A stretch of DNA of 53,370 nucleotides from Acidobacteriota bacterium (lineage in GTDB: Bacteria; Acidobacteriota; JAAYUB01; JAMOQF01). Numbering within the stretch: the first letter of the stretch is position 1; the number at the start of each line of letters is the position of its first letter. The notes below the pieces were generated by a model, which was not told where the DNA came from, did no database searches, and was given only the letters and a program-made list of their open reading frames with translations. The stretch is taken from NCBI GenBank assembly GCA_027064125.1, contig JAMOQF010000065.1, forward strand, positions 1-53,370, read 5' to 3'. The position numbers and the translations under genes were made by a program. Positions 1 to 53,370 of this stretch are shown here, piece by piece.

Positions 1-14
1 TAAATTGATTTGGT

Positions 15-61
15 TGCCTGACACCACTTGATTTTTATTAATAAAAATTTTGCCTGGCACC
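15..61. repeat. REP-like word pair, intergenic
   Basis: TGCCTGACACC lies at 15-25 and TGCCTGGCACC at 51-61, both in the same orientation. The same words or their complements recur near 7.8, 12.8, 48.1-48.5, 49.9 and 51.9 kb and only between genes. The second form contains the palindrome TGCC-T-GGCA. They resemble REP elements handled by REP-associated tyrosine transposases, but no such transposase is in this window. Confidence 0.6.
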
Positions 62-77
62 TTTTTTTCATGTGGAG

Positions 78-106
78 TTGTTTTTATCTTTTATATGTAT
101 TAAAAT
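78..106 (+). promoter_or_regulatory. putative sigma-70 promoter of aldolase operon
   Basis: TTGTTT (78-83) and TAAAAT (101-106) are separated by 17 bp. Transcription would begin near 113, upstream of a strong ribosome site (AGGAAGGA, 117-124) and the ATG at 135. The -35 match is weak and the -10 is good. Confidence 0.45.
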
Positions 107-134
107 TTCCTTTAGCAGGAAGGATTGTGAAGAT

Positions 135-905
135 ATGGATTTTAAGAGTGAATATGAGATTAAAAAGGAGATTATTGAGATAGGAAGAAGGTGCTGGATT
201 AAGGGTTGGGTGGCATCAAATGATGGGAATATAAGTGTTAAACTCTCTGAAAATGAAATTTTGACCACCGTTACAGGTGTTAGCAAGGGATTTTTGACAA
301 TGGATATGATTGTTAAAGTGGATATGGATGGAAATTTAATTGAAGGCAAAAGGAAACCTTCTTCTGAACTTCCCATGCATCTTATGGTTTATAAAGTTCG
401 AAAAGATGCGGGAGCGGTTTTACACACTCACCCTCCCTATGCCACAGGCTTTGCTGTTTCAGGGGTTTCCCTTGAAGATTGCATATTGCCTGAGATAATC
501 TTAAGTATGGGAGCGATTCCCTTAACTCCCTATGGTACTCCCTCCACAGATGAGGTTCCCAATTCCATAAAACCCTATATTGAAAAGCATGAAGGGGTTT
601 TGATGAAAAATCACGGTGCCCTTACCATTGGAAAAAATCTTTTAGAGGCTTACTATAGGATGGAGAGTCTTGAACATGCCGCAAAGATTATTTTTATTTC
701 AAGGGAGTTAGGTGGAGTTTCTCTTCTGGGAGAAGAGGAAGTTAAAAAGTTGATGGAAGTGAGGAAAAAATACAATATCCCTGAAGATAAACCAATGTGT
801 AAGATAACTAAAGACAATAAAAAGGATGTGGATGATAAACTTGTTGAAGAGGTTGTAAAAAGGGTGAGTGAAAAGTTAAAAGAATTGAGTGGAGGAGATA
901 AATGA
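135..905 (+). CDS. class II aldolase/adducin family protein (fuculose-phosphate aldolase-like)
   Basis: A 256-residue zinc-dependent aldolase of the class II aldolase/adducin superfamily, which includes L-fuculose-1-phosphate and L-ribulose-5-phosphate aldolases/epimerases. The zinc site is visible as HTHPP (H97, H99) and KNHGAL (H160), and the likely catalytic Glu is in SSELPMH (E78). The start at 135 is chosen because AGGAAGGA sits 10 bp upstream and the probable promoter lies inside the longer open frame that begins at 72. A charged tail after about residue 230 extends past the core fold. It overlaps the PilZ gene by an ATGA junction, so the two are translationally coupled. The substrate cannot be told from sequence; sugar-phosphate or methylthioribulose-type substrates are possible. 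Confidence 0.88.
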   Translation: MDFKSEYEIKKEIIEIGRRCWIKGWVASNDGNISVKLSENEILTTVTGVSKGFLTMDMIVKVDMDGNLIEGKRKPSSELPMHLMVYKVRKDAGAVLHTHPPYATGFAVSGVSLEDCILPEIILSMGAIPLTPYGTPSTDEVPNSIKPYIEKHEGVLMKNHGALTIGKNLLEAYYRMESLEHAAKIIFISRELGGVSLLGEEEVKKLMEVRKKYNIPEDKPMCKITKDNKKDVDDKLVEEVVKRVSEKLKELSGGDK

Positions 906-1216
906 ATAAGAGAAGAGATGAAAGGTACTATAAAAAAATTAGGATAAGAATTCAGGCGCCCGATGAGAATGGAAATTTTTTTGAAGAAGAGACATATGTG
1001 GAAAATTTTTCAAAGAATGGGTGCTGCATTTTAACCAGTAAGTTGATAAGGGAAAATGCACACATTATAATTTCTTCAATTGATGAAAGATTTGAATCGG
1101 AAGCAAAGGTGAAAAAAATCTGGCAGAAGGAAATAGATGGAAAGTTGAAAATGGGAGTTGAATTCTTAGATAACAGTGAAAACTGGTTGATGAATTATCT
1201 TGATAAGGAGGAATAA
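902..1216 (+). CDS. PilZ domain protein (probable c-di-GMP receptor)
   Basis: A 104-residue single-domain PilZ protein. Both ligand-binding signatures of the family are present: an arginine pair at the N-terminus (RRDERYYK, residues 4-11) and NFSKNGCC (near residue 35), matching the D/N-x-S-x-x-G motif. Binding of cyclic di-GMP is expected from the family, not shown. It overlaps the aldolase stop by 4 bases and its own stop shares one base with the sat ATG, so it is embedded in the operon. A single-domain PilZ inside a sulfate-activation operon is odd. It could modulate a neighbouring enzyme or simply be co-transcribed. Confidence 0.8.
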   Translation: MNKRRDERYYKKIRIRIQAPDENGNFFEEETYVENFSKNGCCILTSKLIRENAHIIISSIDERFESEAKVKKIWQKEIDGKLKMGVEFLDNSENWLMNYLDKEE

Positions 1217-2370
1217 TGGCAATAAAACCCCACGGTGGTATCCTGGTAAATAGATTGATAAAGGATGAAGAGAAAGAAGAATTCATTTCATCTCTTGGCC
1301 CTTTACCAGTAAAAAATGTAAATCAGCGTGAAGTATGTGATATTGAGATGATTGCTGTAGGTGCCTTTAGCCCCCTTGAGGGTTTTATGGGAAGGGATGA
1401 CTATGAATCTGTTCTTGATTTTATGAGGCTTCAAAATGGTGTTGTGTGGCCTTTACCAATAACTCTTTCCGCAACGGAAGAGGAGATTAAAGAAATTGGT
1501 TCCTCTGAGAGGATATTGCTTAAAGATGAAAGGAGTAATCTCCTTGCCCTTTTAGAAGTTGGGGAGATATTTAAAGTTGATAAAGAAGTGGAGGCTGGAA
1601 AGTGTTTAAAAACCACAAGTGATGAACATCCCGGTGTGAGATACTTAAAATCCATTGGGGATTACTATATTTCAGGTAAAGTAACTCTTATCAATAGACC
1701 CAGAAGACCTGATTTTGAAAGATATCTCCTTGATCCAAAGGAGACGAGATTTTTATTTAAGCGTAAAGGCTGGAAGAAGATTGTAGCCTTTCAGACGAGA
1801 AATCCAATTCACAGGGCACATGAATATCTCATTAAATGTGCCCTTGAAATTGTTGATGCAGTATTGATTCATCCCCTTGTGGGAGAGACAAAATCAGATG
1901 ATATTCCTGCCCATGTCAGAATGAAGTGTTATGAAGTTTTGCTTGATAATTACTTTCCAAAGACCCGTTCTACACTTTCAGTTTTTCCTGCGGCAATGAG
2001 ATATGCAGGTCCCAGAGAGGCAATACTTCACGCCATTGCCAGGAAAAATTATGGATGTACTCACTTCATAGTGGGGAGGGATCATGCTGGTGTGGGAAAT
2101 TTCTATGGCACCTATGATGCCCACTATATCTTCGATGAATTTGAAAGGGATGAGATAGATATTGAACCCCTATTTTTTGAACACTCCTTTTACTGTAGAA
2201 AATGTGGGTCCATGGCCTCCATAAAAACCTGTCCACATCCTTCAGAGGACCATTTCTTTTTAAGTGGAACAAAGGTGAGAAAGATGCTTCGAGAAGGAAA
2301 ACTTCCACCACCTGAGATGACAAGGCCTGAAGTTGCGGAAATTCTTGTAAGGGAATATAGGGGGGAATAA
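1216..2370 (+). CDS. sat: sulfate adenylyltransferase (ATP sulfurylase)
   Basis: A 384-residue monofunctional ATP sulfurylase that makes adenosine 5'-phosphosulfate (APS) and pyrophosphate from ATP and sulfate. QTRNPIHRAHE (from residue 193) holds the Q-x-R-N and H-x-x-H nucleotide-binding motifs, and GRDHAGVGNFYG is the second active-site signature. CRKCGSMASIKTCPH near the C-terminus matches the Cys3His zinc site of bacterial Sat-type enzymes. The length is normal. The start follows AAGGAGGAATA and overlaps the PilZ stop by one base. With APS kinase downstream it gives a route to PAPS; no APS reductase or sulfotransferase is in the window, so assimilation versus sulfation remains open. Confidence 0.95.
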   Translation: MAIKPHGGILVNRLIKDEEKEEFISSLGPLPVKNVNQREVCDIEMIAVGAFSPLEGFMGRDDYESVLDFMRLQNGVVWPLPITLSATEEEIKEIGSSERILLKDERSNLLALLEVGEIFKVDKEVEAGKCLKTTSDEHPGVRYLKSIGDYYISGKVTLINRPRRPDFERYLLDPKETRFLFKRKGWKKIVAFQTRNPIHRAHEYLIKCALEIVDAVLIHPLVGETKSDDIPAHVRMKCYEVLLDNYFPKTRSTLSVFPAAMRYAGPREAILHAIARKNYGCTHFIVGRDHAGVGNFYGTYDAHYIFDEFERDEIDIEPLFFEHSFYCRKCGSMASIKTCPHPSEDHFFLSGTKVRKMLREGKLPPPEMTRPEVAEILVREYRGE

Positions 2371-2371
2371 A

Positions 2372-3760
2372 ATGAAAAAATTACTTATTATCGGTCTTGA
2401 TTGCGCTACTCCTCAACTTATGTTTGATGAGTATAGAGATGAATTGAAAAATATATCGTATCTGATGGAAAATGGCGTATATGGAAAAATGAAAAGCACT
2501 ATTCCCCCCATTACAGTGCCTGCCTGGACCTCCATGGTTACAGGAAAAGATCCAGGAGAACTTGGATTTTATGGTTTTAGGAATAGGAAAAGTTATGGCT
2601 ATGAGGATCTCTACTTTGCAAATGCAAGGTTTGTCAGGGAAAAAACTCTCTGGAACTATATGTCAATGAATAGGAAGCGTTCCATCATAGTGGGAGTTCC
2701 CCAAACATATCCTCCAAAGCCCTTAAATGGAATTTTGGTATCGAGTTTTTTAACCCCGGATAAAAACTCTCAATATACCTGGCCCAGAGACATTGCAAAA
2801 CGCCTTGATGAGATAGCGGATGGAGATTATATAATTGATGTTAAAAATTTTAGAACAGACGATAAGGACTGGCTTTTAGAACAGATTTACACAATGACTG
2901 AGAGGAGGTTTAAGGTTGTAAAGGAATTTTTAAGAGGTGAACCCTGGGATTTTTTCATGTTTGTTGAGATGGGAATTGACAGAATCCATCATGCCTTCTG
3001 GAGATTTTGCGATAAAAATCACAGACTATATGAAAAGGGAAATAGGTATGAGGATGCAATTTTAAATTACTATAAATTTGTGGATGAAAAAATTGGGGAA
3101 ATCCTTGAGATTCTGGATAAAGATACTTCCATTCTTGTTGTGAGCGACCATGGGGCAAAGGGAATGAAAGGGGGAGTTTGTATAAATGATTGGTTAATTG
3201 AAAAGGGTTATCTGAAATTGAATCGCAGGGTAGAGGGAATAGAGAAATTGAGACCAGATATGATTGACTGGAAGAATACAAAGGTCTGGGGTGAAGGTGG
3301 ATATTATGGAAGGATATTTTTCAATGTAGAGGATAGGGAGCCTGAGGGTGTAATCCCCAAAGAGGAATATGATTCCTTTAGAGATAAATTTATTGAAGAA
3401 TTGAAGGAAATAAGGGATGAAAATGGAAATGATATGGGAACGGTTGTGTATAAACCGGAAGAGGTTTACAGAGAGTGTAAAAATATACCTCCTGATTTAA
3501 TCGTCTATTTTGGAAATCTTGACTACAGATCTGCAGGAACTGTGGGACATAAAGAGATCTTAATATTTGAAAATGATACGGGACCTGATGATGCAAATCA
3601 CGCCCAGGAGGGGATTTTTATTTTTGCAGACTTTCAAAATAATTTTGGTGGAAAGGAAATTTATAATTCAATTTACAATATAACCCCCTTTGTGCTTGAT
3701 TTTTATGGGATAAAAGTAAATGGGGGATTTCAGGGAGAAAATTTTCTGAACAAAATTTAA
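2372..3760 (+). CDS. alkaline phosphatase superfamily hydrolase (type I phosphodiesterase/nucleotide pyrophosphatase-like)
   Basis: A 462-residue cytoplasmic protein (no signal peptide) with the metal-site layout of the phosphodiesterase/nucleotide pyrophosphatase branch: GLDCAT (D10), ITVPAWTSMVTG with T48 as probable nucleophile, MGIDRIHH (D203, H207), SDHGAKG (D259, H260) and NHAQEG near residue 410. It starts one base after the sat stop and is followed by cysC. A nucleotide-type phosphoester or sulfate ester substrate is plausible from the context, for example recycling of PAP or cleavage of sulfated nucleotides, but this is inference. It is a paralogue of the hydrolase at 4378-5688. Other members of this family are annotated only generically. 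Confidence 0.85.
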   Translation: MKKLLIIGLDCATPQLMFDEYRDELKNISYLMENGVYGKMKSTIPPITVPAWTSMVTGKDPGELGFYGFRNRKSYGYEDLYFANARFVREKTLWNYMSMNRKRSIIVGVPQTYPPKPLNGILVSSFLTPDKNSQYTWPRDIAKRLDEIADGDYIIDVKNFRTDDKDWLLEQIYTMTERRFKVVKEFLRGEPWDFFMFVEMGIDRIHHAFWRFCDKNHRLYEKGNRYEDAILNYYKFVDEKIGEILEILDKDTSILVVSDHGAKGMKGGVCINDWLIEKGYLKLNRRVEGIEKLRPDMIDWKNTKVWGEGGYYGRIFFNVEDREPEGVIPKEEYDSFRDKFIEELKEIRDENGNDMGTVVYKPEEVYRECKNIPPDLIVYFGNLDYRSAGTVGHKEILIFENDTGPDDANHAQEGIFIFADFQNNFGGKEIYNSIYNITPFVLDFYGIKVNGGFQGENFLNKI

Positions 3761-3781
3761 AAAATTTTAGGAGGTTATCCA

Positions 3782-4381
3782 ATGGAAGGTTTTACTTTGT
3801 GGTTTACAGGTATGTCCGGTGCTGGAAAATCTACTCTTGCCAGAATGGTTGAGAAGGAACTTCTTGAGAGGGGACTAAAAGTTGAGGTGCTTGATGGGGA
3901 CATTGTGAGAACAAACCTGAGTAAGGGACTTGGCTTTTCTAAAGAAGACAGGGATGAGAATATAAGGAGAATTGGTTTTGTATGTCAACTCCTTTCCAGA
4001 AATGGAGTGGTGGCAATTGCCGCTGCAATATCTCCTTACAGGGAAATAAGAGATGAAAATAGGAGGAAAATTGGAAGATTTGTTGAGGTATATGTCAAGT
4101 GCTCAGTTGATAAATTGATAGAGAGGGATGTGAAAGGGCTATATAAAAAGGCCTTAAGTGGAGAGATAAAAAATTTTACTGGGATTTCTGATCCCTATGA
4201 GGAACCTTTGAATCCGGAAATAGTTGTTGATACTGAAAAAGAAACCCCTGAGGAAAGTTTTAAGAAAATAATTACAACCCTTGAAAAAATGGGATATATT
4301 CCCCCTTTGGAGATGGATGATTATTCTGAGGAGGAAGAGGAAAAAATCAAAAACAAACTGGAATCACTGGGGTATCTATGA
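3782..4381 (+). CDS. cysC: adenylylsulfate kinase (APS kinase)
   Basis: A 199-residue APS kinase that phosphorylates APS at the 3' position to form PAPS. The P-loop GMSGAGKST is at 10-18. [16 protein letters not shown] and [11 protein letters not shown] are family signatures for APS binding, and the [12 protein letters not shown] segment lies in the substrate region. An acidic tail ([14 protein letters not shown]) follows the kinase fold. The ribosome site AGGAGG lies just upstream. The last 4 bases overlap the next phosphatase-superfamily gene, so it is coupled to it. Sat and CysC are separate here rather than fused as in some PAPS synthetases. Confidence 0.94.
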
Positions 4382-5688
4382 TTTCCTTCTTAAATAAGTT
4401 TTTAAAAAGAAAAAAGAAAATTATCCTTATTGGGATTGATGGAGTTCCCTTTACCCTTTTAAAGGACTTAATTGAGAGGGGTAAACTTCCATTTTTAGGA
4501 AAGAAGTTTAAAGAAGGGATTTTTAAGGAAATTTATTCACCTCTGCCAGAGATTTCCTCTGTCAGTTGGTCAACATTTATGACCGGGAAAAATCCCGGTG
4601 AACATGGGATTTTTGGATTTACAGATGTCAGTAATGGTTATAATCTTTTCTTTCCAAATTTTGCTTCTCTGAGGGCAGAGCCCATCTGGGAACATTTACA
4701 GGAAAAAGATAAGAAGAGTGTAATAATAAATCTTCCCTCAACATATCCTGCAAGGAGGATAAATGGAGTTTTAATAAGTGGCTTTGTGGCCGTTGACTTA
4801 AATAGGGCGGTTTTCCCTCAAAATCTTTTGCCCTATTTAAATTCCATAGGGTATAAAGTTGATGTTGATAATTCCCTTGGGAAGAAGAATATTGAAGAAT
4901 TTCTAAAGGACCTTTTTGATGTTCTTGAAAAGAGATTTATTGTAGCAAAAAAACTGGTAAAAGATATTAATTGGGACTTTTTCATGTTGACCATCACAGG
5001 AAGTGATAGACTTCACCATTTTTTATTTAAAAATTTTTTAGATGAAAATAGCCCCTATCATGAAGAATTTATCAGATATTATAAAAAAATTGATGATTAT
5101 ATATCCGATTTTTTAATGGGAATTAAGAATGATTATCTTCTTCTTATGATGTCTGACCACGGATTTACAGAGGTCAGGAAAGAGGTATTTGTAAACAATA
5201 TACTTTTTGAAAATGGTTTTTTAAAGTTTAAATCCCATGAAAATAGGAGTTTTGAAGGGATAGATTTTTCAAAGACAACTGCCTTTGCCCTTGATCCGGG
5301 AAGGATATATTTAAATTTAAGGGGTAGATTTGAAAGGGGAAAAGTAGATGGCAGGGAAAGGGAGAAGATTGTAAGTGATATTAAAGAATTGTTTTACAAA
5401 CTTAATTTTGAGGGTGAAAAGATAATTAAAAATATCTTTGAGAAAGAAGAAATTTATGAGGGAAGTTTTTTAAGCGTGGCACCAGACATTATCCTTCAGT
5501 CTGAAGATGGATTTGATTTGAAGGCCTCTTTCAGAGAAATTGAAATTTTTGCTGATACACACTTTCAGGGGATGCATACAAGGGAAAATGCCTTTTTTTA
5601 TGGGGATAGTGAGTTTGAGGACCTGCTTATAAATGTGAAAGAGGTGAAGGATGTTGGGAATTTAATCTTAGACTATTTTGAAGTGTAG
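4378..5688 (+). CDS. alkaline phosphatase superfamily hydrolase, second paralogue
   Basis: A 436-residue paralogue of the protein at 2372-3760 with the same metal-ligand order: IGIDGVP (D21), a [15 protein letters not shown] block, [14 protein letters not shown], and HFQGMHT near the C-terminus. The position of the nucleophilic Thr in the first paralogue (ITVPAW) is Ser here (EISSVSW, S60), which suggests a different preference or reduced activity. A basic N-terminal stretch (KKFLKRKKK-like) precedes the fold but there is no signal peptide. It is translationally coupled to cysC by a 4-base overlap and ends tail to tail with the cytochrome gene, sharing 16 bases. The substrate is unknown. Confidence 0.83.
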
Positions 5689-6707
5689 ATGTAGTTTAAA
5701 AGAAGATTAACTTCTTCCTTTGATAAATTATACCCTTTCATACAATTTGACCCCTTTGGAAAGGATGTGAGGTCTCTTTTTAGAAGAAAGTCTTCTAACT
5801 TTTTTCGTGGATATTTTTTAAAATCCAGAAACCCACCCCCTGTTGAAATTTTATTTTTGTCATTTTTGGGTGTATGACAGTTAAAACATCCCTTTTTAAA
5901 GAAGATGTCAAATACCCTATCCCCTTTATTTTCTTTAATTATATTTTCTGCCAGTTTATCAACTACTTGAGGTGGAATTTTTAGATTTTTTATCTCTTCT
6001 GCGTGATTTGAAAGCATGAAGAGTCTAAATTTTCCCCTATCTTTTATTTTAAACTCTTTGAAAAATTTTTTTGAATGACATACAAGACATCCACAGTCTG
6101 AAGGGGTTATCTTTTCCTTTTTGGAAAGTGATAGGGGGTTGTTTGAAATTTTTATTACCTGTTGAAATAAGGCAAAAAAGTATATGGAGAGAAATAGGGA
6201 AATTATTACAAAAAATTTATTTAATTTTTTTAGTTTTTTAGAGGGAGTGAAAAAGAGTGTGGTAAATAATAATATAGATAGCAGTATTAAAGCCCCATTC
6301 AGGGTTTTAGATAGAAATAGTTTTTTTATTCCAAGAGTAAACAGGATAATAGATGTGATTGAGATATTTAGTCTTTTAACTGCAATGTTTTTTTTCTCTG
6401 AAATTAAGAATAGGGAGAGAAAAATTAATGAGATGGAAAGAAGTAGCAGGAAAATAAAGGAAAAAATTTGAAGATCCCCTCCTTTTAACCTTGTCCAGGA
6501 AAAGGTGTTTTCATATCTAAGTTTTTCAAAGTAGAGAAAGTTTGAAAATAGGAATATGGATGCTAAAATAAAGTAGAAAAAGGTGAAGTTACTGGCTTTT
6601 TCAATTTTTTTCTTTAAAAATGTAAAGAAAATCATAAAGGAGAGCAAAAAAATTGCAAAGCCTGTCGTATCAAGTATGAAAAGGGGATCTTTGTATAGAA
6701 AGTCCAT
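5673..6707 (-). CDS. membrane-anchored dihaem cytochrome c-like protein
   Basis: A 344-residue protein whose first 185 residues hold about six hydrophobic helices (near 9-30, 41-60, 80-102, 113-130, 137-153, 164-186). A soluble domain follows with two haem c attachment motifs, CLVCH (207-211) and CFNCH (274-278). A methionine in NCMKGYN near the C-terminus could be the distal ligand of the second haem. The soluble part would face the periplasm. The ATG directly abuts the stop of the cysteine synthase gene, so both probably share a transcript. No family with this exact architecture is recognised; a role in electron transfer from the quinone pool or sulfur metabolism would be inference. Confidence 0.72.
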   Translation of the reverse strand: MDFLYKDPLFILDTTGFAIFLLSFMIFFTFLKKKIEKASNFTFFYFILASIFLFSNFLYFEKLRYENTFSWTRLKGGDLQIFSFIFLLLLSISLIFLSLFLISEKKNIAVKRLNISITSIILFTLGIKKLFLSKTLNGALILLSILLFTTLFFTPSKKLKKLNKFFVIISLFLSIYFFALFQQVIKISNNPLSLSKKEKITPSDCGCLVCHSKKFFKEFKIKDRGKFRLFMLSNHAEEIKNLKIPPQVVDKLAENIIKENKGDRVFDIFFKKGCFNCHTPKNDKNKISTGGGFLDFKKYPRKKLEDFLLKRDLTSFPKGSNCMKGYNLSKEEVNLLLNYIYTSK

Positions 6708-7628
6708 TTAAGCCATTCCTTCACAGAGGGATGTAGAGAGATATCTTTCACCTCTGTCTGCGCATATGAAAACTATATTGCCCTCTTCAATTTCCTCTGC
6801 AAGTTTCAGAGCCACATAGTAATTTGCCCCGGAACTTATACCTGCAAAAATTCCCTCTTTTTCGGCAAGAAGTTTTGTGTATTTTATTGCGTCTTCATCT
6901 GATACCAATACATGGCTTGAAATTATATCCTCACTCCAGATGGGAGGAATATAACTTCCATCGAGATGAAGTAGTCCCTCAATCTTTGATATTCCCTTAT
7001 CCGGTTCAACGGCAACTATCTTTGCATCATTATTTGTTTCAAATATCTTTTTTCCTGCTCCCATTAACATTCCACCTGTGCCTAAACCTGCCACAAAGTA
7101 GTCAACCTTTTCATCTTCCATGTCTCTTACTATTTCGCTCCCAGTTCCATGGTAGTGGGCATATACATTTCCCATATTTCCATTTTGATTCAGATAAAAG
7201 AAATTTTTCCCACCATCTTTTTCCATAAGTTCTTCACAAGCCTCTATGTGACTGTGGGGATTGTCGCCTGAGGTGAGGATAAGTTCTGCACCGTACATCC
7301 TCATTATTATTCTTCTCTCCAAACTTTTATTTTCTGGCATGTAGACTCTACATTTGTACCCCATTGCCCTTGAGATCATTGCCATTGCTATTCCTGTATT
7401 TCCACTTGAGGCGTCAACTATTGTTTTTTCCTTTGTAAGTTCTCCACTTTTTTCACCATCTTCAATTATATATTTTACAATTCTGTCTTTTAATGAACCG
7501 CTGGGATTAAACATTTCAAGTTTTGCATAGATATTTACCCCTTTTCTTTTGAAACTATTTTTAAGTTTAAGTAAAGGGGTATTTCCTATTAACTCATGAA
7601 TTGAATAAGATTTCCTTTTATCATCCAT
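6708..7628 (-). CDS. cysK: cysteine synthase (PLP-dependent O-acetylserine sulfhydrylase family)
   Basis: A 306-residue fold-type II PLP enzyme that forms cysteine from O-acetylserine (or a related activated serine) and sulfide. NPSGSLKDRI contains the PLP lysine, SSGNTGIAMA is the substrate loop, GTGGMLMG binds the PLP phosphate and GISSGAN closes the active site. The start at 7628 is preferred because GGAGGT lies 4 bases upstream; the longer frame would need a TTG at 7646 and places that ribosome site inside the gene. The CysM or cystathionine beta-synthase-like subgroup cannot be excluded. It sits beside the sulfate-activation genes but on the opposite strand. Confidence 0.88.
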   Translation of the reverse strand: MDDKRKSYSIHELIGNTPLLKLKNSFKRKGVNIYAKLEMFNPSGSLKDRIVKYIIEDGEKSGELTKEKTIVDASSGNTGIAMAMISRAMGYKCRVYMPENKSLERRIIMRMYGAELILTSGDNPHSHIEACEELMEKDGGKNFFYLNQNGNMGNVYAHYHGTGSEIVRDMEDEKVDYFVAGLGTGGMLMGAGKKIFETNNDAKIVAVEPDKGISKIEGLLHLDGSYIPPIWSEDIISSHVLVSDEDAIKYTKLLAEKEGIFAGISSGANYYVALKLAEEIEEGNIVFICADRGERYLSTSLCEGMA

Positions 7629-8226
7629 TTTTACCTCCATAACCAAAAATAGTCAGTATAAACCAATGTCTTTTCCTTTTCAATAAAATCTCAAAATCTA
7701 CAATTGATTTTTGGGAAAGGGTATTTTTAAGAAGGAAATTAGAAAAAATTGAGGAATAAAGCAGGAAGTAAGTAAGAAAGGTGCCAGGCAAGATTTAAAA
7801 TAAAAAGTGTCAGGCAAAAAATTTAAGAGAAATTTAAGGGGCTTTTAGGGTGGGTAAGTAAGAAAACAGATTAAATTCTGACAAGGAGAAAAATTTGGTG
7901 TCAGGCAAAATTAGATAACTTAATAAATCTTGTTTACTAAACGCAAAACTTTCTTAATTCTTGAAAAGTGGAAAAGTGGTATTTGCTTTAAAGACAGTTT
8001 GCTTTACTTTAGATCTTTTTTGTTTTAACATTGTTCTTATTATGTGAGTGTTTTGTGAGTTTGCTTTCACCTTTTAGATAAATGGTAATTTTTTTATATC
8101 GCTTTATTTAAGCGCACATACAAGACTTTTTATAGGACAATCACGGATACGGTGAAATGAATTTTTATGGATGAAAAAATTTAAAAATGTTATACTTATA
8201 CCTTATTTTTTTGTTTAATTTATGAA
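7629..8226. other. intergenic region with three REP-like words
   Basis: About 600 bases without a convincing gene. Three REP-like words in one orientation are at 7780-7790 (GGTGCCAGGCA), 7807-7816 (GTGTCAGGCA) and 7897-7907 (GGTGTCAGGCA). Their orientation is opposite to the pair at 15-61. The promoters of the cysteine synthase gene (reverse) and the glycosyltransferase operon (forward) must lie here or nearby, but no clear hexamer pair stands out. Confidence 0.6.
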
Positions 8227-8352
8227 ATGAGCTGGAAACTTATCTTTCTATGGTGTTTGATATTTTTATATGGGGGATTTGTTGTATTTGTAATTTTAGA
8301 TGTAATATTTGGTTTTTGCTGTTCTCCGGGAATAAAGAAAAAGAAAAAGTGA
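8227..8352 (+). CDS. possible 41-residue single-span membrane peptide
   Basis: An open frame beginning MSWKLIFLWCLIFLYGG encodes one hydrophobic helix of about 25 residues, a CCSPG turn and a run of lysines at the C-terminus. It ends 9 bases before the glycosyltransferase start and reads in the same direction. This would fit a small membrane partner or a coupled leader ORF for that operon. No Shine-Dalgarno is evident and the region is AT-rich, so it could be a chance frame. I do not recognise a family. Confidence 0.35.
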   Translation: MSWKLIFLWCLIFLYGGFVVFVILDVIFGFCCSPGIKKKKK

Positions 8353-8361
8353 TGGGAAAAA

Positions 8362-10023
8362 ATGAGAGAAGAATATAGAGAGTGGTTGTTTAGACACAGA
8401 ATTTCAATTTTAATTTTTGCGGTAATAATAGGATTTTTCTTTAGAATTTATAATTTAAATTATGTAGGTTTTGCAGAAGATGAAGTCAATAAGATAAATG
8501 CTGTTGAGAAGTATTTAAAGGGTGATTTTACCCCAAATGCAGAACACCCAATGTTGATGAAGAATCTGATTCTTGTATCGGTTGTAGTTTCAAGGTATTA
8601 CAACGAAAATATTGCCCCTAAGTTAAATGTAAGAAAGATCCCCATAGAAGTTGCTGTTAGATTCCCCAATGTACTTTTTGGTGCTTTAACTGCAATTTGT
8701 ATATACCTACTTGCCTTTTCTTTCTTTGATATTGAAGTGGCGTTACTTTCTGCCCTTCTGTGGGCAACTGGAATAAATGCCATAATGATAAATAGGATTG
8801 CCAAAGAAGATACCCTGATGGTATTTTTTATCTTACTTGGATTTTATTTTCACAGGAGATTTAAAACTGCAAAACCTGAATTTAAGAGAAAATTTTATTA
8901 TCTTTCAGCGGCATCCTTTGGGGCAATGCTCAGTGCCAAATATTTTCCCCACTATCTGGGGTTAAATTTTCTTTTTTATGCCATTCATCGGAAGATAAAT
9001 CCTTCGGAATATATTGATGATCACTACACTTTTAAAGACCTTGTGAAGTATTTTGTGGTATTTAGCCTTGTATTTTTTGCTTTAAACCCTATGATCTTAA
9101 GTCCAGAGGTTCTAAAGTACATTATTTTTTATACCCATGAAGGAACTATGGTGCATCATGGCTATTACATGTTGAACCACCTCTATTTTAACGATGTTTC
9201 CAGGACTCCCTTTAACGGGACTCCATGGTATTTCTATCTTTTGTATATTTTTGTGAAATTTCCAACAATTATTTTAATTGCTTTAATCGTTGGGCTTGTG
9301 TTTTGTGTGAAGGATTGGAGAAAAGGTGGAAATTTTTTGATACTATTTCTTCTCTTTTTCTGGTTGGTCCCCTATTCCCTTTTTGGTGTGAAGTTTTGCA
9401 GGTATACATTGAGTTTACTTCCTCCCATATATATGGCAGCAGCCATCGGAGTGGCCAAAATTTTTGAAGCGGTTAAAAATTACGTGGATGAGGGTTTTTT
9501 AAATCTTCAGAAGGTAAAGATATCTTTTATCATTCCCATTTTATATGTAATTTTGCCCCTTACATCTTTAATTGTTTCAAATCCCTTCTATTCCCTATAT
9601 GTGAATTTTATAGGTGGTGGAAAGAAAAACATTGGTTATTTTTTCCCCCATGATGAATTTTATGACCTTGACCTCAGAGAAGCCATAAGAAGAACCGTTG
9701 AAATTGCTCCCACTGGTTCAGTTATAGCTGGTGAGACTCCCGCTGTTTTTGAATTTTACTTAAAAAAGTTTCACAGAGAAGATATGAAGGTTGTGGAACT
9801 ATCTGATAAAAATGGTGTGGTGGAGGAAAACAGGATTGTATTTGTTATACTTCAACCAGGTAGGATGTACTTTGAAAATTTACCTTTTTATAGACATTTA
9901 TGGGGGAAAAAGAATCCAGTTGTGACAGTAAAAGTTATGGGAAAAGATGCAATAAATATCTATAAAATTTCCGGAGAAGAATACATGAAATACGCTTCGG
10001 AAAGGGAATTCCCGGGGGATTAA
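8362..10023 (+). CDS. GT39/ArnT-like polytopic glycosyltransferase
   Basis: A 553-residue multi-span membrane protein of the dolichyl-phosphate-mannose/ArnT clan (PMT-2 type). The acidic catalytic loop after the first helix is visible as GFAEDEVNK (E39-D40-E41), followed by HPMLMK. About ten further hydrophobic helices and a periplasmic C-terminal domain of about 130 residues follow. Such enzymes move a sugar from undecaprenyl phosphate to an acceptor on the periplasmic side, for example lipid A or protein. It is first in a three-gene set with a YdjC-type deacetylase and a DPM1-like transferase, which suggests it plays the FlmK/ArnT role. The acceptor is inferred, not shown. Confidence 0.82.
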   Translation: MREEYREWLFRHRISILIFAVIIGFFFRIYNLNYVGFAEDEVNKINAVEKYLKGDFTPNAEHPMLMKNLILVSVVVSRYYNENIAPKLNVRKIPIEVAVRFPNVLFGALTAICIYLLAFSFFDIEVALLSALLWATGINAIMINRIAKEDTLMVFFILLGFYFHRRFKTAKPEFKRKFYYLSAASFGAMLSAKYFPHYLGLNFLFYAIHRKINPSEYIDDHYTFKDLVKYFVVFSLVFFALNPMILSPEVLKYIIFYTHEGTMVHHGYYMLNHLYFNDVSRTPFNGTPWYFYLLYIFVKFPTIILIALIVGLVFCVKDWRKGGNFLILFLLFFWLVPYSLFGVKFCRYTLSLLPPIYMAAAIGVAKIFEAVKNYVDEGFLNLQKVKISFIIPILYVILPLTSLIVSNPFYSLYVNFIGGGKKNIGYFFPHDEFYDLDLREAIRRTVEIAPTGSVIAGETPAVFEFYLKKFHREDMKVVELSDKNGVVEENRIVFVILQPGRMYFENLPFYRHLWGKKNPVVTVKVMGKDAINIYKISGEEYMKYASEREFPGD

Positions 10024-10031
10024 GTAATTCA

Positions 10032-10880
10032 ATGGAAAAATTTTTAATTGTAAATGGTGATGATTTTGGTTGTTGTAAAGGAGTAAATGAAGGGATAATA
10101 CTTGCCCATAAAAAGGGAATACTTTCAAGTACAACAATTTTAACTGGTGGGGAGGCTTTTTATGATGCGGTAAAACTGGCACGTGAAAATCCCAAACTCT
10201 CTGTGGGGTTGCATGTGTGTCTTTTAAAGTGTAAACCTACACTGCCTTTTGAGAAGATACCATCTCTTGTAGATGAAAAAAGTGGAAAATTTCATCCAAC
10301 ACTTACATCTTTTTTAAAGGCATATTCAATGGGGAAGATAGATAAGGAAGATATTTATAAGGAAGTAGAGGCTCAATTTGAAAAACTTTTTGACAGTGGA
10401 ATTACCCCCTCTCACTTTGATGCCCATAAGCACTCCTTTATATTTCCACCTGTGAGAAAAATAGTATTTGATGTGGCTGAAAAATTTGGAGTTAAAGTTG
10501 CGAGATTTCCCTTTGAAAGAAAAAAATATATCTATGGATTTTCTTCGCTGCCATTTTATTCTGTGGACGTTTTTAAATATTTATTTAAGAGGGATGTTGA
10601 AAAAAGAGGTTTTTTGACTCCTCAAAATTTTTTTGGGCTTGTAAAAACAGGTAAGTGGAGTAAAGAGATACTTTTTAGGATGATTGAAAATATGAGAGAA
10701 GGGATAAATGAACTTATGACGCATCCCGGAATATATGATGAGAGTCTGGAAAAAAATGAGACAAGGTTAAAAAAAGAAAGGGAAGTGGAGTTGAAATTAC
10801 TAATGAATGGGGAGATAATATCCTTTTTGGAGAAAAAAAATGTTAAAATAGTTTCTTATAGAATTTTTGAGGAGATTTAA
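10032..10880 (+). CDS. YdjC/ChbG/HpnK-family carbohydrate deacetylase (NaxD-like)
   Basis: A 282-residue YdjC-family deacetylase. The metal site is visible as VNGDDFG (D10, D11), VGLHVCL (H61) and HFDAHKHSF (H128, D130, H132), with MTHPG near residue 236. Members remove N-acetyl groups from chitobiose, hopanoid-linked sugars or, in Francisella NaxD, undecaprenyl-phosphate-GalNAc. Being sandwiched between a GT39 and a DPM1-like GT2 argues for a lipid-linked amino sugar as substrate. The start is 9 bases after the upstream stop and has no strong ribosome site, so coupling is likely. HpnK-type activity on hopanoids is the main alternative, but no hopanoid genes are present. Confidence 0.86.
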   Translation: MEKFLIVNGDDFGCCKGVNEGIILAHKKGILSSTTILTGGEAFYDAVKLARENPKLSVGLHVCLLKCKPTLPFEKIPSLVDEKSGKFHPTLTSFLKAYSMGKIDKEDIYKEVEAQFEKLFDSGITPSHFDAHKHSFIFPPVRKIVFDVAEKFGVKVARFPFERKKYIYGFSSLPFYSVDVFKYLFKRDVEKRGFLTPQNFFGLVKTGKWSKEILFRMIENMREGINELMTHPGIYDESLEKNETRLKKEREVELKLLMNGEIISFLEKKNVKIVSYRIFEEI

Positions 10881-10881
10881 A

Positions 10882-11883
10882 TTGCTTACAGATAAAAAAA
10901 TTTCAATAGTTGTTCCTTTTCACAATGAAGAGGAAAATGTCCCCATATTGTATGGTGAAATTGTGGAGGTTATGAAAGAAGTCTCTCCAAATTATGAGAT
11001 GGTCTTTGTAGATGACAAGAGTACCGATAATACGGTAAATGTGATAAAAGATATAATAGAGAAGGATGAAAGGGTTAAACTTGTTAAATTGAGGAGAAAT
11101 TTTGGACAGACAGGGGCCCTTGCCGCTGGTTTTGACTATGCAACAGGGGAAATAATTATTTCCATGGATGGGGATTTACAGCATGATCCTTCAGATATTC
11201 CAAATTTACTTAAGTATGTTCTTGATGGATATGATATTGCTTCAGGCTGGAGAAAGAATAGAATAGATCCCTTTTTATCCAGGAAACTTCCCTCCAAAAT
11301 TGCCAACTGGATAATGGCTAAATTTTCAGGGGTTGAACTTCACGATTTTGGTACAACCTTTAAAGCCTATAAAAGTGAAGTTATTTCAAATGTAAGACTG
11401 TATGGGGAATTACATAGATTTATTCCTGCACTTGCGACTCTCTATGGGGCTGAAATAATTGAGGTACCAATTAAAAACAGAAAGAGGAAGTATGGGAAAT
11501 CACATTACAACATAATGAGGACCTTCAGGGTGATTTTTGATCTCTTCACAATAAGGTTTCTTATCAAATATATTACAAGGCCATTGCACTTTTTTGGGCT
11601 TCCCGGACTTTTCTGTATTTTTTCCGGGGGTGGGATAGGAACTTTTCTTCTCATAAAAAAAATTGTAACTCATGGGGATATTTTTGCTATTCATGGACCG
11701 CTTCTAATACTTGCAATTCTTTTAATACTTGCTGGAATACAACTTTTCAGTATAGGTCTGTTAGGAGAAATGCTTACAAGAACCTATTTTGAATCAAGTG
11801 ATAAAAGGATCTACACGGTACATGAGATAATAACCAGGGAAAAAATTTTAAAGGAAAAAAGTTCAAAAAAAATTGAAAATTAG
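10882..11883 (+). CDS. DPM1/GtrB-like family 2 glycosyltransferase with two C-terminal helices
   Basis: A 333-residue polyprenyl-phosphate glycosyltransferase. The GT-A fold is shown by SIVVPFHNEEENV, FVDDKSTDNT, RRNFGQTGALAAG and SMDGDLQHDP (DxD-type metal site). Two hydrophobic helices follow near residues 230-290, as in GtrB, ArnC and FlmF2. It would charge undecaprenyl phosphate with a sugar at the inner face of the membrane. The start is taken as TTG at 10882, seven bases after GAGGAG; a TTG at 10867 would overlap that site. The gene overlaps nothing but starts one base after the deacetylase stop, consistent with one operon. Confidence 0.85.
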   Translation: MLTDKKISIVVPFHNEEENVPILYGEIVEVMKEVSPNYEMVFVDDKSTDNTVNVIKDIIEKDERVKLVKLRRNFGQTGALAAGFDYATGEIIISMDGDLQHDPSDIPNLLKYVLDGYDIASGWRKNRIDPFLSRKLPSKIANWIMAKFSGVELHDFGTTFKAYKSEVISNVRLYGELHRFIPALATLYGAEIIEVPIKNRKRKYGKSHYNIMRTFRVIFDLFTIRFLIKYITRPLHFFGLPGLFCIFSGGGIGTFLLIKKIVTHGDIFAIHGPLLILAILLILAGIQLFSIGLLGEMLTRTYFESSDKRIYTVHEIITREKILKEKSSKKIEN

Positions 11884-11891
11884 TGTATAAT
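11862..11891 (+). promoter_or_regulatory. putative sigma-70 promoter of pseudopilin gene
   Basis: TTCAAA (11862-11867) and a perfect TATAAT (11886-11891) are separated by 18 bp and overlap the end of the glycosyltransferase gene. GGAG upstream of the ATG at 11924 provides the ribosome site. Confidence 0.5.
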
Positions 11892-11923
11892 TTAAATGTA
11901 TAAATTTATAAGGAGTAAGAGAG

Positions 11924-12514
11924 ATGAAAATCTCAGAAAAAGGCTTTTCAGTTTCAGAGGCTTTAATTGTGGTGATAATTATAGGTATTTTGGCAGTTGT
12001 TGGAATACCCATATTTAATTCCAGTTTAAATGCGTCGAAATTGAAAGCAGGAAGCGCTATTTTAAGTAGTGCCCTTTCATATGCGAAGATGGGAGCCACT
12101 AAAAATAACTGTTATTACTTTGTGATTTTTGAAAAGACAGGGGATAAGTATAACAAAATAGTGATATATAGGGACACCAATTCCAATTTTATAGGAGATC
12201 CAGATGATAAGACTGTATATGATTCCCAGAGTGAAACTTATGTAGAATCAGATCCTGTAGAAAGGGTATTGACTTTACCAGAGGGTCTGGAATTTGTGTT
12301 ACATGGAAGCCATTGTTATTTAAGACCTTATAGTTTTTTGCCTTCAAATATTAAGGCTATTATTTTTAAGCCGGATGGTACACTTTTACCTGCAGATCCT
12401 GCGAGGCAGTCAACAGTTGGTATTAAAATTTCAGATACAACTACAATTTCCAATGATACCCTTGCAAGATACTTGATTACAAACATTGGAGTGGCTGAGT
12501 ATCATCCTTTTTAA
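11924..12514 (+). CDS. type II/IV pseudopilin (GspH/FimT-like)
   Basis: A 196-residue protein with a class III signal: a short basic leader ending KG followed by FSVSEALIVVIII, so prepilin peptidase would cut after G7 and leave Phe at +1 and Glu at +5. The following hydrophobic helix and a larger C-terminal domain with two cysteines (NNCYY, SHCYL) fit GspH/FimT minor pilins. No other pilus or type II secretion gene is nearby, so it is an orphan here and its assembly system must be elsewhere. It has its own probable promoter. Confidence 0.8.
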   Translation: MKISEKGFSVSEALIVVIIIGILAVVGIPIFNSSLNASKLKAGSAILSSALSYAKMGATKNNCYYFVIFEKTGDKYNKIVIYRDTNSNFIGDPDDKTVYDSQSETYVESDPVERVLTLPEGLEFVLHGSHCYLRPYSFLPSNIKAIIFKPDGTLLPADPARQSTVGIKISDTTTISNDTLARYLITNIGVAEYHPF

Positions 12515-12883
12515 TTTGGTGATTGTTTTACTTAAAATGTGCTTTAGGCCTCTTTCAGTAAAAGGTTGAATAAAAAAGTGCTATAGGTAACAATTTATCC
12601 GATATGTGGAATGAGGGCTGGATTTTAAACTGAATTATGGGGTTATCATTTTCTATATTTCCTTTTCCTTTAGTTTCAACTTATTTTGGTGGTTGAGCGT
12701 AGTAAAAGAGTTTAGGTGGGAAAATCTGCAAAAAAGATTGAAAGTTAATAGTTGAGTAAAAGATTTTTTGCCTGACACCTTTGATTTTTATTTTATTTTG
12801 CCTGGCACCTTTTTCACTATCTCACCACATGATTTTTGGTATGGGAATAATCCTTATAATGAATTCTATAAGGGCAGCGTAGT
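12515..12883. other. intergenic region with two REP-like words
   Basis: About 370 bases between the pseudopilin and the end of mnmA. TGCCTGACACC at 12769-12779 and TGCCTGGCACC at 12799-12809 repeat the order and orientation of the pair at 15-61, with similar T-rich spacing. No gene or clear terminator is seen. Confidence 0.6.
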
Positions 12884-13885
12884 TCACTTTATTATTCCTC
12901 CCCCAATCAGGTCACCTTCGGGAGTGTAAAACACGGCACTCTGTCCTGGTGTGATGGATAGTTGTGGGTCAAGGAATTTAACCACACAAATTTTATTTTG
13001 CACCCTCACCTTTCCCCTTTTTTCTTTAAATTGTGATCTTATTTTTATGAAGCAATTAAATTCTTCTGGTGGGTTTTCCCACAATATCCAGTTGCAGCAT
13101 GAGACCTCGAATTCACTTTTTAAAAGATCTGCCTTATCCCCTAAAATTACGCTATTTTTTTGTCCATCTATCTTTACTACATAAAGTGGCTTTCCAAGGG
13201 AGACTCCAAGTCCCCTCCTTTGCCCAATTGTATAATTCCATATGCCGTTATGTTTTCCCACTGTCTTTCCTTCATATATTATTTCCCCTTCTTTTTCTGG
13301 AATCCCCCTTTTTTTTAAAAACTCTCTATAATCACTTGTTACAAAACATATTTCCTGGCTTTCGCTATATCCTGCCTCTTTACTTTTTACTGTTTTTCCA
13401 AGCGGGAAAAGAGTTTTAGATAAAATTTCCTGGGGCAATCTGTAAAGAAAATAACTTTGATCCTTTTTTTCATAAAATGCCTTTCTTATCACATATCTTT
13501 TTTCCTTTAGATTAAAATAGATATCTGCAAAATGACCTGTCGCAATAAATTTTATTCCAAGTTTTTTTGAATACTCATTTAAGTGGTGAAATTTAATTTT
13601 TTCATTGCAATAAATACATGGGGATGGGGTTTTTCCAGAGAGATACTCTCTTATAAAATATTTTTTTATCTTTTCCTCAAATACATTGCTTACATCAATT
13701 ATTTCATGTTTAATTTCCTCTTTTTTACAAATTTTCTTTGCCCTTTCAAGATTTTTTCTGTCCATTTCTGAGTAGTTGTTAAAGATCATTGTAAGGGCTA
13801 TAACCTCAAAATTTGCCTCTTTTAGGATTTTAAGTGCAAGTTGACTGTCCTTTCCACCGCTTAGTCCAAGTAAAACTTTTTCCAT
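12884..13885 (-). CDS. mnmA: tRNA-specific 2-thiouridylase MnmA
   Basis: A 333-residue MnmA, which adds the 2-thio group to wobble uridine 34 of Lys, Glu and Gln tRNAs. The PP-loop is SGGKDS (9-14), with Lys where Val is usual. The two catalytic cysteines are C90 in TPSPCIYCN and C180 in SQEICF. GHFADI, the GQRRGLGVSLG block and the C-terminal FYTPEGDLIGGG segment are all present, so it is complete though about 30 residues shorter than E. coli MnmA. It is divergent from hemD, with about 54 bases between the two starts. Confidence 0.93.
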   Translation of the reverse strand: MEKVLLGLSGGKDSQLALKILKEANFEVIALTMIFNNYSEMDRKNLERAKKICKKEEIKHEIIDVSNVFEEKIKKYFIREYLSGKTPSPCIYCNEKIKFHHLNEYSKKLGIKFIATGHFADIYFNLKEKRYVIRKAFYEKKDQSYFLYRLPQEILSKTLFPLGKTVKSKEAGYSESQEICFVTSDYREFLKKRGIPEKEGEIIYEGKTVGKHNGIWNYTIGQRRGLGVSLGKPLYVVKIDGQKNSVILGDKADLLKSEFEVSCCNWILWENPPEEFNCFIKIRSQFKEKRGKVRVQNKICVVKFLDPQLSITPGQSAVFYTPEGDLIGGGIIK

Positions 13886-13905
13886 TTTTTTGAATCAAAA
13901 TTCCT

Positions 13906-13934
13906 TTGAATTTTAAAATTCATTTTACTAAACT
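13906..13934 (+). promoter_or_regulatory. putative promoter of hemD, near-leaderless
   Basis: TTGAAT (13906-13911) and TAAACT (13929-13934) are 17 bp apart. The ATG of hemD begins only 5 bases after the -10 and has no Shine-Dalgarno, so the transcript would be leaderless. Confidence 0.4.
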
Positions 13935-13939
13935 ACACT

Positions 13940-14686
13940 ATGGCATTGAAAGGGAAAAAAGTTGTAATTACAAGGGATATTGAAGGTGGAAGGGAATTTT
14001 CTAAAATGGTATCCAGTAAAGGGGGGATTCCCATTTTATTTCCAGTAATAGAGTTTAAAGAGAATTTTTCGGAAGATAAAGTTTTCTTAAATGAGATATC
14101 CACCTTTGACATTTTTATCTTTCCCTCTAAAAATAGTGTGAAATATTTTTTCAATAAGATCCTGCCTGAAAAAATTTTTAAAAAAAGGATTTTTGCGGTG
14201 GGTAATAGGACCAGGAAAGAACTTCTTATGAGGGGTTTGTCAGTGGAGGAACTGCCTGAAGAATATACCGGTAGTAGTCTTTCCAGTAAAATAAGGGAAA
14301 CATCGGATTTAAAGGGTAAAAAAATTTTAATACCTTCTTCAAATATTGCCAGAAGAGAAAATTATTATGTTCTGGAAAAAAGTGGGGGTAGGTTATATTT
14401 CTGGACGGTTTACTTGAACTTAAAGAAAAAATTTAATCATGAAGAGGTAGAAGATGTTTTAAATTCACACTACATAACATTTTTTTCTCCTTCCGCCGTG
14501 AGCAACTTTTTTGAAATTGTGAAACCGGAAAAATTCAAAGGGGAAAAAGCTCCCAGATTGGTTTCAATAGGTCCCACCACTTCAAAGAAATTGAGGGATA
14601 TTGGAATTTATGAATTTTTACAGGCAAGGGTTTACAATTCTGGGGGGGTGATTGCCATTATGGAGGAAGACTCTGTCTCTTTTTGA
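13940..14686 (+). CDS. hemD: uroporphyrinogen-III synthase
   Basis: A 248-residue HemD-family protein that would cyclise hydroxymethylbilane to uroporphyrinogen III. It shows the two-lobed pattern of the family: N-terminal GKKVVITRDIEGG, an FPSKNSVKYFF segment, AVGNRTRKEL, KKILIPSSNIARRE in the second half, TFFSPSAVSNFF and VSIGPTTSKKL near the end. HemD is poorly conserved in general and these segments are the best diagnostics. No other haem gene is adjacent. The last codons lie within the palindrome at 14673-14691. Confidence 0.85.
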   Translation: MALKGKKVVITRDIEGGREFSKMVSSKGGIPILFPVIEFKENFSEDKVFLNEISTFDIFIFPSKNSVKYFFNKILPEKIFKKRIFAVGNRTRKELLMRGLSVEELPEEYTGSSLSSKIRETSDLKGKKILIPSSNIARRENYYVLEKSGGRLYFWTVYLNLKKKFNHEEVEDVLNSHYITFFSPSAVSNFFEIVKPEKFKGEKAPRLVSIGPTTSKKLRDIGIYEFLQARVYNSGGVIAIMEEDSVSF

Positions 14687-14691
14687 GACAG
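14673..14691 (+). promoter_or_regulatory. palindrome, possible enhancer-binding site or hairpin
   Basis: CTGTCTC and GAGACAG flank five T residues and overlap the hemD stop. The half-site TGAGACA recurs at 14714-14720 inside a second small palindrome (AAATG-AGA-CATTT). Both lie about 50-95 bases upstream of a sigma-54 promoter, where bacterial enhancer-binding proteins usually bind. A weak terminator for hemD is the alternative. Confidence 0.5.
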
Positions 14692-14738
14692 TAAAATATT
14701 TAAAGTCTTAAAATGAGACATTTATTTCCTCAAAAAGA

Positions 14739-14755
14739 TTGGCATTATGTTTGCT
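14739..14755 (+). promoter_or_regulatory. sigma-54 (RpoN) promoter
   Basis: TTGGCATTATGTTTGCT matches the -24/-12 consensus YTGGCAC-N5-TTGCW, with GG and GC exactly 10 bases apart; the deviations are T for the final C of the -24 box and T for the following G. Transcription would start near 14766, leaving a 15-base leader that carries GAGG before the ATG at 14781. Confidence 0.72.
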
Positions 14756-14780
14756 TAAATATAGTGTTGAGAGGTAGAAG

Positions 14781-15134
14781 ATGAAGGCTGCAGTTATTAC
14801 AAATAATGGGCATGTGGCGGTTAATTTTGATTGCGGGAGTGAGGTGGTAATTTTTAGTTGCGGTGGTGATATTTTAAGGTTTGAAAAGCCCTGGCAACTT
14901 GGGGAATTACTTGAACTTTTAGATTCGCATGGGGTGGAAGTTTTAATATGTGGTGGGATAAAGAAAATGGATTATAGATTTTTTGTTCTGAATGGTATTG
15001 AAGTCATTCCCTGGGTGCGGGGAAGTGAAGAAGAAGTGATTGATGGCTTTTGTGGCGGCTTTTTAAATTCTCCTTCATATTTTATGCCTGGTTGTTTCAG
15101 GCATAGAAGGGGTAGGAGATGGAGAAAATTTTAA
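14781..15134 (+). CDS. NifX/NifB-type dinitrogenase iron-molybdenum cofactor-binding family protein
   Basis: A 117-residue small protein of the NifX/NafY/MTH1175-like family (Nitro_FeMo-Co domain). The N-terminal KAAVITNNGHVAVNFDCG, central LICGGIKKMDYRFF and VIPWVRGSEEEVIDGF match the ribonuclease-H-like cofactor-binding fold. Outside nitrogenase clusters these proteins are thought to bind metal-sulfur cofactors or iron-sulfur clusters. A C-terminal Phe/Cys/Arg-rich tail (CFRHRRGRRWRKF) is unusual. It is first in a three-gene unit with a DUF5320-like and a zinc-ribbon protein, downstream of a sigma-54 promoter. No nif structural gene is present. Confidence 0.82.
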   Translation: MKAAVITNNGHVAVNFDCGSEVVIFSCGGDILRFEKPWQLGELLELLDSHGVEVLICGGIKKMDYRFFVLNGIEVIPWVRGSEEEVIDGFCGGFLNSPSYFMPGCFRHRRGRRWRKF

Positions 15135-15158
15135 AAATTTATAAATAGGAGGTGAACT

Positions 15159-15500
15159 ATGCCATTTGGTGATAGGACAGGTCCACTTGGAGAAGGACCA
15201 ATGACTGGAAGAAGGGCTGGTTTTTGTACAGGTAATGGTGTTCCCGGGTATATGAATCCCTGGGGAAGAGGATTTGGAAGGGGCTTTTTTGGAAGAGGAA
15301 GAGGATTTTTCGGAAGGGGGAGAGGATTCAGACACATGTTTTATTTAACGGGTGTGCCTGGATGGGCAAGATATGGGTATGTTCCTTATGAAACGGCAGA
15401 TGAAAAGAAACTTCTGGAAAATGAGGCAAAGGCCCTTGAGGAGGAATTGAAGTTGATTAAAAACAGGCTTGAAAAACTTGAAAAGGAGGAAGAAAAATGA
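15159..15500 (+). CDS. DUF5320-like Gly/Arg/Phe-rich protein
   Basis: A 113-residue protein starting with the DUF5320 signature (PFGDRTGPLGEGPMTGRRAG), then a Gly-Arg-Phe repeat region (GRGFFGRGRG repeated, residues 30-55), then a C-terminal coiled coil of about 35 residues (ETADEKKLLENEAKALEEEL onward). Families with this N-terminus are habitually found beside NifX-like genes. The function is unknown; the charged Gly-Arg segment could bind nucleic acid or a partner protein. AGGAGG lies 6 bases before the ATG. It overlaps the next gene by ATGA. Confidence 0.8.
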   Translation: MPFGDRTGPLGEGPMTGRRAGFCTGNGVPGYMNPWGRGFGRGFFGRGRGFFGRGRGFRHMFYLTGVPGWARYGYVPYETADEKKLLENEAKALEEELKLIKNRLEKLEKEEEK

Positions 15501-15700
15501 TAGGCGGAAGAGGACAGGGCAGTGGAAGTGGAAGAGGACTTGGAAAAGGTGGCGGAAGAGGCAGAATGGGCGGATTTGGACTTGGCCCCGGTGGGTTTTG
15601 TGTGTGCCCCAATTGTGGGGAAAAGGTAAAACATGTACAGGGAACCCCCTGTAATGCAATGAAATGTCCAAAATGTGGAACGGTAATGACAAGGGGATAG
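15497..15700 (+). CDS. small Gly-rich zinc-ribbon protein
   Basis: A 67-residue protein with a Gly/Arg-rich first half and a four-cysteine zinc ribbon in the second half: CPNCGEK (residues about 37-43) and CPKCGTVMTRG at the C-terminus, with an additional CVC and a PCN between them. It is translationally coupled to the DUF5320-like gene by a 4-base overlap. Similar small ribbons accompany NifX-like/DUF5320 genes in anaerobic bacteria. A role in metal-cofactor handling or regulation is a guess from context. Confidence 0.78.
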   Translation: MIGGRGQGSGSGRGLGKGGGRGRMGGFGLGPGGFCVCPNCGEKVKHVQGTPCNAMKCPKCGTVMTRG

Positions 15701-15714
15701 GGATGCCTATCCCC
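15693..15714. terminator. bidirectional terminator hairpin
   Basis: GGGGATAGG (15693-15701) pairs with CCTATCCCC (15706-15714) around a 4-base loop. It covers the stop codons of the convergent zinc-ribbon and uvrB genes. The flanking T-tracts are poor, so it may act with the help of other factors. Confidence 0.6.
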
Positions 15715-17704
15715 TCACCATTTTTAGTAATTTTTCAAGTTCCTTGATCTTTTCTCTTAAAACAATTGCCTCTTCGAATCTATATTGATGTGCAAGTTCC
15801 ATCATTTCCCTTTCAAGTTCTTTGATTGTCTTTTTTATCTCATTTTTGCTTTTTATTTTTCTTATGAGATTTTCAGTTTTTTCTGATATCTCAAGTATTT
15901 TATCTTCTTTTTGCCCTACAAGTAAAAATTTGATGGATTTTTTTATTGTTTTTGGAGTTATGTTGTATTTTTTATTGTATTCGATTTGAATTTTTCTTCT
16001 TCTTAAGGTTTCATCAATTGCCCTTTGCATGGAAGGAGTTATTTTGTCTGCAAACAGTATTACTTTCCCATTTACATTTCTTGCTGCCCTTCCAATTGTT
16101 TGAATTAGAGATGTATATGATCTCAAAAACCCCTCTCTGTCAGCATCAAAGATTAAAATTAGAGATACTTCAGGTAAGTCGAGCCCTTCTCTAAGCAGGT
16201 TTATTCCCACAATGACATCAATTTTGCCTTCCCTTAACTCCTTTAAAATCTTAATGCGTTCAATGGTTTTTATTTCTGAATGCAAATATCTTGCCCTGAT
16301 GCCCACATCTGTAAGAAATTTTGTTAAGTCTTCTGAAAGTTTTTTGGTGAGTGTGGTAATGAGGACCCGCTCTTTTTTTGCCACTCTTTTTTTTATTTCT
16401 GATATTGCCACCTCAATCTGGTTTTCAGTTTTTTTGACCTCTATTTCGGGATCCAGCAGTCCTGTGGGTCTTATAATTAGTTCAAATACATTTTCCCCGG
16501 ACATTTTTCTCTCAAAATCTCCAGGAGTTGCTGAGACAAATAGAACCTGATTTATCCTCTGGAAGAATTCCTCAAAGTTTAAAGGACGGTTATCAAGTGC
16601 TGAGGGGAGTCTAAAACCAAATTCCACAAGGGTTTTTTTACGAGATCTATCTCCTTCATACATTCCTCTTATTTGAGGAACGGTGACATGAGATTCATCT
16701 ATAAATATTAAAAAATCCTCCGGAAAATAGTCAAGAAGTGTAGGTGGGGGCTCCCCCGGTTTTCTGCCTGTGATGTGCCTTGAATAGTTTTCTATACCAT
16801 GGCAGTATCCTGTTTCTCTGAGCATTTCAAGGTCAAAATTTGTCCTTTCAAGTATTCTTTGTGCTTCAATTAGTTTTCCTTCATCCAATAATTTTTTATG
16901 ATACCAGGATAGTTCTTCTTCTATACTTTTTGTAATTTCACTCCACCTTCTCTTTGGAATGACAAAGTGGGTCGCTGGAAAGATAATTACTTCATCTCTT
17001 TCTTCTTTTCTTTTCCCGCTGAGTTTATCTATGGTATAGATACTTTCAATTTCTTCTCCAAAAAAATCAATTCTTATTGCTTCTCCACCTGATGGGGGAT
17101 TGATATCAACTATGTCGCCTCTGATTCTGTACTTTCCCGGCTGTGATTCGTAATCATTTCTTTCATATTGAAGTTCAGTTAATTTTTTGAGTAAATCTTT
17201 TCTCTTTATTGTGTCTCCCACTTTTAGGTGCAGTGTAAGATTGTAGTAAATATCCGGGGAGCCCAGGCCATATATGCAGGAAATACTTGAGACAATTATT
17301 ACATCTCTTCTTTCAAGTAAAGCCATTGTTGCCCTATGCCTCAATCTGTCGATTTCTTCGTTGATTTTTGAATCCTTTTCTATGTATATGTCTTCTGCTG
17401 GCAGGTATGCTTCAGGTTGGTAGTAGTCATAATAACTAACAAAGTATTCAACGGAGTTTTCCGGGAAAAAGTTTTTAAATTCTTGATAGAGTTGAGCGGT
17501 TAGTGTTTTATTGTGGGAAAGGATCAGGGTTGGACGATTTAATTTTTCGATAATATTTGCCATGACAAAGGTTTTCCCGCTCCCTGTTATTCCCACAAGT
17601 GTTTGAAAGGTATTTCCCCTTTTTATGGAATTTACTATTTTTTCGATTACCTCTTTTTGAGGGAGTGTTGGTGAGAAATCTGAAATTAATTTAAAACCCT
17701 TCAC
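15707..17704 (-). CDS. uvrB: excinuclease ABC subunit B
   Basis: A 665-residue UvrB, the damage-verifying helicase-like subunit of nucleotide excision repair. GITGSGKT (Walker A, 38-45), the damage-wedge hairpin YYDYYQPEAYLP, FIDESH (Walker B/DEAH box), the GREGLDLPEVSL-type helicase block and the Arg-finger motif QTIGRAARN are all present. The C-terminal UVR motif for UvrC/UvrA contact lies around residues 620-655. The usual GDQ motif before Walker A is altered to LPQK, which may affect adenine recognition. The start overlaps the upstream gene stop by 4 bases, so it is co-transcribed with the BtuF-like and DUF59-like genes. Confidence 0.96.
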   Translation of the reverse strand: MKGFKLISDFSPTLPQKEVIEKIVNSIKRGNTFQTLVGITGSGKTFVMANIIEKLNRPTLILSHNKTLTAQLYQEFKNFFPENSVEYFVSYYDYYQPEAYLPAEDIYIEKDSKINEEIDRLRHRATMALLERRDVIIVSSISCIYGLGSPDIYYNLTLHLKVGDTIKRKDLLKKLTELQYERNDYESQPGKYRIRGDIVDINPPSGGEAIRIDFFGEEIESIYTIDKLSGKRKEERDEVIIFPATHFVIPKRRWSEITKSIEEELSWYHKKLLDEGKLIEAQRILERTNFDLEMLRETGYCHGIENYSRHITGRKPGEPPPTLLDYFPEDFLIFIDESHVTVPQIRGMYEGDRSRKKTLVEFGFRLPSALDNRPLNFEEFFQRINQVLFVSATPGDFERKMSGENVFELIIRPTGLLDPEIEVKKTENQIEVAISEIKKRVAKKERVLITTLTKKLSEDLTKFLTDVGIRARYLHSEIKTIERIKILKELREGKIDVIVGINLLREGLDLPEVSLILIFDADREGFLRSYTSLIQTIGRAARNVNGKVILFADKITPSMQRAIDETLRRRKIQIEYNKKYNITPKTIKKSIKFLLVGQKEDKILEISEKTENLIRKIKSKNEIKKTIKELEREMMELAHQYRFEEAIVLREKIKELEKLLKMVRG

Positions 17705-18498
17705 TTTTTAAAATAATCTCTGTAGAGTTTTTTTAATTCCTTTAAACCTTCTGGCGTTATTGCTCCATACCACGCCACCCATTCTCCGGGAATGTATGCT
17801 ATTTTTACATGGGGACTGAGTTTCAGGTCTTCAATTATTTCTATTGGTTCAAGTTCATGAAAGTTGTATGGTTCTGACGGAAGCATCAACAGGTCAAATT
17901 CACTTTTTTGTATTTCTTCTTCATTTAGTTTAAAATACCTCTTTCTATTTTTTCTAAAAACATTGTGGAAACCACATCTTGTGAGGATGTCATCTAAAAA
18001 GGTTTCTTCATTGAAACACATGTATGGATTTCTCCATATGGGTAAAAATGTTGCTATTTTTTTAGATGGTGGTGAGGAAGAAATCTCCCTCTCAATTTTT
18101 TTTATTATTTCCTGTACTTTTTTATTTTCAAAAATTTGTCCCATGTGGGTGAGGAAGGTAATTATATCTTCAATCTTTTTGATTGACGCAATGTAGATCT
18201 TAAATCCGCTTTTAACAAGTTCTTCCACATCACTTTTTCTGTTTTCTTCCACATCTGCTATTATGAGATCTGGTGTCAGTGCAATTATTTTGTCTATGTC
18301 AATTTTTTTAGGGCTACCAATACTTTTTATTTTTTTAGCCTCTTCTGGCTTATTACAAAAATCTGTCCTCCCCACTACCAGATCTCCACAGTCTATTTCA
18401 AATAGGGTGTGGGTTACAGAAGGGATTAGAGATACAACCCTTTTAGGTGAATCAATTAGGGTGATATCCCTGCCTGTTAAATCCTTTAAAGTAATCAT
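17701..18498 (-). CDS. BtuF-like helical-backbone metal/cobalamin-binding protein without signal peptide
   Basis: A 265-residue periplasmic-binding-protein fold of the BtuF/FhuD class: DSPKRVVSLIPSVTHTLF, VVGRTDFCNKPEEAKK, IGSPKKIDIDKIIALTPDLI and a C-terminal PGEWVAWYGAIT segment. The family normally binds cobalamin or ferric siderophores outside the inner membrane. This protein starts directly at the mature-type domain (ITLKDLTGRDIT), with no hydrophobic leader or lipobox, and no permease or ATPase gene is nearby. A cytoplasmic cobalamin- or haem-binding role is therefore possible. It overlaps uvrB by 4 bases and follows the DUF59-like gene after one base. Confidence 0.78.
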   Translation of the reverse strand: MITLKDLTGRDITLIDSPKRVVSLIPSVTHTLFEIDCGDLVVGRTDFCNKPEEAKKIKSIGSPKKIDIDKIIALTPDLIIADVEENRKSDVEELVKSGFKIYIASIKKIEDIITFLTHMGQIFENKKVQEIIKKIEREISSSPPSKKIATFLPIWRNPYMCFNEETFLDDILTRCGFHNVFRKNRKRYFKLNEEEIQKSEFDLLMLPSEPYNFHELEPIEIIEDLKLSPHVKIAYIPGEWVAWYGAITPEGLKELKKLYRDYFKK

Positions 18499-18499
18499 T

Positions 18500-18790
18500 T
18501 TACAATCCCTTCCAATTTTCCATTTCTATCTGTAAAAATCTCTGTCTTTCCTCTTCTGTCATTACCCTCTCAGTAAATTTTATCTCCATGCCAAGAGGTG
18601 AAAGTGCATTTACTATACTTACTTTTAACATATCCTTTATGGGAATATTGGGGAATGGATATGCCATCTCAATAGTTATTCCATTTTCCTCTACTTTATA
18701 ATCTGAGATGATCCCAAGTTTAAGCAAAGATGCATTTATGGCCGGGTGCATAACCTTATCCAGAAGTTCTCTTACTTTTTTTTCTTCCAT
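18500..18790 (-). CDS. divergent DUF59/MIP18-like small protein
   Basis: A 96-residue protein resembling the DUF59 (MIP18/SufT/N-terminal Mrp) fold used in iron-sulfur cluster assembly: VRELLDKVMHPAINASLLKLG matches the usual helix followed by the DPE-LGI block, and IEMAYPFPNIPIKDMLKV the following strand-helix. The canonical DPE is HPA here and the common cysteine is missing, so assignment is tentative. The start at 18790 is preferred since GGAGG lies just upstream; the frame also has an ATG at 18802. It is the first gene of the uvrB operon. Confidence 0.6.
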   Translation of the reverse strand: MEEKKVRELLDKVMHPAINASLLKLGIISDYKVEENGITIEMAYPFPNIPIKDMLKVSIVNALSPLGMEIKFTERVMTEEERQRFLQIEMENWKGL

Positions 18791-18802
18791 TTTATCCTCC
18801 AT

Positions 18803-18972
18803 CTGCTGGTTGTATATAAAGGAAAATTGATTTTATATTAAATACATTTTTTTTCAATATTATTTTTTGAGAAGTTTATTATTTATAAAATGTTTACATT
18901 GAATCTAAAAAATTGTAAAATTTAAAAGTAAGTGTTTGTTAAAGTGTTAGTACATCTTTTTTGAGATACAAA
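18803..18972. other. divergent intergenic region
   Basis: About 170 AT-rich bases between the DUF59-like operon (reverse) and the RodZ-like operon (forward). It must hold both promoters, but no hexamer pair is convincing. No gene is seen. Confidence 0.4.
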
Positions 18973-19794
18973 ATGGCAGACCTTGGTAATTTATTCAAAG
19001 AAAAGAGGGAGGCCCTGGGGCTTACCTTAAATGATGTATCTGAAGAAATAAAAATAGGGATAAACTTCCTTCAGGCTATTGAGAAAGAAGAATTCTCTAA
19101 ACTACCCCGTGGAATTTATGGGAAATTTTTTGTAAAAAAGTATGCAGAATATCTCGAACTCGACACCTCGGAAATTATGAAAAAGTTTATGGAAGAAGGT
19201 TATTTTTCCCCGAAAGAGAATGAAAATATAACTTTAAGAGAGAAGGATAAGTTCATAACTGCAACTGAAAGGGCATATAATATAAAATTAATCCTCTTTC
19301 TTGTGGTTCTTTTTTTAATCCTTTCTGCCATACTTTATTATCTATTTATAAGGAGAGGTATGGCGGAGAGGCCAGATGTAAATTATTCGGTTTCACCAAA
19401 GATTGAGGGCCAACTGGATACAGGAGGTGTGTTAAAGGATTCTGGCAAAGAAGTAAAGGAAAAGTTAAGTGAAGCGAAAAATCTCAATGAAGGTGTGGAT
19501 GTTGGTAAAGGAGAGAGTGAAAATGAGATAAAACTTCTGGCAAAGGGTAGGTGTTGGATAAAAGTTAAAGTAGATGGTGGGGAGGAAAAGGAGTATCTTT
19601 TAAACAATGATGAGGTATTAATAAAATATTTTAAGGATGTTAAACTTACACTTGGAAGCGCTGGATCGGTTGATATGTATATCAATGGGAGAAAGTGCAA
19701 ACCCCTTGGGGATGTGGGAGAAGTCAAAAATATAGAAATAAATGTGGAAAATCAATCAGATTTTTTAGAGGCGGAGAGTGTAAATGGCAATTAA
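18973..19794 (+). CDS. RodZ-like HTH membrane protein (DUF4115 C-terminus)
   Basis: A 273-residue bitopic protein. Residues 5-65 form a Cro/CI-type helix-turn-helix as in RodZ (EKREALGLTLNDVSEEIKIG, LPRGIYGKFFVKKYAEYL). A single membrane helix spans about 104-126. The periplasmic part ends in a beta domain resembling DUF4115 (GRCWIKVKVDGGEEKEYLL, residues about 190-220). RodZ links MreB to the elongasome, so a cell-shape role is likely by family. The ATG at 18973 is used; the frame opens 12 bases earlier at TTG. It overlaps the next gene by 11 bases. Confidence 0.8.
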   Translation: MADLGNLFKEKREALGLTLNDVSEEIKIGINFLQAIEKEEFSKLPRGIYGKFFVKKYAEYLELDTSEIMKKFMEEGYFSPKENENITLREKDKFITATERAYNIKLILFLVVLFLILSAILYYLFIRRGMAERPDVNYSVSPKIEGQLDTGGVLKDSGKEVKEKLSEAKNLNEGVDVGKGESENEIKLLAKGRCWIKVKVDGGEEKEYLLNNDEVLIKYFKDVKLTLGSAGSVDMYINGRKCKPLGDVGEVKNIEINVENQSDFLEAESVNGN

Positions 19795-20890
19795 TCCCAT
19801 TCTTGATGCAATAAAAAAGGGAAATGCCCCGGAGATGGTTAAAGATGCTGCCGCAAAGGGTGCTTTGCCGCTACCACCGGAGGTTTTATTTGAAGCCCAG
19901 GTGATTTTATCCAGAGATAAAAATGAGAAGATAAGGGAAAGTGCAATAAAGTCTTTAAAGGATAGAGATGACAGTGAAATACTGTTAATTATTGAAGATA
20001 AAAATGTATCTCCCGATGTTCTGGATTTTTGTGGTAGATTCTATCTGGATAGACAGAAGATTCTGGAAAAGGTGGTTACCCACCCTAAGGTTCCACATAA
20101 AACACTTGTGGATGTAGCACCTAAGGTCAATCTCTCCATTGCTGAACTTATTATAAATAACCAGATGAAGTTGATTGAGGAGCCTGAAATAATAAAGGCC
20201 TTGAGGAAAAATCCCCATCTGACCCCTGCCAACTTAGCAAGGCTAAGTGAAATAGAAAAAGATTTCCTTCAGGAGGGTAAGGGAGAATACAAACTTACAG
20301 CAGAGGGCGAAGAGGTAGAAGAAGAACTTCTTGTGGAAGAGGAGGAAGAATCTCCAGAGGAAGGTATATTAAAAGAGGAAATTTTAGATAAATTACCTGT
20401 CGAGCCCACAGAGGAAGAATTACGGGAACTTTCCGGTAGAAGTGAGATAAATGTCTCTGAAGATGAGGTTGAACCTGAAAAATTAACGGTCTTACAAAAA
20501 CTTAGCAGGATGACTGTTAGCGAGAAAATAAAAACCGCACTTCTTGGCACCAGAGAAGAGAGGAACATACTTGTAAGAGATTCAAATAGGCTTGTTGCTG
20601 TCACCGTTCTTTCAAGTCCCAAGATTTCAGAAAGTGAGGTGGATGCAATTTCTCAAATGAGAAATGTGCATCAGGATGTCTTAAGGATTATTGGAACCCA
20701 TAGAGAGTGGCTAAAAAAGTATAAGATAGTGAAAAATCTTGTTAGAAATCCCAAGACTCCACTTTCTATTTCTTTGAGTTTGATAAATAGATTGACAAAG
20801 CAGGATTTAAAATTGCTTGTAAATGATAAGACCATACCGGATGTGTTAAGAAGACAGGCAAAGAGACTGGTTATGAAAAAGGGAGGTTAA
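19784..20890 (+). CDS. HEAT/LRV-like helical repeat protein with acidic linker
   Basis: A 368-residue cytoplasmic protein of unrecognised family. Short helical repeats are seen in both halves: THPKVPHKTLVDVAP and KNPHLTPANLARLSE in the first, LSSPKISESEVDAISQ, GTHREWLKKYKIVKNL and RNPKTPLSISLSLINRL in the second. They resemble leucine-rich-variant or HEAT-type motifs used for protein contacts. A Glu-rich linker (residues about 165-215) separates the halves. The gene overlaps the RodZ-like gene and ends 5 bases before the transglycosylase, so a scaffold role at the envelope is suggested by context only. Confidence 0.65.
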   Translation: MAINPILDAIKKGNAPEMVKDAAAKGALPLPPEVLFEAQVILSRDKNEKIRESAIKSLKDRDDSEILLIIEDKNVSPDVLDFCGRFYLDRQKILEKVVTHPKVPHKTLVDVAPKVNLSIAELIINNQMKLIEEPEIIKALRKNPHLTPANLARLSEIEKDFLQEGKGEYKLTAEGEEVEEELLVEEEEESPEEGILKEEILDKLPVEPTEEELRELSGRSEINVSEDEVEPEKLTVLQKLSRMTVSEKIKTALLGTREERNILVRDSNRLVAVTVLSSPKISESEVDAISQMRNVHQDVLRIIGTHREWLKKYKIVKNLVRNPKTPLSISLSLINRLTKQDLKLLVNDKTIPDVLRRQAKRLVMKKGG

Positions 20891-20895
20891 GAGGG

Positions 20896-21597
20896 TTGAA
20901 GAAGTTTTTTTTCGTGCTAATGGTGATGTTTCTTACCACTTTTTTTAGGGGAGAAAAATTTTACAAATATATTAACAGCAATGGTGAGGTTGTTTACTGT
21001 AATAGAAAGCCTAAAAATGTGTCTTCCAAAAAGGTTAAGGTCTATGAAATTAAGAGGGAAAGGGAGGATTTACTCCAATTTGATGATGATAGGTACAACA
21101 GGTATGATCCAATAATCAGGAAATATTCTAAAAAATATGGAGTGGATTTCAATCTAATTAAAACCGTTATTCTTGTGGAATCCAATTTCAATCCCAGTGC
21201 TGTATCCCCAAAGGGGGCAATAGGTTTGATGCAACTCCTGCCGGATACTGCCATAAGATTTGGTGTGGATGATCCCTATGATCCCGACCAGAATATAATG
21301 GGAGGAACCAAATATCTGAAGTATCTCATAAAGATGTTTAATGGAGATTTGAGACTTGTGCTTTCTGCGTATAATGCCGGGGAGAATTTGGTTAAGAGGA
21401 TTAATAGAGTTCCCAATTATAGAGAAACAAAGAAGTACGTGAATAAAATAATTGAAGTTTATGGGAGTGATATGGTACCTGTAGATGTAAATTATGTTTA
21501 CCGTAGAAGGAAAAAATTTTATAAGTACTATGATGAAAATGGGACCCTTGTTTTAACAAATATTGCCCCATCCAAGGATGCAAAAATTATAAATTAG
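20896..21597 (+). CDS. lytic transglycosylase (SLT domain) with flanking DUF4124-like motifs
   Basis: A 233-residue secreted muramidase-type lytic transglycosylase. A hydrophobic signal segment (residues 3-18) precedes a DUF4124-like strand pair (KFYKYINSNGEVVYCN). The SLT domain follows with catalytic E95 in ILVESNFNP, then SPKGAIGLMQLLP and LSAYNAGE. A second copy of the DUF4124-like motif (KFYKYYDENGTLVLTN) closes the protein, which is an uncommon sandwich. The start is TTG at 20896, nine bases after GGGAGG. It probably acts on peptidoglycan in the periplasm with the RodZ-like gene upstream. Confidence 0.88.
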   Translation: MKKFFFVLMVMFLTTFFRGEKFYKYINSNGEVVYCNRKPKNVSSKKVKVYEIKREREDLLQFDDDRYNRYDPIIRKYSKKYGVDFNLIKTVILVESNFNPSAVSPKGAIGLMQLLPDTAIRFGVDDPYDPDQNIMGGTKYLKYLIKMFNGDLRLVLSAYNAGENLVKRINRVPNYRETKKYVNKIIEVYGSDMVPVDVNYVYRRRKKFYKYYDENGTLVLTNIAPSKDAKIIN

Positions 21598-21662
21598 TGA
21601 AACATTTTTAATTTTTTTTCGTATTTTTCGTGTGATAATTCGAAAAAAGTGGAGGTTTTGTC

Positions 21663-22409
21663 ATGAAAAGAAGGTCTTTTTTGATTTTTCTCGTCTTTAT
21701 AATGGGCTTTTTTGCCTTTTCCCAGAGTTTGAATGAAATTTTAGATTGCACCATAAAGGCCTATGGTGGCAAAGAGGCACTTAATAAAGTTAAAGATATA
21801 CATCTTGTTGGAAAGGTTGTAAGTATGGGAGTTGAACTACCCATGGAAATATATATAAAAAATCCCAACAAGATAAGAGTTGAGGTAAAGTTTCAGGGAA
21901 ATAAGATAATTCAGGTATTTGATGGGAAGAAAGGATGGAGTATAAATCCAATGATATCTCCAGAACCGAAGGAGATGGATAAAAAAAATGTAGAACAGAT
22001 TGAAAACTACAACAGTATAAATTTTTTCACCGAGTATAAAAAACTTGGATTTACGGCAACCTATGTGGGTACAGAAGATCTGGAAGGGGCTGAAGCGTAT
22101 AAGATAAAGTTTGTTAAAAAGGGTAGAGAACCCTTTTATTTCTTCATTGATAAAGAGAGTTGTATTCCTGTAAAAATTGATGTTTCGACTAAAAGAGGAA
22201 ATTCTGTGTTAAAAGGATCCATATATTTTTCCAATTATAAAAAGGTTGAGGGAGTTTATTTCCCATTTTCTGTGAGAATGGTTATGGGAAAGATGGAAAG
22301 TAATGTTGTTTTCAGTTCAATAAAGGTAAATGAAAATATTTCCGATTCTTTATTTGAAATAAAAGAGAAAAAAGGTGAAAAGGGAGATAGTAAGAATGAA
22401 AAAAATTAG
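21663..22409 (+). CDS. LolA-like outer membrane lipoprotein-sorting family protein
   Basis: A 248-residue secreted protein with a signal peptide (residues 1-20, ending AFSQ) and a LolA/LolB-type half-barrel: AYGGKEALNKVKDIHLVGKV, IYIKNPNKIRVEV, VFDGKKGWSI and YFFIDKESCIPVKIDV. Such proteins carry lipids or lipoproteins across the periplasm. This subgroup occurs widely beside peptidases in acidobacteria-like genomes and is not LolA itself. AGGAGGTTTTG-like spacing precedes the ATG (GGAGG at 21651-21655). The C-terminal lysine-rich tail overlaps the start of the next gene by 14 bases. Confidence 0.8.
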   Translation: MKRRSFLIFLVFIMGFFAFSQSLNEILDCTIKAYGGKEALNKVKDIHLVGKVVSMGVELPMEIYIKNPNKIRVEVKFQGNKIIQVFDGKKGWSINPMISPEPKEMDKKNVEQIENYNSINFFTEYKKLGFTATYVGTEDLEGAEAYKIKFVKKGREPFYFFIDKESCIPVKIDVSTKRGNSVLKGSIYFSNYKKVEGVYFPFSVRMVMGKMESNVVFSSIKVNENISDSLFEIKEKKGEKGDSKNEKN

Positions 22410-25400
22410 TTTTATTTTTGCCTTTTTATTTCTTTTTATATTTTTATTTTTTTTCTCCACAGTATTTTCCTATGATAGTTCCATAATGGGTGATTTAAAG
22501 GCGAGGTTTATAGGACCTGCTGTCACCGGTGGTAGGATAACTGCCATTGATTGTGTAGATAGCGATAGAAATATAATTTATGTGGGTACCGCTGGTGGTG
22601 GTGTCTGGAAGTCGGTTGATGGCGGCATTACCTTCAAACCCATTTTTGATAAATATGTTATGTCCATAGGTTGTATAACGGTGGACCAGAAAAATCCGAA
22701 TATTATATGGATTGGAACTGGTGAAGTAAATGTGAGAAATACGGTTTCAATGGGAAGGGGGCTTTTTAAAAGTGAAGATGGTGGTGAGACCTGGAAATGC
22801 GTTGGGTTTGAGAACTCAGAGAGAATAAGCAAAGTTTTAATCGATCCCGAGGATTCAAATGTTGTCTATGTTGGTGTGCTTGGACATTTGTGGGATGATA
22901 ACAGTGAGAGGGGTGTTTATAAGAGTGAAGATGGTGGAAAGACCTGGAAGAAAATTTTATATGTTGATGAAAAAACCGGTTGTATTGACCTTGACATGGA
23001 TCCTCAGGAAAAGAATATTTTGTACGCTTCCATGTGGCAGGTGAGGAGATATCCCTACTTTTTTAAATCAGGTGGCAAGGGAAGTGGTATTTATAAAAGT
23101 ATAGATGGGGGTAAAACCTGGAAAAAAATTACGAAGGGATTGCCCAAAGGAGACCTTGGTAGAATTGGAATGGATATTTCCCCCCGGAGACCATCCACGA
23201 TTTATGCCCTTGTGGAATCTAAAAAAACGGGACTTTTTAAATCTGAAGATTTTGGGGAAAGCTGGAAGAGAATTAATTCTTCAAGGGCTGTTAGTATAAG
23301 GCCCTTTTACTTTTCCACAATCAAGGTTTCTCCGGACAATTTTAAAAAGTTGTATGTTTTAAATTTAACGCTTTTTGTGAGTGAAAATGGTGGTAAAAGT
23401 TTTGATTCTTCAGTGCTTTCAGGTGGCTTTTCCTTTTCCGTTGGGATGCATCCAGATTTACATGCAATATGGATAGATCCCAATGACAGTAACTATGTTT
23501 TAATTGGGACAGATGGTGGGGTTTACAGATCCTTTGATGGGGGGACCCACTTTGAATTTTTGTCGAGACTTCCCATATCCCAGTTCTACCATGTGAGTTA
23601 TGATATGGACTATCCCTATCACATATATGGAGGACTTCAGGATAATGGTTCCTGGATGGCAGTTTCTGATAGTATGGAGGGAAGTATAAGAAATAAAGAT
23701 TGGAAAAACATAGGTGGTGCAGATGGATTCTATGCCTTTAGAGATTATTTTAACAGGGATATTGTTTATTTTTCCTGGCAGGGTGGGAGATTTGAGTGGA
23801 AAAATATGAAAACCGGGGAGGTAAGAGATATAACTCCAAGACCTAAAAAGGGTGGTGAAAAATATAGGTTTAACTGGAATGCGGGAGTATTACTGAGTCC
23901 AGTTGATCACAGGACTATTTTCTTGGGGGCACAATATCTTTTTAAGACCACAAATAGAGGGGAAAGTTGGGAAAAAATTTCCCCAGACCTTACCACCAAT
24001 GACAGTAGTAAGTTAAAACAGGAGGAATCGGGCGGTCTTACTCCCGATGACACCACTGCTGAGAATTTTTGCTCCATTTATACAATTTCCCAGTCTCCCC
24101 TTGATGAGGATGTGATATGGGTTGGAACTGATGATGGAAATGTGGCCATAACCACAGATGGTGGAAAGACATGGACACAGGTGGCAAAAAACATTCCAGA
24201 CCTTCCAGCGGGGACATGGTGTAGTTGTATTGAGGCAAGTCATTTTGATAAGGGTGTTGCCTATGCCACATTTGATGGACATAGAACGGGGGATATCAAA
24301 CCCTATGTTTACAAGACGGTGGATTTTGGAAAACATTGGATTAAACTCTCTTCTAAAGAGATTGATGGATATTGCTTTGTTGTAAGAGAGGATTTGAAGA
24401 ATAAAAATTTACTCTTTTTGGGTACAGAATTTGGTCTGTATGCTTCCTTTAATGGTGGAAAAAATTGGATCTTTTTTAAAGATGTACTTCCTAAGGTTGA
24501 GGTCAGGGATATTCAGATCCATCCCCGGGAAAATGATCTTATTATTGCAACGTATGGTCGTGGAATAGCGATTATAGATGACATCACACCTCTAAGAAGT
24601 ATTAGTGATACTCTGATGAAAGAAAGGGCTGCTGTTCTTCCCTCAAGACCTGCCATAAAAAAAATACCTGTGGGAATTCAGGTTTTTCCCGCAAATGGGG
24701 AGTTTTTTGGAGAGAACCCTCCTGAAGGGGCATTTATAACTTATTATTTAAAGAAAAGGCACCTATTTGGAGATATGTTTATCGAGATTTTTGACAAAGA
24801 TGGAAAACTTGTTAAAGTACTTCCCGCTCACAATAGAAGGGGAATAAATAGGGTGTACTGGAATATGAGGTTAAAACCTCCCAAAACGGCTCACACATCT
24901 GGTTTAAGCCAGTGGGTTTTTGTTGGACCGATGGTAAAGGAAGGCGAGTATACGGTTAAGTTGGTGAAAAATGGCAAGGAATATACCGGTAAAATATACC
25001 TTAAACCAGACCCCCGCACAAAATATTCTCTAAAGGATAGGGAGTTAAGGGATAAAACTGTTGGAGAATTGTATGACCTTCAATACAGGCTGGCTTATAT
25101 CACAGATACCATGCTTGATGTGAAAAAAAGTATTGGAAAAATTTTGAAAAGGGTAAAGGAAGAAGATTTAAAGGATAAACTCTCTAAACTCAATAAATCT
25201 ATTGATACTTTTTATAATTCAATTACCCAGACAAAGGGAGTCTTTGTAGAGGGAAAACTCAGGGAAAAAATTATAGACCTCTACTCTTCTGTTATCTCCT
25301 ATGGTGGAAGGCCAACTAAAACACAACTTAAAAATCTAAAGGCCTTAAGTGTGGAAGAAAAAAAGAAGGAAAGGGAGTTTGAAGCTTTAAAGGGACAAAT

Positions 25401-25581
25401 TTCTCAACTTAACAAACTTCTGAGGGATAGAAAATATGAAGAATTGCGTATTCCCTCATTTGAGGAGTATAGGAAAAAAGATGAGGAAAATCGAGGTGAT
25501 GTCTCTGTAAAATATCTCTTTAAAAATTTTTATTCCTTCTATATTTCTCTTTTCAATCTCAACTGGATATATGGAATATAG
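22396..25581 (+). CDS. secreted BNR/VPS10-type beta-propeller protein
   Basis: A 1061-residue exported protein. A signal peptide of about 25 hydrophobic residues (MKKISFIFAFLFLFIF) is followed by two propeller-like regions with repeated Asp-box/BNR motifs such as KSVDGGITF, KSEDGGETW, KSEDGGKTW, KSIDGGKTW and TTDGGKTW. The C-terminal 300 residues form a beta-sandwich plus a helical segment. The family is often called glycosyl hydrolase or sortilin-like, but no catalytic residues are evident, so enzymatic function is not claimed. The start at ATG 22396 follows GGGAG and gives a proper signal peptide; the frame also opens at GTG 22375. A strong terminator follows. Confidence 0.86.
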   Translation: MKKISFIFAFLFLFIFLFFFSTVFSYDSSIMGDLKARFIGPAVTGGRITAIDCVDSDRNIIYVGTAGGGVWKSVDGGITFKPIFDKYVMSIGCITVDQKNPNIIWIGTGEVNVRNTVSMGRGLFKSEDGGETWKCVGFENSERISKVLIDPEDSNVVYVGVLGHLWDDNSERGVYKSEDGGKTWKKILYVDEKTGCIDLDMDPQEKNILYASMWQVRRYPYFFKSGGKGSGIYKSIDGGKTWKKITKGLPKGDLGRIGMDISPRRPSTIYALVESKKTGLFKSEDFGESWKRINSSRAVSIRPFYFSTIKVSPDNFKKLYVLNLTLFVSENGGKSFDSSVLSGGFSFSVGMHPDLHAIWIDPNDSNYVLIGTDGGVYRSFDGGTHFEFLSRLPISQFYHVSYDMDYPYHIYGGLQDNGSWMAVSDSMEGSIRNKDWKNIGGADGFYAFRDYFNRDIVYFSWQGGRFEWKNMKTGEVRDITPRPKKGGEKYRFNWNAGVLLSPVDHRTIFLGAQYLFKTTNRGESWEKISPDLTTNDSSKLKQEESGGLTPDDTTAENFCSIYTISQSPLDEDVIWVGTDDGNVAITTDGGKTWTQVAKNIPDLPAGTWCSCIEASHFDKGVAYATFDGHRTGDIKPYVYKTVDFGKHWIKLSSKEIDGYCFVVREDLKNKNLLFLGTEFGLYASFNGGKNWIFFKDVLPKVEVRDIQIHPRENDLIIATYGRGIAIIDDITPLRSISDTLMKERAAVLPSRPAIKKIPVGIQVFPANGEFFGENPPEGAFITYYLKKRHLFGDMFIEIFDKDGKLVKVLPAHNRRGINRVYWNMRLKPPKTAHTSGLSQWVFVGPMVKEGEYTVKLVKNGKEYTGKIYLKPDPRTKYSLKDRELRDKTVGELYDLQYRLAYITDTMLDVKKSIGKILKRVKEEDLKDKLSKLNKSIDTFYNSITQTKGVFVEGKLREKIIDLYSSVISYGGRPTKTQLKNLKALSVEEKKKEREFEALKGQISQLNKLLRDRKYEELRIPSFEEYRKKDEENRGDVSVKYLFKNFYSFYISLFNLNWIYGI

Positions 25582-25591
25582 TATTCAATTG

Positions 25592-25618
25592 GGGCAGGGA
25601 TCTTTCCCTGCCCGTTTT
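25592..25618 (+). terminator. rho-independent terminator
   Basis: GGGCAGGGA (25592-25600) pairs with TCCCTGCCC (25605-25613) around loop TCTT, followed by GTTTTCC. It lies between convergent genes and can serve the BNR protein gene and, in reverse, the peptidase gene. Confidence 0.8.
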
Positions 25619-25623
25619 CCAAT

Positions 25624-27756
25624 TTATTTCAGGTTCTCAATTAAAAAGGATTTTATCCTTTTAAAGAGAAAAATTCGATAAGATTTTTTTGAAATAGAAT
25701 GACTCTGGTTGGGATAGATATAGAGTTCAAAATCCTTTTCATTTTTTATTAATCTGTCTATTAGATTTAAACTGTTTACCGGGTGTACGTTGTCATCACA
25801 TGTTCCAAAGCAAAGTAGTAATTTTGATTTGATGTTTTTTACAAAATTAATTGGAGAACTATTGATATATCCATCTTTATTTTCTGAAGGCCTTCCCATG
25901 TATCTTTCTGTGTATATTGAATCATATAGCTTCCAATCTGTGACAGGTGCAACACTTATACCACATTTAAATATGCCTGGGGATTTTGTAAGGGCATAAA
26001 GTGTCATATATCCCCCAAAACTCCATCCCCATATTGCAATTTTATTGGGATCTACATAGGGGAGAGATTTCAGGTGATTTACCCCCATTAACTGGTCTTC
26101 AAGTTCCCTTTCCCCAAAGTGATGATAAATCCAATCTTCCCAATTTTTACCTCTACCTGAAGATCCCCTATTGTCCAGAGAAAATACTATGAATCCATTT
26201 TTTGCCAGGATTTCATGAAAGAGGGTAGTGGTGAATTTCCATTTCCTTTTTACCACCTGATAGTGGGGACCTCCATATACATAAATGAGCACGGGGTGTT
26301 TTTTATCCCTTTTAAAATTTTCAGGGAGATAGGTAAGTGTGTAATATGTCCTTCCTTCATATTTAAGTGTTGAAAATTTTGGAGGTAAAAGTCCATATTT
26401 TTCCCTTAAATTTATCTCTTTCCCGGAAAGGATTACTTTAAATGATGGGTTTGAAAAGGATTTTAAATATACAATGGTGGGAGTTAGTATGTCTGAATAT
26501 TCATCTATATAATATTTGAAATCCGGGGAAATGGAGATAATTTTATGTGTCCCACTTTTTTGAGATATCTTCTCAATGGAATTTCCACTAAAATCAACTT
26601 TATAGAATTGGGTTTCTGTGGGGTCATTTAATGTTCCTGTTAAATAAATTTTTTCATTTTCTTCATCCACACCTGAAAGAGAGGTTATGATCAATTTTCC
26701 ACCTGTGATTTTTTTAATATCCTTTTCCATGATTTTATATAGATATAAGTGTAAAAAGCCATCTCTTTCGGAACCCCATAGGAAATCCCTGTTATTTTTC
26801 ATAAGATAAAAAAGATCATTTATATTTATCCATGTATTGGCTTTTTCTTCCAGTAATATTCTTGTCTTTAAGGTATTAAAATCAACTTTTACCAGTTTTA
26901 AGGAATTTTGTGCTCTGTTTAGGGTTTCTATGTAGATATTTTCACCATTTCTATCTAAATATATTCTGGGAATATATGAATTTTCATTTGATGAAAATAT
27001 TTCCTTTTTTTCTCTTGTAAATAAATCAAATAGAAGTATCTTTACTTCCGGGTTTTTTTCTCCAGCATAGGGGTATTTCTGGATTCTTAAAGTGCCCTTT
27101 TCTCTTGTGTAGACAAGTGGATAGTCTCTAATTCCCTTTTCCTTTAAATTTACAAATAAAAAGAATCTTCCATTTTTACTCCAGAACATTCCTTTGCTTA
27201 TTCCAAATTCCTCTTCATAAACCCAGTCCCAACTTCCATAAATATTTTCTCTGGAGCCGTCATTTGTTATTTTAATTTCCCTTCTATCTGTGATGGAATA
27301 GATAAAAATGTTTTCTCCCTTAATATATGATATGTAGTTTCCATCAGGTGAAAAGTTAAAATCCTTACCTGTTCCATTTACCAGTATGGGGGAAATTTCT
27401 TTACTCCTTGTGTCATATAAATATGTGTGGTCTTTTGTTGAAAAGATAAAGAGTGTTCCATCTTCAGATAGTTTAAAATCTACTATCTTTTCATCTTTGC
27501 CTGGCACTTTTTCCAGCAAATCTTTAAAATTTATGAATATTCTCTTTTGCCTTCTTTCAAGATCCAATAGGTAGAAGTTTTTTTCACCATTTTCCTTTGC
27601 AAAATAGATGAGGGAGTTTTTGAAACACCAGTGCACTCTTTCTATGTGTCCTCCCCTTAATTCAGGGTTGTTGTAGATTTCTTCAATTGTTAAATTTTCA
27701 CCCCATAGGGGTATGCTTATAAAGAAGAGAATTAAAAGGGTTAAAAATTTTTTCAT
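25624..27756 (-). CDS. S9B dipeptidyl peptidase IV family protein
   Basis: A 710-residue exported serine peptidase. A signal peptide (LTLLILFFISIPLWG) precedes the DPP-IV N-terminal beta-propeller (YGSWDWVYEEEFG, which includes the Glu pair that binds the substrate N-terminus). The alpha/beta-hydrolase domain has GWSFGGYM (Ser), GTCDDNVHP (Asp) and NQSHSI (His). DPP-IV removes X-Pro or X-Ala dipeptides from peptide N-termini in the periplasm. The gene is followed upstream, on the same strand, by a HAD protein after 2 bases, so they form an operon with the M48 protease gene. Confidence 0.92.
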   Translation of the reverse strand: MKKFLTLLILFFISIPLWGENLTIEEIYNNPELRGGHIERVHWCFKNSLIYFAKENGEKNFYLLDLERRQKRIFINFKDLLEKVPGKDEKIVDFKLSEDGTLFIFSTKDHTYLYDTRSKEISPILVNGTGKDFNFSPDGNYISYIKGENIFIYSITDRREIKITNDGSRENIYGSWDWVYEEEFGISKGMFWSKNGRFFLFVNLKEKGIRDYPLVYTREKGTLRIQKYPYAGEKNPEVKILLFDLFTREKKEIFSSNENSYIPRIYLDRNGENIYIETLNRAQNSLKLVKVDFNTLKTRILLEEKANTWININDLFYLMKNNRDFLWGSERDGFLHLYLYKIMEKDIKKITGGKLIITSLSGVDEENEKIYLTGTLNDPTETQFYKVDFSGNSIEKISQKSGTHKIISISPDFKYYIDEYSDILTPTIVYLKSFSNPSFKVILSGKEINLREKYGLLPPKFSTLKYEGRTYYTLTYLPENFKRDKKHPVLIYVYGGPHYQVVKRKWKFTTTLFHEILAKNGFIVFSLDNRGSSGRGKNWEDWIYHHFGERELEDQLMGVNHLKSLPYVDPNKIAIWGWSFGGYMTLYALTKSPGIFKCGISVAPVTDWKLYDSIYTERYMGRPSENKDGYINSSPINFVKNIKSKLLLCFGTCDDNVHPVNSLNLIDRLIKNEKDFELYIYPNQSHSISKKSYRIFLFKRIKSFLIENLK

Positions 27757-27758
27757 TT

Positions 27759-28226
27759 TTATCTCCTGAGGGTGGCTAAAATTCTTTTTGGATTTAAAAT
27801 GGATGACAGGGCATCGTTAATATTTTTGAAGATTATGTGGGAGTTTATAAGTGCATCCCTGGAGATTCCTTCTTCTCCCACTATTCCTATTCCAAGAGCG
27901 GCTTCCTTTAACATTAGTATGTCGTTGTTGCCATTTCCTATGGCAATACAGTTTTTTTCACCCAGATGTTTAAGGAATTTGAGTTTTTCCTCTGCCTCGT
28001 TTGTGCCACCAATTTTTTTAAAATTTACACCAAGTACAGATGCAATTTCCTGCCCCTTTCCAAAAGTATCTGCAGTTAAGAGGAAAATTTCAAAATTTTT
28101 ATTAAGTTTTTCTATTTTTTCCTTAACACCATCTATTAAACAACCATCAGTGGAAAGGGTCCCATTTACATCAAGTAATATGTATTTTACATTGATTTTG
28201 TTAAAACCTTTGATTTCTATTTCCAT
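27759..28226 (-). CDS. HAD-family soluble P-type ATPase-like phosphatase
   Basis: A 155-residue compact HAD protein. Motif I is LLDVNGTLS (D19), where the second Asp of DxDGT is Asn; motif II is LLTADT, and the C-terminal motif is AIGNGNNDILML. This pattern and the lack of a cap domain match the soluble P-type ATPase-like phosphatases rather than classical sugar phosphatases. Natural substrates of the group are unclear. It lies 8 bases downstream of the M48 gene and 2 bases upstream of the DPP-IV gene, so it is co-transcribed with proteases, which gives little hint of its role. Confidence 0.78.
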   Translation of the reverse strand: MEIEIKGFNKINVKYILLDVNGTLSTDGCLIDGVKEKIEKLNKNFEIFLLTADTFGKGQEIASVLGVNFKKIGGTNEAEEKLKFLKHLGEKNCIAIGNGNNDILMLKEAALGIGIVGEEGISRDALINSHIIFKNINDALSSILNPKRILATLRR

Positions 28227-28234
28227 CTTCTCTC

Positions 28235-29242
28235 CTAATTGTCATCGAGTCTTTTAAGGGTTGGCCTTTTTTTGCCGCCGGTGGTTGTGCTTTTATTTCT
28301 TTTTTTCAGGGTTGGCTTTTTCTTTCCACGGTTTTTGACCTTTAAAACATTGTCATATTCCAGCAATTTATGTTTTATCCTTAAAAATTCGGAGGTGGTT
28401 ACGATGTATTTCTTTTTTTGGGGAAGACAATTTTCAATTTCCCTTTTCACATATGATATTCTGTCAGGTGTTGAGGGGTGGGTCCTGAACCAACTTGCAA
28501 ACTTTCCCGGCTGTTTCTTTTCCCTTGCGAGCATCTTTTCAAAAAAGGTTATAAACCCATAGGGATCATAGCCCGCATTCCAGGTGTATTCAACTCCAAG
28601 GATGTCTGCCTCCTTTTCAGAGCCCCTTGTAATTCCAAGTAGTTTGAGGTTTAGTGCAAATCCTACGCCATTTCTCAGGGCAATTCCACCGGCTCCGCCA
28701 ACAAAGATGGATGGGATGGCAGCCCACTGTAAAAGTTGCATTTTTGTAAGTCGCTCCGTGGCATGTCTTGCAGCAACGTGTCCAGTTTCATGGGCTATAA
28801 CCCCTGCCAGTTCACATTCCGTGTCTGCTGTTTCAATTAATCCTTTGTTGACAAAGACAAATCCTCCAGGAAGGGCAAAGGCATTTACTTCATCTGTATC
28901 GATTATCTTCACACTAAAAGGTACTTTTGCATCGGAGTGTCTTGAGATATTCTGTACAATCCCATTGATGTACCTGTAAACATCTTCATCTTCAAGGAGT
29001 TTTACATTTTTTTCAACTTCTGCTGCAAGCATTGCTCCAATCTGGATTTCTTTTTTAAAGGATATGAAGTTTGGGAAAAGTAAATAAATCCTGCCATTTA
29101 TATCTCTATTTCCAATGTTTTCTAAATCTGGATATCTGCATCCCCTTTCTTTCCTCAATTTGAGGTCTGGATTGTCATAGGAAAAAGAGTATATACCCAT
29201 AAGAAAAATTACCATGAATATGATTTTCCTCATTCTTTTCAT
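28235..29242 (-). CDS. M48 family zinc metalloprotease (BepA/LoiP-like)
   Basis: A 335-residue exported M48 peptidase. A signal peptide (residues 5-21) is followed by a helical lead and the HETGH zinc motif (151-155). The third ligand is in GSEKEADILGVEY. ALPGGFVFVNKGLI is typical of periplasmic M48 enzymes involved in outer-membrane protein quality control. A Lys/Arg/Thr-rich tail after residue 300 (KKPTLKKRNKSTTTG) carries a repeated PTLK element and is unusual. First gene of the reverse operon with the HAD and DPP-IV genes; divergent from rhomboid. Confidence 0.9.
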   Translation of the reverse strand: MKRMRKIIFMVIFLMGIYSFSYDNPDLKLRKERGCRYPDLENIGNRDINGRIYLLFPNFISFKKEIQIGAMLAAEVEKNVKLLEDEDVYRYINGIVQNISRHSDAKVPFSVKIIDTDEVNAFALPGGFVFVNKGLIETADTECELAGVIAHETGHVAARHATERLTKMQLLQWAAIPSIFVGGAGGIALRNGVGFALNLKLLGITRGSEKEADILGVEYTWNAGYDPYGFITFFEKMLAREKKQPGKFASWFRTHPSTPDRISYVKREIENCLPQKKKYIVTTSEFLRIKHKLLEYDNVLKVKNRGKKKPTLKKRNKSTTTGGKKRPTLKRLDDN

Positions 29243-29257
29243 TTTTTCCTCAAATTG

Positions 29258-29286
29258 GTTGAATTTTCACTAAGTATAAATTATAT
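29258..29286 (+). promoter_or_regulatory. putative near-leaderless promoter of rhomboid gene
   Basis: TTGAAT (29258-29263) and TATATT (29281-29286) are 17 bp apart. The ATG at 29296 starts 9 bases after the -10 and has no Shine-Dalgarno, so the mRNA would have almost no leader. Confidence 0.4.
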
Positions 29287-29295
29287 TCAATTATT

Positions 29296-29961
29296 ATGGA
29301 AAATTATAGAATAAATTTTGGTTATGGCATTACTCCATATGTAAAGTATCTTTTAATTGCAAATGTGGTGGTTTTTTTTCTCCAGACAATTGATGCCACG
29401 CTTCACCATAATTTTCTCATATTTTTCGGTTCTATTATCCCACTTTTGATAACTGAAAAGTATCAGATCTGGAGATTTTTTACCTATATGTTTTTGCATG
29501 GGGGATTTCTTCACATATTTTTTAACATGTTTATGCTCTGGATGTTTGGCCCTGAGGTTGAGAGAATCCTTGGGGGTAGAAGATTTTTAAAATTTTATCT
29601 TTTCACAGGAATTGGTGCCGGTATTTGTTGTTATTTAATTTCTCCATTTTCTCCAATTCCGGTGCTTGGGGCTTCTGGTGCAATTTTTGGTGTGTTGCTT
29701 GCCTTTTCCATGTTTTTCCCGGAGAGAATTTTACTTTTATTTATGATAATTCCCGTTAAGGCAAAGTATGTGATAGCAGGTTTTGCCCTTTTGGAGGTGT
29801 ATCTTACCCTTGTTGGGCCTAAGGATTCCATTTCACATATTGGTCATGTTGGAGGACTTATATTTGGATATATCTTCTTGAGGTGGGGTAATATCAGGAG
29901 GGATTTTAAATTTTACTATTTGAAATTAAAGTATTGGTGGATAAATAGGAAGTATAATTAG
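29296..29961 (+). CDS. rhomboid family intramembrane serine protease
   Basis: A 221-residue six-span rhomboid. The catalytic dyad is S127 in GASGAIFG and H184 in HIGHVGGLIFG. The HGGFLHIFFNMFMLW segment (68-82) is the conserved oxyanion/loop region. Rhomboids cleave transmembrane helices near the periplasmic side. The second helix block and the long basic C-terminal segment after residue 195 match bacterial forms. It lies 17 bases upstream of the glutamine synthetase gene in the same direction. The substrate is unknown. Confidence 0.93.
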   Translation: MENYRINFGYGITPYVKYLLIANVVVFFLQTIDATLHHNFLIFFGSIIPLLITEKYQIWRFFTYMFLHGGFLHIFFNMFMLWMFGPEVERILGGRRFLKFYLFTGIGAGICCYLISPFSPIPVLGASGAIFGVLLAFSMFFPERILLLFMIIPVKAKYVIAGFALLEVYLTLVGPKDSISHIGHVGGLIFGYIFLRWGNIRRDFKFYYLKLKYWWINRKYN

Positions 29962-29978
29962 GTGTTATTGGAGGTTTT

Positions 29979-31334
29979 ATGAATTTTGAGATTTTGGAAA
30001 AAATAGAAGAGATAAAAGATATTATTAGAAGGGAAGATATCAAATTTCTGGATTTAAAGTCTATGGATCTTTTTGGCAGGATAAGGCATCTTTCTTTACC
30101 CATTGAGATGTTTTCTGAAAAGTTGGTTTCAGATGGTGTTGGCGTGGATGGCTCAAATTATGGCTTCTCTTCAACTGAGAATAGTGATTTTGTTATGGTT
30201 CTTGATCTTGATAACTATTTCATTGAGGATTTTAAGGGAGAAAAGAGAATTTCTTTTTTTGTAAATTTTAAAAAATCCCCAGATAGTGAAGAATTTATTG
30301 AACAGGATATAAGGTGGATTTGCAAGAAGTGTCAAACTTTTATTAAGGAGTTGAAAATAGGCGATGATATCCTTCTTTCTCCAGAGTATGAATTTTATAT
30401 ATTTAAAGATGTTTACTATAAGGTTTCTAAAGAGGAATCGGTAATAAAAATAAGTTCTGAAGAGGAAGGACTTTTAACTTCCTATCATCTTGATTCAATT
30501 GGGGATATTTTTTCCCACATAAGAGATGAAATAACTCTCCTGCTTGAAAAACTCGGGGTTAAAGTAAAATACCATCATCATGAAGTTGGTCAGTGGGGAC
30601 AGCAGGAAATTGAACTCGGGTTTTTAAATCTTATGAAAGCGGCCGATATATCACTACTTGTAAAATATATTTCACGCCTTATTTGTGAGAAATATGATCT
30701 CAGGGTAACATTTATGCCGAAACCTGTTTCTGGAATGGCTGGTAATGGATGGCATGTGCACCAATTTATTAAAGATGGGGAAAAGAGTTTATTTTTTGAA
30801 GAAGGGAGTTTACTCAGCAAGTTGGGTATGAACTATGTGGGAGGACTTATCAGACATGCAAAATCCCTGTGTGCCTTTACAAATCCAACGGTGAATTCCT
30901 ATAAGAGATTAACTCCGGGTTATGAGGCTCCGGTGTCCATTGATTTTGGTGAGGGGAATAGGAGTTCCCTTATAAGGATTCCACAGTATGCCAAAAATGA
31001 GAAAGAATGTAGAATAGAATACAGGGTGCCTGATTTTTCGTGTAATCCATATCTTGCACTTTCTGCCATGGTTATGGCTGGCATTGATGGCATCACGAAG
31101 GAATTGGATCCCTTTGAAGAAGTGGAGATATTAAGACAAAAAGGAGAAGATAAATTACCATTAACTTTAGAAGAGTCTTTACATTTTATGGAAAAAGATC
31201 ACGAATTTCTGCTAAAGGGTAATGTTTTTCCGGAAGATTTAATTCACAACTGGATAACTCTAAAAAAGAGGGAATTGGGAATTATAAATTCTTATATTTC
31301 CCCGATAGAGTTTGAGTTATTTTTTGATTTGTAA
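29979..31334 (+). CDS. glnA: glutamine synthetase family protein (type I-like)
   Basis: A 451-residue glutamine synthetase-fold enzyme, expected to ligate ammonia to glutamate using ATP. DGSNYGFSSTENSD is the beta-grasp signature. HEVGQWGQQEIELGF carries metal-binding Glu residues. AGNGWHVHQ replaces the more usual GSGMH-H block, NPTVNSYKRLTPGYEAP binds glutamate, and EYRVPDFSCNPYLALSA is the ATP-site motif. No Tyr adenylylation motif is recognised. Because the active-site block deviates, a gamma-glutamyl-amide ligase with another amine substrate is a realistic alternative. It is probably transcribed with rhomboid. Confidence 0.82.
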   Translation: MNFEILEKIEEIKDIIRREDIKFLDLKSMDLFGRIRHLSLPIEMFSEKLVSDGVGVDGSNYGFSSTENSDFVMVLDLDNYFIEDFKGEKRISFFVNFKKSPDSEEFIEQDIRWICKKCQTFIKELKIGDDILLSPEYEFYIFKDVYYKVSKEESVIKISSEEEGLLTSYHLDSIGDIFSHIRDEITLLLEKLGVKVKYHHHEVGQWGQQEIELGFLNLMKAADISLLVKYISRLICEKYDLRVTFMPKPVSGMAGNGWHVHQFIKDGEKSLFFEEGSLLSKLGMNYVGGLIRHAKSLCAFTNPTVNSYKRLTPGYEAPVSIDFGEGNRSSLIRIPQYAKNEKECRIEYRVPDFSCNPYLALSAMVMAGIDGITKELDPFEEVEILRQKGEDKLPLTLEESLHFMEKDHEFLLKGNVFPEDLIHNWITLKKRELGIINSYISPIEFELFFDL

Positions 31335-31447
31335 AATATATTAATACAATTAAAAAAATTATTGAAAAAATGGATTTATTATGTAAGAATTATACTGATG
31401 TATGTTAGGAATTTAATTTCAAAAAATATTGTTGAGAGGGTAGTAAT

Positions 31448-34084
31448 ATGAAAAAGTTTTCTTTCTTGTTGTTTATCTTTTTGATGCTTTTTTCAATTTT
31501 TTCCTTTGGAGTTAATTTTAATTCCTTTGACGAATTAATTGATAACTCTGCTGCAGTTTTTTTGTGTAAGTATTCAGGGCATGGGGATAAACTCAATGTG
31601 GTTGGGGCTTTAAAGGGTAGTGTTCCAAGAGAAATAGAGATTGGAAGTGCTTATCTTGAAAATATGGAACCAGATACACTCTATCTTGTTTTTGCAAAAA
31701 GGAAAAATCCGTGGAGGATATATTCAGATGGTTATGCCTATTTGACCTTTGATCCCATTATAGGGGAAAGGGTCTGGAAGAGCCCCATGAATATAGAGAG
31801 ATTACTTAAAAATATTGATCCACGGATAAGAAGTGAACTCTATAGAATTCCTGCTCCTGTTAGGAGAAAAACCCATCATCCAATAACAATTGGAACACTT
31901 GTGGATGAAATCACCCATTTGCCTGAGGGAAGTCCGGTAGGCCATGAGTCCTTTTTACCAGTGGTTAAAAGTTTGATAAAGGCAGTTGCCGGTGAAAGGT
32001 ATGGAAGTCCATCAAATCCCTCTTCTGATCTTCCAACTGCATTTGATATGAAGAGCAATAACACAAATTTGAGGATGGGAGGGAATAGACTTTTTAAAAA
32101 ATCCGTTAAAGATATTACTTCCTGTGATGGTGGAACAGTATTAAGTATTGGTGATGAGGATTACGCCCAGATAAATTTTAATACATTCTCTTTCCCATTT
32201 CTGGGAACAACATATACATCCTGTTATGTAACCGACAATGGGTATGTGACCTTTGGTGGTCATTATAACACTTATTATATAGATTTATACCATTTTTTCA
32301 ATTATCTACCTCCTGTGATTGCTCCTTTTTTCAATGATTTTGATCCCGGTTCAGGGGGTACAATCTCATATCTTGAGGTTTCTTCAAATGAACTTGTAAT
32401 ATGCTGGGATGAATTACCTGATTACTATTATCCATCCTACACCTGTTCCTTTGCGGTTCATCTTTACAGTGATGGGTCCTTTATGTTTGAATATGGTACC
32501 ATGGATGTTTACTGGCAGGGTATTATTGGATATAACGATGGGGCAGAGGATACCCTTTCTGGAGATTATGATTTCTCTTACATGTTGACTGCTGGTAGTG
32601 GTGTTGCCCAGATAAATGGAAATTATAAAAATGTTTTTGATGACTATTCGAATGACCTTTCCTGGATAGATGGTGGAATGATCTTTTTTAGTGGTGATCC
32701 AACAGGTACAGATCCTGTCGATATATTAAATAATTACAATTCCATGTATAATGCCTGTGACCCATTTGCAAATGGTAATGGAGTTTCTGGTTGGTATGAC
32801 TACACTTCACCTGATGGGGGGTGGATATCACCCGGAGAGACCATCTGGTATAAAATCAGTCTTCCAGGAGATTCATCCACCTACTATCTTGTAAATGCAA
32901 AAGTGACTTCATGGGATGCCTATGATACCTGTGCAGACACAATGATTGGAGTTTTCAGTGAAGATGGTTTACTCTTAGATTGGTTTGATGATGAACCTGG
33001 ATATTTTGGATCAATTGATCCTAAAGAAAAGATGTTGGTCCCCGGTGGCACCACAATTTACCTCTGTATTACAGGAACCGGGGATAATAGTTTCACAGGT
33101 TCTCATACCCAGGATGGTCCCCTTGGAGTTCATATTTCTGCCGTTATGTGGGGGGATCGTCCACTTCCGCTGGGCGACGATGATTACCTCACAATTGTCT
33201 TTCCAAGTGATGCTCCATTTCCAATGGCAGGTGTAAATTGGAATTGTATGTATCTCTGTTCAAATGGATTTGTAACTTTTCAATATCCCGATACGGATTA
33301 TAGTGAAAGCATTTCAGAGCTTGAGTCAGGACCTGTGAGATTTTGCCTGTATTGGGATGACCTTTCACCAGATGATGCCTCTTATCCATATGGAGTATAT
33401 TTCTGGTTTAATGGAGATGACCCAACTTTCCAATATTCTGCTATCCAGTTTTATGGTGTCCCAACTTTTGGTGGTACCTTGACCAACTTCTTCGGATTTT
33501 TTGTCAATGATGGCTCTGTGATTACAGGTTATAACTTGACCGATACAGATGGCCTTGTGGGTTATGGTATTGGAAACACTTATCCTGCTGGAAATTCCAG
33601 AGACCTCTCAACTATATTAAGTAACACAAGTGTGATGGACTGGGGTACTGGCCTTAAGAACCTTGGTACGGGATTTGAACTCTACTATTTTGAATTGTTT
33701 GATTCAACGGATAATCCATGTGATCTGGGGGTCTCAGGTGCCTTTAATATGTTCCAGTTCTTTGGAATGTACAATTACTTATATATGGTAAAAGATGAAA
33801 ATGGTGAAAATTTCGCATATTTTGAACCAAAGGCAACTCTCAATGGCGTTGACAGGTTTAAATTCTTATCCCTTGAAAAGGACTACATTTTCTTGAGTCC
33901 AACCATGGATCCCATTGTGGCAGGATTTTTGAACAACTACTATTTTGGCGTTAACGACAGAATGTATCCCGGATATATTCAGAGTAAAGGTAAATTGGAC
34001 TTAGTTAGCGGAACAGGAGCTGTGTATCTTGAAAATTACTATTTTCCCGGCCATCTCTTTAAGTGCATTGGACCAATTTATTAA
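31448..34084 (+). CDS. large secreted protein with two nidogen-like beta domains
   Basis: An 878-residue exported protein of unknown function. The signal peptide covers residues 1-21. The N-terminal part (to about 140) has a VFLCKYSGHGDKLNVVG segment resembling a small beta-barrel seen in metalloprotein precursors. Two related beta domains follow: GDEDYAQINFNTFSFPFLG with VTDNGYVTFGG (about 235-395), and GDDDYLTIVFPSDAPFPMAG with CSNGFVTFQYP (about 575-720). Both resemble NIDO-type extracellular modules. Between them a pre-peptidase-like segment (GETIWYKISLPGDSSTYYL) is seen. It is rich in Tyr, Asp and Gly and is followed by a strong terminator, so it is probably monocistronic. Confidence 0.72.
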   Translation: MKKFSFLLFIFLMLFSIFSFGVNFNSFDELIDNSAAVFLCKYSGHGDKLNVVGALKGSVPREIEIGSAYLENMEPDTLYLVFAKRKNPWRIYSDGYAYLTFDPIIGERVWKSPMNIERLLKNIDPRIRSELYRIPAPVRRKTHHPITIGTLVDEITHLPEGSPVGHESFLPVVKSLIKAVAGERYGSPSNPSSDLPTAFDMKSNNTNLRMGGNRLFKKSVKDITSCDGGTVLSIGDEDYAQINFNTFSFPFLGTTYTSCYVTDNGYVTFGGHYNTYYIDLYHFFNYLPPVIAPFFNDFDPGSGGTISYLEVSSNELVICWDELPDYYYPSYTCSFAVHLYSDGSFMFEYGTMDVYWQGIIGYNDGAEDTLSGDYDFSYMLTAGSGVAQINGNYKNVFDDYSNDLSWIDGGMIFFSGDPTGTDPVDILNNYNSMYNACDPFANGNGVSGWYDYTSPDGGWISPGETIWYKISLPGDSSTYYLVNAKVTSWDAYDTCADTMIGVFSEDGLLLDWFDDEPGYFGSIDPKEKMLVPGGTTIYLCITGTGDNSFTGSHTQDGPLGVHISAVMWGDRPLPLGDDDYLTIVFPSDAPFPMAGVNWNCMYLCSNGFVTFQYPDTDYSESISELESGPVRFCLYWDDLSPDDASYPYGVYFWFNGDDPTFQYSAIQFYGVPTFGGTLTNFFGFFVNDGSVITGYNLTDTDGLVGYGIGNTYPAGNSRDLSTILSNTSVMDWGTGLKNLGTGFELYYFELFDSTDNPCDLGVSGAFNMFQFFGMYNYLYMVKDENGENFAYFEPKATLNGVDRFKFLSLEKDYIFLSPTMDPIVAGFLNNYYFGVNDRMYPGYIQSKGKLDLVSGTGAVYLENYYFPGHLFKCIGPIY

Positions 34085-34110
34085 TACTTTTTTGGCTAAA
34101 AACTTCTTTT

Positions 34111-34146
34111 GCTCCCTGGTTTTTAAATCGGGGAGCATTTTTTTTA
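34111..34146 (+). terminator. rho-independent terminator
   Basis: GCTCCC (34111-34116) pairs with GGGAGC (34131-34136) and is followed by a run of nine T residues. It ends the large secreted-protein gene. Confidence 0.82.
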
Positions 34147-34171
34147 TGGAAATTGATGGGATTTTGTAAAA

Positions 34172-34468
34172 ATGGAAAATAGAAAGAGATCTATTGTTAA
34201 ATCATTTGTCTGGAAAACCACAGGTTTTATCACACTTGCTACAGTTAGTTATTTTGTGACCGGAAGTTTCAAGGAGATGTCAATTATAACAATACTTTAT
34301 CATGGGATTGGTATTGTGCTTTACTACATTCACGAGAGGGTGTGGGAAAGAATCAGGTGGGGAAAGGTAGAACATCCCCTCTCTGTGATAGAAATAGAGG
34401 GGGAAATAAATGAAAAGGATATAGATCTCATTAGAAAAAAATTGCAGGAATTGGGATACGTAAAGTGA
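34172..34468 (+). CDS. DUF2061 membrane protein
   Basis: A 98-residue protein with the DUF2061 signature: RSIVKSFVWKTTGFITLAT, two membrane helices (about 14-30 and 38-56), and HERVWERIRWG. A C-terminal extension (VIEIEGEINEKDIDLIRKKL) of about 25 residues is added. In some bacteria this domain is fused to or adjacent to sulfate-activation enzymes (CysN/CysC), which is interesting given the sat-cysC cluster elsewhere in this window, but the role is unknown. It lies 9 bases before the SAM hydroxide adenosyltransferase gene. Confidence 0.85.
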   Translation: MENRKRSIVKSFVWKTTGFITLATVSYFVTGSFKEMSIITILYHGIGIVLYYIHERVWERIRWGKVEHPLSVIEIEGEINEKDIDLIRKKLQELGYVK

Positions 34469-34476
34469 GGTTTTAA

Positions 34477-35283
34477 ATGGAAGATAGGATTATTTCACTT
34501 TTAACTGATTTTGGGGATTCTCCATATGTGGGTAGTATGAAGGGTGTCATAATGAAGGTAAATCCCTCTGCACATATTATAGATATTACCCATAGCATTA
34601 GAAGGGGAGATATAAGAGAAGCAGCATTTTCTCTTTTTATGGCTTATAGGTATTTTCCAGAGTTTTCCATTCATGTTGTTGTTGTAGACCCGACAGTTGG
34701 GTCAGAAAGGCGTCCCATTATAGTTGTTACTGAAAAATACTATTTTGTGGGTCCGGACAATGGTGTGTTTAGTTATATCTACAAATATGATGAAGTTTAT
34801 AAGGTTGTTGAGATTTCTGAAGAACATTTTTTTAATGAGAAGGTTTCAAATACATTTCACGGCAGGGATATCTTTGGACCTGTTGCTGGGTGGATGTCTA
34901 AGGGGATAGATACCTCCAAATTTGGTGAGGTGATAGGAGATTACAAGTACTTTGAGATTTCAGATCCACAGATTATAAAACCGGGTGCCTTAAAGGGAAA
35001 AATAATCTATGTGGATAGGTTTGGGAATTTGATTACCAATATAACTGAAAGACATATACCTTTAACTGAAAAGGGATATCCAGATATAGTTAAAGTAATA
35101 ACCTCATCTGGTGAAATTACTGCCAGATATAGATATTACAGTGAATCCCCAAATAATGAGGATCCCTTTTTCATAATGGGAAGTAGTGGCTTTTATGAAA
35201 TTGCAGTAAACGGGAGAAGTGCCAGAGAAAAACTGAAACTTAAAATTGGCTCTGAAATAGGAGTGCTCTACAATCCCAGGTAA
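34477..35283 (+). CDS. SAM hydroxide adenosyltransferase (DUF62)
   Basis: A 268-residue member of the fluorinase/chlorinase/DUF62 family that hydrolyses S-adenosylmethionine to adenosine and methionine. SLLTDFGDSPYVGSMKG is the N-terminal SAM site, DITHSI and VVDPTVGSERRPI are diagnostic, and HGRDIFGPVA carries the Arg-Asp-His triad typical of the hydroxide branch. No halide-specific loop of fluorinases is seen. The physiological role in bacteria is not established. The 3' end overlaps that of the endonuclease V gene by 16 bases on the opposite strand. Confidence 0.92.
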   Translation: MEDRIISLLTDFGDSPYVGSMKGVIMKVNPSAHIIDITHSIRRGDIREAAFSLFMAYRYFPEFSIHVVVVDPTVGSERRPIIVVTEKYYFVGPDNGVFSYIYKYDEVYKVVEISEEHFFNEKVSNTFHGRDIFGPVAGWMSKGIDTSKFGEVIGDYKYFEISDPQIIKPGALKGKIIYVDRFGNLITNITERHIPLTEKGYPDIVKVITSSGEITARYRYYSESPNNEDPFFIMGSSGFYEIAVNGRSAREKLKLKIGSEIGVLYNPR

Positions 35284-35930
35284 TTTTTTTTAAGTTCCTT
35301 TGTAAATTTATCCGCGAGTCTTGTTGGCTCAGGCAATCTGTATCTTGTGGATGTATTTCTTACCACCTCAATTGATTTATTTATGTCAACCAAATGCCCC
35401 GGTGATATGAAGATGGGTTTTACCCGGGGTTTATTCCTTAATACTGCTCCAATTTGTTCCCCCTTGTACCACAGAGGGCTCCAGGATTTCATGTTTAGTG
35501 GAGGTGGGGTGAAGTGCCCAACCAATTTCTTTTTGGCGCACCCAATGGTTGGTCTGTTTAATATTATTCCAAGGTGTGTGGCAAGACCCATCTTTCTTGG
35601 ATGAGCTATCCCCTGTCCATCACATATGTAGATATCCGGGGAAATTTTACACTTTTTTATACATTCAAGAATAGGAGGAATTTCTCTAAAGGAGAGAAGA
35701 CCTGGGATGTAGGGAAATGTAATCTGCGAAATATGATATTTTTTCTCAACAATTTCAAGTGTTTTATAGTTTAAAACAACAATTGTTGCAAAGGCCAGAT
35801 TTACTCTTTTTACATAAGATACATCTACACCTGCTATATATTTTATATTTCCCACTTTGCTTTCAAGAATTATTTGGGAAGATAGTTTTCTTTGAAGTTC
35901 AAAATATTTTTTGTAGTTTTTATCAGCCAT
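35268..35930 (-). CDS. nfi: endonuclease V (deoxyinosine 3' endonuclease)
   Basis: A 220-residue endonuclease V, which nicks DNA one nucleotide 3' of deoxyinosine. GVDVSY carries the first metal-binding Asp, TFPYIPGLLSFREIP the base-pocket and second acidic ligand, ICDGQGIAHPRKMGLA the DGxG-AHPR motif, and PTIGCAKKKLVG the conserved C-terminal block. Length and motif order are normal. It overlaps the upstream glucose-6-phosphate isomerase gene by 8 bases and so is probably expressed with it. Confidence 0.94.
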   Translation of the reverse strand: MADKNYKKYFELQRKLSSQIILESKVGNIKYIAGVDVSYVKRVNLAFATIVVLNYKTLEIVEKKYHISQITFPYIPGLLSFREIPPILECIKKCKISPDIYICDGQGIAHPRKMGLATHLGIILNRPTIGCAKKKLVGHFTPPPLNMKSWSPLWYKGEQIGAVLRNKPRVKPIFISPGHLVDINKSIEVVRNTSTRYRLPEPTRLADKFTKELKKNYLGL

Positions 35931-37296
35931 TTAGTTTTTCTTTCATAATCTTTTTATAATCTTCAACTCCCGGTTGATCGTATGGATTTACATCAAGCAA
36001 TTCCCCTTCAAAGGCCGTTGCTATCTCAAAAAAATAAAAAAGCATTCCCAGATAAAATTCATTGATTTCTGGAATTATTATTTTGCAGACAGGCCTTTCT
36101 GCTTTACTCAGCGCTATTTCATTTGCCTCAAGTGCTGTAGATAGTAGTGTTGAGAATTTTTTCCCATTTAGAAAATTCAATTTTTCAGAAAAGGGGTTTT
36201 TATCAGGCAATTTTATATCCCATTCTCCAAAGTCTTTGACTCCAATCATTGTTATAATCTTATTATATTTACCTTCTCTGTGTTGTTGAGTTTGTGCGTG
36301 CATGTCGGTTGTCCCAAGAGCAGGTATTGGAGTTCTGCCTTCATTTACTATTTCTCCACTTCTATTTTTCTCTTTACCCAAACTTTCTGCGAGAAGTTGC
36401 ACATACCAGAGAGAGAGGGATTTTAATCTATCGGAATAGGGCATTAAAACCGATTCATTAAATCCCTTTTTTTTGTACAAAAGATAGGAAAGTGTGGCAT
36501 ACAGATATGCCGGATTTTCAAAAAGGTCTTCATTGGAAGTGATTTCATCCATTTTTTTGGCCCCCAACAGTAAATTTTCTATATCAATATTTAGGATTGA
36601 GGCAAGCACAAGTCCTACTTCTGATAAGACTGACCATCTACCACCTATTCCTTCGGGAACCTCAAAACTTTCAAGATGGAGGTCCCTGACAATTTTCCTG
36701 AGAACTCCCTTTTCCCTATCAGTTATCGCTGTAAAATGATTTTGAGGTGAAAGACCCCTTTCCTTAATTTTAGAAAAAGTGTACAAAAATGCTGCCATTG
36801 TCTCCATGGTTGTCCCAGATTTTGATATAACAATGAACATGGTTTTTTCGATATCAATGACTTCAAACAATCCCTTTAATGTCGTTGGATCAACATTGTT
36901 GCCTGCAAAGTAAACCTTTGGTATTTCTTCTGAAAATTGAAAGGGATGAATGAGTGCATCCACAAGCACCTGGTTGCCTAAGTAACTGCCTCCTATGCCG
37001 AGGGATACCACATATTTATAATTACTTCTAACCATCTTTCCAAAATTTAAGATTTTTTCAATTAATTCCCTTTTCTCTTCCATTTGATAGGGAAGTTTTG
37101 TAAATAAAACCTTCTCACCATGCCCCTTTGCCTCTCCCCTTTCCCTCAAGATTTTTATGGCCTTAATGGCATTACCTATCTTTTCTTCAATTTCTTCGAT
37201 ATTTTCTATGGATATGCCATTATCTCCAATCCCGGATTTTGTGAGGTTTTTAAAGAAAATTTCAAAACTTTCCTTTTTTATCCTATCAAGTTTCAA
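35923..37296 (-). CDS. pgi: glucose-6-phosphate isomerase
   Basis: A 457-residue bacterial-type phosphoglucose isomerase interconverting glucose-6-phosphate and fructose-6-phosphate. GIGGSYLGNQVLVDAL and ISKSGTTMETM bind the phosphate and GIGGRWSVLSEVG is a family signature, with the catalytic Glu and His in the following segments (DMHAQTQQHREG). AAGGAGG-type ribosome site precedes the start. It heads a two-gene reverse unit with endonuclease V, an unrelated repair gene. Confidence 0.95.
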   Translation of the reverse strand: MKLDRIKKESFEIFFKNLTKSGIGDNGISIENIEEIEEKIGNAIKAIKILRERGEAKGHGEKVLFTKLPYQMEEKRELIEKILNFGKMVRSNYKYVVSLGIGGSYLGNQVLVDALIHPFQFSEEIPKVYFAGNNVDPTTLKGLFEVIDIEKTMFIVISKSGTTMETMAAFLYTFSKIKERGLSPQNHFTAITDREKGVLRKIVRDLHLESFEVPEGIGGRWSVLSEVGLVLASILNIDIENLLLGAKKMDEITSNEDLFENPAYLYATLSYLLYKKKGFNESVLMPYSDRLKSLSLWYVQLLAESLGKEKNRSGEIVNEGRTPIPALGTTDMHAQTQQHREGKYNKIITMIGVKDFGEWDIKLPDKNPFSEKLNFLNGKKFSTLLSTALEANEIALSKAERPVCKIIIPEINEFYLGMLFYFFEIATAFEGELLDVNPYDQPGVEDYKKIMKEKLNG

Positions 37297-37374
37297 TTTT
37301 TCCTCCTTAAGATATAAAAAAATTCCTTAAATTATTATATAATACTATTCACATTTTTAACAGGGGTTAGAAAA

Positions 37375-39936
37375 ATGAAAAAAACGGTTCTTTTTTTAAT
37401 TTTAACGACATTTTTAATGGGAGTAATTTTTTCTATGGAAGAAAAGAAAAAAGATAATGAAAACCATATTGAAAAATGGCTTGTGGCAGGTCCGGTGAAG
37501 ATAATTACGCCACCATTTTTAGACACTTATCTGAGGAGTGATTATGTAAAGGAATTGCTTGAGAAGGAAGTTGTGAAAATCGATAGATTTACTCCAGTGG
37601 AGGGAAAGGTATTGACGAATGATGGTGAAAACAGTGTAAAGTGGGAAGTCCTGAAGAAGGGATATAAGTTTTCAGAATCAGCAGATGATTATTTCATCTA
37701 CTATTTTTCCACATATATAAGGGTAAATAGATTTGCAAAACTTGAGTTTAATTTCAAAATAGATAAGCCCTTCAAAGTTTTTCTTGATGGAAAAGATATA
37801 CTTACGGAAAAGAATCCAGGTAAAGATGGCACTAAGAAAAGTGTGGAATTGATAGAGGGAACCCACTGGCTTTTGATTAAGGTCGTTTCAGATGTTAAGT
37901 TTAATTTTTCTGTGACATACAAAAAGGATGAGGAAACAAAGGAAGCAGAAGTTGAATTTTCCACTTCATCTGAAAGGGTTTTGAGCAAATATGAGATTTT
38001 AAATGGCAATAAGGTAAGTGGAGTTGTGGTTTCAGATGATGGAAGATATGTTGCCTATGAGATTTCCCACATGGATACCTGTGGAAAAACTCACTCATTT
38101 TTTGAGATATGGGATTCTGCCGTTAAAAGAGTGATTTTTAAGTCTCCAGAAGATTTAAATGTTAAGAAATTTTTGTGGGTAAGTGGTAGAAATGGATTTT
38201 TGCTTCAGGTAAAAAGTGGAAGTAAAAATTCAATATATTTTTTAGATATTAAAGCACTTAAGAGTAAGAAATTATTGGGACCTGAAAAGGATGTAAATCT
38301 TTATGGAGCCTCACCAGATGGAAGATATTTTGTCTATTCAAGATTTATAAAGGTCAAGGATTACAAAGATGGATATAAATATTTTAGAAGCCTTGAGGAT
38401 AGACAACTGGGAAGCAGGAATAAAAGGACCGTATATCTATATTTTTTTGATGGAGGAAAAAATTTCCCCATTCTTTTCAATACAGAAAAGATAAATTTGC
38501 TTGATATAAGTGAAGATGGCAAAAAGTTACTTTTTGGAAAGGAAGTTATTGATTATAAGAAAAGGCCCTATGTTTTTTTTGAATATTATATTTATTCCCT
38601 TAAAGAAGGAAAACTTGAAAAGGTACTTGAAAATCAATGGATATATAGTGCAACCTTTTCCCCCGATGGAGAAAAACTTGCCCTTATGACTTCTCCTTCT
38701 GCATTTAATAATCTCTGCCTCAATCTTAAGGATAAGGGGAAAATTCCAAATGACTACGATAATCAACTTGTAATATATGATTTAAAAAGCAAAAGGGCAA
38801 TTTGTTCGTCAAAAAATTTTTATCCTTCCCTTATTGCTATGAATTGGGTGAAGGATGATATGATTTTACTTAAGGTAAATGACACGGTATATGACAACCT
38901 CTACATCTACAATCCAGTAAAAAAGGAGTTTAAAAAATTAAGTACTGAGGTTGATGTTGTGAGGGATTTTGGGGTGAGTAGAGATGGAAGATATGTTGCG
39001 TACAGTGGCGTTAAGGTGCAGAAGCCTGAGGCAATCTATTTTTACAATGTTTTGACTGATAAAAATATTTTGATAGAAGATGTGAATGAAAATCTTCTTA
39101 GGAATGTTAAATTGGGGAAACTGGAAGATTTTTCCTTCATTGATAAAGATGGATATCAGATAGTTGGCAGAATTTACTATCCACCATATTTTGATTCACA
39201 TAAGAAATATCCTGCAATTATCTACTACTATGGTGGTACCCTTCCAATAGAAAGGGATTTTGGGGGTAGATATCCAAAAAATTGGTGGGCTGCAAGGGGA
39301 TATGTGGTCTATGTCCTTCAACCCAGAGGAACAGTTGGTTTTGGTCAGGAGTTTTCTGCCTTTCATGTAAATGATTGGGGAACAAAGGCAGGTGAAGATA
39401 TTATAGAAGGAACTAAAAAGTTTTTAAAATCGCATCCATTTGTAGATCCCAAAAGAGTTGGAATAATAGGTGCGTCTTATGGTGGATTTATGACAATGAG
39501 TCTTTTAACCAGGACCGATATGTATGCCGCTGCAGTTTCCCATGCTGGAATAAGCGATTTGACCCACTACTGGGGAGAGGGATATTGGGGATATACATAT
39601 TCTTCAGTTGCCACTGCAAATAGTTTTCCCTGGAACAGGAAGGATATCTATGTGGGAAAAAGCCCGGTTTATGGTGCAGATAAAATAAAGACCCCCCTTC
39701 TTTTACTTCAGGGAACAGATGATACAAATGTACCAACTGGTGAGAGCGATATTATGTTTACTGCACTGAAACTTTTAGGGGTACCCACAGCACTTGTTAA
39801 GTTTAAAGGAGAGAATCACTGGATTTTAGAGTATAAACACAGGGTGAAGTGGATGGACACCATCATTGCCTGGTTTGACAAGTGGCTTAAGAGTGAACCT
39901 CAAATGTGGGAAAGCATGTACCCTGAAAAGAAGTAG
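37375..39936 (+). CDS. secreted S9 prolyl oligopeptidase family peptidase
   Basis: An 853-residue exported serine peptidase of the acylaminoacyl-peptidase/DPP-like branch. A short signal segment (VLFLILTTFLMGVIF) leads a jelly-roll-like N-terminal region (WLVAGPVKIITPPF), then a WD-type propeller, then the hydrolase domain with GASYGGFM (Ser), GTDDTNVP (Asp) and GENHWI (His). With the DPP-IV at 25.6 kb it suggests growth on peptides. A TATAAT lies at 37338-37343 but its -35 is unclear. The intergenic distance from pgi is 78 bases, divergent. Confidence 0.9.
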   Translation: MKKTVLFLILTTFLMGVIFSMEEKKKDNENHIEKWLVAGPVKIITPPFLDTYLRSDYVKELLEKEVVKIDRFTPVEGKVLTNDGENSVKWEVLKKGYKFSESADDYFIYYFSTYIRVNRFAKLEFNFKIDKPFKVFLDGKDILTEKNPGKDGTKKSVELIEGTHWLLIKVVSDVKFNFSVTYKKDEETKEAEVEFSTSSERVLSKYEILNGNKVSGVVVSDDGRYVAYEISHMDTCGKTHSFFEIWDSAVKRVIFKSPEDLNVKKFLWVSGRNGFLLQVKSGSKNSIYFLDIKALKSKKLLGPEKDVNLYGASPDGRYFVYSRFIKVKDYKDGYKYFRSLEDRQLGSRNKRTVYLYFFDGGKNFPILFNTEKINLLDISEDGKKLLFGKEVIDYKKRPYVFFEYYIYSLKEGKLEKVLENQWIYSATFSPDGEKLALMTSPSAFNNLCLNLKDKGKIPNDYDNQLVIYDLKSKRAICSSKNFYPSLIAMNWVKDDMILLKVNDTVYDNLYIYNPVKKEFKKLSTEVDVVRDFGVSRDGRYVAYSGVKVQKPEAIYFYNVLTDKNILIEDVNENLLRNVKLGKLEDFSFIDKDGYQIVGRIYYPPYFDSHKKYPAIIYYYGGTLPIERDFGGRYPKNWWAARGYVVYVLQPRGTVGFGQEFSAFHVNDWGTKAGEDIIEGTKKFLKSHPFVDPKRVGIIGASYGGFMTMSLLTRTDMYAAAVSHAGISDLTHYWGEGYWGYTYSSVATANSFPWNRKDIYVGKSPVYGADKIKTPLLLLQGTDDTNVPTGESDIMFTALKLLGVPTALVKFKGENHWILEYKHRVKWMDTIIAWFDKWLKSEPQMWESMYPEKK

Positions 39937-39956
39937 TGATTGATTTTTTAAAAAGA

Positions 39957-40034
39957 TGGCGGGGCCGACGAGACTCGAACTCGCGACCTCCGGCGTGACA
40001 GGCCGGCGTTCTAACCATCCTGAACTACGACCCC
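39957..40034 (-). tRNA. tRNA-Asp (GTC)
   Basis: The reverse strand folds as a cloverleaf. Acceptor GGGGTCG pairs with CGGCCCC, then discriminator G and an encoded CCA. The anticodon arm is CCGGC-CTGTCAC-GCCGG with anticodon GTC (complement of 39997-39999), and the T-arm contains TTCGAGT. Confidence 0.96.
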
Positions 40035-40047
40035 GCAAGAACTTAAG

Positions 40048-40123
40048 TGGTGGGCGGTACAGGGCTCGAACCTGTGACCTCCGGTTTGTAAGACCGATGC
40101 TCTCCCAGCTGAGCTAACCGCCC
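40048..40123 (-). tRNA. tRNA-Val (TAC)
   Basis: The reverse strand folds as a cloverleaf. Acceptor GGGCGGT pairs with ACCGCCC, then discriminator A and an encoded CCA. The anticodon loop CTTACAA gives anticodon TAC (complement of 40088-40090), and the T-arm contains TTCGAGC. It is 13 bases from tRNA-Asp, so both are probably one transcript. Confidence 0.96.
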
Positions 40124-40211
40124 ATATTAACCTCAAAGAGTTAAGAAATATAATCTACAATTTTATGCTTGTCAAGATTTTTTTTATTTTTTTGTGTATG
40201 TTGTTCTAATG

Positions 40212-40242
40212 TTGTTATTAATGCCATTTTTTGTAGTATAAT
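40212..40242 (+). promoter_or_regulatory. putative sigma-70 promoter of ABC/smpB operon
   Basis: A perfect TATAAT (40237-40242) lies 19 bp after TTGTTA (40212-40217). AGGAGG follows at 40258-40263, nine bases before the ATG at 40272. Confidence 0.5.
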
Positions 40243-40271
40243 CTCTATTTTTGGAATAGGAGGAATTATTT

Positions 40272-41210
40272 ATGGAGAGGGATCTGGCCATTGAAGTCCT
40301 CGATGTTGAAAAGAGTTTTGGAGATGTTAAAGCCCTTGATGGAATAACATTTTCCATAGAAAGGGGAGAAATATTTGGACTTCTGGGACCAAATGGTGCT
40401 GGTAAGACCACTACAATCAGAACCATTCTGGGGATAATTTTACCCGATAGTGGAGAAATTAGGGTAAATGGAGAGAGGTTTTCAAGTAAGATGAGGGATA
40501 TCTTTGGGTATTTACCAGAGGAAAGGGGACTTTATAGAAAGATGAGGGTGGGAGATTTGATTTTATTTTTTGGTAGATCAAAAGGATTTTTTTCAAGGGA
40601 ACTCCACGAAAAGATAGATTTTTGGCTTAAAAAGATGGAACTTTTTGAGTATAAGAACAAAAAGATTGAGGAACTTTCAAAGGGGATGCAGCAAAAGATA
40701 CAGTTTGTAATTACTGTTATAAGTAATCCTGATATAATAATTTTAGATGAACCTTTTTCTGGACTTGACCCCATAAATAGGGATCTCTTTAAAGAGATAA
40801 TTCTGGATTTAAATGGAGAGGGAAAGACAATAATTTACTCCACCCACAATATGGAGGAGGCGGAAAAATTGAGTAATTCAATTTGCCTCATAAATAGGGG
40901 TAAGGTGTTGATTTTTGGGAAGTTAGGTGAGGTTAAAGAAAAATATGGAACAAATAGCATAGTTGTGGAAAGTGAAGATGATATATCCTTTTTAAGAGAT
41001 TATGATTTTTTCAGTGAGGTGGACATATACAAAAATTATGCTGAATTTACATTGAAAGAAGGTGTAAAACCCATAGAGATCTTGAAGATTTTTACCGAAA
41101 AGGGAATTAACTTGAAGAAATTTCAGGTTCTTGAGCCTTCTTTGAGGAGAATTTTTGTATCAAGTGTGAAGGAGGAAGAAAGGAGGGCAGAAGGTGTTCT
41201 GGAAAATTAG
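40272..41210 (+). CDS. ABC transporter ATP-binding protein (ABC-2/NatA-like)
   Basis: A 312-residue ATPase subunit. Walker A is GPNGAGKTTT, the signature is LSKGMQQKIQ, Walker B is IIILDEPFSGLDP and the switch His is in YSTHNMEEAEKLS. A C-terminal domain of about 90 residues follows, as in NatA and YhaQ-type exporters. It overlaps its permease by 17 bases. It heads a long plus-strand operon. The substrate is not known; sodium, antimicrobial or lipid export are possible. Confidence 0.92.
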   Translation: MERDLAIEVLDVEKSFGDVKALDGITFSIERGEIFGLLGPNGAGKTTTIRTILGIILPDSGEIRVNGERFSSKMRDIFGYLPEERGLYRKMRVGDLILFFGRSKGFFSRELHEKIDFWLKKMELFEYKNKKIEELSKGMQQKIQFVITVISNPDIIILDEPFSGLDPINRDLFKEIILDLNGEGKTIIYSTHNMEEAEKLSNSICLINRGKVLIFGKLGEVKEKYGTNSIVVESEDDISFLRDYDFFSEVDIYKNYAEFTLKEGVKPIEILKIFTEKGINLKKFQVLEPSLRRIFVSSVKEEERRAEGVLEN

Positions 41211-42447
41211 AGAGGTTTTAAGAAGGGAATATATTGAAAGGGTTAGAAAAAAAAGTTTCTGGATTTCTACTTTTGTGTTGCCACTTCTTTTTTTGCTTTT
41301 TACCTTTTTACCCCTTTTTCTGGGAACTGTTTCAGGTCCAAAGGTTTATAAGATAGGAATTGTGGATGAAGATGGTTATGTTAAGGAGAAACTCACCTCT
41401 GAAAAAAAGGGTGATAAAGGTAAGTTGAGGTTTTTTTTGACAGATAAAAGTGAAATTTCTAAACTAAAAAAAGATGTTTTGAATAAAAAAATAACGGGAT
41501 ATATAGTAATTCCCCATGAATTTGAAAGTAAAGGTATATCCTTTTATACGTTAAATACCAATAATGTGAAACTTATTAAAAGTATTGCTGAAAAATTCAG
41601 AGAATTTGCGGTTTCAAAAAGATTGAAAAAGATGAATCTTAATTTAACTTCTGATGAGATGAAAAAGATAATAGAAGGGGTTAAGGTAGAAACCTTTAAG
41701 GTTAAGAAAAAGGGTAAGGCGGAGAAGAGCAATTTTGGAATTTCCTTTCTGGTTGTCTTTTCTTTTATCTTTATTCTTTATATGATTTTGATCATGTATG
41801 GGGCCATAAGTATGAGGGGGGTTATTGAGGAAAAGTCCAGCAGGATAATGGAAGTTTTACTTTCCATGTATTCTCCCTTTGAACTCATGATGGGGAAGTT
41901 ACTTGGGATTGGTTTTGTGGGACTTACACAGATAGTTGTGTATATGATTTTTGCCGGAATTATAGGATTTTTTGCAGCAGTTCAGGCTGTTTTAATTTTG
42001 CCTCAGATTGCGGAAGTCTTCAAAAATTTTAATTTTTCAATTTTTATCTACTATATAGTTTTCTTCCTTCTTGGATATTTCATGTATACTTCAATGTTTC
42101 TGGGAATAGGATCTTTATGTTCCACGGAGGAGGATGCCCAAAATATTCAGGCCCCGGTCGTGTTTTTAATAGTTATACCCTTTGTGAGTACAATATATCT
42201 CATTCAAAACCCGGATTCCCTTGTGTCTGTGATTTTTTCATTTATTCCCTTTTTCTCTCCAATGGTAATGTTTATGAGGATTGCCACCACCTCACCCCCT
42301 TTTTGGCAGGTGCTTCTATCAATAGTTATTACTGCCTTGTTTACAATATTTAGCGTTAAACTGAGTGCTAAAATTTTTAGGATAGGGGTTTTGATGTATG
42401 GTAAAAGACCTTCCTTCAAGGAAATTTTTAGATGGATGAGGGAGTAA
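41194..42447 (+). CDS. ABC-2 type permease (NatB/YhaP-like)
   Basis: A 417-residue membrane subunit with one N-terminal helix (about 21-42), a periplasmic domain of about 130 residues (IGIVDEDGYVKEK onward), and five or six C-terminal helices. GVIEEKSSRIMEVLLSMYSP is the ABC-2/NatB signature between helices 2 and 3. The start is GTG at 41194, seven bases after AGGAGGG inside the ATPase gene. It works with the ATPase immediately upstream. Confidence 0.9.
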   Translation: MFWKIREVLRREYIERVRKKSFWISTFVLPLLFLLFTFLPLFLGTVSGPKVYKIGIVDEDGYVKEKLTSEKKGDKGKLRFFLTDKSEISKLKKDVLNKKITGYIVIPHEFESKGISFYTLNTNNVKLIKSIAEKFREFAVSKRLKKMNLNLTSDEMKKIIEGVKVETFKVKKKGKAEKSNFGISFLVVFSFIFILYMILIMYGAISMRGVIEEKSSRIMEVLLSMYSPFELMMGKLLGIGFVGLTQIVVYMIFAGIIGFFAAVQAVLILPQIAEVFKNFNFSIFIYYIVFFLLGYFMYTSMFLGIGSLCSTEEDAQNIQAPVVFLIVIPFVSTIYLIQNPDSLVSVIFSFIPFFSPMVMFMRIATTSPPFWQVLLSIVITALFTIFSVKLSAKIFRIGVLMYGKRPSFKEIFRWMRE

Positions 42448-42450
42448 TAG

Positions 42451-42918
42451 ATGCCAAAAAATGAAGGAATAAAAATAGTAACTAAAAATAAAAAGGCATA
42501 TCATGACTATGATATCCTTGAGACCTTTGAGGCTGGAATTGTCCTGACGGGTACAGAGGTTAAATCCATAAGGGAGGGAAGGATAAATTTAAAGGATTCA
42601 TATGCCAGAATAAAGAAGGGAGAAGTTTACCTAATGGAATGCCACATAAGTCCCTACCCCCATGGCGGTAGGTTTAACCATGAACCAACCAGAGAAAGAA
42701 AACTTCTGTTAAAAAAAAGGGAAATAAAACGTTTGATTGGTAAAATAAAGGAAAAGGGGATGACTCTTGTCCCTTTAAAGGTTTATTTCAAAAGGGGATT
42801 GGTTAAAGTGGAACTTGGACTGTGTAAGGGGAGGAAACTTCACGACAAACGTGCTGCAGAGCAGGAAAAAACCATAAAAAGGGAAATAGATGCGGCCCTT
42901 AAAAAATATAAATATTAG
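42451..42918 (+). CDS. smpB: SsrA-binding protein SmpB
   Basis: A 155-residue SmpB, which delivers tmRNA to stalled ribosomes. NKKAYHDYDILETFEAGIVL, GTEVKSIREGRINLKDSYA and the C-terminal KGRKLHDKRAAEQEK helix are all diagnostic. The position only 3 bases after the permease stop shows operon membership. No tmRNA gene (ssrA) is recognised in the window. Confidence 0.96.
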   Translation: MPKNEGIKIVTKNKKAYHDYDILETFEAGIVLTGTEVKSIREGRINLKDSYARIKKGEVYLMECHISPYPHGGRFNHEPTRERKLLLKKREIKRLIGKIKEKGMTLVPLKVYFKRGLVKVELGLCKGRKLHDKRAAEQEKTIKREIDAALKKYKY

Positions 42919-42926
42919 GAGGGTAC

Positions 42927-44363
42927 ATGTCAATTACAGTTAAGTTTTCAAAGAAAGAAAATGGATTTCCACGGGTTAAATTTGTTTTTAAAGAAGATTT
43001 AAAGAGAGGGAGAATTAATGGATTTGATACTGGAAAAATTTTCAAAGGCTCCGAGTTTAAGGGAGATTTATTCCAGTTCTTCCCCTTGAGAATTAGTGAA
43101 GAAAGAACATATTTTTTACTTATGGGAGGTGGAGAAAGGGCAAAGTTTAACGGAGATAGTGCCTTTAAGGCTGGCTCGTTTCTTACAATTAAATTGAAGG
43201 AACTTGGCTTTAGAAATGTGGAACTCATGGTTGATTTTTTGGAAAGAGATGAAAAATTGGTTCTGGAATTCTTTTCAGGGATTTTTTATGGAGATTATGA
43301 AAATGATTTTTTTAAGTCTCAAAAAAAAGAAAATAATTTAACCGTTTATATTGCAAGTTCCTCACATGATAAAGTTTTTAGAAAATTAATTGATGTATCC
43401 AGGAAGATAGGTGTAAATGTGAATTTATGCAGGGAATTTGTTGATTTACCAGCGAATCATATTAATCCCATAACCTTTGTGGATAGGGTTAAGAAACTCT
43501 TAAAAGGAAGTGATGTAAAGGTAGATCTCTTGAGATTGAAAGAAATTGAAAAATACAATCTCAACTTAATAAAAGCCGTTTCAGGTGGAAGTTTTGTTGA
43601 ACCACGCCTTTTAATCCTTGAGTATAAAAATTCAAAGGATAGGCCCATTGCCTTTATTGGAAAGGGGGTCACTTTTGACAGTGGAGGATTAAATTTAAAG
43701 CCCACAGCCCATATTGAGGATATGAAGACGGATATGGCAGGAGGTGCAGTTGTATTTTCACTGATAAAACTTTTGAGTGAACTGAAGGTAAAGGCAAATG
43801 TGATTGGGATAATTCCCCTTGTTGAAAATCTACCCGGAAATCAAGCCACAAAACCTGGAGATGTCTTTATTTCCCATTCTGGTAAGAGTGTTGAAATATT
43901 AAATACCGATGCAGAGGGAAGGCTCATCCTTGCCGATGGTATTGGGTTTTCAAAAAGATTTAATCCCTCAATGATTGTTTCAATAGCCACTCTTACTGGA
44001 AGTGCTGTTGTGGCTCTCGGGACTTTGAGATGTGCCATCTTTTCTAAAAATGAGGATGTTATAGATATTTTCAAAAGGGTTGGAGATGAGATAGGAGAAA
44101 AACTCTGGCCCCTTCCCATGGATGACGAGTATGGAGAAGAGTTAAAGAGTGATATTGCAGATATTAAAAATATTGGTTCCTCAAGGTTTGGTGGTGCCAT
44201 TTTGGGGGCTAAGTTTCTGGAAAATTTTTCTGAAGACACCCCATTTGTGCACCTTGATATTGCAGGTGTCTCCGATTTAAAAAGTAAGAAGCCCTATGCC
44301 CCAAAGGGAGGAACGGGGTTTGGTGTAAGACTTCTATATAATTTTATGAGGGAATATAAATGA
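42927..44363 (+). CDS. pepA: leucyl aminopeptidase (M17)
   Basis: A 478-residue cytosolic M17 aminopeptidase with a dimetal site. GKGVTFDSGGLNLKP carries a metal Lys and Asp, DMKTDMAGGAVV a second set and NTDAEGRLILADG the signature with Asp and Glu ligands plus the catalytic Arg. AGGAGG precedes the ATG. It removes N-terminal residues from peptides and fits the peptide-based economy suggested by the S9 peptidases. It overlaps the next gene by 4 bases. Confidence 0.95.
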   Translation: MSITVKFSKKENGFPRVKFVFKEDLKRGRINGFDTGKIFKGSEFKGDLFQFFPLRISEERTYFLLMGGGERAKFNGDSAFKAGSFLTIKLKELGFRNVELMVDFLERDEKLVLEFFSGIFYGDYENDFFKSQKKENNLTVYIASSSHDKVFRKLIDVSRKIGVNVNLCREFVDLPANHINPITFVDRVKKLLKGSDVKVDLLRLKEIEKYNLNLIKAVSGGSFVEPRLLILEYKNSKDRPIAFIGKGVTFDSGGLNLKPTAHIEDMKTDMAGGAVVFSLIKLLSELKVKANVIGIIPLVENLPGNQATKPGDVFISHSGKSVEILNTDAEGRLILADGIGFSKRFNPSMIVSIATLTGSAVVALGTLRCAIFSKNEDVIDIFKRVGDEIGEKLWPLPMDDEYGEELKSDIADIKNIGSSRFGGAILGAKFLENFSEDTPFVHLDIAGVSDLKSKKPYAPKGGTGFGVRLLYNFMREYK

Positions 44364-45064
44364 GGAAGTTTTTTATTCTACTGACATTTATTCTGATTTC
44401 TTCATTTATCTTTTCTGAAGAGATATTGCTTGAGGATTCTGGAAAGTTTGGAATTTATCTGAAAAATATTAAAGTGGGTTGGGAGAAATTTGATATTTCA
44501 ATTGCAACTGGTGGTGGAAAGATTTCAACTGAATCTCAATATAAAATAATTGAGGGGGGAAAAAATATCTCTGTAAGTTTAAAAAGTTCCCTCTATTTTG
44601 ATGGAAAATTGCAACCTGTTACATATACTATAATTAGTTCTTCCAGTGATCTTTCGGGAAGTATTTCAGTTTCCTTTAAGCCAAAATTGGGAATAGTGAA
44701 TTACAATATACCGGGAATTCACAAAAAAGAAGATGGAGTGATTTTGCCAGAAAGGGTGGTTGTTGTGGATCAAAATGTATTTTCCCACCTCATTTTACCA
44801 ATATTTTATAAGGAACTGTTTTTAAAGGATAAGGGAAAGTTTGTAAATGTATTTGTTCCCCAACTTGCACTTGATGGGGTTGGAAAGATAAGGGTTACAT
44901 ATAGCGATAAGGAAAAAATCTTTTATCAAAATGGGAAAGTAAGGGTTAAAAAGTACATTTTACTTTCTAAGGAATCGGAAATTCTGGTGTATATCGATGG
45001 GTTTAATAGGATATTAAAAATTGTTGACAGTAAAAAAAGAGCAGAGATTATAAGGGAGGAATAA
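44360..45064 (+). CDS. exported DUF3108-like protein
   Basis: A 234-residue protein with a signal peptide (FFILLTFILISSFIFS) and an all-beta body that resembles DUF3108 periplasmic proteins: FGIYLKNIKVGWEKFDIS, SVSLKSSLYFDGKLQPVTYT and the ending VYIDGFNRILKI, in which a substrate-binding beta-barrel closes. Function unknown. It is coupled by an ATGA overlap to pepA and precedes YjbQ by one base. Confidence 0.62.
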   Translation: MRKFFILLTFILISSFIFSEEILLEDSGKFGIYLKNIKVGWEKFDISIATGGGKISTESQYKIIEGGKNISVSLKSSLYFDGKLQPVTYTIISSSSDLSGSISVSFKPKLGIVNYNIPGIHKKEDGVILPERVVVVDQNVFSHLILPIFYKELFLKDKGKFVNVFVPQLALDGVGKIRVTYSDKEKIFYQNGKVRVKKYILLSKESEILVYIDGFNRILKIVDSKKRAEIIREE

Positions 45065-45065
45065 A

Positions 45066-45485
45066 ATGAGTGTAAAGACCTTTGAATTTACTGTAAATAC
45101 AAAGGGGTTTTGCCATGTGATGGACATAACTCCTGAGATAAATGGATTTTTGAGGGATTCTGGCATCAAAAATGGGATATTGACAGTTTTTGTCCCTGGA
45201 TCCACCGCTGGAATTACCACCATAGAATATGAAAGTGGTGTTATATCCGATCTATGTAAGGCAATAGAAAGATTGGTTCCTTCAAACATTGAGTATGAGC
45301 ACAATTTGAGATGGGGAGATGGAAATGGTTTCAGCCATGTGAGGGCTTCACTTATGGGACCCTCCCTTTCTATTCCTGTTAAAAATGGTTCTTTAATGGT
45401 TGGCACCTGGCAGCAGGTGGTTTTGTGTGATTTTGACAATAGGGGTAGGAGGAGAAGGATTGTTGTACAGATTGTCGGTGAATAG
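45066..45485 (+). CDS. YjbQ/UPF0047 family protein
   Basis: A 139-residue YjbQ protein. VFVPGSTAGITTIEYE, HNLRWGDGNGFSHVRASLMG and GTWQQVVLCDFDNRGRRRR are the family blocks, with His residues forming a probable metal site. E. coli YjbQ has weak thiamine-phosphate synthase activity; the true role is uncertain. It lies inside the operon and its 3' end overlaps the next gene by 26 bases if the TTG start there is right. Confidence 0.93.
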   Translation: MSVKTFEFTVNTKGFCHVMDITPEINGFLRDSGIKNGILTVFVPGSTAGITTIEYESGVISDLCKAIERLVPSNIEYEHNLRWGDGNGFSHVRASLMGPSLSIPVKNGSLMVGTWQQVVLCDFDNRGRRRRIVVQIVGE

Positions 45486-46965
45486 GTCTGTTTTACTTTT
45501 AATTTTGATATTATTTTCCTTTAGTTTTTCATTCCCAATTGTGGGAAAGGTCGTAAGTGATGGGGGAAAGTTTTTCTTTATAACCCAGAATAAGAGATAT
45601 GAAATTGGAATGTCAAGGTGGGATGCGGTAAAGTATGAGGGCCTGACCCTCGATGTGGAAGATCCGAAGATTTCAGGTGATAGAATTTTTTTCAGTAAAT
45701 ATAGAATTTTGAAAGATGCCTCTTTAAGTGGTCTTTCTTCCTCTTTTAAGGAGATATTGTCTGAGAAATTAAAGAAGATAGACCTTGATTTTAATGTATA
45801 TGTGGAAAAAAATTTCCTATATTTTTCACTGCTTGTAATAAATAGTTCGCAGGGTGCCATTAAGTTAAAATTTCCCTCTTCTCAGGAGGTTGACTTTGTT
45901 GTAATGGACTCTGAATTAAAAAAAACCATCTGGAGATGGTCCTGGGGAAAAAAATTTAAGGTTGGCTATGTAAATGAGATTTTGTTGCCAAAGGGGCAAC
46001 TTAGATTTTATGCCCGCTGGAATTTTGAAAAAAGTTATATTGAAGATGGAGAATATAAAGTTTTTGCTGAACTACACGCCCTTCCCCATGGTTTTATTTC
46101 AGAGGTGAAATCCATAATTTTAAAAACCCCTTCAACCTATTATGAAATAGAAGAGAGTTTTATTCCCCTTGGGGTAAATTATGTCTGGAAATATAGGGGG
46201 AAAGGTGGTGGGGAAATCTTAATGAGGGTGACTGGAACTTCAGAGATATCCGGCAGGAAATATTTTGTGGTGGATAATTTTCCAGATGGTAAAAATAGGG
46301 ATGGGAGTAGATTTATAAGATTTAATCCGGATGTTAAAAACTTTGTGGAGTATGTGTGTGGGGTGGGGGAAGTCCCCCTTTTTGGAGGGAAATTTAAGGT
46401 AATAGAGAGTGAGAAGGGGGGAGTGTATGAGTTCTTGAAATTTAATGGTAGGGGATGGAACAAAAAATATGAATTTAAAAGGGGTATAGGTATAGTTAAG
46501 GCCTTTTTAAGTGGAGATGTGTACAGACTTGAAAGTGTAGATTTTAATGTGGGAGAGTTTAAGAAAGGTACTGGTGAAAATGTATCTTCTGATGTCAATT
46601 ATAATTTATTTTTAAAGGAAGAGGGTGGGTATGAGAAAAAAGATGTCTACTATAGTTTATGGGGAAATGGCACCATTGTGGTCATGAAGGGGAATAGACT
46701 AATTTTTCAGGGAAGGATTAGAAGAGATAAATTCTTGGTTTTAATTAAAAAAATTTTTGAGATGGGATTTCTGGAATTAAAAGACTATTATGGTAAAAAC
46801 TCTGTCCCCTTTCCCCTTGTAGTTGAAATTGGAATTAGTGGAAAGAAGAAAAAAAGGGTTCTCGTTAAAACGAGTAAAAGTGACAAACCGCCCATTTCCT
46901 TCTGGGATATTCTTGATCTGATAAAAAAATTTATAAAAGAGGAAAGCGGATATAATGAAAAGTAA
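45460..46965 (+). CDS. secreted BsuPI-domain protein
   Basis: A protein of about 501 residues with a signal peptide (SVLLLILILFSFSFSF). Residues about 110-210 look like the BsuPI (intracellular proteinase inhibitor) beta-sandwich: LLVINSSQGAIKLKFPSSQ, WRWSWGKKF and GQLRFYARWNF. The rest is beta-rich with an FKVIESEKGG segment and has no recognised domain. The start is set at TTG 45460 because AGGAGG lies 6 bases upstream and the signal peptide follows at once. TTG 45472 and GTG 45478 are alternatives. It may inhibit or bind peptidases made by neighbouring genes, which is inference. Confidence 0.66.
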   Translation: MLYRLSVNRSVLLLILILFSFSFSFPIVGKVVSDGGKFFFITQNKRYEIGMSRWDAVKYEGLTLDVEDPKISGDRIFFSKYRILKDASLSGLSSSFKEILSEKLKKIDLDFNVYVEKNFLYFSLLVINSSQGAIKLKFPSSQEVDFVVMDSELKKTIWRWSWGKKFKVGYVNEILLPKGQLRFYARWNFEKSYIEDGEYKVFAELHALPHGFISEVKSIILKTPSTYYEIEESFIPLGVNYVWKYRGKGGGEILMRVTGTSEISGRKYFVVDNFPDGKNRDGSRFIRFNPDVKNFVEYVCGVGEVPLFGGKFKVIESEKGGVYEFLKFNGRGWNKKYEFKRGIGIVKAFLSGDVYRLESVDFNVGEFKKGTGENVSSDVNYNLFLKEEGGYEKKDVYYSLWGNGTIVVMKGNRLIFQGRIRRDKFLVLIKKIFEMGFLELKDYYGKNSVPFPLVVEIGISGKKKKRVLVKTSKSDKPPISFWDILDLIKKFIKEESGYNEK

Positions 46966-48004
46966 ATTTTTTCTTATCTCATTACTTTTCTTTTTCTTCT
47001 TTTTCCTGTTTTTAATGGGAAAGGAAAGAAAGGTCAGGGAGAAGATAGCAGTTGTTTCCATAAATGTGGTTGCCACAGATATGAAGGGAAGGCCCATTGG
47101 GAATTTGACGAGTGATGATTTTGAAGTATATGACAACGGTAAAAAGGTTCCCCTTATATTTTTTGAGAAAATTGCCATGCCAAGCAATATTGTCCTGATG
47201 GTCGATTCAAGTGGAAGTTCCTATAAGAGGATTTCAATTGTTAAAGAGAGCATAATAAATTTTCTGGATTCAATTTATCGGGAGAAACCTCAGGATAGGG
47301 TTGCGGTTGTAAATTTTAATGAGGATATAAATTTGCTTGCGGATTTTAAAACATCCCTTCTGGTTAAAAAGGCATTGATTCAAAATAGGATTTATGCAGG
47401 TGGGGCTACTGCCCTATATGATGCGATAGATCTTGTGAGTTCAGAGATACTTTCCAAGATTCCAGGAAGAAAAATAGTTATCATATATACTGACAGCATA
47501 GACAATGAGAGTATATTCCAATTTAAAGATATATTTAAAGAAGCCATTTCCACTGATGCCACATTTTATGTGGTTGTTGTTGATAACAGAAGGGAAGCCC
47601 TTAAAGATGCTGCAGAAAATTTTTATTCTTTAAGGAGAAAACATTATTATGAATATTTGATGTTTAAAAAGGGTATGAAATTAGATGGGATAAAACTTTT
47701 CTGGACTGAAGATATGAGAAATCAATACGATCCAAAGGATGTGCTTGATTTTATCTATAAACTTTCCTTTACGCGGCTTGCAAAACTTGCTGCATACAGT
47801 GGTGGTGAGATATTCAAGGTTAAAAATTACAATCAGATTTCCTCTGTCTATGGAATTATAGCATCGTCAATTCCCTATCACTATACCCTTGGATTTAAGC
47901 CAAATGTTGAGGGCTTAAAAAGGGGTACCTTTAGGAACATTAAGGTGGTTGTAAAGAGAAAGGGAGTCAACTTGAGATATAGAAAGGGGTATTTTGTAAG
48001 GTAA
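46955..48004 (+). CDS. VWFA-domain secreted protein (acidobacterial TIGR03436-like)
   Basis: A 349-residue exported protein with a hydrophobic leader, then the VWFA-related acidobacterial pattern: INVVATDMKGRPIGNL, TSDDFEVYDNGKKV, and the MIDAS motif DSSGSS in VLMVDSSGSSYKR, with GGATALYDAID and YTDSID completing the metal site. The C-terminal HYTLGFKP segment and strand RNIKVVVKRKGVNLRYRKGY close the family domain. Von Willebrand A folds bind protein ligands through Mg2+. It overlaps the BsuPI gene by 11 bases and ends the operon. The family is a useful taxonomic hint. Confidence 0.88.
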   Translation: MKSKFFLISLLFFFFFFLFLMGKERKVREKIAVVSINVVATDMKGRPIGNLTSDDFEVYDNGKKVPLIFFEKIAMPSNIVLMVDSSGSSYKRISIVKESIINFLDSIYREKPQDRVAVVNFNEDINLLADFKTSLLVKKALIQNRIYAGGATALYDAIDLVSSEILSKIPGRKIVIIYTDSIDNESIFQFKDIFKEAISTDATFYVVVVDNRREALKDAAENFYSLRRKHYYEYLMFKKGMKLDGIKLFWTEDMRNQYDPKDVLDFIYKLSFTRLAKLAAYSGGEIFKVKNYNQISSVYGIIASSIPYHYTLGFKPNVEGLKRGTFRNIKVVVKRKGVNLRYRKGYFVR

Positions 48005-48520
48005 TATGTAGAAAACTATCGAAAATTTTTAATTTCCACCTTTTTAAAACTATTTTTAGAAAATGATAATCTCCAGATTTTTTTTGCCTGGCACCAAATT
48101 TTCTTACCCGCCCCAGAAACCCTCTAAAGGTTTATAGGATGAAAAAGGAGTTTATTTAATCGTTGGTTTTGCCAGAAAAATTTTAAGTCATTTCCAGTTT
48201 TAGGTCTTTCTTTGCCCCCCAAAAGCCATTTAAATTTTTCCCAGACATTAAATTGACACTAAATTATTCTAAATCCTGAATTTTCAATTTTTCTCAATCT
48301 TTTCTATAAACCTATGGTTGTGCTTGTAGAGGATGAATTAGATTATTAGCCTGACACCTTTTCTCCTTTTCTTTTTATCTTCTTTTTATCCAGATCTTCC
48401 AGATCTTGCCTGACACTTTCCTTACCTCCAAATTCAAATCTCAATCCCAAAATCCCAAAATCTTAAATCTTAAATCGTGCCTGACACCAATTTTAATCAA
48501 GTTCGAAATAGTAAATTTCC
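48005..48520. repeat. intergenic region with four REP-like words and short tandem repeats
   Basis: About 515 bases without a gene. REP-like words are at 48085-48095 (TGCCTGGCACC), 48348-48358 (AGCCTGACACC), 48407-48416 (TGCCTGACAC) and 48478-48488 (TGCCTGACACC), all in one orientation. Between the third and fourth copies, short direct repeats of the type CAAAATC and TTAAATC occur (48453-48476). It borders the Rhs-tip region. Confidence 0.62.
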
Positions 48521-48550
48521 TTGACATAGGAATTTTCGGTTTTCTAAAAT
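48521..48550 (+). promoter_or_regulatory. duplicated leaderless promoter, copy 1
   Basis: Perfect TTGACA (48521-48526), 18 bp, TAAAAT (48545-48550). The ATG at 48559 starts 8 bases after the -10, so transcription would begin at or next to the start codon. The block from about 48503 through 48567 recurs before 49997 and 51997. A REP-like word ends 33 bases upstream. Confidence 0.75.
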
Positions 48551-48558
48551 AAAATCAA

Positions 48559-49206
48559 ATGAAAGCAAGGAGTTTTGAGAAAAAGGATTTTTGTTTTAAT
48601 CTGAGATTTCCAGGACAGTATTATGACAGTGAAACTGGGTTTTATTATAATTTTCATAGGTATTACAGTCTGGAGAGAGGGAGGTATTTGAGGGAGGATC
48701 CAAAATTCAGATATGTAAGTTATAATTATTCATATGGAAAAGATAATCCAATATCATGGATTGATTATGAAGGATTGTCAAGAATCTTTTTTAATGATTG
48801 TTCATGTGAAGAACGAAAAGAGATAAAGAAATTGTATAAGAAGGCAAGAGATATTGGATGTTCAAAATTGTCATCACTATCCAATATTTATCCAGAATTA
48901 AAGGAATGTGCATTGCATTTTTGTGAAGATACAAGAACAATAATGTTTAATTGTAAGGTTGAATGCAGAACCCCTTTAGCTTGTGCATGTTATGAAGATA
49001 AAGAAATACATTGGGTGAGGGAAAGAGTTCATATGAAAGGCTGTGTTCCAAAAATTCCTGCAATTGAAATAATGTTTCACGAGTTGACACATGTTTTGTG
49101 TGGTACTAATGATTATGCAGGTTCAGCTTTGGCTCCTGAAAGATTGTGGGATGCATGGTGGGCTCATCCAAAGAGACTTACCAAAATGGTGTTTGGCCAT
49201 AATTGA
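48559..49206 (+). CDS. orphan Rhs-tip protein 1 with HExxH metallopeptidase tip
   Basis: A 215-residue protein. Residues 1-13 (MKARSFEKKDFCF) are a leader shared with two other genes here. Residues 14-73 are the conserved end of an Rhs core (LRFPGQYYDSETGFYY, GRYLREDP, KDNPISWIDYEGLS). Residues 74-215 form a unique tip with many cysteines and an HELTH zinc-protease motif (174-178); glutamates near 194 could be the third ligand. It lacks the usual Rhs N-terminal repeats, so it cannot be a full Rhs shell. The start is fixed by the identical ATGAAAGCA block in the three copies and their common frame; no Shine-Dalgarno exists. Exported or injected toxin function is inferred. Confidence 0.8.
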   Translation: MKARSFEKKDFCFNLRFPGQYYDSETGFYYNFHRYYSLERGRYLREDPKFRYVSYNYSYGKDNPISWIDYEGLSRIFFNDCSCEERKEIKKLYKKARDIGCSKLSSLSNIYPELKECALHFCEDTRTIMFNCKVECRTPLACACYEDKEIHWVRERVHMKGCVPKIPAIEIMFHELTHVLCGTNDYAGSALAPERLWDAWWAHPKRLTKMVFGHN

Positions 49207-49217
49207 GGTGTTTTTCA

Positions 49218-49874
49218 ATGTTTAAAAAATTTAAGCGAAAATTTTTAATGTTTTTAATAGTGTGTGCCTTATCTATTTTTTCCTTTATGCTTATATATTA
49301 TTCTGAAATTACCTATAGGGAAAATAAGGTAATAAATGATGTAGTGATTTCTCTTATCCATAATGTCATAAAGAATATGAGAAATAGGAGGAAAATTCCC
49401 TATTATAAGTTGATACCTTCTTATCCATCCATAGGGATTCCACCCGATTATTATAGATTGATTGAAACTAAGAGAAGGATAAATAATTTAATAGATAACA
49501 GAAAAGTTGTCATTGTTGTGAAATCAGGAAGATATAGTTTAAGTTTGCCGGATAAAATAGATGGGTATAAGATATTTCAGGTAAGATCATTTGATAAGAT
49601 ATTGGATGAGAAGTGGCGGTGGATTGAAGAAAATAAATCAATTGGAAAGGATTCATTAGGCTATTATGGCTTACAGTATATTTATTTTACTAAGAAGCCT
49701 TATCTTTTGATGGAAGTAAAAGATGTAATCTTTTTTAAAGGTGGTTGTGTTGTATCTGTTTTTTTTAATACAGGTATAGATGATGTTACCTATTTGGTAA
49801 GAATTTATATGATAAAAAGTAGTGGTAGGTGGATTGTTGGGAGGACAAAAATAAGATATTTATCGAAGTTTTGA
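49218..49874 (+). CDS. putative membrane-anchored immunity/partner protein of tip 1
   Basis: A 218-residue protein of no recognised family. One hydrophobic helix near the N-terminus (FLMFLIVCALSIFSFMLIYY) is followed by a basic linker and a soluble domain of about 170 residues that would lie in the periplasm. It has the end pattern SSGRWIVGRTKIRYLSKF, which resembles the last strands of NTF2-like folds, though this is weak. The ATG at 49218 follows GAGGTG by 7 bases and lies 11 bases after the Rhs-tip stop. Position directly after a tip gene suggests an immunity protein, by analogy with Rhs-CT/RhsI pairs. Confidence 0.6.
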   Translation: MFKKFKRKFLMFLIVCALSIFSFMLIYYSEITYRENKVINDVVISLIHNVIKNMRNRRKIPYYKLIPSYPSIGIPPDYYRLIETKRRINNLIDNRKVVIVVKSGRYSLSLPDKIDGYKIFQVRSFDKILDEKWRWIEENKSIGKDSLGYYGLQYIYFTKKPYLLMEVKDVIFFKGGCVVSVFFNTGIDDVTYLVRIYMIKSSGRWIVGRTKIRYLSKF

Positions 49875-49923
49875 TTAAAAAAAGAGGAATGTTTCTGCCC
49901 AGAGACTACATAAAGAGTGAAGT

Positions 49924-49934
49924 GGTGCCAGGCA
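49924..49934. repeat. REP-like word upstream of cassette 2
   Basis: GGTGCCAGGCA ends 24 bases before the -35 of the duplicated promoter. Its orientation is opposite to that of the words at 48.1-48.5 kb. Confidence 0.6.
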
Positions 49935-49958
49935 AAAAAAGAAAGTATAGAAATTTCC

Positions 49959-49988
49959 TTGACAGAAATTTTTAAGATTTCCTAAAAT
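49959..49988 (+). promoter_or_regulatory. duplicated leaderless promoter, copy 2
   Basis: Perfect TTGACA (49959-49964), 18 bp, TAAAAT (49983-49988). The ATG at 49997 starts 8 bases after the -10, exactly as in copies 1 and 3, although the spacer sequences differ. Confidence 0.75.
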
Positions 49989-49996
49989 AAAATCAA

Positions 49997-50758
49997 ATGA
50001 AAGCAAGAAGAATTGAGAGAGAAAATTTTTATTTTTTATCTATTGTATGTTTTCACCATATGGAATATGGTAATGGAAACAGATATTACTACATAAACGA
50101 TCACTTATTTACACCACAAAAGATGATTGACACATCAGGCAACACAGTCTGGCAGGCGGATTGGGATAGTTTTGGAACACTCACTGTAACCATAAACACA
50201 GTTGAGAACAACCTGAGATTTCCAGGACAGTATTATGACAGTGAGACAGGGTTTTATTATAATTTTCATAGATACTACATGCCAGAGATAGGGAGGTATT
50301 TGAGGGAGGATGAGGTAAGGGATAAATGGGATTTTAATCTGTATGTGTATGTGGGGGATAGGCCGGTTGATTCTATAGATTTTACAGGATTAGAGGAAGA
50401 TAATGGAGAAAATAACGGTTCTTCAGGATATGAGAAGTGTGTGGAAATTTGCAGGAACTATTATAGAAGAGAAGTAGAAAAATGTAGAGAAGATTTAACC
50501 AGATGCAGTATTTGGTATACTGGTGCCATAATAATTTTTAGTGTAACAAGTGCCTTTGCCACGGAAGGGGGAAGTATGTTAGTAGAGGGTGGTTTAGCAG
50601 CTAATACCCTTAGAGGGATGTTAATTCGTAGGGGAGGGTATATAATAGGAGGGTTTGGATTTTGGTGTTATTATGGTTGGTGGGGTTGTAATAGGACAGC
50701 GTGGGAGCACTATAAAAAGTGCGTATGTGATTGTAAGAATGCTTTTGGTGGAAAATAA
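49997..50758 (+). CDS. orphan Rhs-tip protein 2, cysteine-rich hydrophobic tip
   Basis: A 253-residue protein. It begins with the shared leader (MKARRIERENFYF) and then a longer Rhs core remnant (about residues 28-133), including YYYINDHLFTPQKMIDTSG, LRFPGQYYDSETGFYY and GRYLREDE. The tip (about 134-253) has CxxxC pairs (KCVEICRN, EKCREDLTRC), a hydrophobic glycine-rich centre (GAIIIFSVTSAFATEGG, GGYIIGGFGFWCYYGWWG) and a final CVCDCKN cluster. Two membrane-active helices are plausible, so a pore-forming or membrane-inserting toxin is the favoured reading, unproven. The core block 50213-50311 matches 48601-48699 of cassette 1 at about 90 of 99 bases. Confidence 0.78.
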   Translation: MKARRIERENFYFLSIVCFHHMEYGNGNRYYYINDHLFTPQKMIDTSGNTVWQADWDSFGTLTVTINTVENNLRFPGQYYDSETGFYYNFHRYYMPEIGRYLREDEVRDKWDFNLYVYVGDRPVDSIDFTGLEEDNGENNGSSGYEKCVEICRNYYRREVEKCREDLTRCSIWYTGAIIIFSVTSAFATEGGSMLVEGGLAANTLRGMLIRRGGYIIGGFGFWCYYGWWGCNRTAWEHYKKCVCDCKNAFGGK

Positions 50759-50778
50759 AAATCAGGAGAAGTTTTAGA

Positions 50779-51852
50779 GTGAAGTGGATTGAGATATTTT
50801 CAGGTTTAAAGTGGGATAGGATTGATTTATTAATTAGGAATATAGCATTACTTCTTCTTCCTTTTGTTGGGATTACTTTTTTTACTTCTTTTGAGAGTGG
50901 TGAAACATCGATTTTAGAGATTACTGGTTACGTAATATATGGAATATCTTTTGTGGGGATAATCACCTTGAGTTGGGGATATATATATGCTGTTGGTTGT
51001 GGGAGCAAGGAGTGTTTACACGAGAAGGTGAGGAAGGTTTTATCTGTTTTTGATGTTTTTCCAATGGTGGTGGTTTTTTCTTTTTTGATAGGGAAGAGGT
51101 TTTTAATGGGAAGGGGAGAGTTGGAAGTTGAGCAATTGAGGAGTATTGTAAGTTTGATTGAGGTAAAAAGAGACTTTATTTTTTTTCTTTTTCCTTTCCA
51201 GTGTATGTTTATTTACGGTGGTTTTGTTTTTGTTTGGGGAATTATAATGGTGAAATTTTGTAGATTGAGGGAGTTAATTAGGAGAAGATTGATTTTATTT
51301 TCTTATTTTTTTACGCTTTTAATATTTATGTTATTACTTTTTGTAATGATTTTTCCAAGTATTATCAGGAGTGAGGAAATGAATTATATTAGATATTTTG
51401 TGTTTTTTCTTTTTTTTCTGGTAAACATTTCTGGGTGGGGGTATTTATATAAACTTACATATAAAGAAGAGAAAGAAATAATGGAAAGGGAAGATGAATA
51501 TAGGATGTTGCATCTGGTAGCGGTGTGGATTATCCAGTCAGTTTCATCTATTTTAGCGAGTATAGTTTTTTTAACTAAAGAAGAATTGGTTTGGAGGTTG
51601 GTGTGTCAGCCTGGGACGCCCCCTGAGGTAATTCATATTGATGACATTTATATTTTTATCATTTATTTAATAGTATTTTTCCTTTTTTGGTTGATTATTG
51701 CCTTTAAGTGGATGTGGGAAATTATTCCTCCTTCTGAATTTGAAAAAAGAATAGAATATTTAAAAGAATCTCCTGAACTCAAGCGTAAGGAAATATTTTT
51801 ATCTTTTGCTTTAAATTTGGTTTTTTTGATTGCAGTATACTTATGGATTTAA
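50779..51852 (+). CDS. polytopic membrane protein, putative immunity partner of tip 2
   Basis: A 357-residue protein with about eight hydrophobic helices spread over its length and short charged loops. The start is GTG at 50779, after CAGGAGAA. It has no recognised family. It follows tip 2 after 20 bases and probably shares its transcript. Multi-span partners occur with pore-forming toxins, so immunity against a membrane-acting tip is a reasonable inference. Its opening residues IFSGLKW resemble IFSELKA in the partner of cassette 3. Confidence 0.6.
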   Translation: MKWIEIFSGLKWDRIDLLIRNIALLLLPFVGITFFTSFESGETSILEITGYVIYGISFVGIITLSWGYIYAVGCGSKECLHEKVRKVLSVFDVFPMVVVFSFLIGKRFLMGRGELEVEQLRSIVSLIEVKRDFIFFLFPFQCMFIYGGFVFVWGIIMVKFCRLRELIRRRLILFSYFFTLLIFMLLLFVMIFPSIIRSEEMNYIRYFVFFLFFLVNISGWGYLYKLTYKEEKEIMEREDEYRMLHLVAVWIIQSVSSILASIVFLTKEELVWRLVCQPGTPPEVIHIDDIYIFIIYLIVFFLFWLIIAFKWMWEIIPPSEFEKRIEYLKESPELKRKEIFLSFALNLVFLIAVYLWI

Positions 51853-51920
51853 GTTTTGTTTTGTGTTGTATTTATGAGGGATCTGAAATATACGTTTAGC
51901 ATAAGAGTGTCTAAAACAAA

Positions 51921-51929
51921 TGCCAGGCA
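51921..51929. repeat. REP-like word upstream of cassette 3
   Basis: TGCCAGGCA ends 29 bases before the -35 of the third duplicated promoter, in the same orientation as the copy before cassette 2. Confidence 0.6.
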
Positions 51930-51958
51930 GAAAATTTTCCACGAAATAGTGAATTTCC

Positions 51959-51988
51959 TTGACAGAGATTTTTCCCGTTTTCTAAAAT
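51959..51988 (+). promoter_or_regulatory. duplicated leaderless promoter, copy 3
   Basis: Perfect TTGACA (51959-51964), 18 bp, TAAAAT (51983-51988), and an ATG at 51997 after 8 bases. The upstream CGAAATAGTGAATTTCC part is nearly identical to copy 1. Confidence 0.75.
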
Positions 51989-51996
51989 AAAATCAA

Positions 51997-52392
51997 ATGA
52001 AAGCAATGAATTTAGAAAGAGAAAATTTTGGTTTTTTAAATGTTTTTTATGTTAAAGATAATCCGGTGATGGGATATGACAATAAAGGACTTGTTCCAGA
52101 TTGGTGTAAGTGTAAAAAAGGAAGAAATGAGTGGATGGAAAATTGTTTAAGGTCTTGTAATAGTAATGGTTTTAGTTATAGTCAAGGAATTTTTTTTTCA
52201 GCGCTGTGTAGTGCTGTTTCAGGTGCTGTTGGAGGTGGATTTATAATTGGAGGTATTTCCGGAGTTCTATGTAATCCACAATTTTGGTGTTTTCTTGTGT
52301 GTAATGAGGAGGAGAGAAAAATATGTGAACCAGAGATACCATCTTATTTACCTAATCTTGGGCCTGGATGGGAAGCAGGACCCATATATTAA
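51997..52392 (+). CDS. orphan Rhs-tip protein 3, minimal core, hydrophobic Cys-rich tip
   Basis: A 131-residue protein. The leader (MKAMNLERENFGF) is joined directly to only the last residues of an Rhs core (FYVKDNPVMGYDNKGL, 17-32, matching the usual YxxxNPxxxxDxxGL end). The tip has CKCKKGRNEW, ENCLRSCNS, a Gly-rich hydrophobic helix (SAVSGAVGGGFIIGGISG, 72-89) and further cysteines. It is the most truncated of the three. The tip style resembles tip 2 (Cys pairs before and after a membrane-prone segment), so a related membrane-acting activity is possible. Confidence 0.76.
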   Translation: MKAMNLERENFGFLNVFYVKDNPVMGYDNKGLVPDWCKCKKGRNEWMENCLRSCNSNGFSYSQGIFFSALCSAVSGAVGGGFIIGGISGVLCNPQFWCFLVCNEEERKICEPEIPSYLPNLGPGWEAGPIY

Positions 52393-52424
52393 TATGAGGA
52401 ATGTGTCTTTTTAGCAGGTGGAAA

Positions 52425-53276
52425 ATGAGATGTTTTATTTTTGAAGGAATATTCTCAGAGTTAAAAGCAGGTGAAATGGAGAATCCTGTTGGAAGATTTT
52501 TTGGGATTTTTTTCAGTTTTCTTTTTTTATATTTTTTTGTTTCTGATTATGTGAAAGGAATATCAGACGCAAGGATAGATGTAAATTTGGGTATTTTTTT
52601 GTTTTTTTTAAGATATATTTTGTATGATACATATATGCGTTATTTTTTACATGGGAGAAGAAAAGGAAATATTCAGGATATATTTAGCCATTTGGAAGAA
52701 TTGATCATGCTCTATTTAAAAAAAAGAAGAGATATATATAAACGTTGTAAGAAAGTCTGGTTGATTTATTTTTGTATATTTTGTGTTGTAAATGGAATTA
52801 TGTTAATTTTTGTATATTTTGATAATAAACTCTCCTTTTTTCATTTTGGTATAGAGGAGTACTTTAGTTTTGATAAAGGGATTAATAGTGTTAGGTATTT
52901 CCTTATCATTTTAAGTATATATGAGTTTTCGGTATGTATTAATATATTAAATGCAGTAAAGTTTTTAAGATGTTTAAAAAGATATGTAATAGGTGTTGGG
53001 GAATCTGATGATTTTGAAAGTAAGGTAATAATGGAGATTTTAGTCAATAGAGAGATGTTTATTTTATATTTTTTCGAGTATTTTGTTTTATTTTTTGTTT
53101 TTCTTTACAGCCCCCGGGTGGGGGTATGGCTTTTTGTATTGTATTTTTATGTTTTAGGATTAATTATAGTTAGAGATGTTTTGAATTTAAATAGATTTTT
53201 GGAGAAAAAGGAAAATTATCAGTCTTTGATGGATAGGTTAAAAAAGGTAGAAGGTGAGATCATTGCCAGCAGTTAA
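52425..53276 (+). CDS. polytopic membrane protein, putative immunity partner of tip 3
   Basis: A 283-residue protein with about six membrane helices (for example FFGIFFSFLFLYFFV and YFFEYFVLFFVFLY). The ATG at 52425 lies 3 bases after AGGTGG; the frame also opens at ATG 52401, where GAGGA touches the start. No recognised family. It is the only gene between tip 3 and the leader fragment at the right edge and is a candidate immunity protein. The segment IFSELKAGEMENP recalls IFSGLKWDRIDLL in the partner of cassette 2, a weak hint of a common origin. Confidence 0.58.
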   Translation: MRCFIFEGIFSELKAGEMENPVGRFFGIFFSFLFLYFFVSDYVKGISDARIDVNLGIFLFFLRYILYDTYMRYFLHGRRKGNIQDIFSHLEELIMLYLKKRRDIYKRCKKVWLIYFCIFCVVNGIMLIFVYFDNKLSFFHFGIEEYFSFDKGINSVRYFLIILSIYEFSVCINILNAVKFLRCLKRYVIGVGESDDFESKVIMEILVNREMFILYFFEYFVLFFVFLYSPRVGVWLFVLYFYVLGLIIVRDVLNLNRFLEKKENYQSLMDRLKKVEGEIIASS

Positions 53277-53284
53277 TTTTAATA

Positions 53285-53370
53285 AGTAGTTTTGAAAAAA
53301 AGGATTTTTGGTGTCCATTTAAGTGCTGGCTGGAGGAAAGGACTTTATGTGAGGAGCCTGATTTATTCTG
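53285..53370 (+). pseudogene. fourth leader copy without promoter, partial, runs off the window
   Basis: AGTTTTGAAAAAAAGGATTT (53288 onward) is nearly identical to the leader of cassette 1 (48571 onward). It reads in the same frame as SFEKKDFWCPFKCWLEER, with no stop up to 53370. No ATGAAAGCA, TTGACA or TAAAAT precedes it in the expected places; the bases upstream belong to the end of the previous gene. It is either a broken cassette or a fusion whose start lies elsewhere. Confidence 0.5.

What the first reader, a model, noticed from the sequence alone, without database searches (positions are those of the whole stretch)
14673..14781. Sigma-54 promoter with upstream palindromes drives a NifX-like/DUF5320/zinc-ribbon unit
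TTGGCATTATGTTTGCT at 14739-14755 fits the RpoN consensus with correct 10-base GG-GC spacing, a 15-base leader and a ribosome site. Upstream, CTGTCTC-N5-GAGACAG and another TGAGACA half-site sit at typical enhancer positions. NifX-like/DUF5320 sets are common in anaerobes but their control and role are poorly known. This points to regulation by a dedicated enhancer-binding protein, perhaps redox- or metal-responsive.
Basis: partly seen in the sequence, partly recalled or inferred. Interest (0 to 1): 0.62.

Follow-up and report, generated by a model that had tools for sequence, protein, structure and literature searches.

The report
Sigma-54 promoter of an ORP-type operon
A real, widely conserved sigma-54 switch stands in front of a three-gene metal-protein operon in an uncultured bacterium, and comparison with relatives points to its likely activator, a cysteine-bearing sensor protein that here is encoded elsewhere in the genome.

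Summary
TGGCATTATGTTTGCT (14740-14755) is a canonical -24/-12 element; the genome has rpoN, and the pattern occurs 23 times genome-wide against 0 for the reversed control. The CTGTCTC-N5-GAGACAG palindrome is real, and the "extra half-site" is a second, degenerate 17-bp site exactly 30 bp downstream. The same-genus genome G001 keeps both sites, 30 bp apart and 35 bp from its -24 element (0 of 5000 shuffles). A sigma-54 site precedes the orthologous gene at 15 of 17 loci in relatives. At 14 of 17 (a 15th in part) the next gene is a PAS-AAA-Fis enhancer-binding protein (EBP), often with DUF5320, zinc-ribbon, further NifX-type and ferredoxin-ATPase genes following: a set resembling the sigma-54-controlled orange-protein (ORP) operons of Desulfovibrio vulgaris. 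Here that cluster is split over three contigs. The EBP is an orphan on C209, the only one of nine own EBPs checked with the C-x8-C-x3-C PAS motif of the relatives' EBPs. A matrix from relatives' palindromes ranks the window and the orphan's neighbouring promoter first among 11 own promoters. Best reading: a new member of a known kind, with its activator now in trans. EBP binding and the signal sensed are not shown.

The parts
14674..14690 (.). Putative enhancer site 1, TGTCTC-N5-GAGACA; overlaps the hemD stop codon
   Evidence: Exact and unique in the genome; the counterpart TGTTGTAAAATAATACA sits at the same place in G001
14704..14720 (.). Putative enhancer site 2, AGTCTT-N5-GAGACA, 30 bp downstream of site 1
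   Evidence: the counterpart TGTCTTATTTTGCAACA in G001 has the same 30-bp spacing and lies 35 against 36 bp from -24
14739..14755 (+). Sigma-54 -24/-12 promoter element TTGGCATTATGTTTGCT
   Evidence: conserved in front of 15 of 17 orthologues
14781..15134 (+). Divergent DIMN (NifX/NifB-like) protein, 117 aa
   Evidence: PF02579 E=0.0018, below cut-off; family profile against DIMN profile hhalign 99.2%, E 2.6e-19; weak matches to solved proteins 2yx6 and 1o13
15159..15500 (+). DUF5320 protein, 113 aa
   Evidence: PF17253 E=2.7e-30
15497..15700 (+). Small cysteine-rich protein with a zinc-ribbon-like C-terminus, 67 aa; start overlaps the DUF5320 stop
   Evidence: Weak zinc-ribbon matches below cut-off; orthologue follows DUF5320 in G001 at E=4e-33
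15692..15715 (.). Terminator-like hairpin between this unit and convergent uvrB

Best explanation
This is the sigma-54-dependent promoter of a short operon (divergent DIMN/NifX-like protein, DUF5320, zinc ribbon), part of a dispersed cluster resembling the ORP system. RNA polymerase with RpoN would wait at 14739-14755. An EBP bound as an oligomer to two 17-bp palindromes spaced 30 bp (about three helical turns) would contact it and open the promoter by ATP hydrolysis. The most likely EBP is the orphan PAS-AAA-Fis protein on contig C209 (L072:6269-7606, minus strand). It belongs to the group of EBPs that in relatives is encoded directly beside this same gene. Its PAS domain carries a conserved C-x8-C-x3-C motif that could hold a metal or Fe-S cluster or sense redox state. 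The products probably help carry or assemble metal-sulfur clusters together with the Fe-S ATPases encoded on C139. Shown by sequence: the promoter, its conservation, the paired sites in the genus, and the EBP's group. Inferred: binding of this EBP to these sites, the signal, and the biochemical role.
For: rpoN in the genome; sigma-54 pattern 23 against 0 control. The -24/-12 element precedes 15 of 17 orthologues, each score reached by fewer than 3% of shuffles. Paired sites in G001 with identical 30-bp spacing, 0 of 5000 shuffles. In relatives the order is EBP, sigma-54 site, NifX-like, DUF5320, and often zinc ribbon, NifX, two ferredoxin-ATPases and NifX; the adjacent EBP is always closest to own EBP L010. 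Own L010 groups with all NifX-adjacent EBPs at 100/100 and alone among nine own EBPs checked (L002-L010) has their PAS cysteine motif. Several relatives carry WGTNGC-N6-GCNACT palindromes. A matrix from these, built without window sequence, ranks G001, the promoter beside L010 and the window as the top three of 12.
Against: The EBP is not adjacent in this genome, and no L010 orthologue was found in G001, which does keep the sites; but that assembly is only 82% complete. The window motif as such is not found beside L010. The window's match to the relatives' matrix is weak on its own (shuffle p=0.09) and its spacing differs by 1 bp. EBPs of a second group, with no NifX-type, DUF5320 or ATPase gene in the flanks read, fall inside the same clade. 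The C139 ORP-like genes show no clear sigma-54 promoter of their own.
Confidence: 0.66

Rival explanations
1. The promoter is a true sigma-54 promoter, but its activator is another EBP, for instance a two-component regulator shared with G001 (orthologues of L004, L005, L006 or L007).
For: G001 keeps the paired sites, and L004-L007 orthologues were found there while L010 was not.
Against: None of these is linked to the NifX unit in any relative, and they lie outside the L010 clade. L006 sits beside pilA. G001 is incomplete.
Confidence: 0.22
2. The palindromes are operators of a repressor or another non-EBP factor, with the sigma-54 activator acting elsewhere or without specific DNA binding.
For: EBPs without DNA binding exist (established knowledge), and the site centres (about -84 and -54) are close to the promoter (by position).
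Against: Tandem dyads in helical phase upstream of -24, conserved in the genus, and relatives' palindromes of the same GT...AC type between an EBP gene and its sigma-54 promoter fit an EBP better.
Confidence: 0.1
3. The palindrome is only the 3' end of hemD or its terminator hairpin, and the sites are chance.
For: Site 1 overlaps the hemD stop codon; the inverted repeat alone is borderline; no regulon-wide enrichment.
Against: No terminator is called there, and no run of T follows; the second site and the 30-bp spacing are conserved in G001.
Confidence: 0.05

Closest known systems
orp1/orp2 operons of Desulfovibrio vulgaris Hildenborough with EBP DVU2106 and IHF (PMC3897727, PMC4641369, PMC6345978)
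   Same: Sigma-54 promoters, a one-component EBP encoded in the cluster, palindromic upstream sites, DIMN-type proteins and paired ATPases with ferredoxin motifs.
   Different: In D. vulgaris the operons are divergent, the sites lie farther out (-131 and -88) and IHF bridges the gap. Here the unit is a divergent DIMN + DUF5320 + zinc ribbon, the EBP and ATPases are on other contigs, and the sites are at about -84 and -54. Homology of DVU2106 to L010 was not tested.
DIMN family PF02579 (NifX, NifB C-terminus, orange protein)
   Same: Profile-profile match over the whole length.
   Different: Scores below the Pfam cut-off; has its own conserved features (CG at 57-58, P103, basic tail).
NtrC-type tandem enhancer sites
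   Same: Two inverted repeats in helical phase upstream of -24/-12.
   Different: Sequence unlike the NtrC site (TGCACC-N5-GGTGCA, from memory); very close to the promoter.

Membership tests
Sigma-54 (RpoN) promoter | GG-N10-GC core with TGGCA/TTGCW context | tested here: met
Sigma-54 (RpoN) promoter | rpoN in the genome | tested here: met
   PF04552 E=7.2e-60
Sigma-54 (RpoN) promoter | Conserved in front of orthologues | tested here: met
   15 of 17 loci in relatives
Sigma-54 (RpoN) promoter | Transcription lost without rpoN | not testable with these tools
   Needs an experiment
ORP-type cluster | DIMN protein | tested here: met
   hhalign 99.2%; two further DIMN genes on C139
ORP-type cluster | Two ATPases with ferredoxin motifs (Orp3/Orp4-like) | tested here: met
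   On C139; not linked to the window
ORP-type cluster | Genes clustered with the EBP | tested here: not met
   Split over C65, C139 and C209 here; clustered in relatives
ORP-type cluster | MrpORP (Orp9) fusion protein | not tested
   No reference sequence was available
DIMN PF02579 | Score over the curated cut-off | tested here: not met
   19 against 26.3 bits
NifX-adjacent PAS EBP group (own EBP L010) | Phylogenetic placement with adjacent EBPs | tested here: met
   100/100; a second PAS group also falls inside
NifX-adjacent PAS EBP group (own EBP L010) | PAS C-x8-C-x3-C motif | tested here: met
NifX-adjacent PAS EBP group (own EBP L010) | Binds the window sites | not testable with these tools
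   Only a weak motif ranking

The most novel reading that the evidence does not exclude
A cysteine-triad PAS enhancer-binding protein senses Fe-S, metal or redox state and controls, in trans, a dispersed ORP-type metal-cluster system with a drifted DNA code. A sigma-54-driven small RNA with CCUCC repeats beside the EBP gene tunes translation of the same unit.
Probability: 0.12. Interest if true: 0.6.

Novelty: new member of a known kind. Interest (0 to 1): 0.36.

Why it matters
It gives a rule that holds across a phylum: EBP, sigma-54 site, divergent DIMN protein, DUF5320. That ties the uncharacterised DUF5320 and zinc-ribbon proteins to ORP-like Fe-S ATPases and names one testable regulator with a likely redox or metal sensing domain. 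It also shows a regulator that has parted from its operon while the promoter layout was kept within the genus.

Tried and rejected
Genome-wide search for the palindrome to find a regulon: no enrichment. Search for the window motif at other sigma-54 promoters: none comparable. Naming the organism through genome contigs: only distant Lachnospiraceae and Christensenellaceae hits. L010 orthologue in G001: not found. hemD terminator reading: no terminator called. Conservation of the putative small RNA beside L010: none in 30 genomes beyond a 27-base match. Solved relatives of the zinc-ribbon protein: none convincing. Structure prediction was not run, because its stated rule does not cover alignments built from genome-search loci. 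The 2011 orp paper (PMC3133258) is not held.

Full report
Observation. The -24/-12 element, the palindrome and the extra half-site are at the stated coordinates. The strict sigma-54 pattern occurs 23 times in the 2.58-Mb genome against none for the reversed control. The clear intergenic ones stand before dnaK, groES, hsp20, pilin and other genes. rpoN is present, with about ten EBPs. The half-site is part of a second degenerate dyad, AGTCTTAAAATGAGACA, exactly 30 bp after the first. Three genes follow and end in a terminator-like hairpin before convergent uvrB.

The genes. The first protein scores below the Pfam cut-off for DIMN/NifX, but the profile of its orthologues matches the DIMN profile at 99.2% probability. 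The second is DUF5320 (E=2.7e-30). The third is a small cysteine-rich protein with weak zinc-ribbon matches.

Conservation. Nineteen of 99 genomes searched, the own one included, match the first protein. At the 17 loci examined in relatives, 15 have a sigma-54-like site 27-87 bp upstream of the estimated start that fewer than 3% of shuffles reach. At 14, and in part at a fifteenth, a PAS-AAA-Fis EBP gene lies directly beside it, always most similar to own EBP L010. The usual order is EBP, sigma-54 site, NifX-like, DUF5320, and often zinc ribbon, NifX, two ferredoxin-ATPases, NifX. In the window's genome this cluster is split: the window on C65; the NifX pair, the ATPases and a radical SAM gene on C139; the EBP on C209.

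Regulator. Own L010 groups with all NifX-adjacent EBPs with full support. When a second PAS group without such neighbours is added, it falls inside the same clade. L010 alone among nine own EBPs checked carries the C-x8-C-x3-C motif seen in the PAS domains of the adjacent EBPs. Five relatives show WGTNGC-N6-GCNACT palindromes upstream of the promoter. A matrix from these plus a sixth, weaker one ranks the same-genus promoter, the promoter beside L010 and the window as the top three of twelve, though each is at best weakly significant alone. In the same-genus genome G001 both sites keep their 30-bp spacing and distance to -24 (0 of 5000 shuffles). G001 lacks a detectable L010, but it is 82% complete. 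The 17-bp frame was settled after looking at both promoters; the test itself scored G001 only with a matrix from the window's two sites.

Known background. In D. vulgaris, divergent orp operons are driven by sigma-54, the EBP DVU2106 at palindromes, and IHF (PMC3897727; PMC4641369). Orp3 and Orp4 carry ferredoxin motifs and are MinD-like, Orp8 is an orange-protein homologue, and Orp9 an Fe-S carrier (PMC6345978). The present case is the same kind of system with a different gene set, a detached activator and closer sites. Direct homology of L010 to DVU2106 was not tested.

Judgement. The promoter is real and conserved (about 0.95). Activation by the C209 EBP is likely but unproven (about 0.66). 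Redox or metal sensing is an inference from the cysteine motif. The finding is a solid new member of a known kind.

Noticed in passing
L072 (G000:C209) 5890-5991, minus strand: A sigma-54 element right downstream of the EBP L010 gene is followed by no gene but by a roughly 75-nt unit: a 5' hairpin, unpaired CAAACCUCCAAACCUCCC and a terminator (fold z -4.1). It looks like a sigma-54-driven small RNA, or a relic of the ancestral NifX promoter; not conserved in 30 genomes.
   Followed up: partly
L104, L102, L105 (G000 C80, C73, C83): Strong sigma-54 elements stand in front of dnaK (with the palindrome TGTGGAG-N7-CTCCACA), groES and hsp20, suggesting sigma-54-controlled heat-shock genes in this genome.
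   Followed up: partly
L072 5267-5868, plus strand: An IHF/HU-type gene followed by a MerR-type gene is convergent with EBP L010; IHF is needed for orp transcription in D. vulgaris.
   Followed up: no
window 18503-18802, minus strand: A PF01883 Fe-S assembly (DUF59/SufT-like) protein is encoded about 3 kb downstream of the unit on the other strand.
   Followed up: no
L063, L065, L068: In one family the NifX-adjacent promoters carry a different dyad, TGAAACA-N3-TGTTTCA-like, beside divergent EBPs, suggesting the EBP's DNA code shifts between lineages.
   Followed up: partly

What the first reader, a model, noticed from the sequence alone, without database searches (positions are those of the whole stretch)
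48503..52010. Three Rhs-tip genes start from the same duplicated, leaderless promoter-plus-start block
At 48521, 49959 and 51959 a perfect TTGACA, an 18 bp spacer and TAAAAT lead after exactly 8 bases to ATGAAAGCA. In each case the frame continues through a shared 13-residue leader (MKAxx-hydrophobic-E-K/R-x-D/N-F-x-F) into an Rhs core fragment and a different tip. Orphan Rhs-CT modules are usually thought to be promoterless and silent until recombined onto a full rhs gene. Here each tip seems to carry its own strong promoter and start, implying independent expression of short tip proteins. The spacer bases differ between copies while promoter boxes, distance and start are kept, as expected under selection.
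Basis: partly seen in the sequence, partly recalled or inferred. Interest (0 to 1): 0.9.

Follow-up and report, generated by a model that had tools for sequence, protein, structure and literature searches.

The report
Duplicated leaderless promoter for orphan Rhs tips
In an uncultured acidobacterium, a copied stretch of DNA holding a strong-looking promoter directly joined to a start codon sits in front of many detached toxin-like gene tips and their neighbouring protective genes, so these modules look built to be expressed on their own rather than kept as silent spare parts.

Summary
TTGACA-18 bp-TAAAAT-8 bp-ATGAAAGCA occurs three times in the window and 11 times, one copy decayed, in the 2.6 Mb acidobacterial MAG. 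The only other genome held of its genus has the same architecture, with spacer and gap strongly diverged, before its one Rhs gene whose 5' end is visible. It was absent from the rest of 396 genomes drawn from the phylum, apart from one hit near no recognisable Rhs gene. The boxes changed 0 times in the ten intact copies; the 26 spacer and gap bases changed 23 times. The only copy with damaged boxes also has a dead frame. The genome mostly uses Shine-Dalgarno starts, and no block gene has one. Tips are followed by genes that pair with tip families, even across species. Three copies with intact boxes have lost the tip but precede a downstream gene, immunity-like in two. Core fragments are under purifying selection, while the leader peptide is nearly free. 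No full-length rhs, YD repeat or T6SS sheath was found. Best reading: a genus-specific 5' cassette that drives tip-immunity operons from a leaderless start. Own-promoter expression of orphan Rhs tips is known in Salmonella, so this is a new variant. Transcription, toxicity and immunity are inferred.

The parts
48521..48550 (+). promoter-like block, copy 1: TTGACA, 18 bp, TAAAAT
   Evidence: exact pattern match; 11 of 12 to the sigma-70 consensus; boxes invariant across species
48559..49206 (+). tip gene 1 (215 aa), ATG 8 bases after the -10 box, no Shine-Dalgarno; leader then Rhs core from NLRFPGQ, boundary PISWIDYEGL, tip with an HELTH motif
   Evidence: TIGR03696 E=2e-14; no SD
49218..49874 (+). 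putative immunity gene 1 (218 aa, hydrophobic N-terminus), start 11 bases after the tip stop, SD GAGGT
   Evidence: no Pfam or NCBIfam match; role inferred from position
49959..49988 (+). promoter-like block, copy 2
49997..50758 (+). tip gene 2 (253 aa), leader then RHS motif and core, boundary PVDSIDFTGL, Cys-rich tip
   Evidence: PF03527 E=1.6e-10, TIGR03696 E=9e-20
50779..51852 (+). putative immunity gene 2 (357 aa, membrane protein), SD AGGAG
   Evidence: homologue (E=7e-35) follows the homologous tip on contig C24; SD
51959..51988 (+). promoter-like block, copy 3
51997..52392 (+). tip gene 3 (131 aa), leader joined directly to boundary PVMGYDNKGL and a WCKCK-type tip
   Evidence: tip homologous to those on C24, C53 and G001 C54; no family match
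52425..53276 (+). putative immunity gene 3 (283 aa, membrane protein), SD-like AGGT
   Evidence: homologous (E=8e-10) to the gene kept behind tip-less block copy C182b; SD
53285..53370 (+). leader fragment without promoter at the contig end, matching the start of the tip-less copy C182b
   Evidence: sequence comparison

Best explanation
The block is the 5' unit of self-standing orphan Rhs tip-immunity operons. A sigma-70-type promoter places the transcription start at or within about two bases of the ATG, giving a leaderless mRNA. The first reading frame is a short leader, a remnant of the Rhs core of variable length and a toxin-like tip. The second frame, translated from its own Shine-Dalgarno site in several units, is the cognate immunity-like protein. 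The block was copied around the genome by recombination, and different tips were joined to it at several in-frame points. Selection keeps the promoter and start because they keep the operon expressed, above all the immunity gene. Inefficient leaderless starting of the tip against SD-driven starting of the immunity gene would favour excess immunity. Shown: sequence architecture, conservation in two species, pairing of tips with downstream genes, purifying selection on the core. Inferred: transcription start, translation, toxicity, immunity and the balance between the two genes.
For: Eleven copies, ten with perfect boxes. The sister genome has the same TTGACA-18-TAAAAT-8-ATG before an Rhs gene found by protein homology alone. 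Box changes 0 versus 23 in spacer plus gap, P about 0.001. The one copy with both boxes damaged (C54) has a dead frame. Leaderless geometry is peculiar to the blocks: among 226 genes, TA.AAT ending 8 bases before the first ATG occurs 5 times, and TTGACA plus a -10 box this close to a start is seen only at the three window blocks. No SD before any block gene, while SD-like sites precede several downstream genes. Tip and following gene families co-occur: C65b/C24, and C171a/G001 C7 across species. Core dN/dS mostly 0.02-0.2. Three copies with intact boxes (C182b, G001 C386, G001 C400) lack the tip but precede a gene with an SD-like site, homologous to immunity-like genes elsewhere in the first two.
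Against: No transcript data. Copies within the genome are related and partly recent (identical spacers in C65b, C182a and C182b), so box identity is not all independent. The leader peptide is nearly unconstrained. Some downstream genes lack a clear SD (C171a) or gave no candidate in the scan (C53). Tips have no family match, so toxicity rests on Rhs context. Purifying selection on the core could date from a time on full-length genes.
Confidence: 0.62

Rival explanations
1. The block is the 5' end of the lineage's ordinary rhs gene, including its real promoter. Orphan copies arose by internal deletion or tip displacement and the promoter is just what came along, now without function.
For: Sister-species gene C7 starts with the block and runs through a longer Rhs core before the RHS motif. 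Long rhs genes are the repeats a short-read MAG is most likely to miss. A longer-core gene on C182 has a diverged, similar upstream stretch.
Against: No YD-repeat match in the 94% complete assembly. An in-frame stop overlapping the -10 box (window) or just before the ATG (sister) rules out read-through from a longer gene. Functionless relics would not be expected to keep 12/12 box bases across species while the spacer diverges strongly, nor to keep boxes when the tip is lost.
Confidence: 0.2
2. The block is a repeat or mobile promoter that spreads on its own; its association with Rhs tips only reflects where it landed, and conservation reflects recent copying.
For: The spacer and gap are identical between C65b and C182a although their cores differ at a third of third-codon positions (p=7e-4, one of ten pairs), so the block can move or convert independently of the core. 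The C54 copy precedes an unrelated gene. Flanks contain a common GTGCCAGGCA-type repeat.
Against: Nine of the ten intact copies lead in frame into an Rhs core or boundary, and the tenth into a shortened frame before an immunity-like gene. No terminal repeats or transposase associated with the block were seen; 5' boundaries differ between copies.
Confidence: 0.12
3. The tips are not translated from these ATGs; transcription reads through from upstream units and only immunity genes, with their own SD sites, are made.
For: No SD before any block ATG. Orphan CdiA-CT in E. coli EC93 is transcribed but not detectably made, while its CdiI is (PMC3150448).
Against: Three different leader-core junction types all keep frame from the ATG; core dN/dS is low; 8 bases between -10 and ATG is leaderless geometry (PMC3160421).
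Confidence: 0.06

Closest known systems
Salmonella Rhs main and orphan toxins expressed from internal P2 promoters (PMC7043789)
   Same: Orphan Rhs tip plus immunity gene transcribed from a conserved promoter shared by many different tips, proposed to act like a type II toxin-antitoxin module
   Different: P2 lies inside the conserved core coding sequence and uses a CTG start with a ribosome binding site; here the promoter is non-coding, lies before the whole reading frame, and has leaderless geometry with ATG
Orphan rhs-CT/rhsI and cdiA-CT/cdiI modules (PMC3967940, PMC3150448)
   Same: Detached C-terminal tips with residual core and linked immunity genes, in tandem
   Different: Those usually lack translation start signals and lie behind a full-length gene; these carry promoter and start, and no full-length gene was found
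Leaderless toxin-antitoxin transcripts of Mycobacterium tuberculosis (PMC3898074)
   Same: Leaderless mRNAs are over-represented among toxin-antitoxin modules
   Different: There leaderless starts are genome-wide (about a quarter of genes with a mapped primary start site); here the genome appears mainly SD-led and the architecture is peculiar to one gene family
Immunity gene arrays formed by effector displacement in Vibrio cholerae (PMC5361080)
   Same: Loss of the effector with retention of the immunity gene
   Different: The paper's text does not mention promoters; here every unit carries its own

Membership tests
Rhs orphan tip-immunity module | Residual Rhs core ending at a PxxxxDPxGL-type boundary | tested here: met
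   TIGR03696 in genes 1 and 2. The boundary reads PxxxxDxxGL in most tips, that is without the proline after D. Gene 3 has the boundary only.
Rhs orphan tip-immunity module | Variable tip beyond the boundary, paired with a specific downstream gene | tested here: met
   co-occurring tip and downstream families, one pair across species
Rhs orphan tip-immunity module | Tip toxic and downstream protein protective | not testable with these tools
   no family matches for the window's tips; single-sequence structure model useless, pLDDT 34
Rhs orphan tip-immunity module | Lies behind a full-length rhs gene (usual, not obligatory) | tested here: inconclusive
   no PF05593 match in the own assembly, but the assembly is fragmented at these repeats, so absence is provisional
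T6SS-delivered Rhs effector | T6SS present in the genome | tested here: not met
   no PF05591 sheath protein in the own genome, control E. coli positive
Leaderless gene | -10-like box about 12 bases upstream of the start, no SD | tested here: met
   first T of TAAAAT is 14 bases before the ATG; no SD
Leaderless gene | Mapped transcription start within 5 bases of the start codon | not testable with these tools
   needs dRNA-seq or Cappable-seq

The most novel reading that the evidence does not exclude
A bacterial genus has turned Rhs tips into a family of stand-alone, leaderless toxin-immunity operons with no full-length rhs gene, spread by recombination of a dedicated 5' promoter-start cassette. 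The leaderless start throttles the toxin while an SD start over-produces immunity, so the tips persist as addiction modules or as an immunity repertoire rather than as injected effectors.
Probability: 0.3. Interest if true: 0.75.

Novelty: new variant of a known kind. Interest (0 to 1): 0.58.

Why it matters
Why bacteria keep orphan polymorphic-toxin tips is an open question: silent spare parts, immunity repertoire, or selfish addiction modules. A promoter and start conserved separately from the delivery gene, repeated before different tips and retained when the tip is lost, argues for expression as the reason they are kept, outside the enterobacteria where this was first shown. Because box, spacing and start are defined to the base, the idea is directly testable with reporters.

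Tried and rejected
General genomic leaderless usage: rejected, TA.AAT is not enriched near ATGs apart from the blocks and SD sites are common. Block as part of a full-length rhs reading frame: rejected by in-frame stops just before the ATG. Viral origin of this Rhs core: no relatives in viral contigs. Wider spread: the strict block pattern is absent from all 59 other relatives searched, including the sister genome, whose spacer differs; the looser pattern is absent from the phylum sample except the sister and one hit near no recognisable Rhs gene. Loosest pattern hits in order-level relatives precede unrelated genes or a tRNA. A conserved targeting role for the leader peptide: not supported, little purifying selection; a lipoprotein-like FLFIGC stretch occurs in some copies only. 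Structure prediction of tip 1: pLDDT 34, no use. Homology of the G001 C400 downstream gene to immunity-like genes: not significant.

Full report
OBSERVATION. The pattern TTGACA, 18 bases, TAAAAT, 8 bases, ATGAAAGC is present exactly at 48521, 49959 and 51959 and not elsewhere in the window; shuffled sequence gives none. The frames run 215, 253 and 131 codons. In this 2.58 Mb, 222-contig, 94% complete assembly there are seven exact copies and eleven in all, whether sought by pattern with up to three mismatches or by BLAST with a 91-base query, which shows a clean break between the eleventh hit (E=1.5e-12) and the next (E=0.001). Several contigs begin or end inside these repeats, so eleven is a minimum.

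WHAT FOLLOWS THE BLOCK. In the genome the copies lead into: Rhs core plus tip (C65 genes 1 and 2, C167, C171 twice, C53), the boundary motif plus tip (C65 gene 3), core running off the contig (C182a, C181), a 50-codon frame without a tip (C182b), and one dead frame, MKAGG-stop (C54). Genes 1 and 2 match the Rhs core model TIGR03696; gene 3 does not but carries PVMGYDNKGL, close to the usual boundary form. The leader joins the core at three kinds of points, always in frame: at NLRFP (C65 gene 1, C53), at the boundary region (gene 3), and near YYYIND (the others). No YD-repeat match and no T6SS sheath protein was found in the genome.

SISTER SPECIES. The one other genome of the genus held (JALULU01, an acidobacterial MAG) has three short Rhs core genes. 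Only one has its 5' end on the contig. It was found by protein similarity, not by the promoter pattern, and it starts with TTGACA-18-TAAAAT-8-ATGAAAG. Two further copies came from the loose pattern search and so are subject to ascertainment: C386, whose leader is homologous to that of C7, and C400. The spacer matches the window genome at only 7-11 of 18 bases and the gap at 4-5 of 8, while the boxes match 12 of 12 except in decayed C54. In a 396-genome phylum sample only these two genomes and one hit near no recognisable Rhs gene in another family match.

SELECTION. On a neighbour-joining tree built without the box sites, the 12 box bases of the ten intact copies show 0 changes and the 26 spacer and gap bases show 23 (permutation P about 0.001; with two sister copies about 1e-5, the second figure being biased by how C386 was found). 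The one decayed copy has changes in both boxes and no reading frame. Core fragments have dN/dS mostly 0.02-0.2; the leader ranges from about 0.1 to above 1 with few sites. So promoter, spacing, ATG and the core are constrained, the leader peptide hardly so. Caveat: copies are related and some spacers are identical. For C65b and C182a the spacer and gap are identical while a third of core third-codon positions differ (p=7e-4 before correction for ten pairs). This suggests that the block can be exchanged independently of the core.

LEADERLESS GEOMETRY. With eight bases between the -10 box and the ATG, a start at the usual distance lies 0-2 bases before the ATG. None of the 12 genes tested has a Shine-Dalgarno site. 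In 291 kb with 226 genes, 158 have an SD-like site before a candidate start against 73 in a shifted control, and TTGACA plus a -10 box this close to a start is seen only at the three window blocks, plus one weaker match at another distance. Signals of this kind about 12 bases upstream have been taken as the sign of leaderless genes (PMC3160421).

THE DOWNSTREAM GENES. Mostly hydrophobic proteins follow each tip closely. Their families track the tips: the C65b-type tip on C24 is followed by a homologue of the C65b downstream gene (E=7e-35), and the C171a tip and its neighbour both have homologues side by side in the sister species. Several have SD sites (AGGAG, GAGGT, GGAGG). Three copies with perfect boxes have lost the tip but are followed by a gene with an SD or SD-like site: C182b (homologue of the gene after tip 3, E=8e-10), G001 C386 (homologue of the gene after the C205 tip, E=8e-29) and G001 C400 (a membrane protein without significant homology). 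This is what is expected if the promoter is kept for the immunity gene.

INTERPRETATION. The block is best read as the 5' end of self-standing orphan Rhs tip-immunity operons with a leaderless first gene. The idea that leaderless starting throttles the tip while SD starting favours immunity is inference. It has a parallel in the over-representation of leaderless transcripts among toxin-antitoxin genes of M. tuberculosis (PMC3898074). Novelty here lies in a non-coding, leaderless, per-unit cassette in another phylum, with no full-length gene found.

LIMITS. No expression data; toxicity and immunity unproven; the window's tips match no family; the assembly is fragmented, so a full-length rhs gene may have been missed.

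Noticed in passing
48623-48651 and 50235-50263: Inside the Rhs core coding sequence lies a second promoter-like site, ATGACA-17-TATAAT (11 of 12), reminiscent of the Salmonella P2 promoter inside the core. The TATAAT is not kept in the sister genome (TATTACAAC there), so it may be a by-product of the codons.
   Followed up: partly
15, 51, 7781, 7807, 7898, 12769, 12799, 27498, 48085, 48407, 48478, 49925: A short repeat TGCC(T/A)G(A/G)CAC occurs 12 times in the window against 0.07 expected, often in pairs, and also near blocks in both species; possibly a REP-like element.
   Followed up: partly
53285-53370 and L021 (C182) 6712 downwards: A leader fragment lacking the promoter sits right after immunity gene 3 at the contig end and matches the leader of the tip-less copy C182b (FWCLFKCWLEERTLC...).
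   Followed up: partly
L021 (C182), reverse-strand position 6607-6612: The stop codon of the upstream gene lies inside the -35 box (CCT TGA CA) of block copy C182a, showing how tightly units are joined.
   Followed up: yes
L023 (C54) 947-992 and 2-814: A decayed block precedes a gene unrelated to Rhs; on the other side lies an ATPase-like gene with a homologue on sister contig C400, which also carries a block, 3.8 kb away.
   Followed up: no
48559-49206: Tip 1 contains an HELTH motif, as in zinc metallopeptidases, without any family match.
   Followed up: partly
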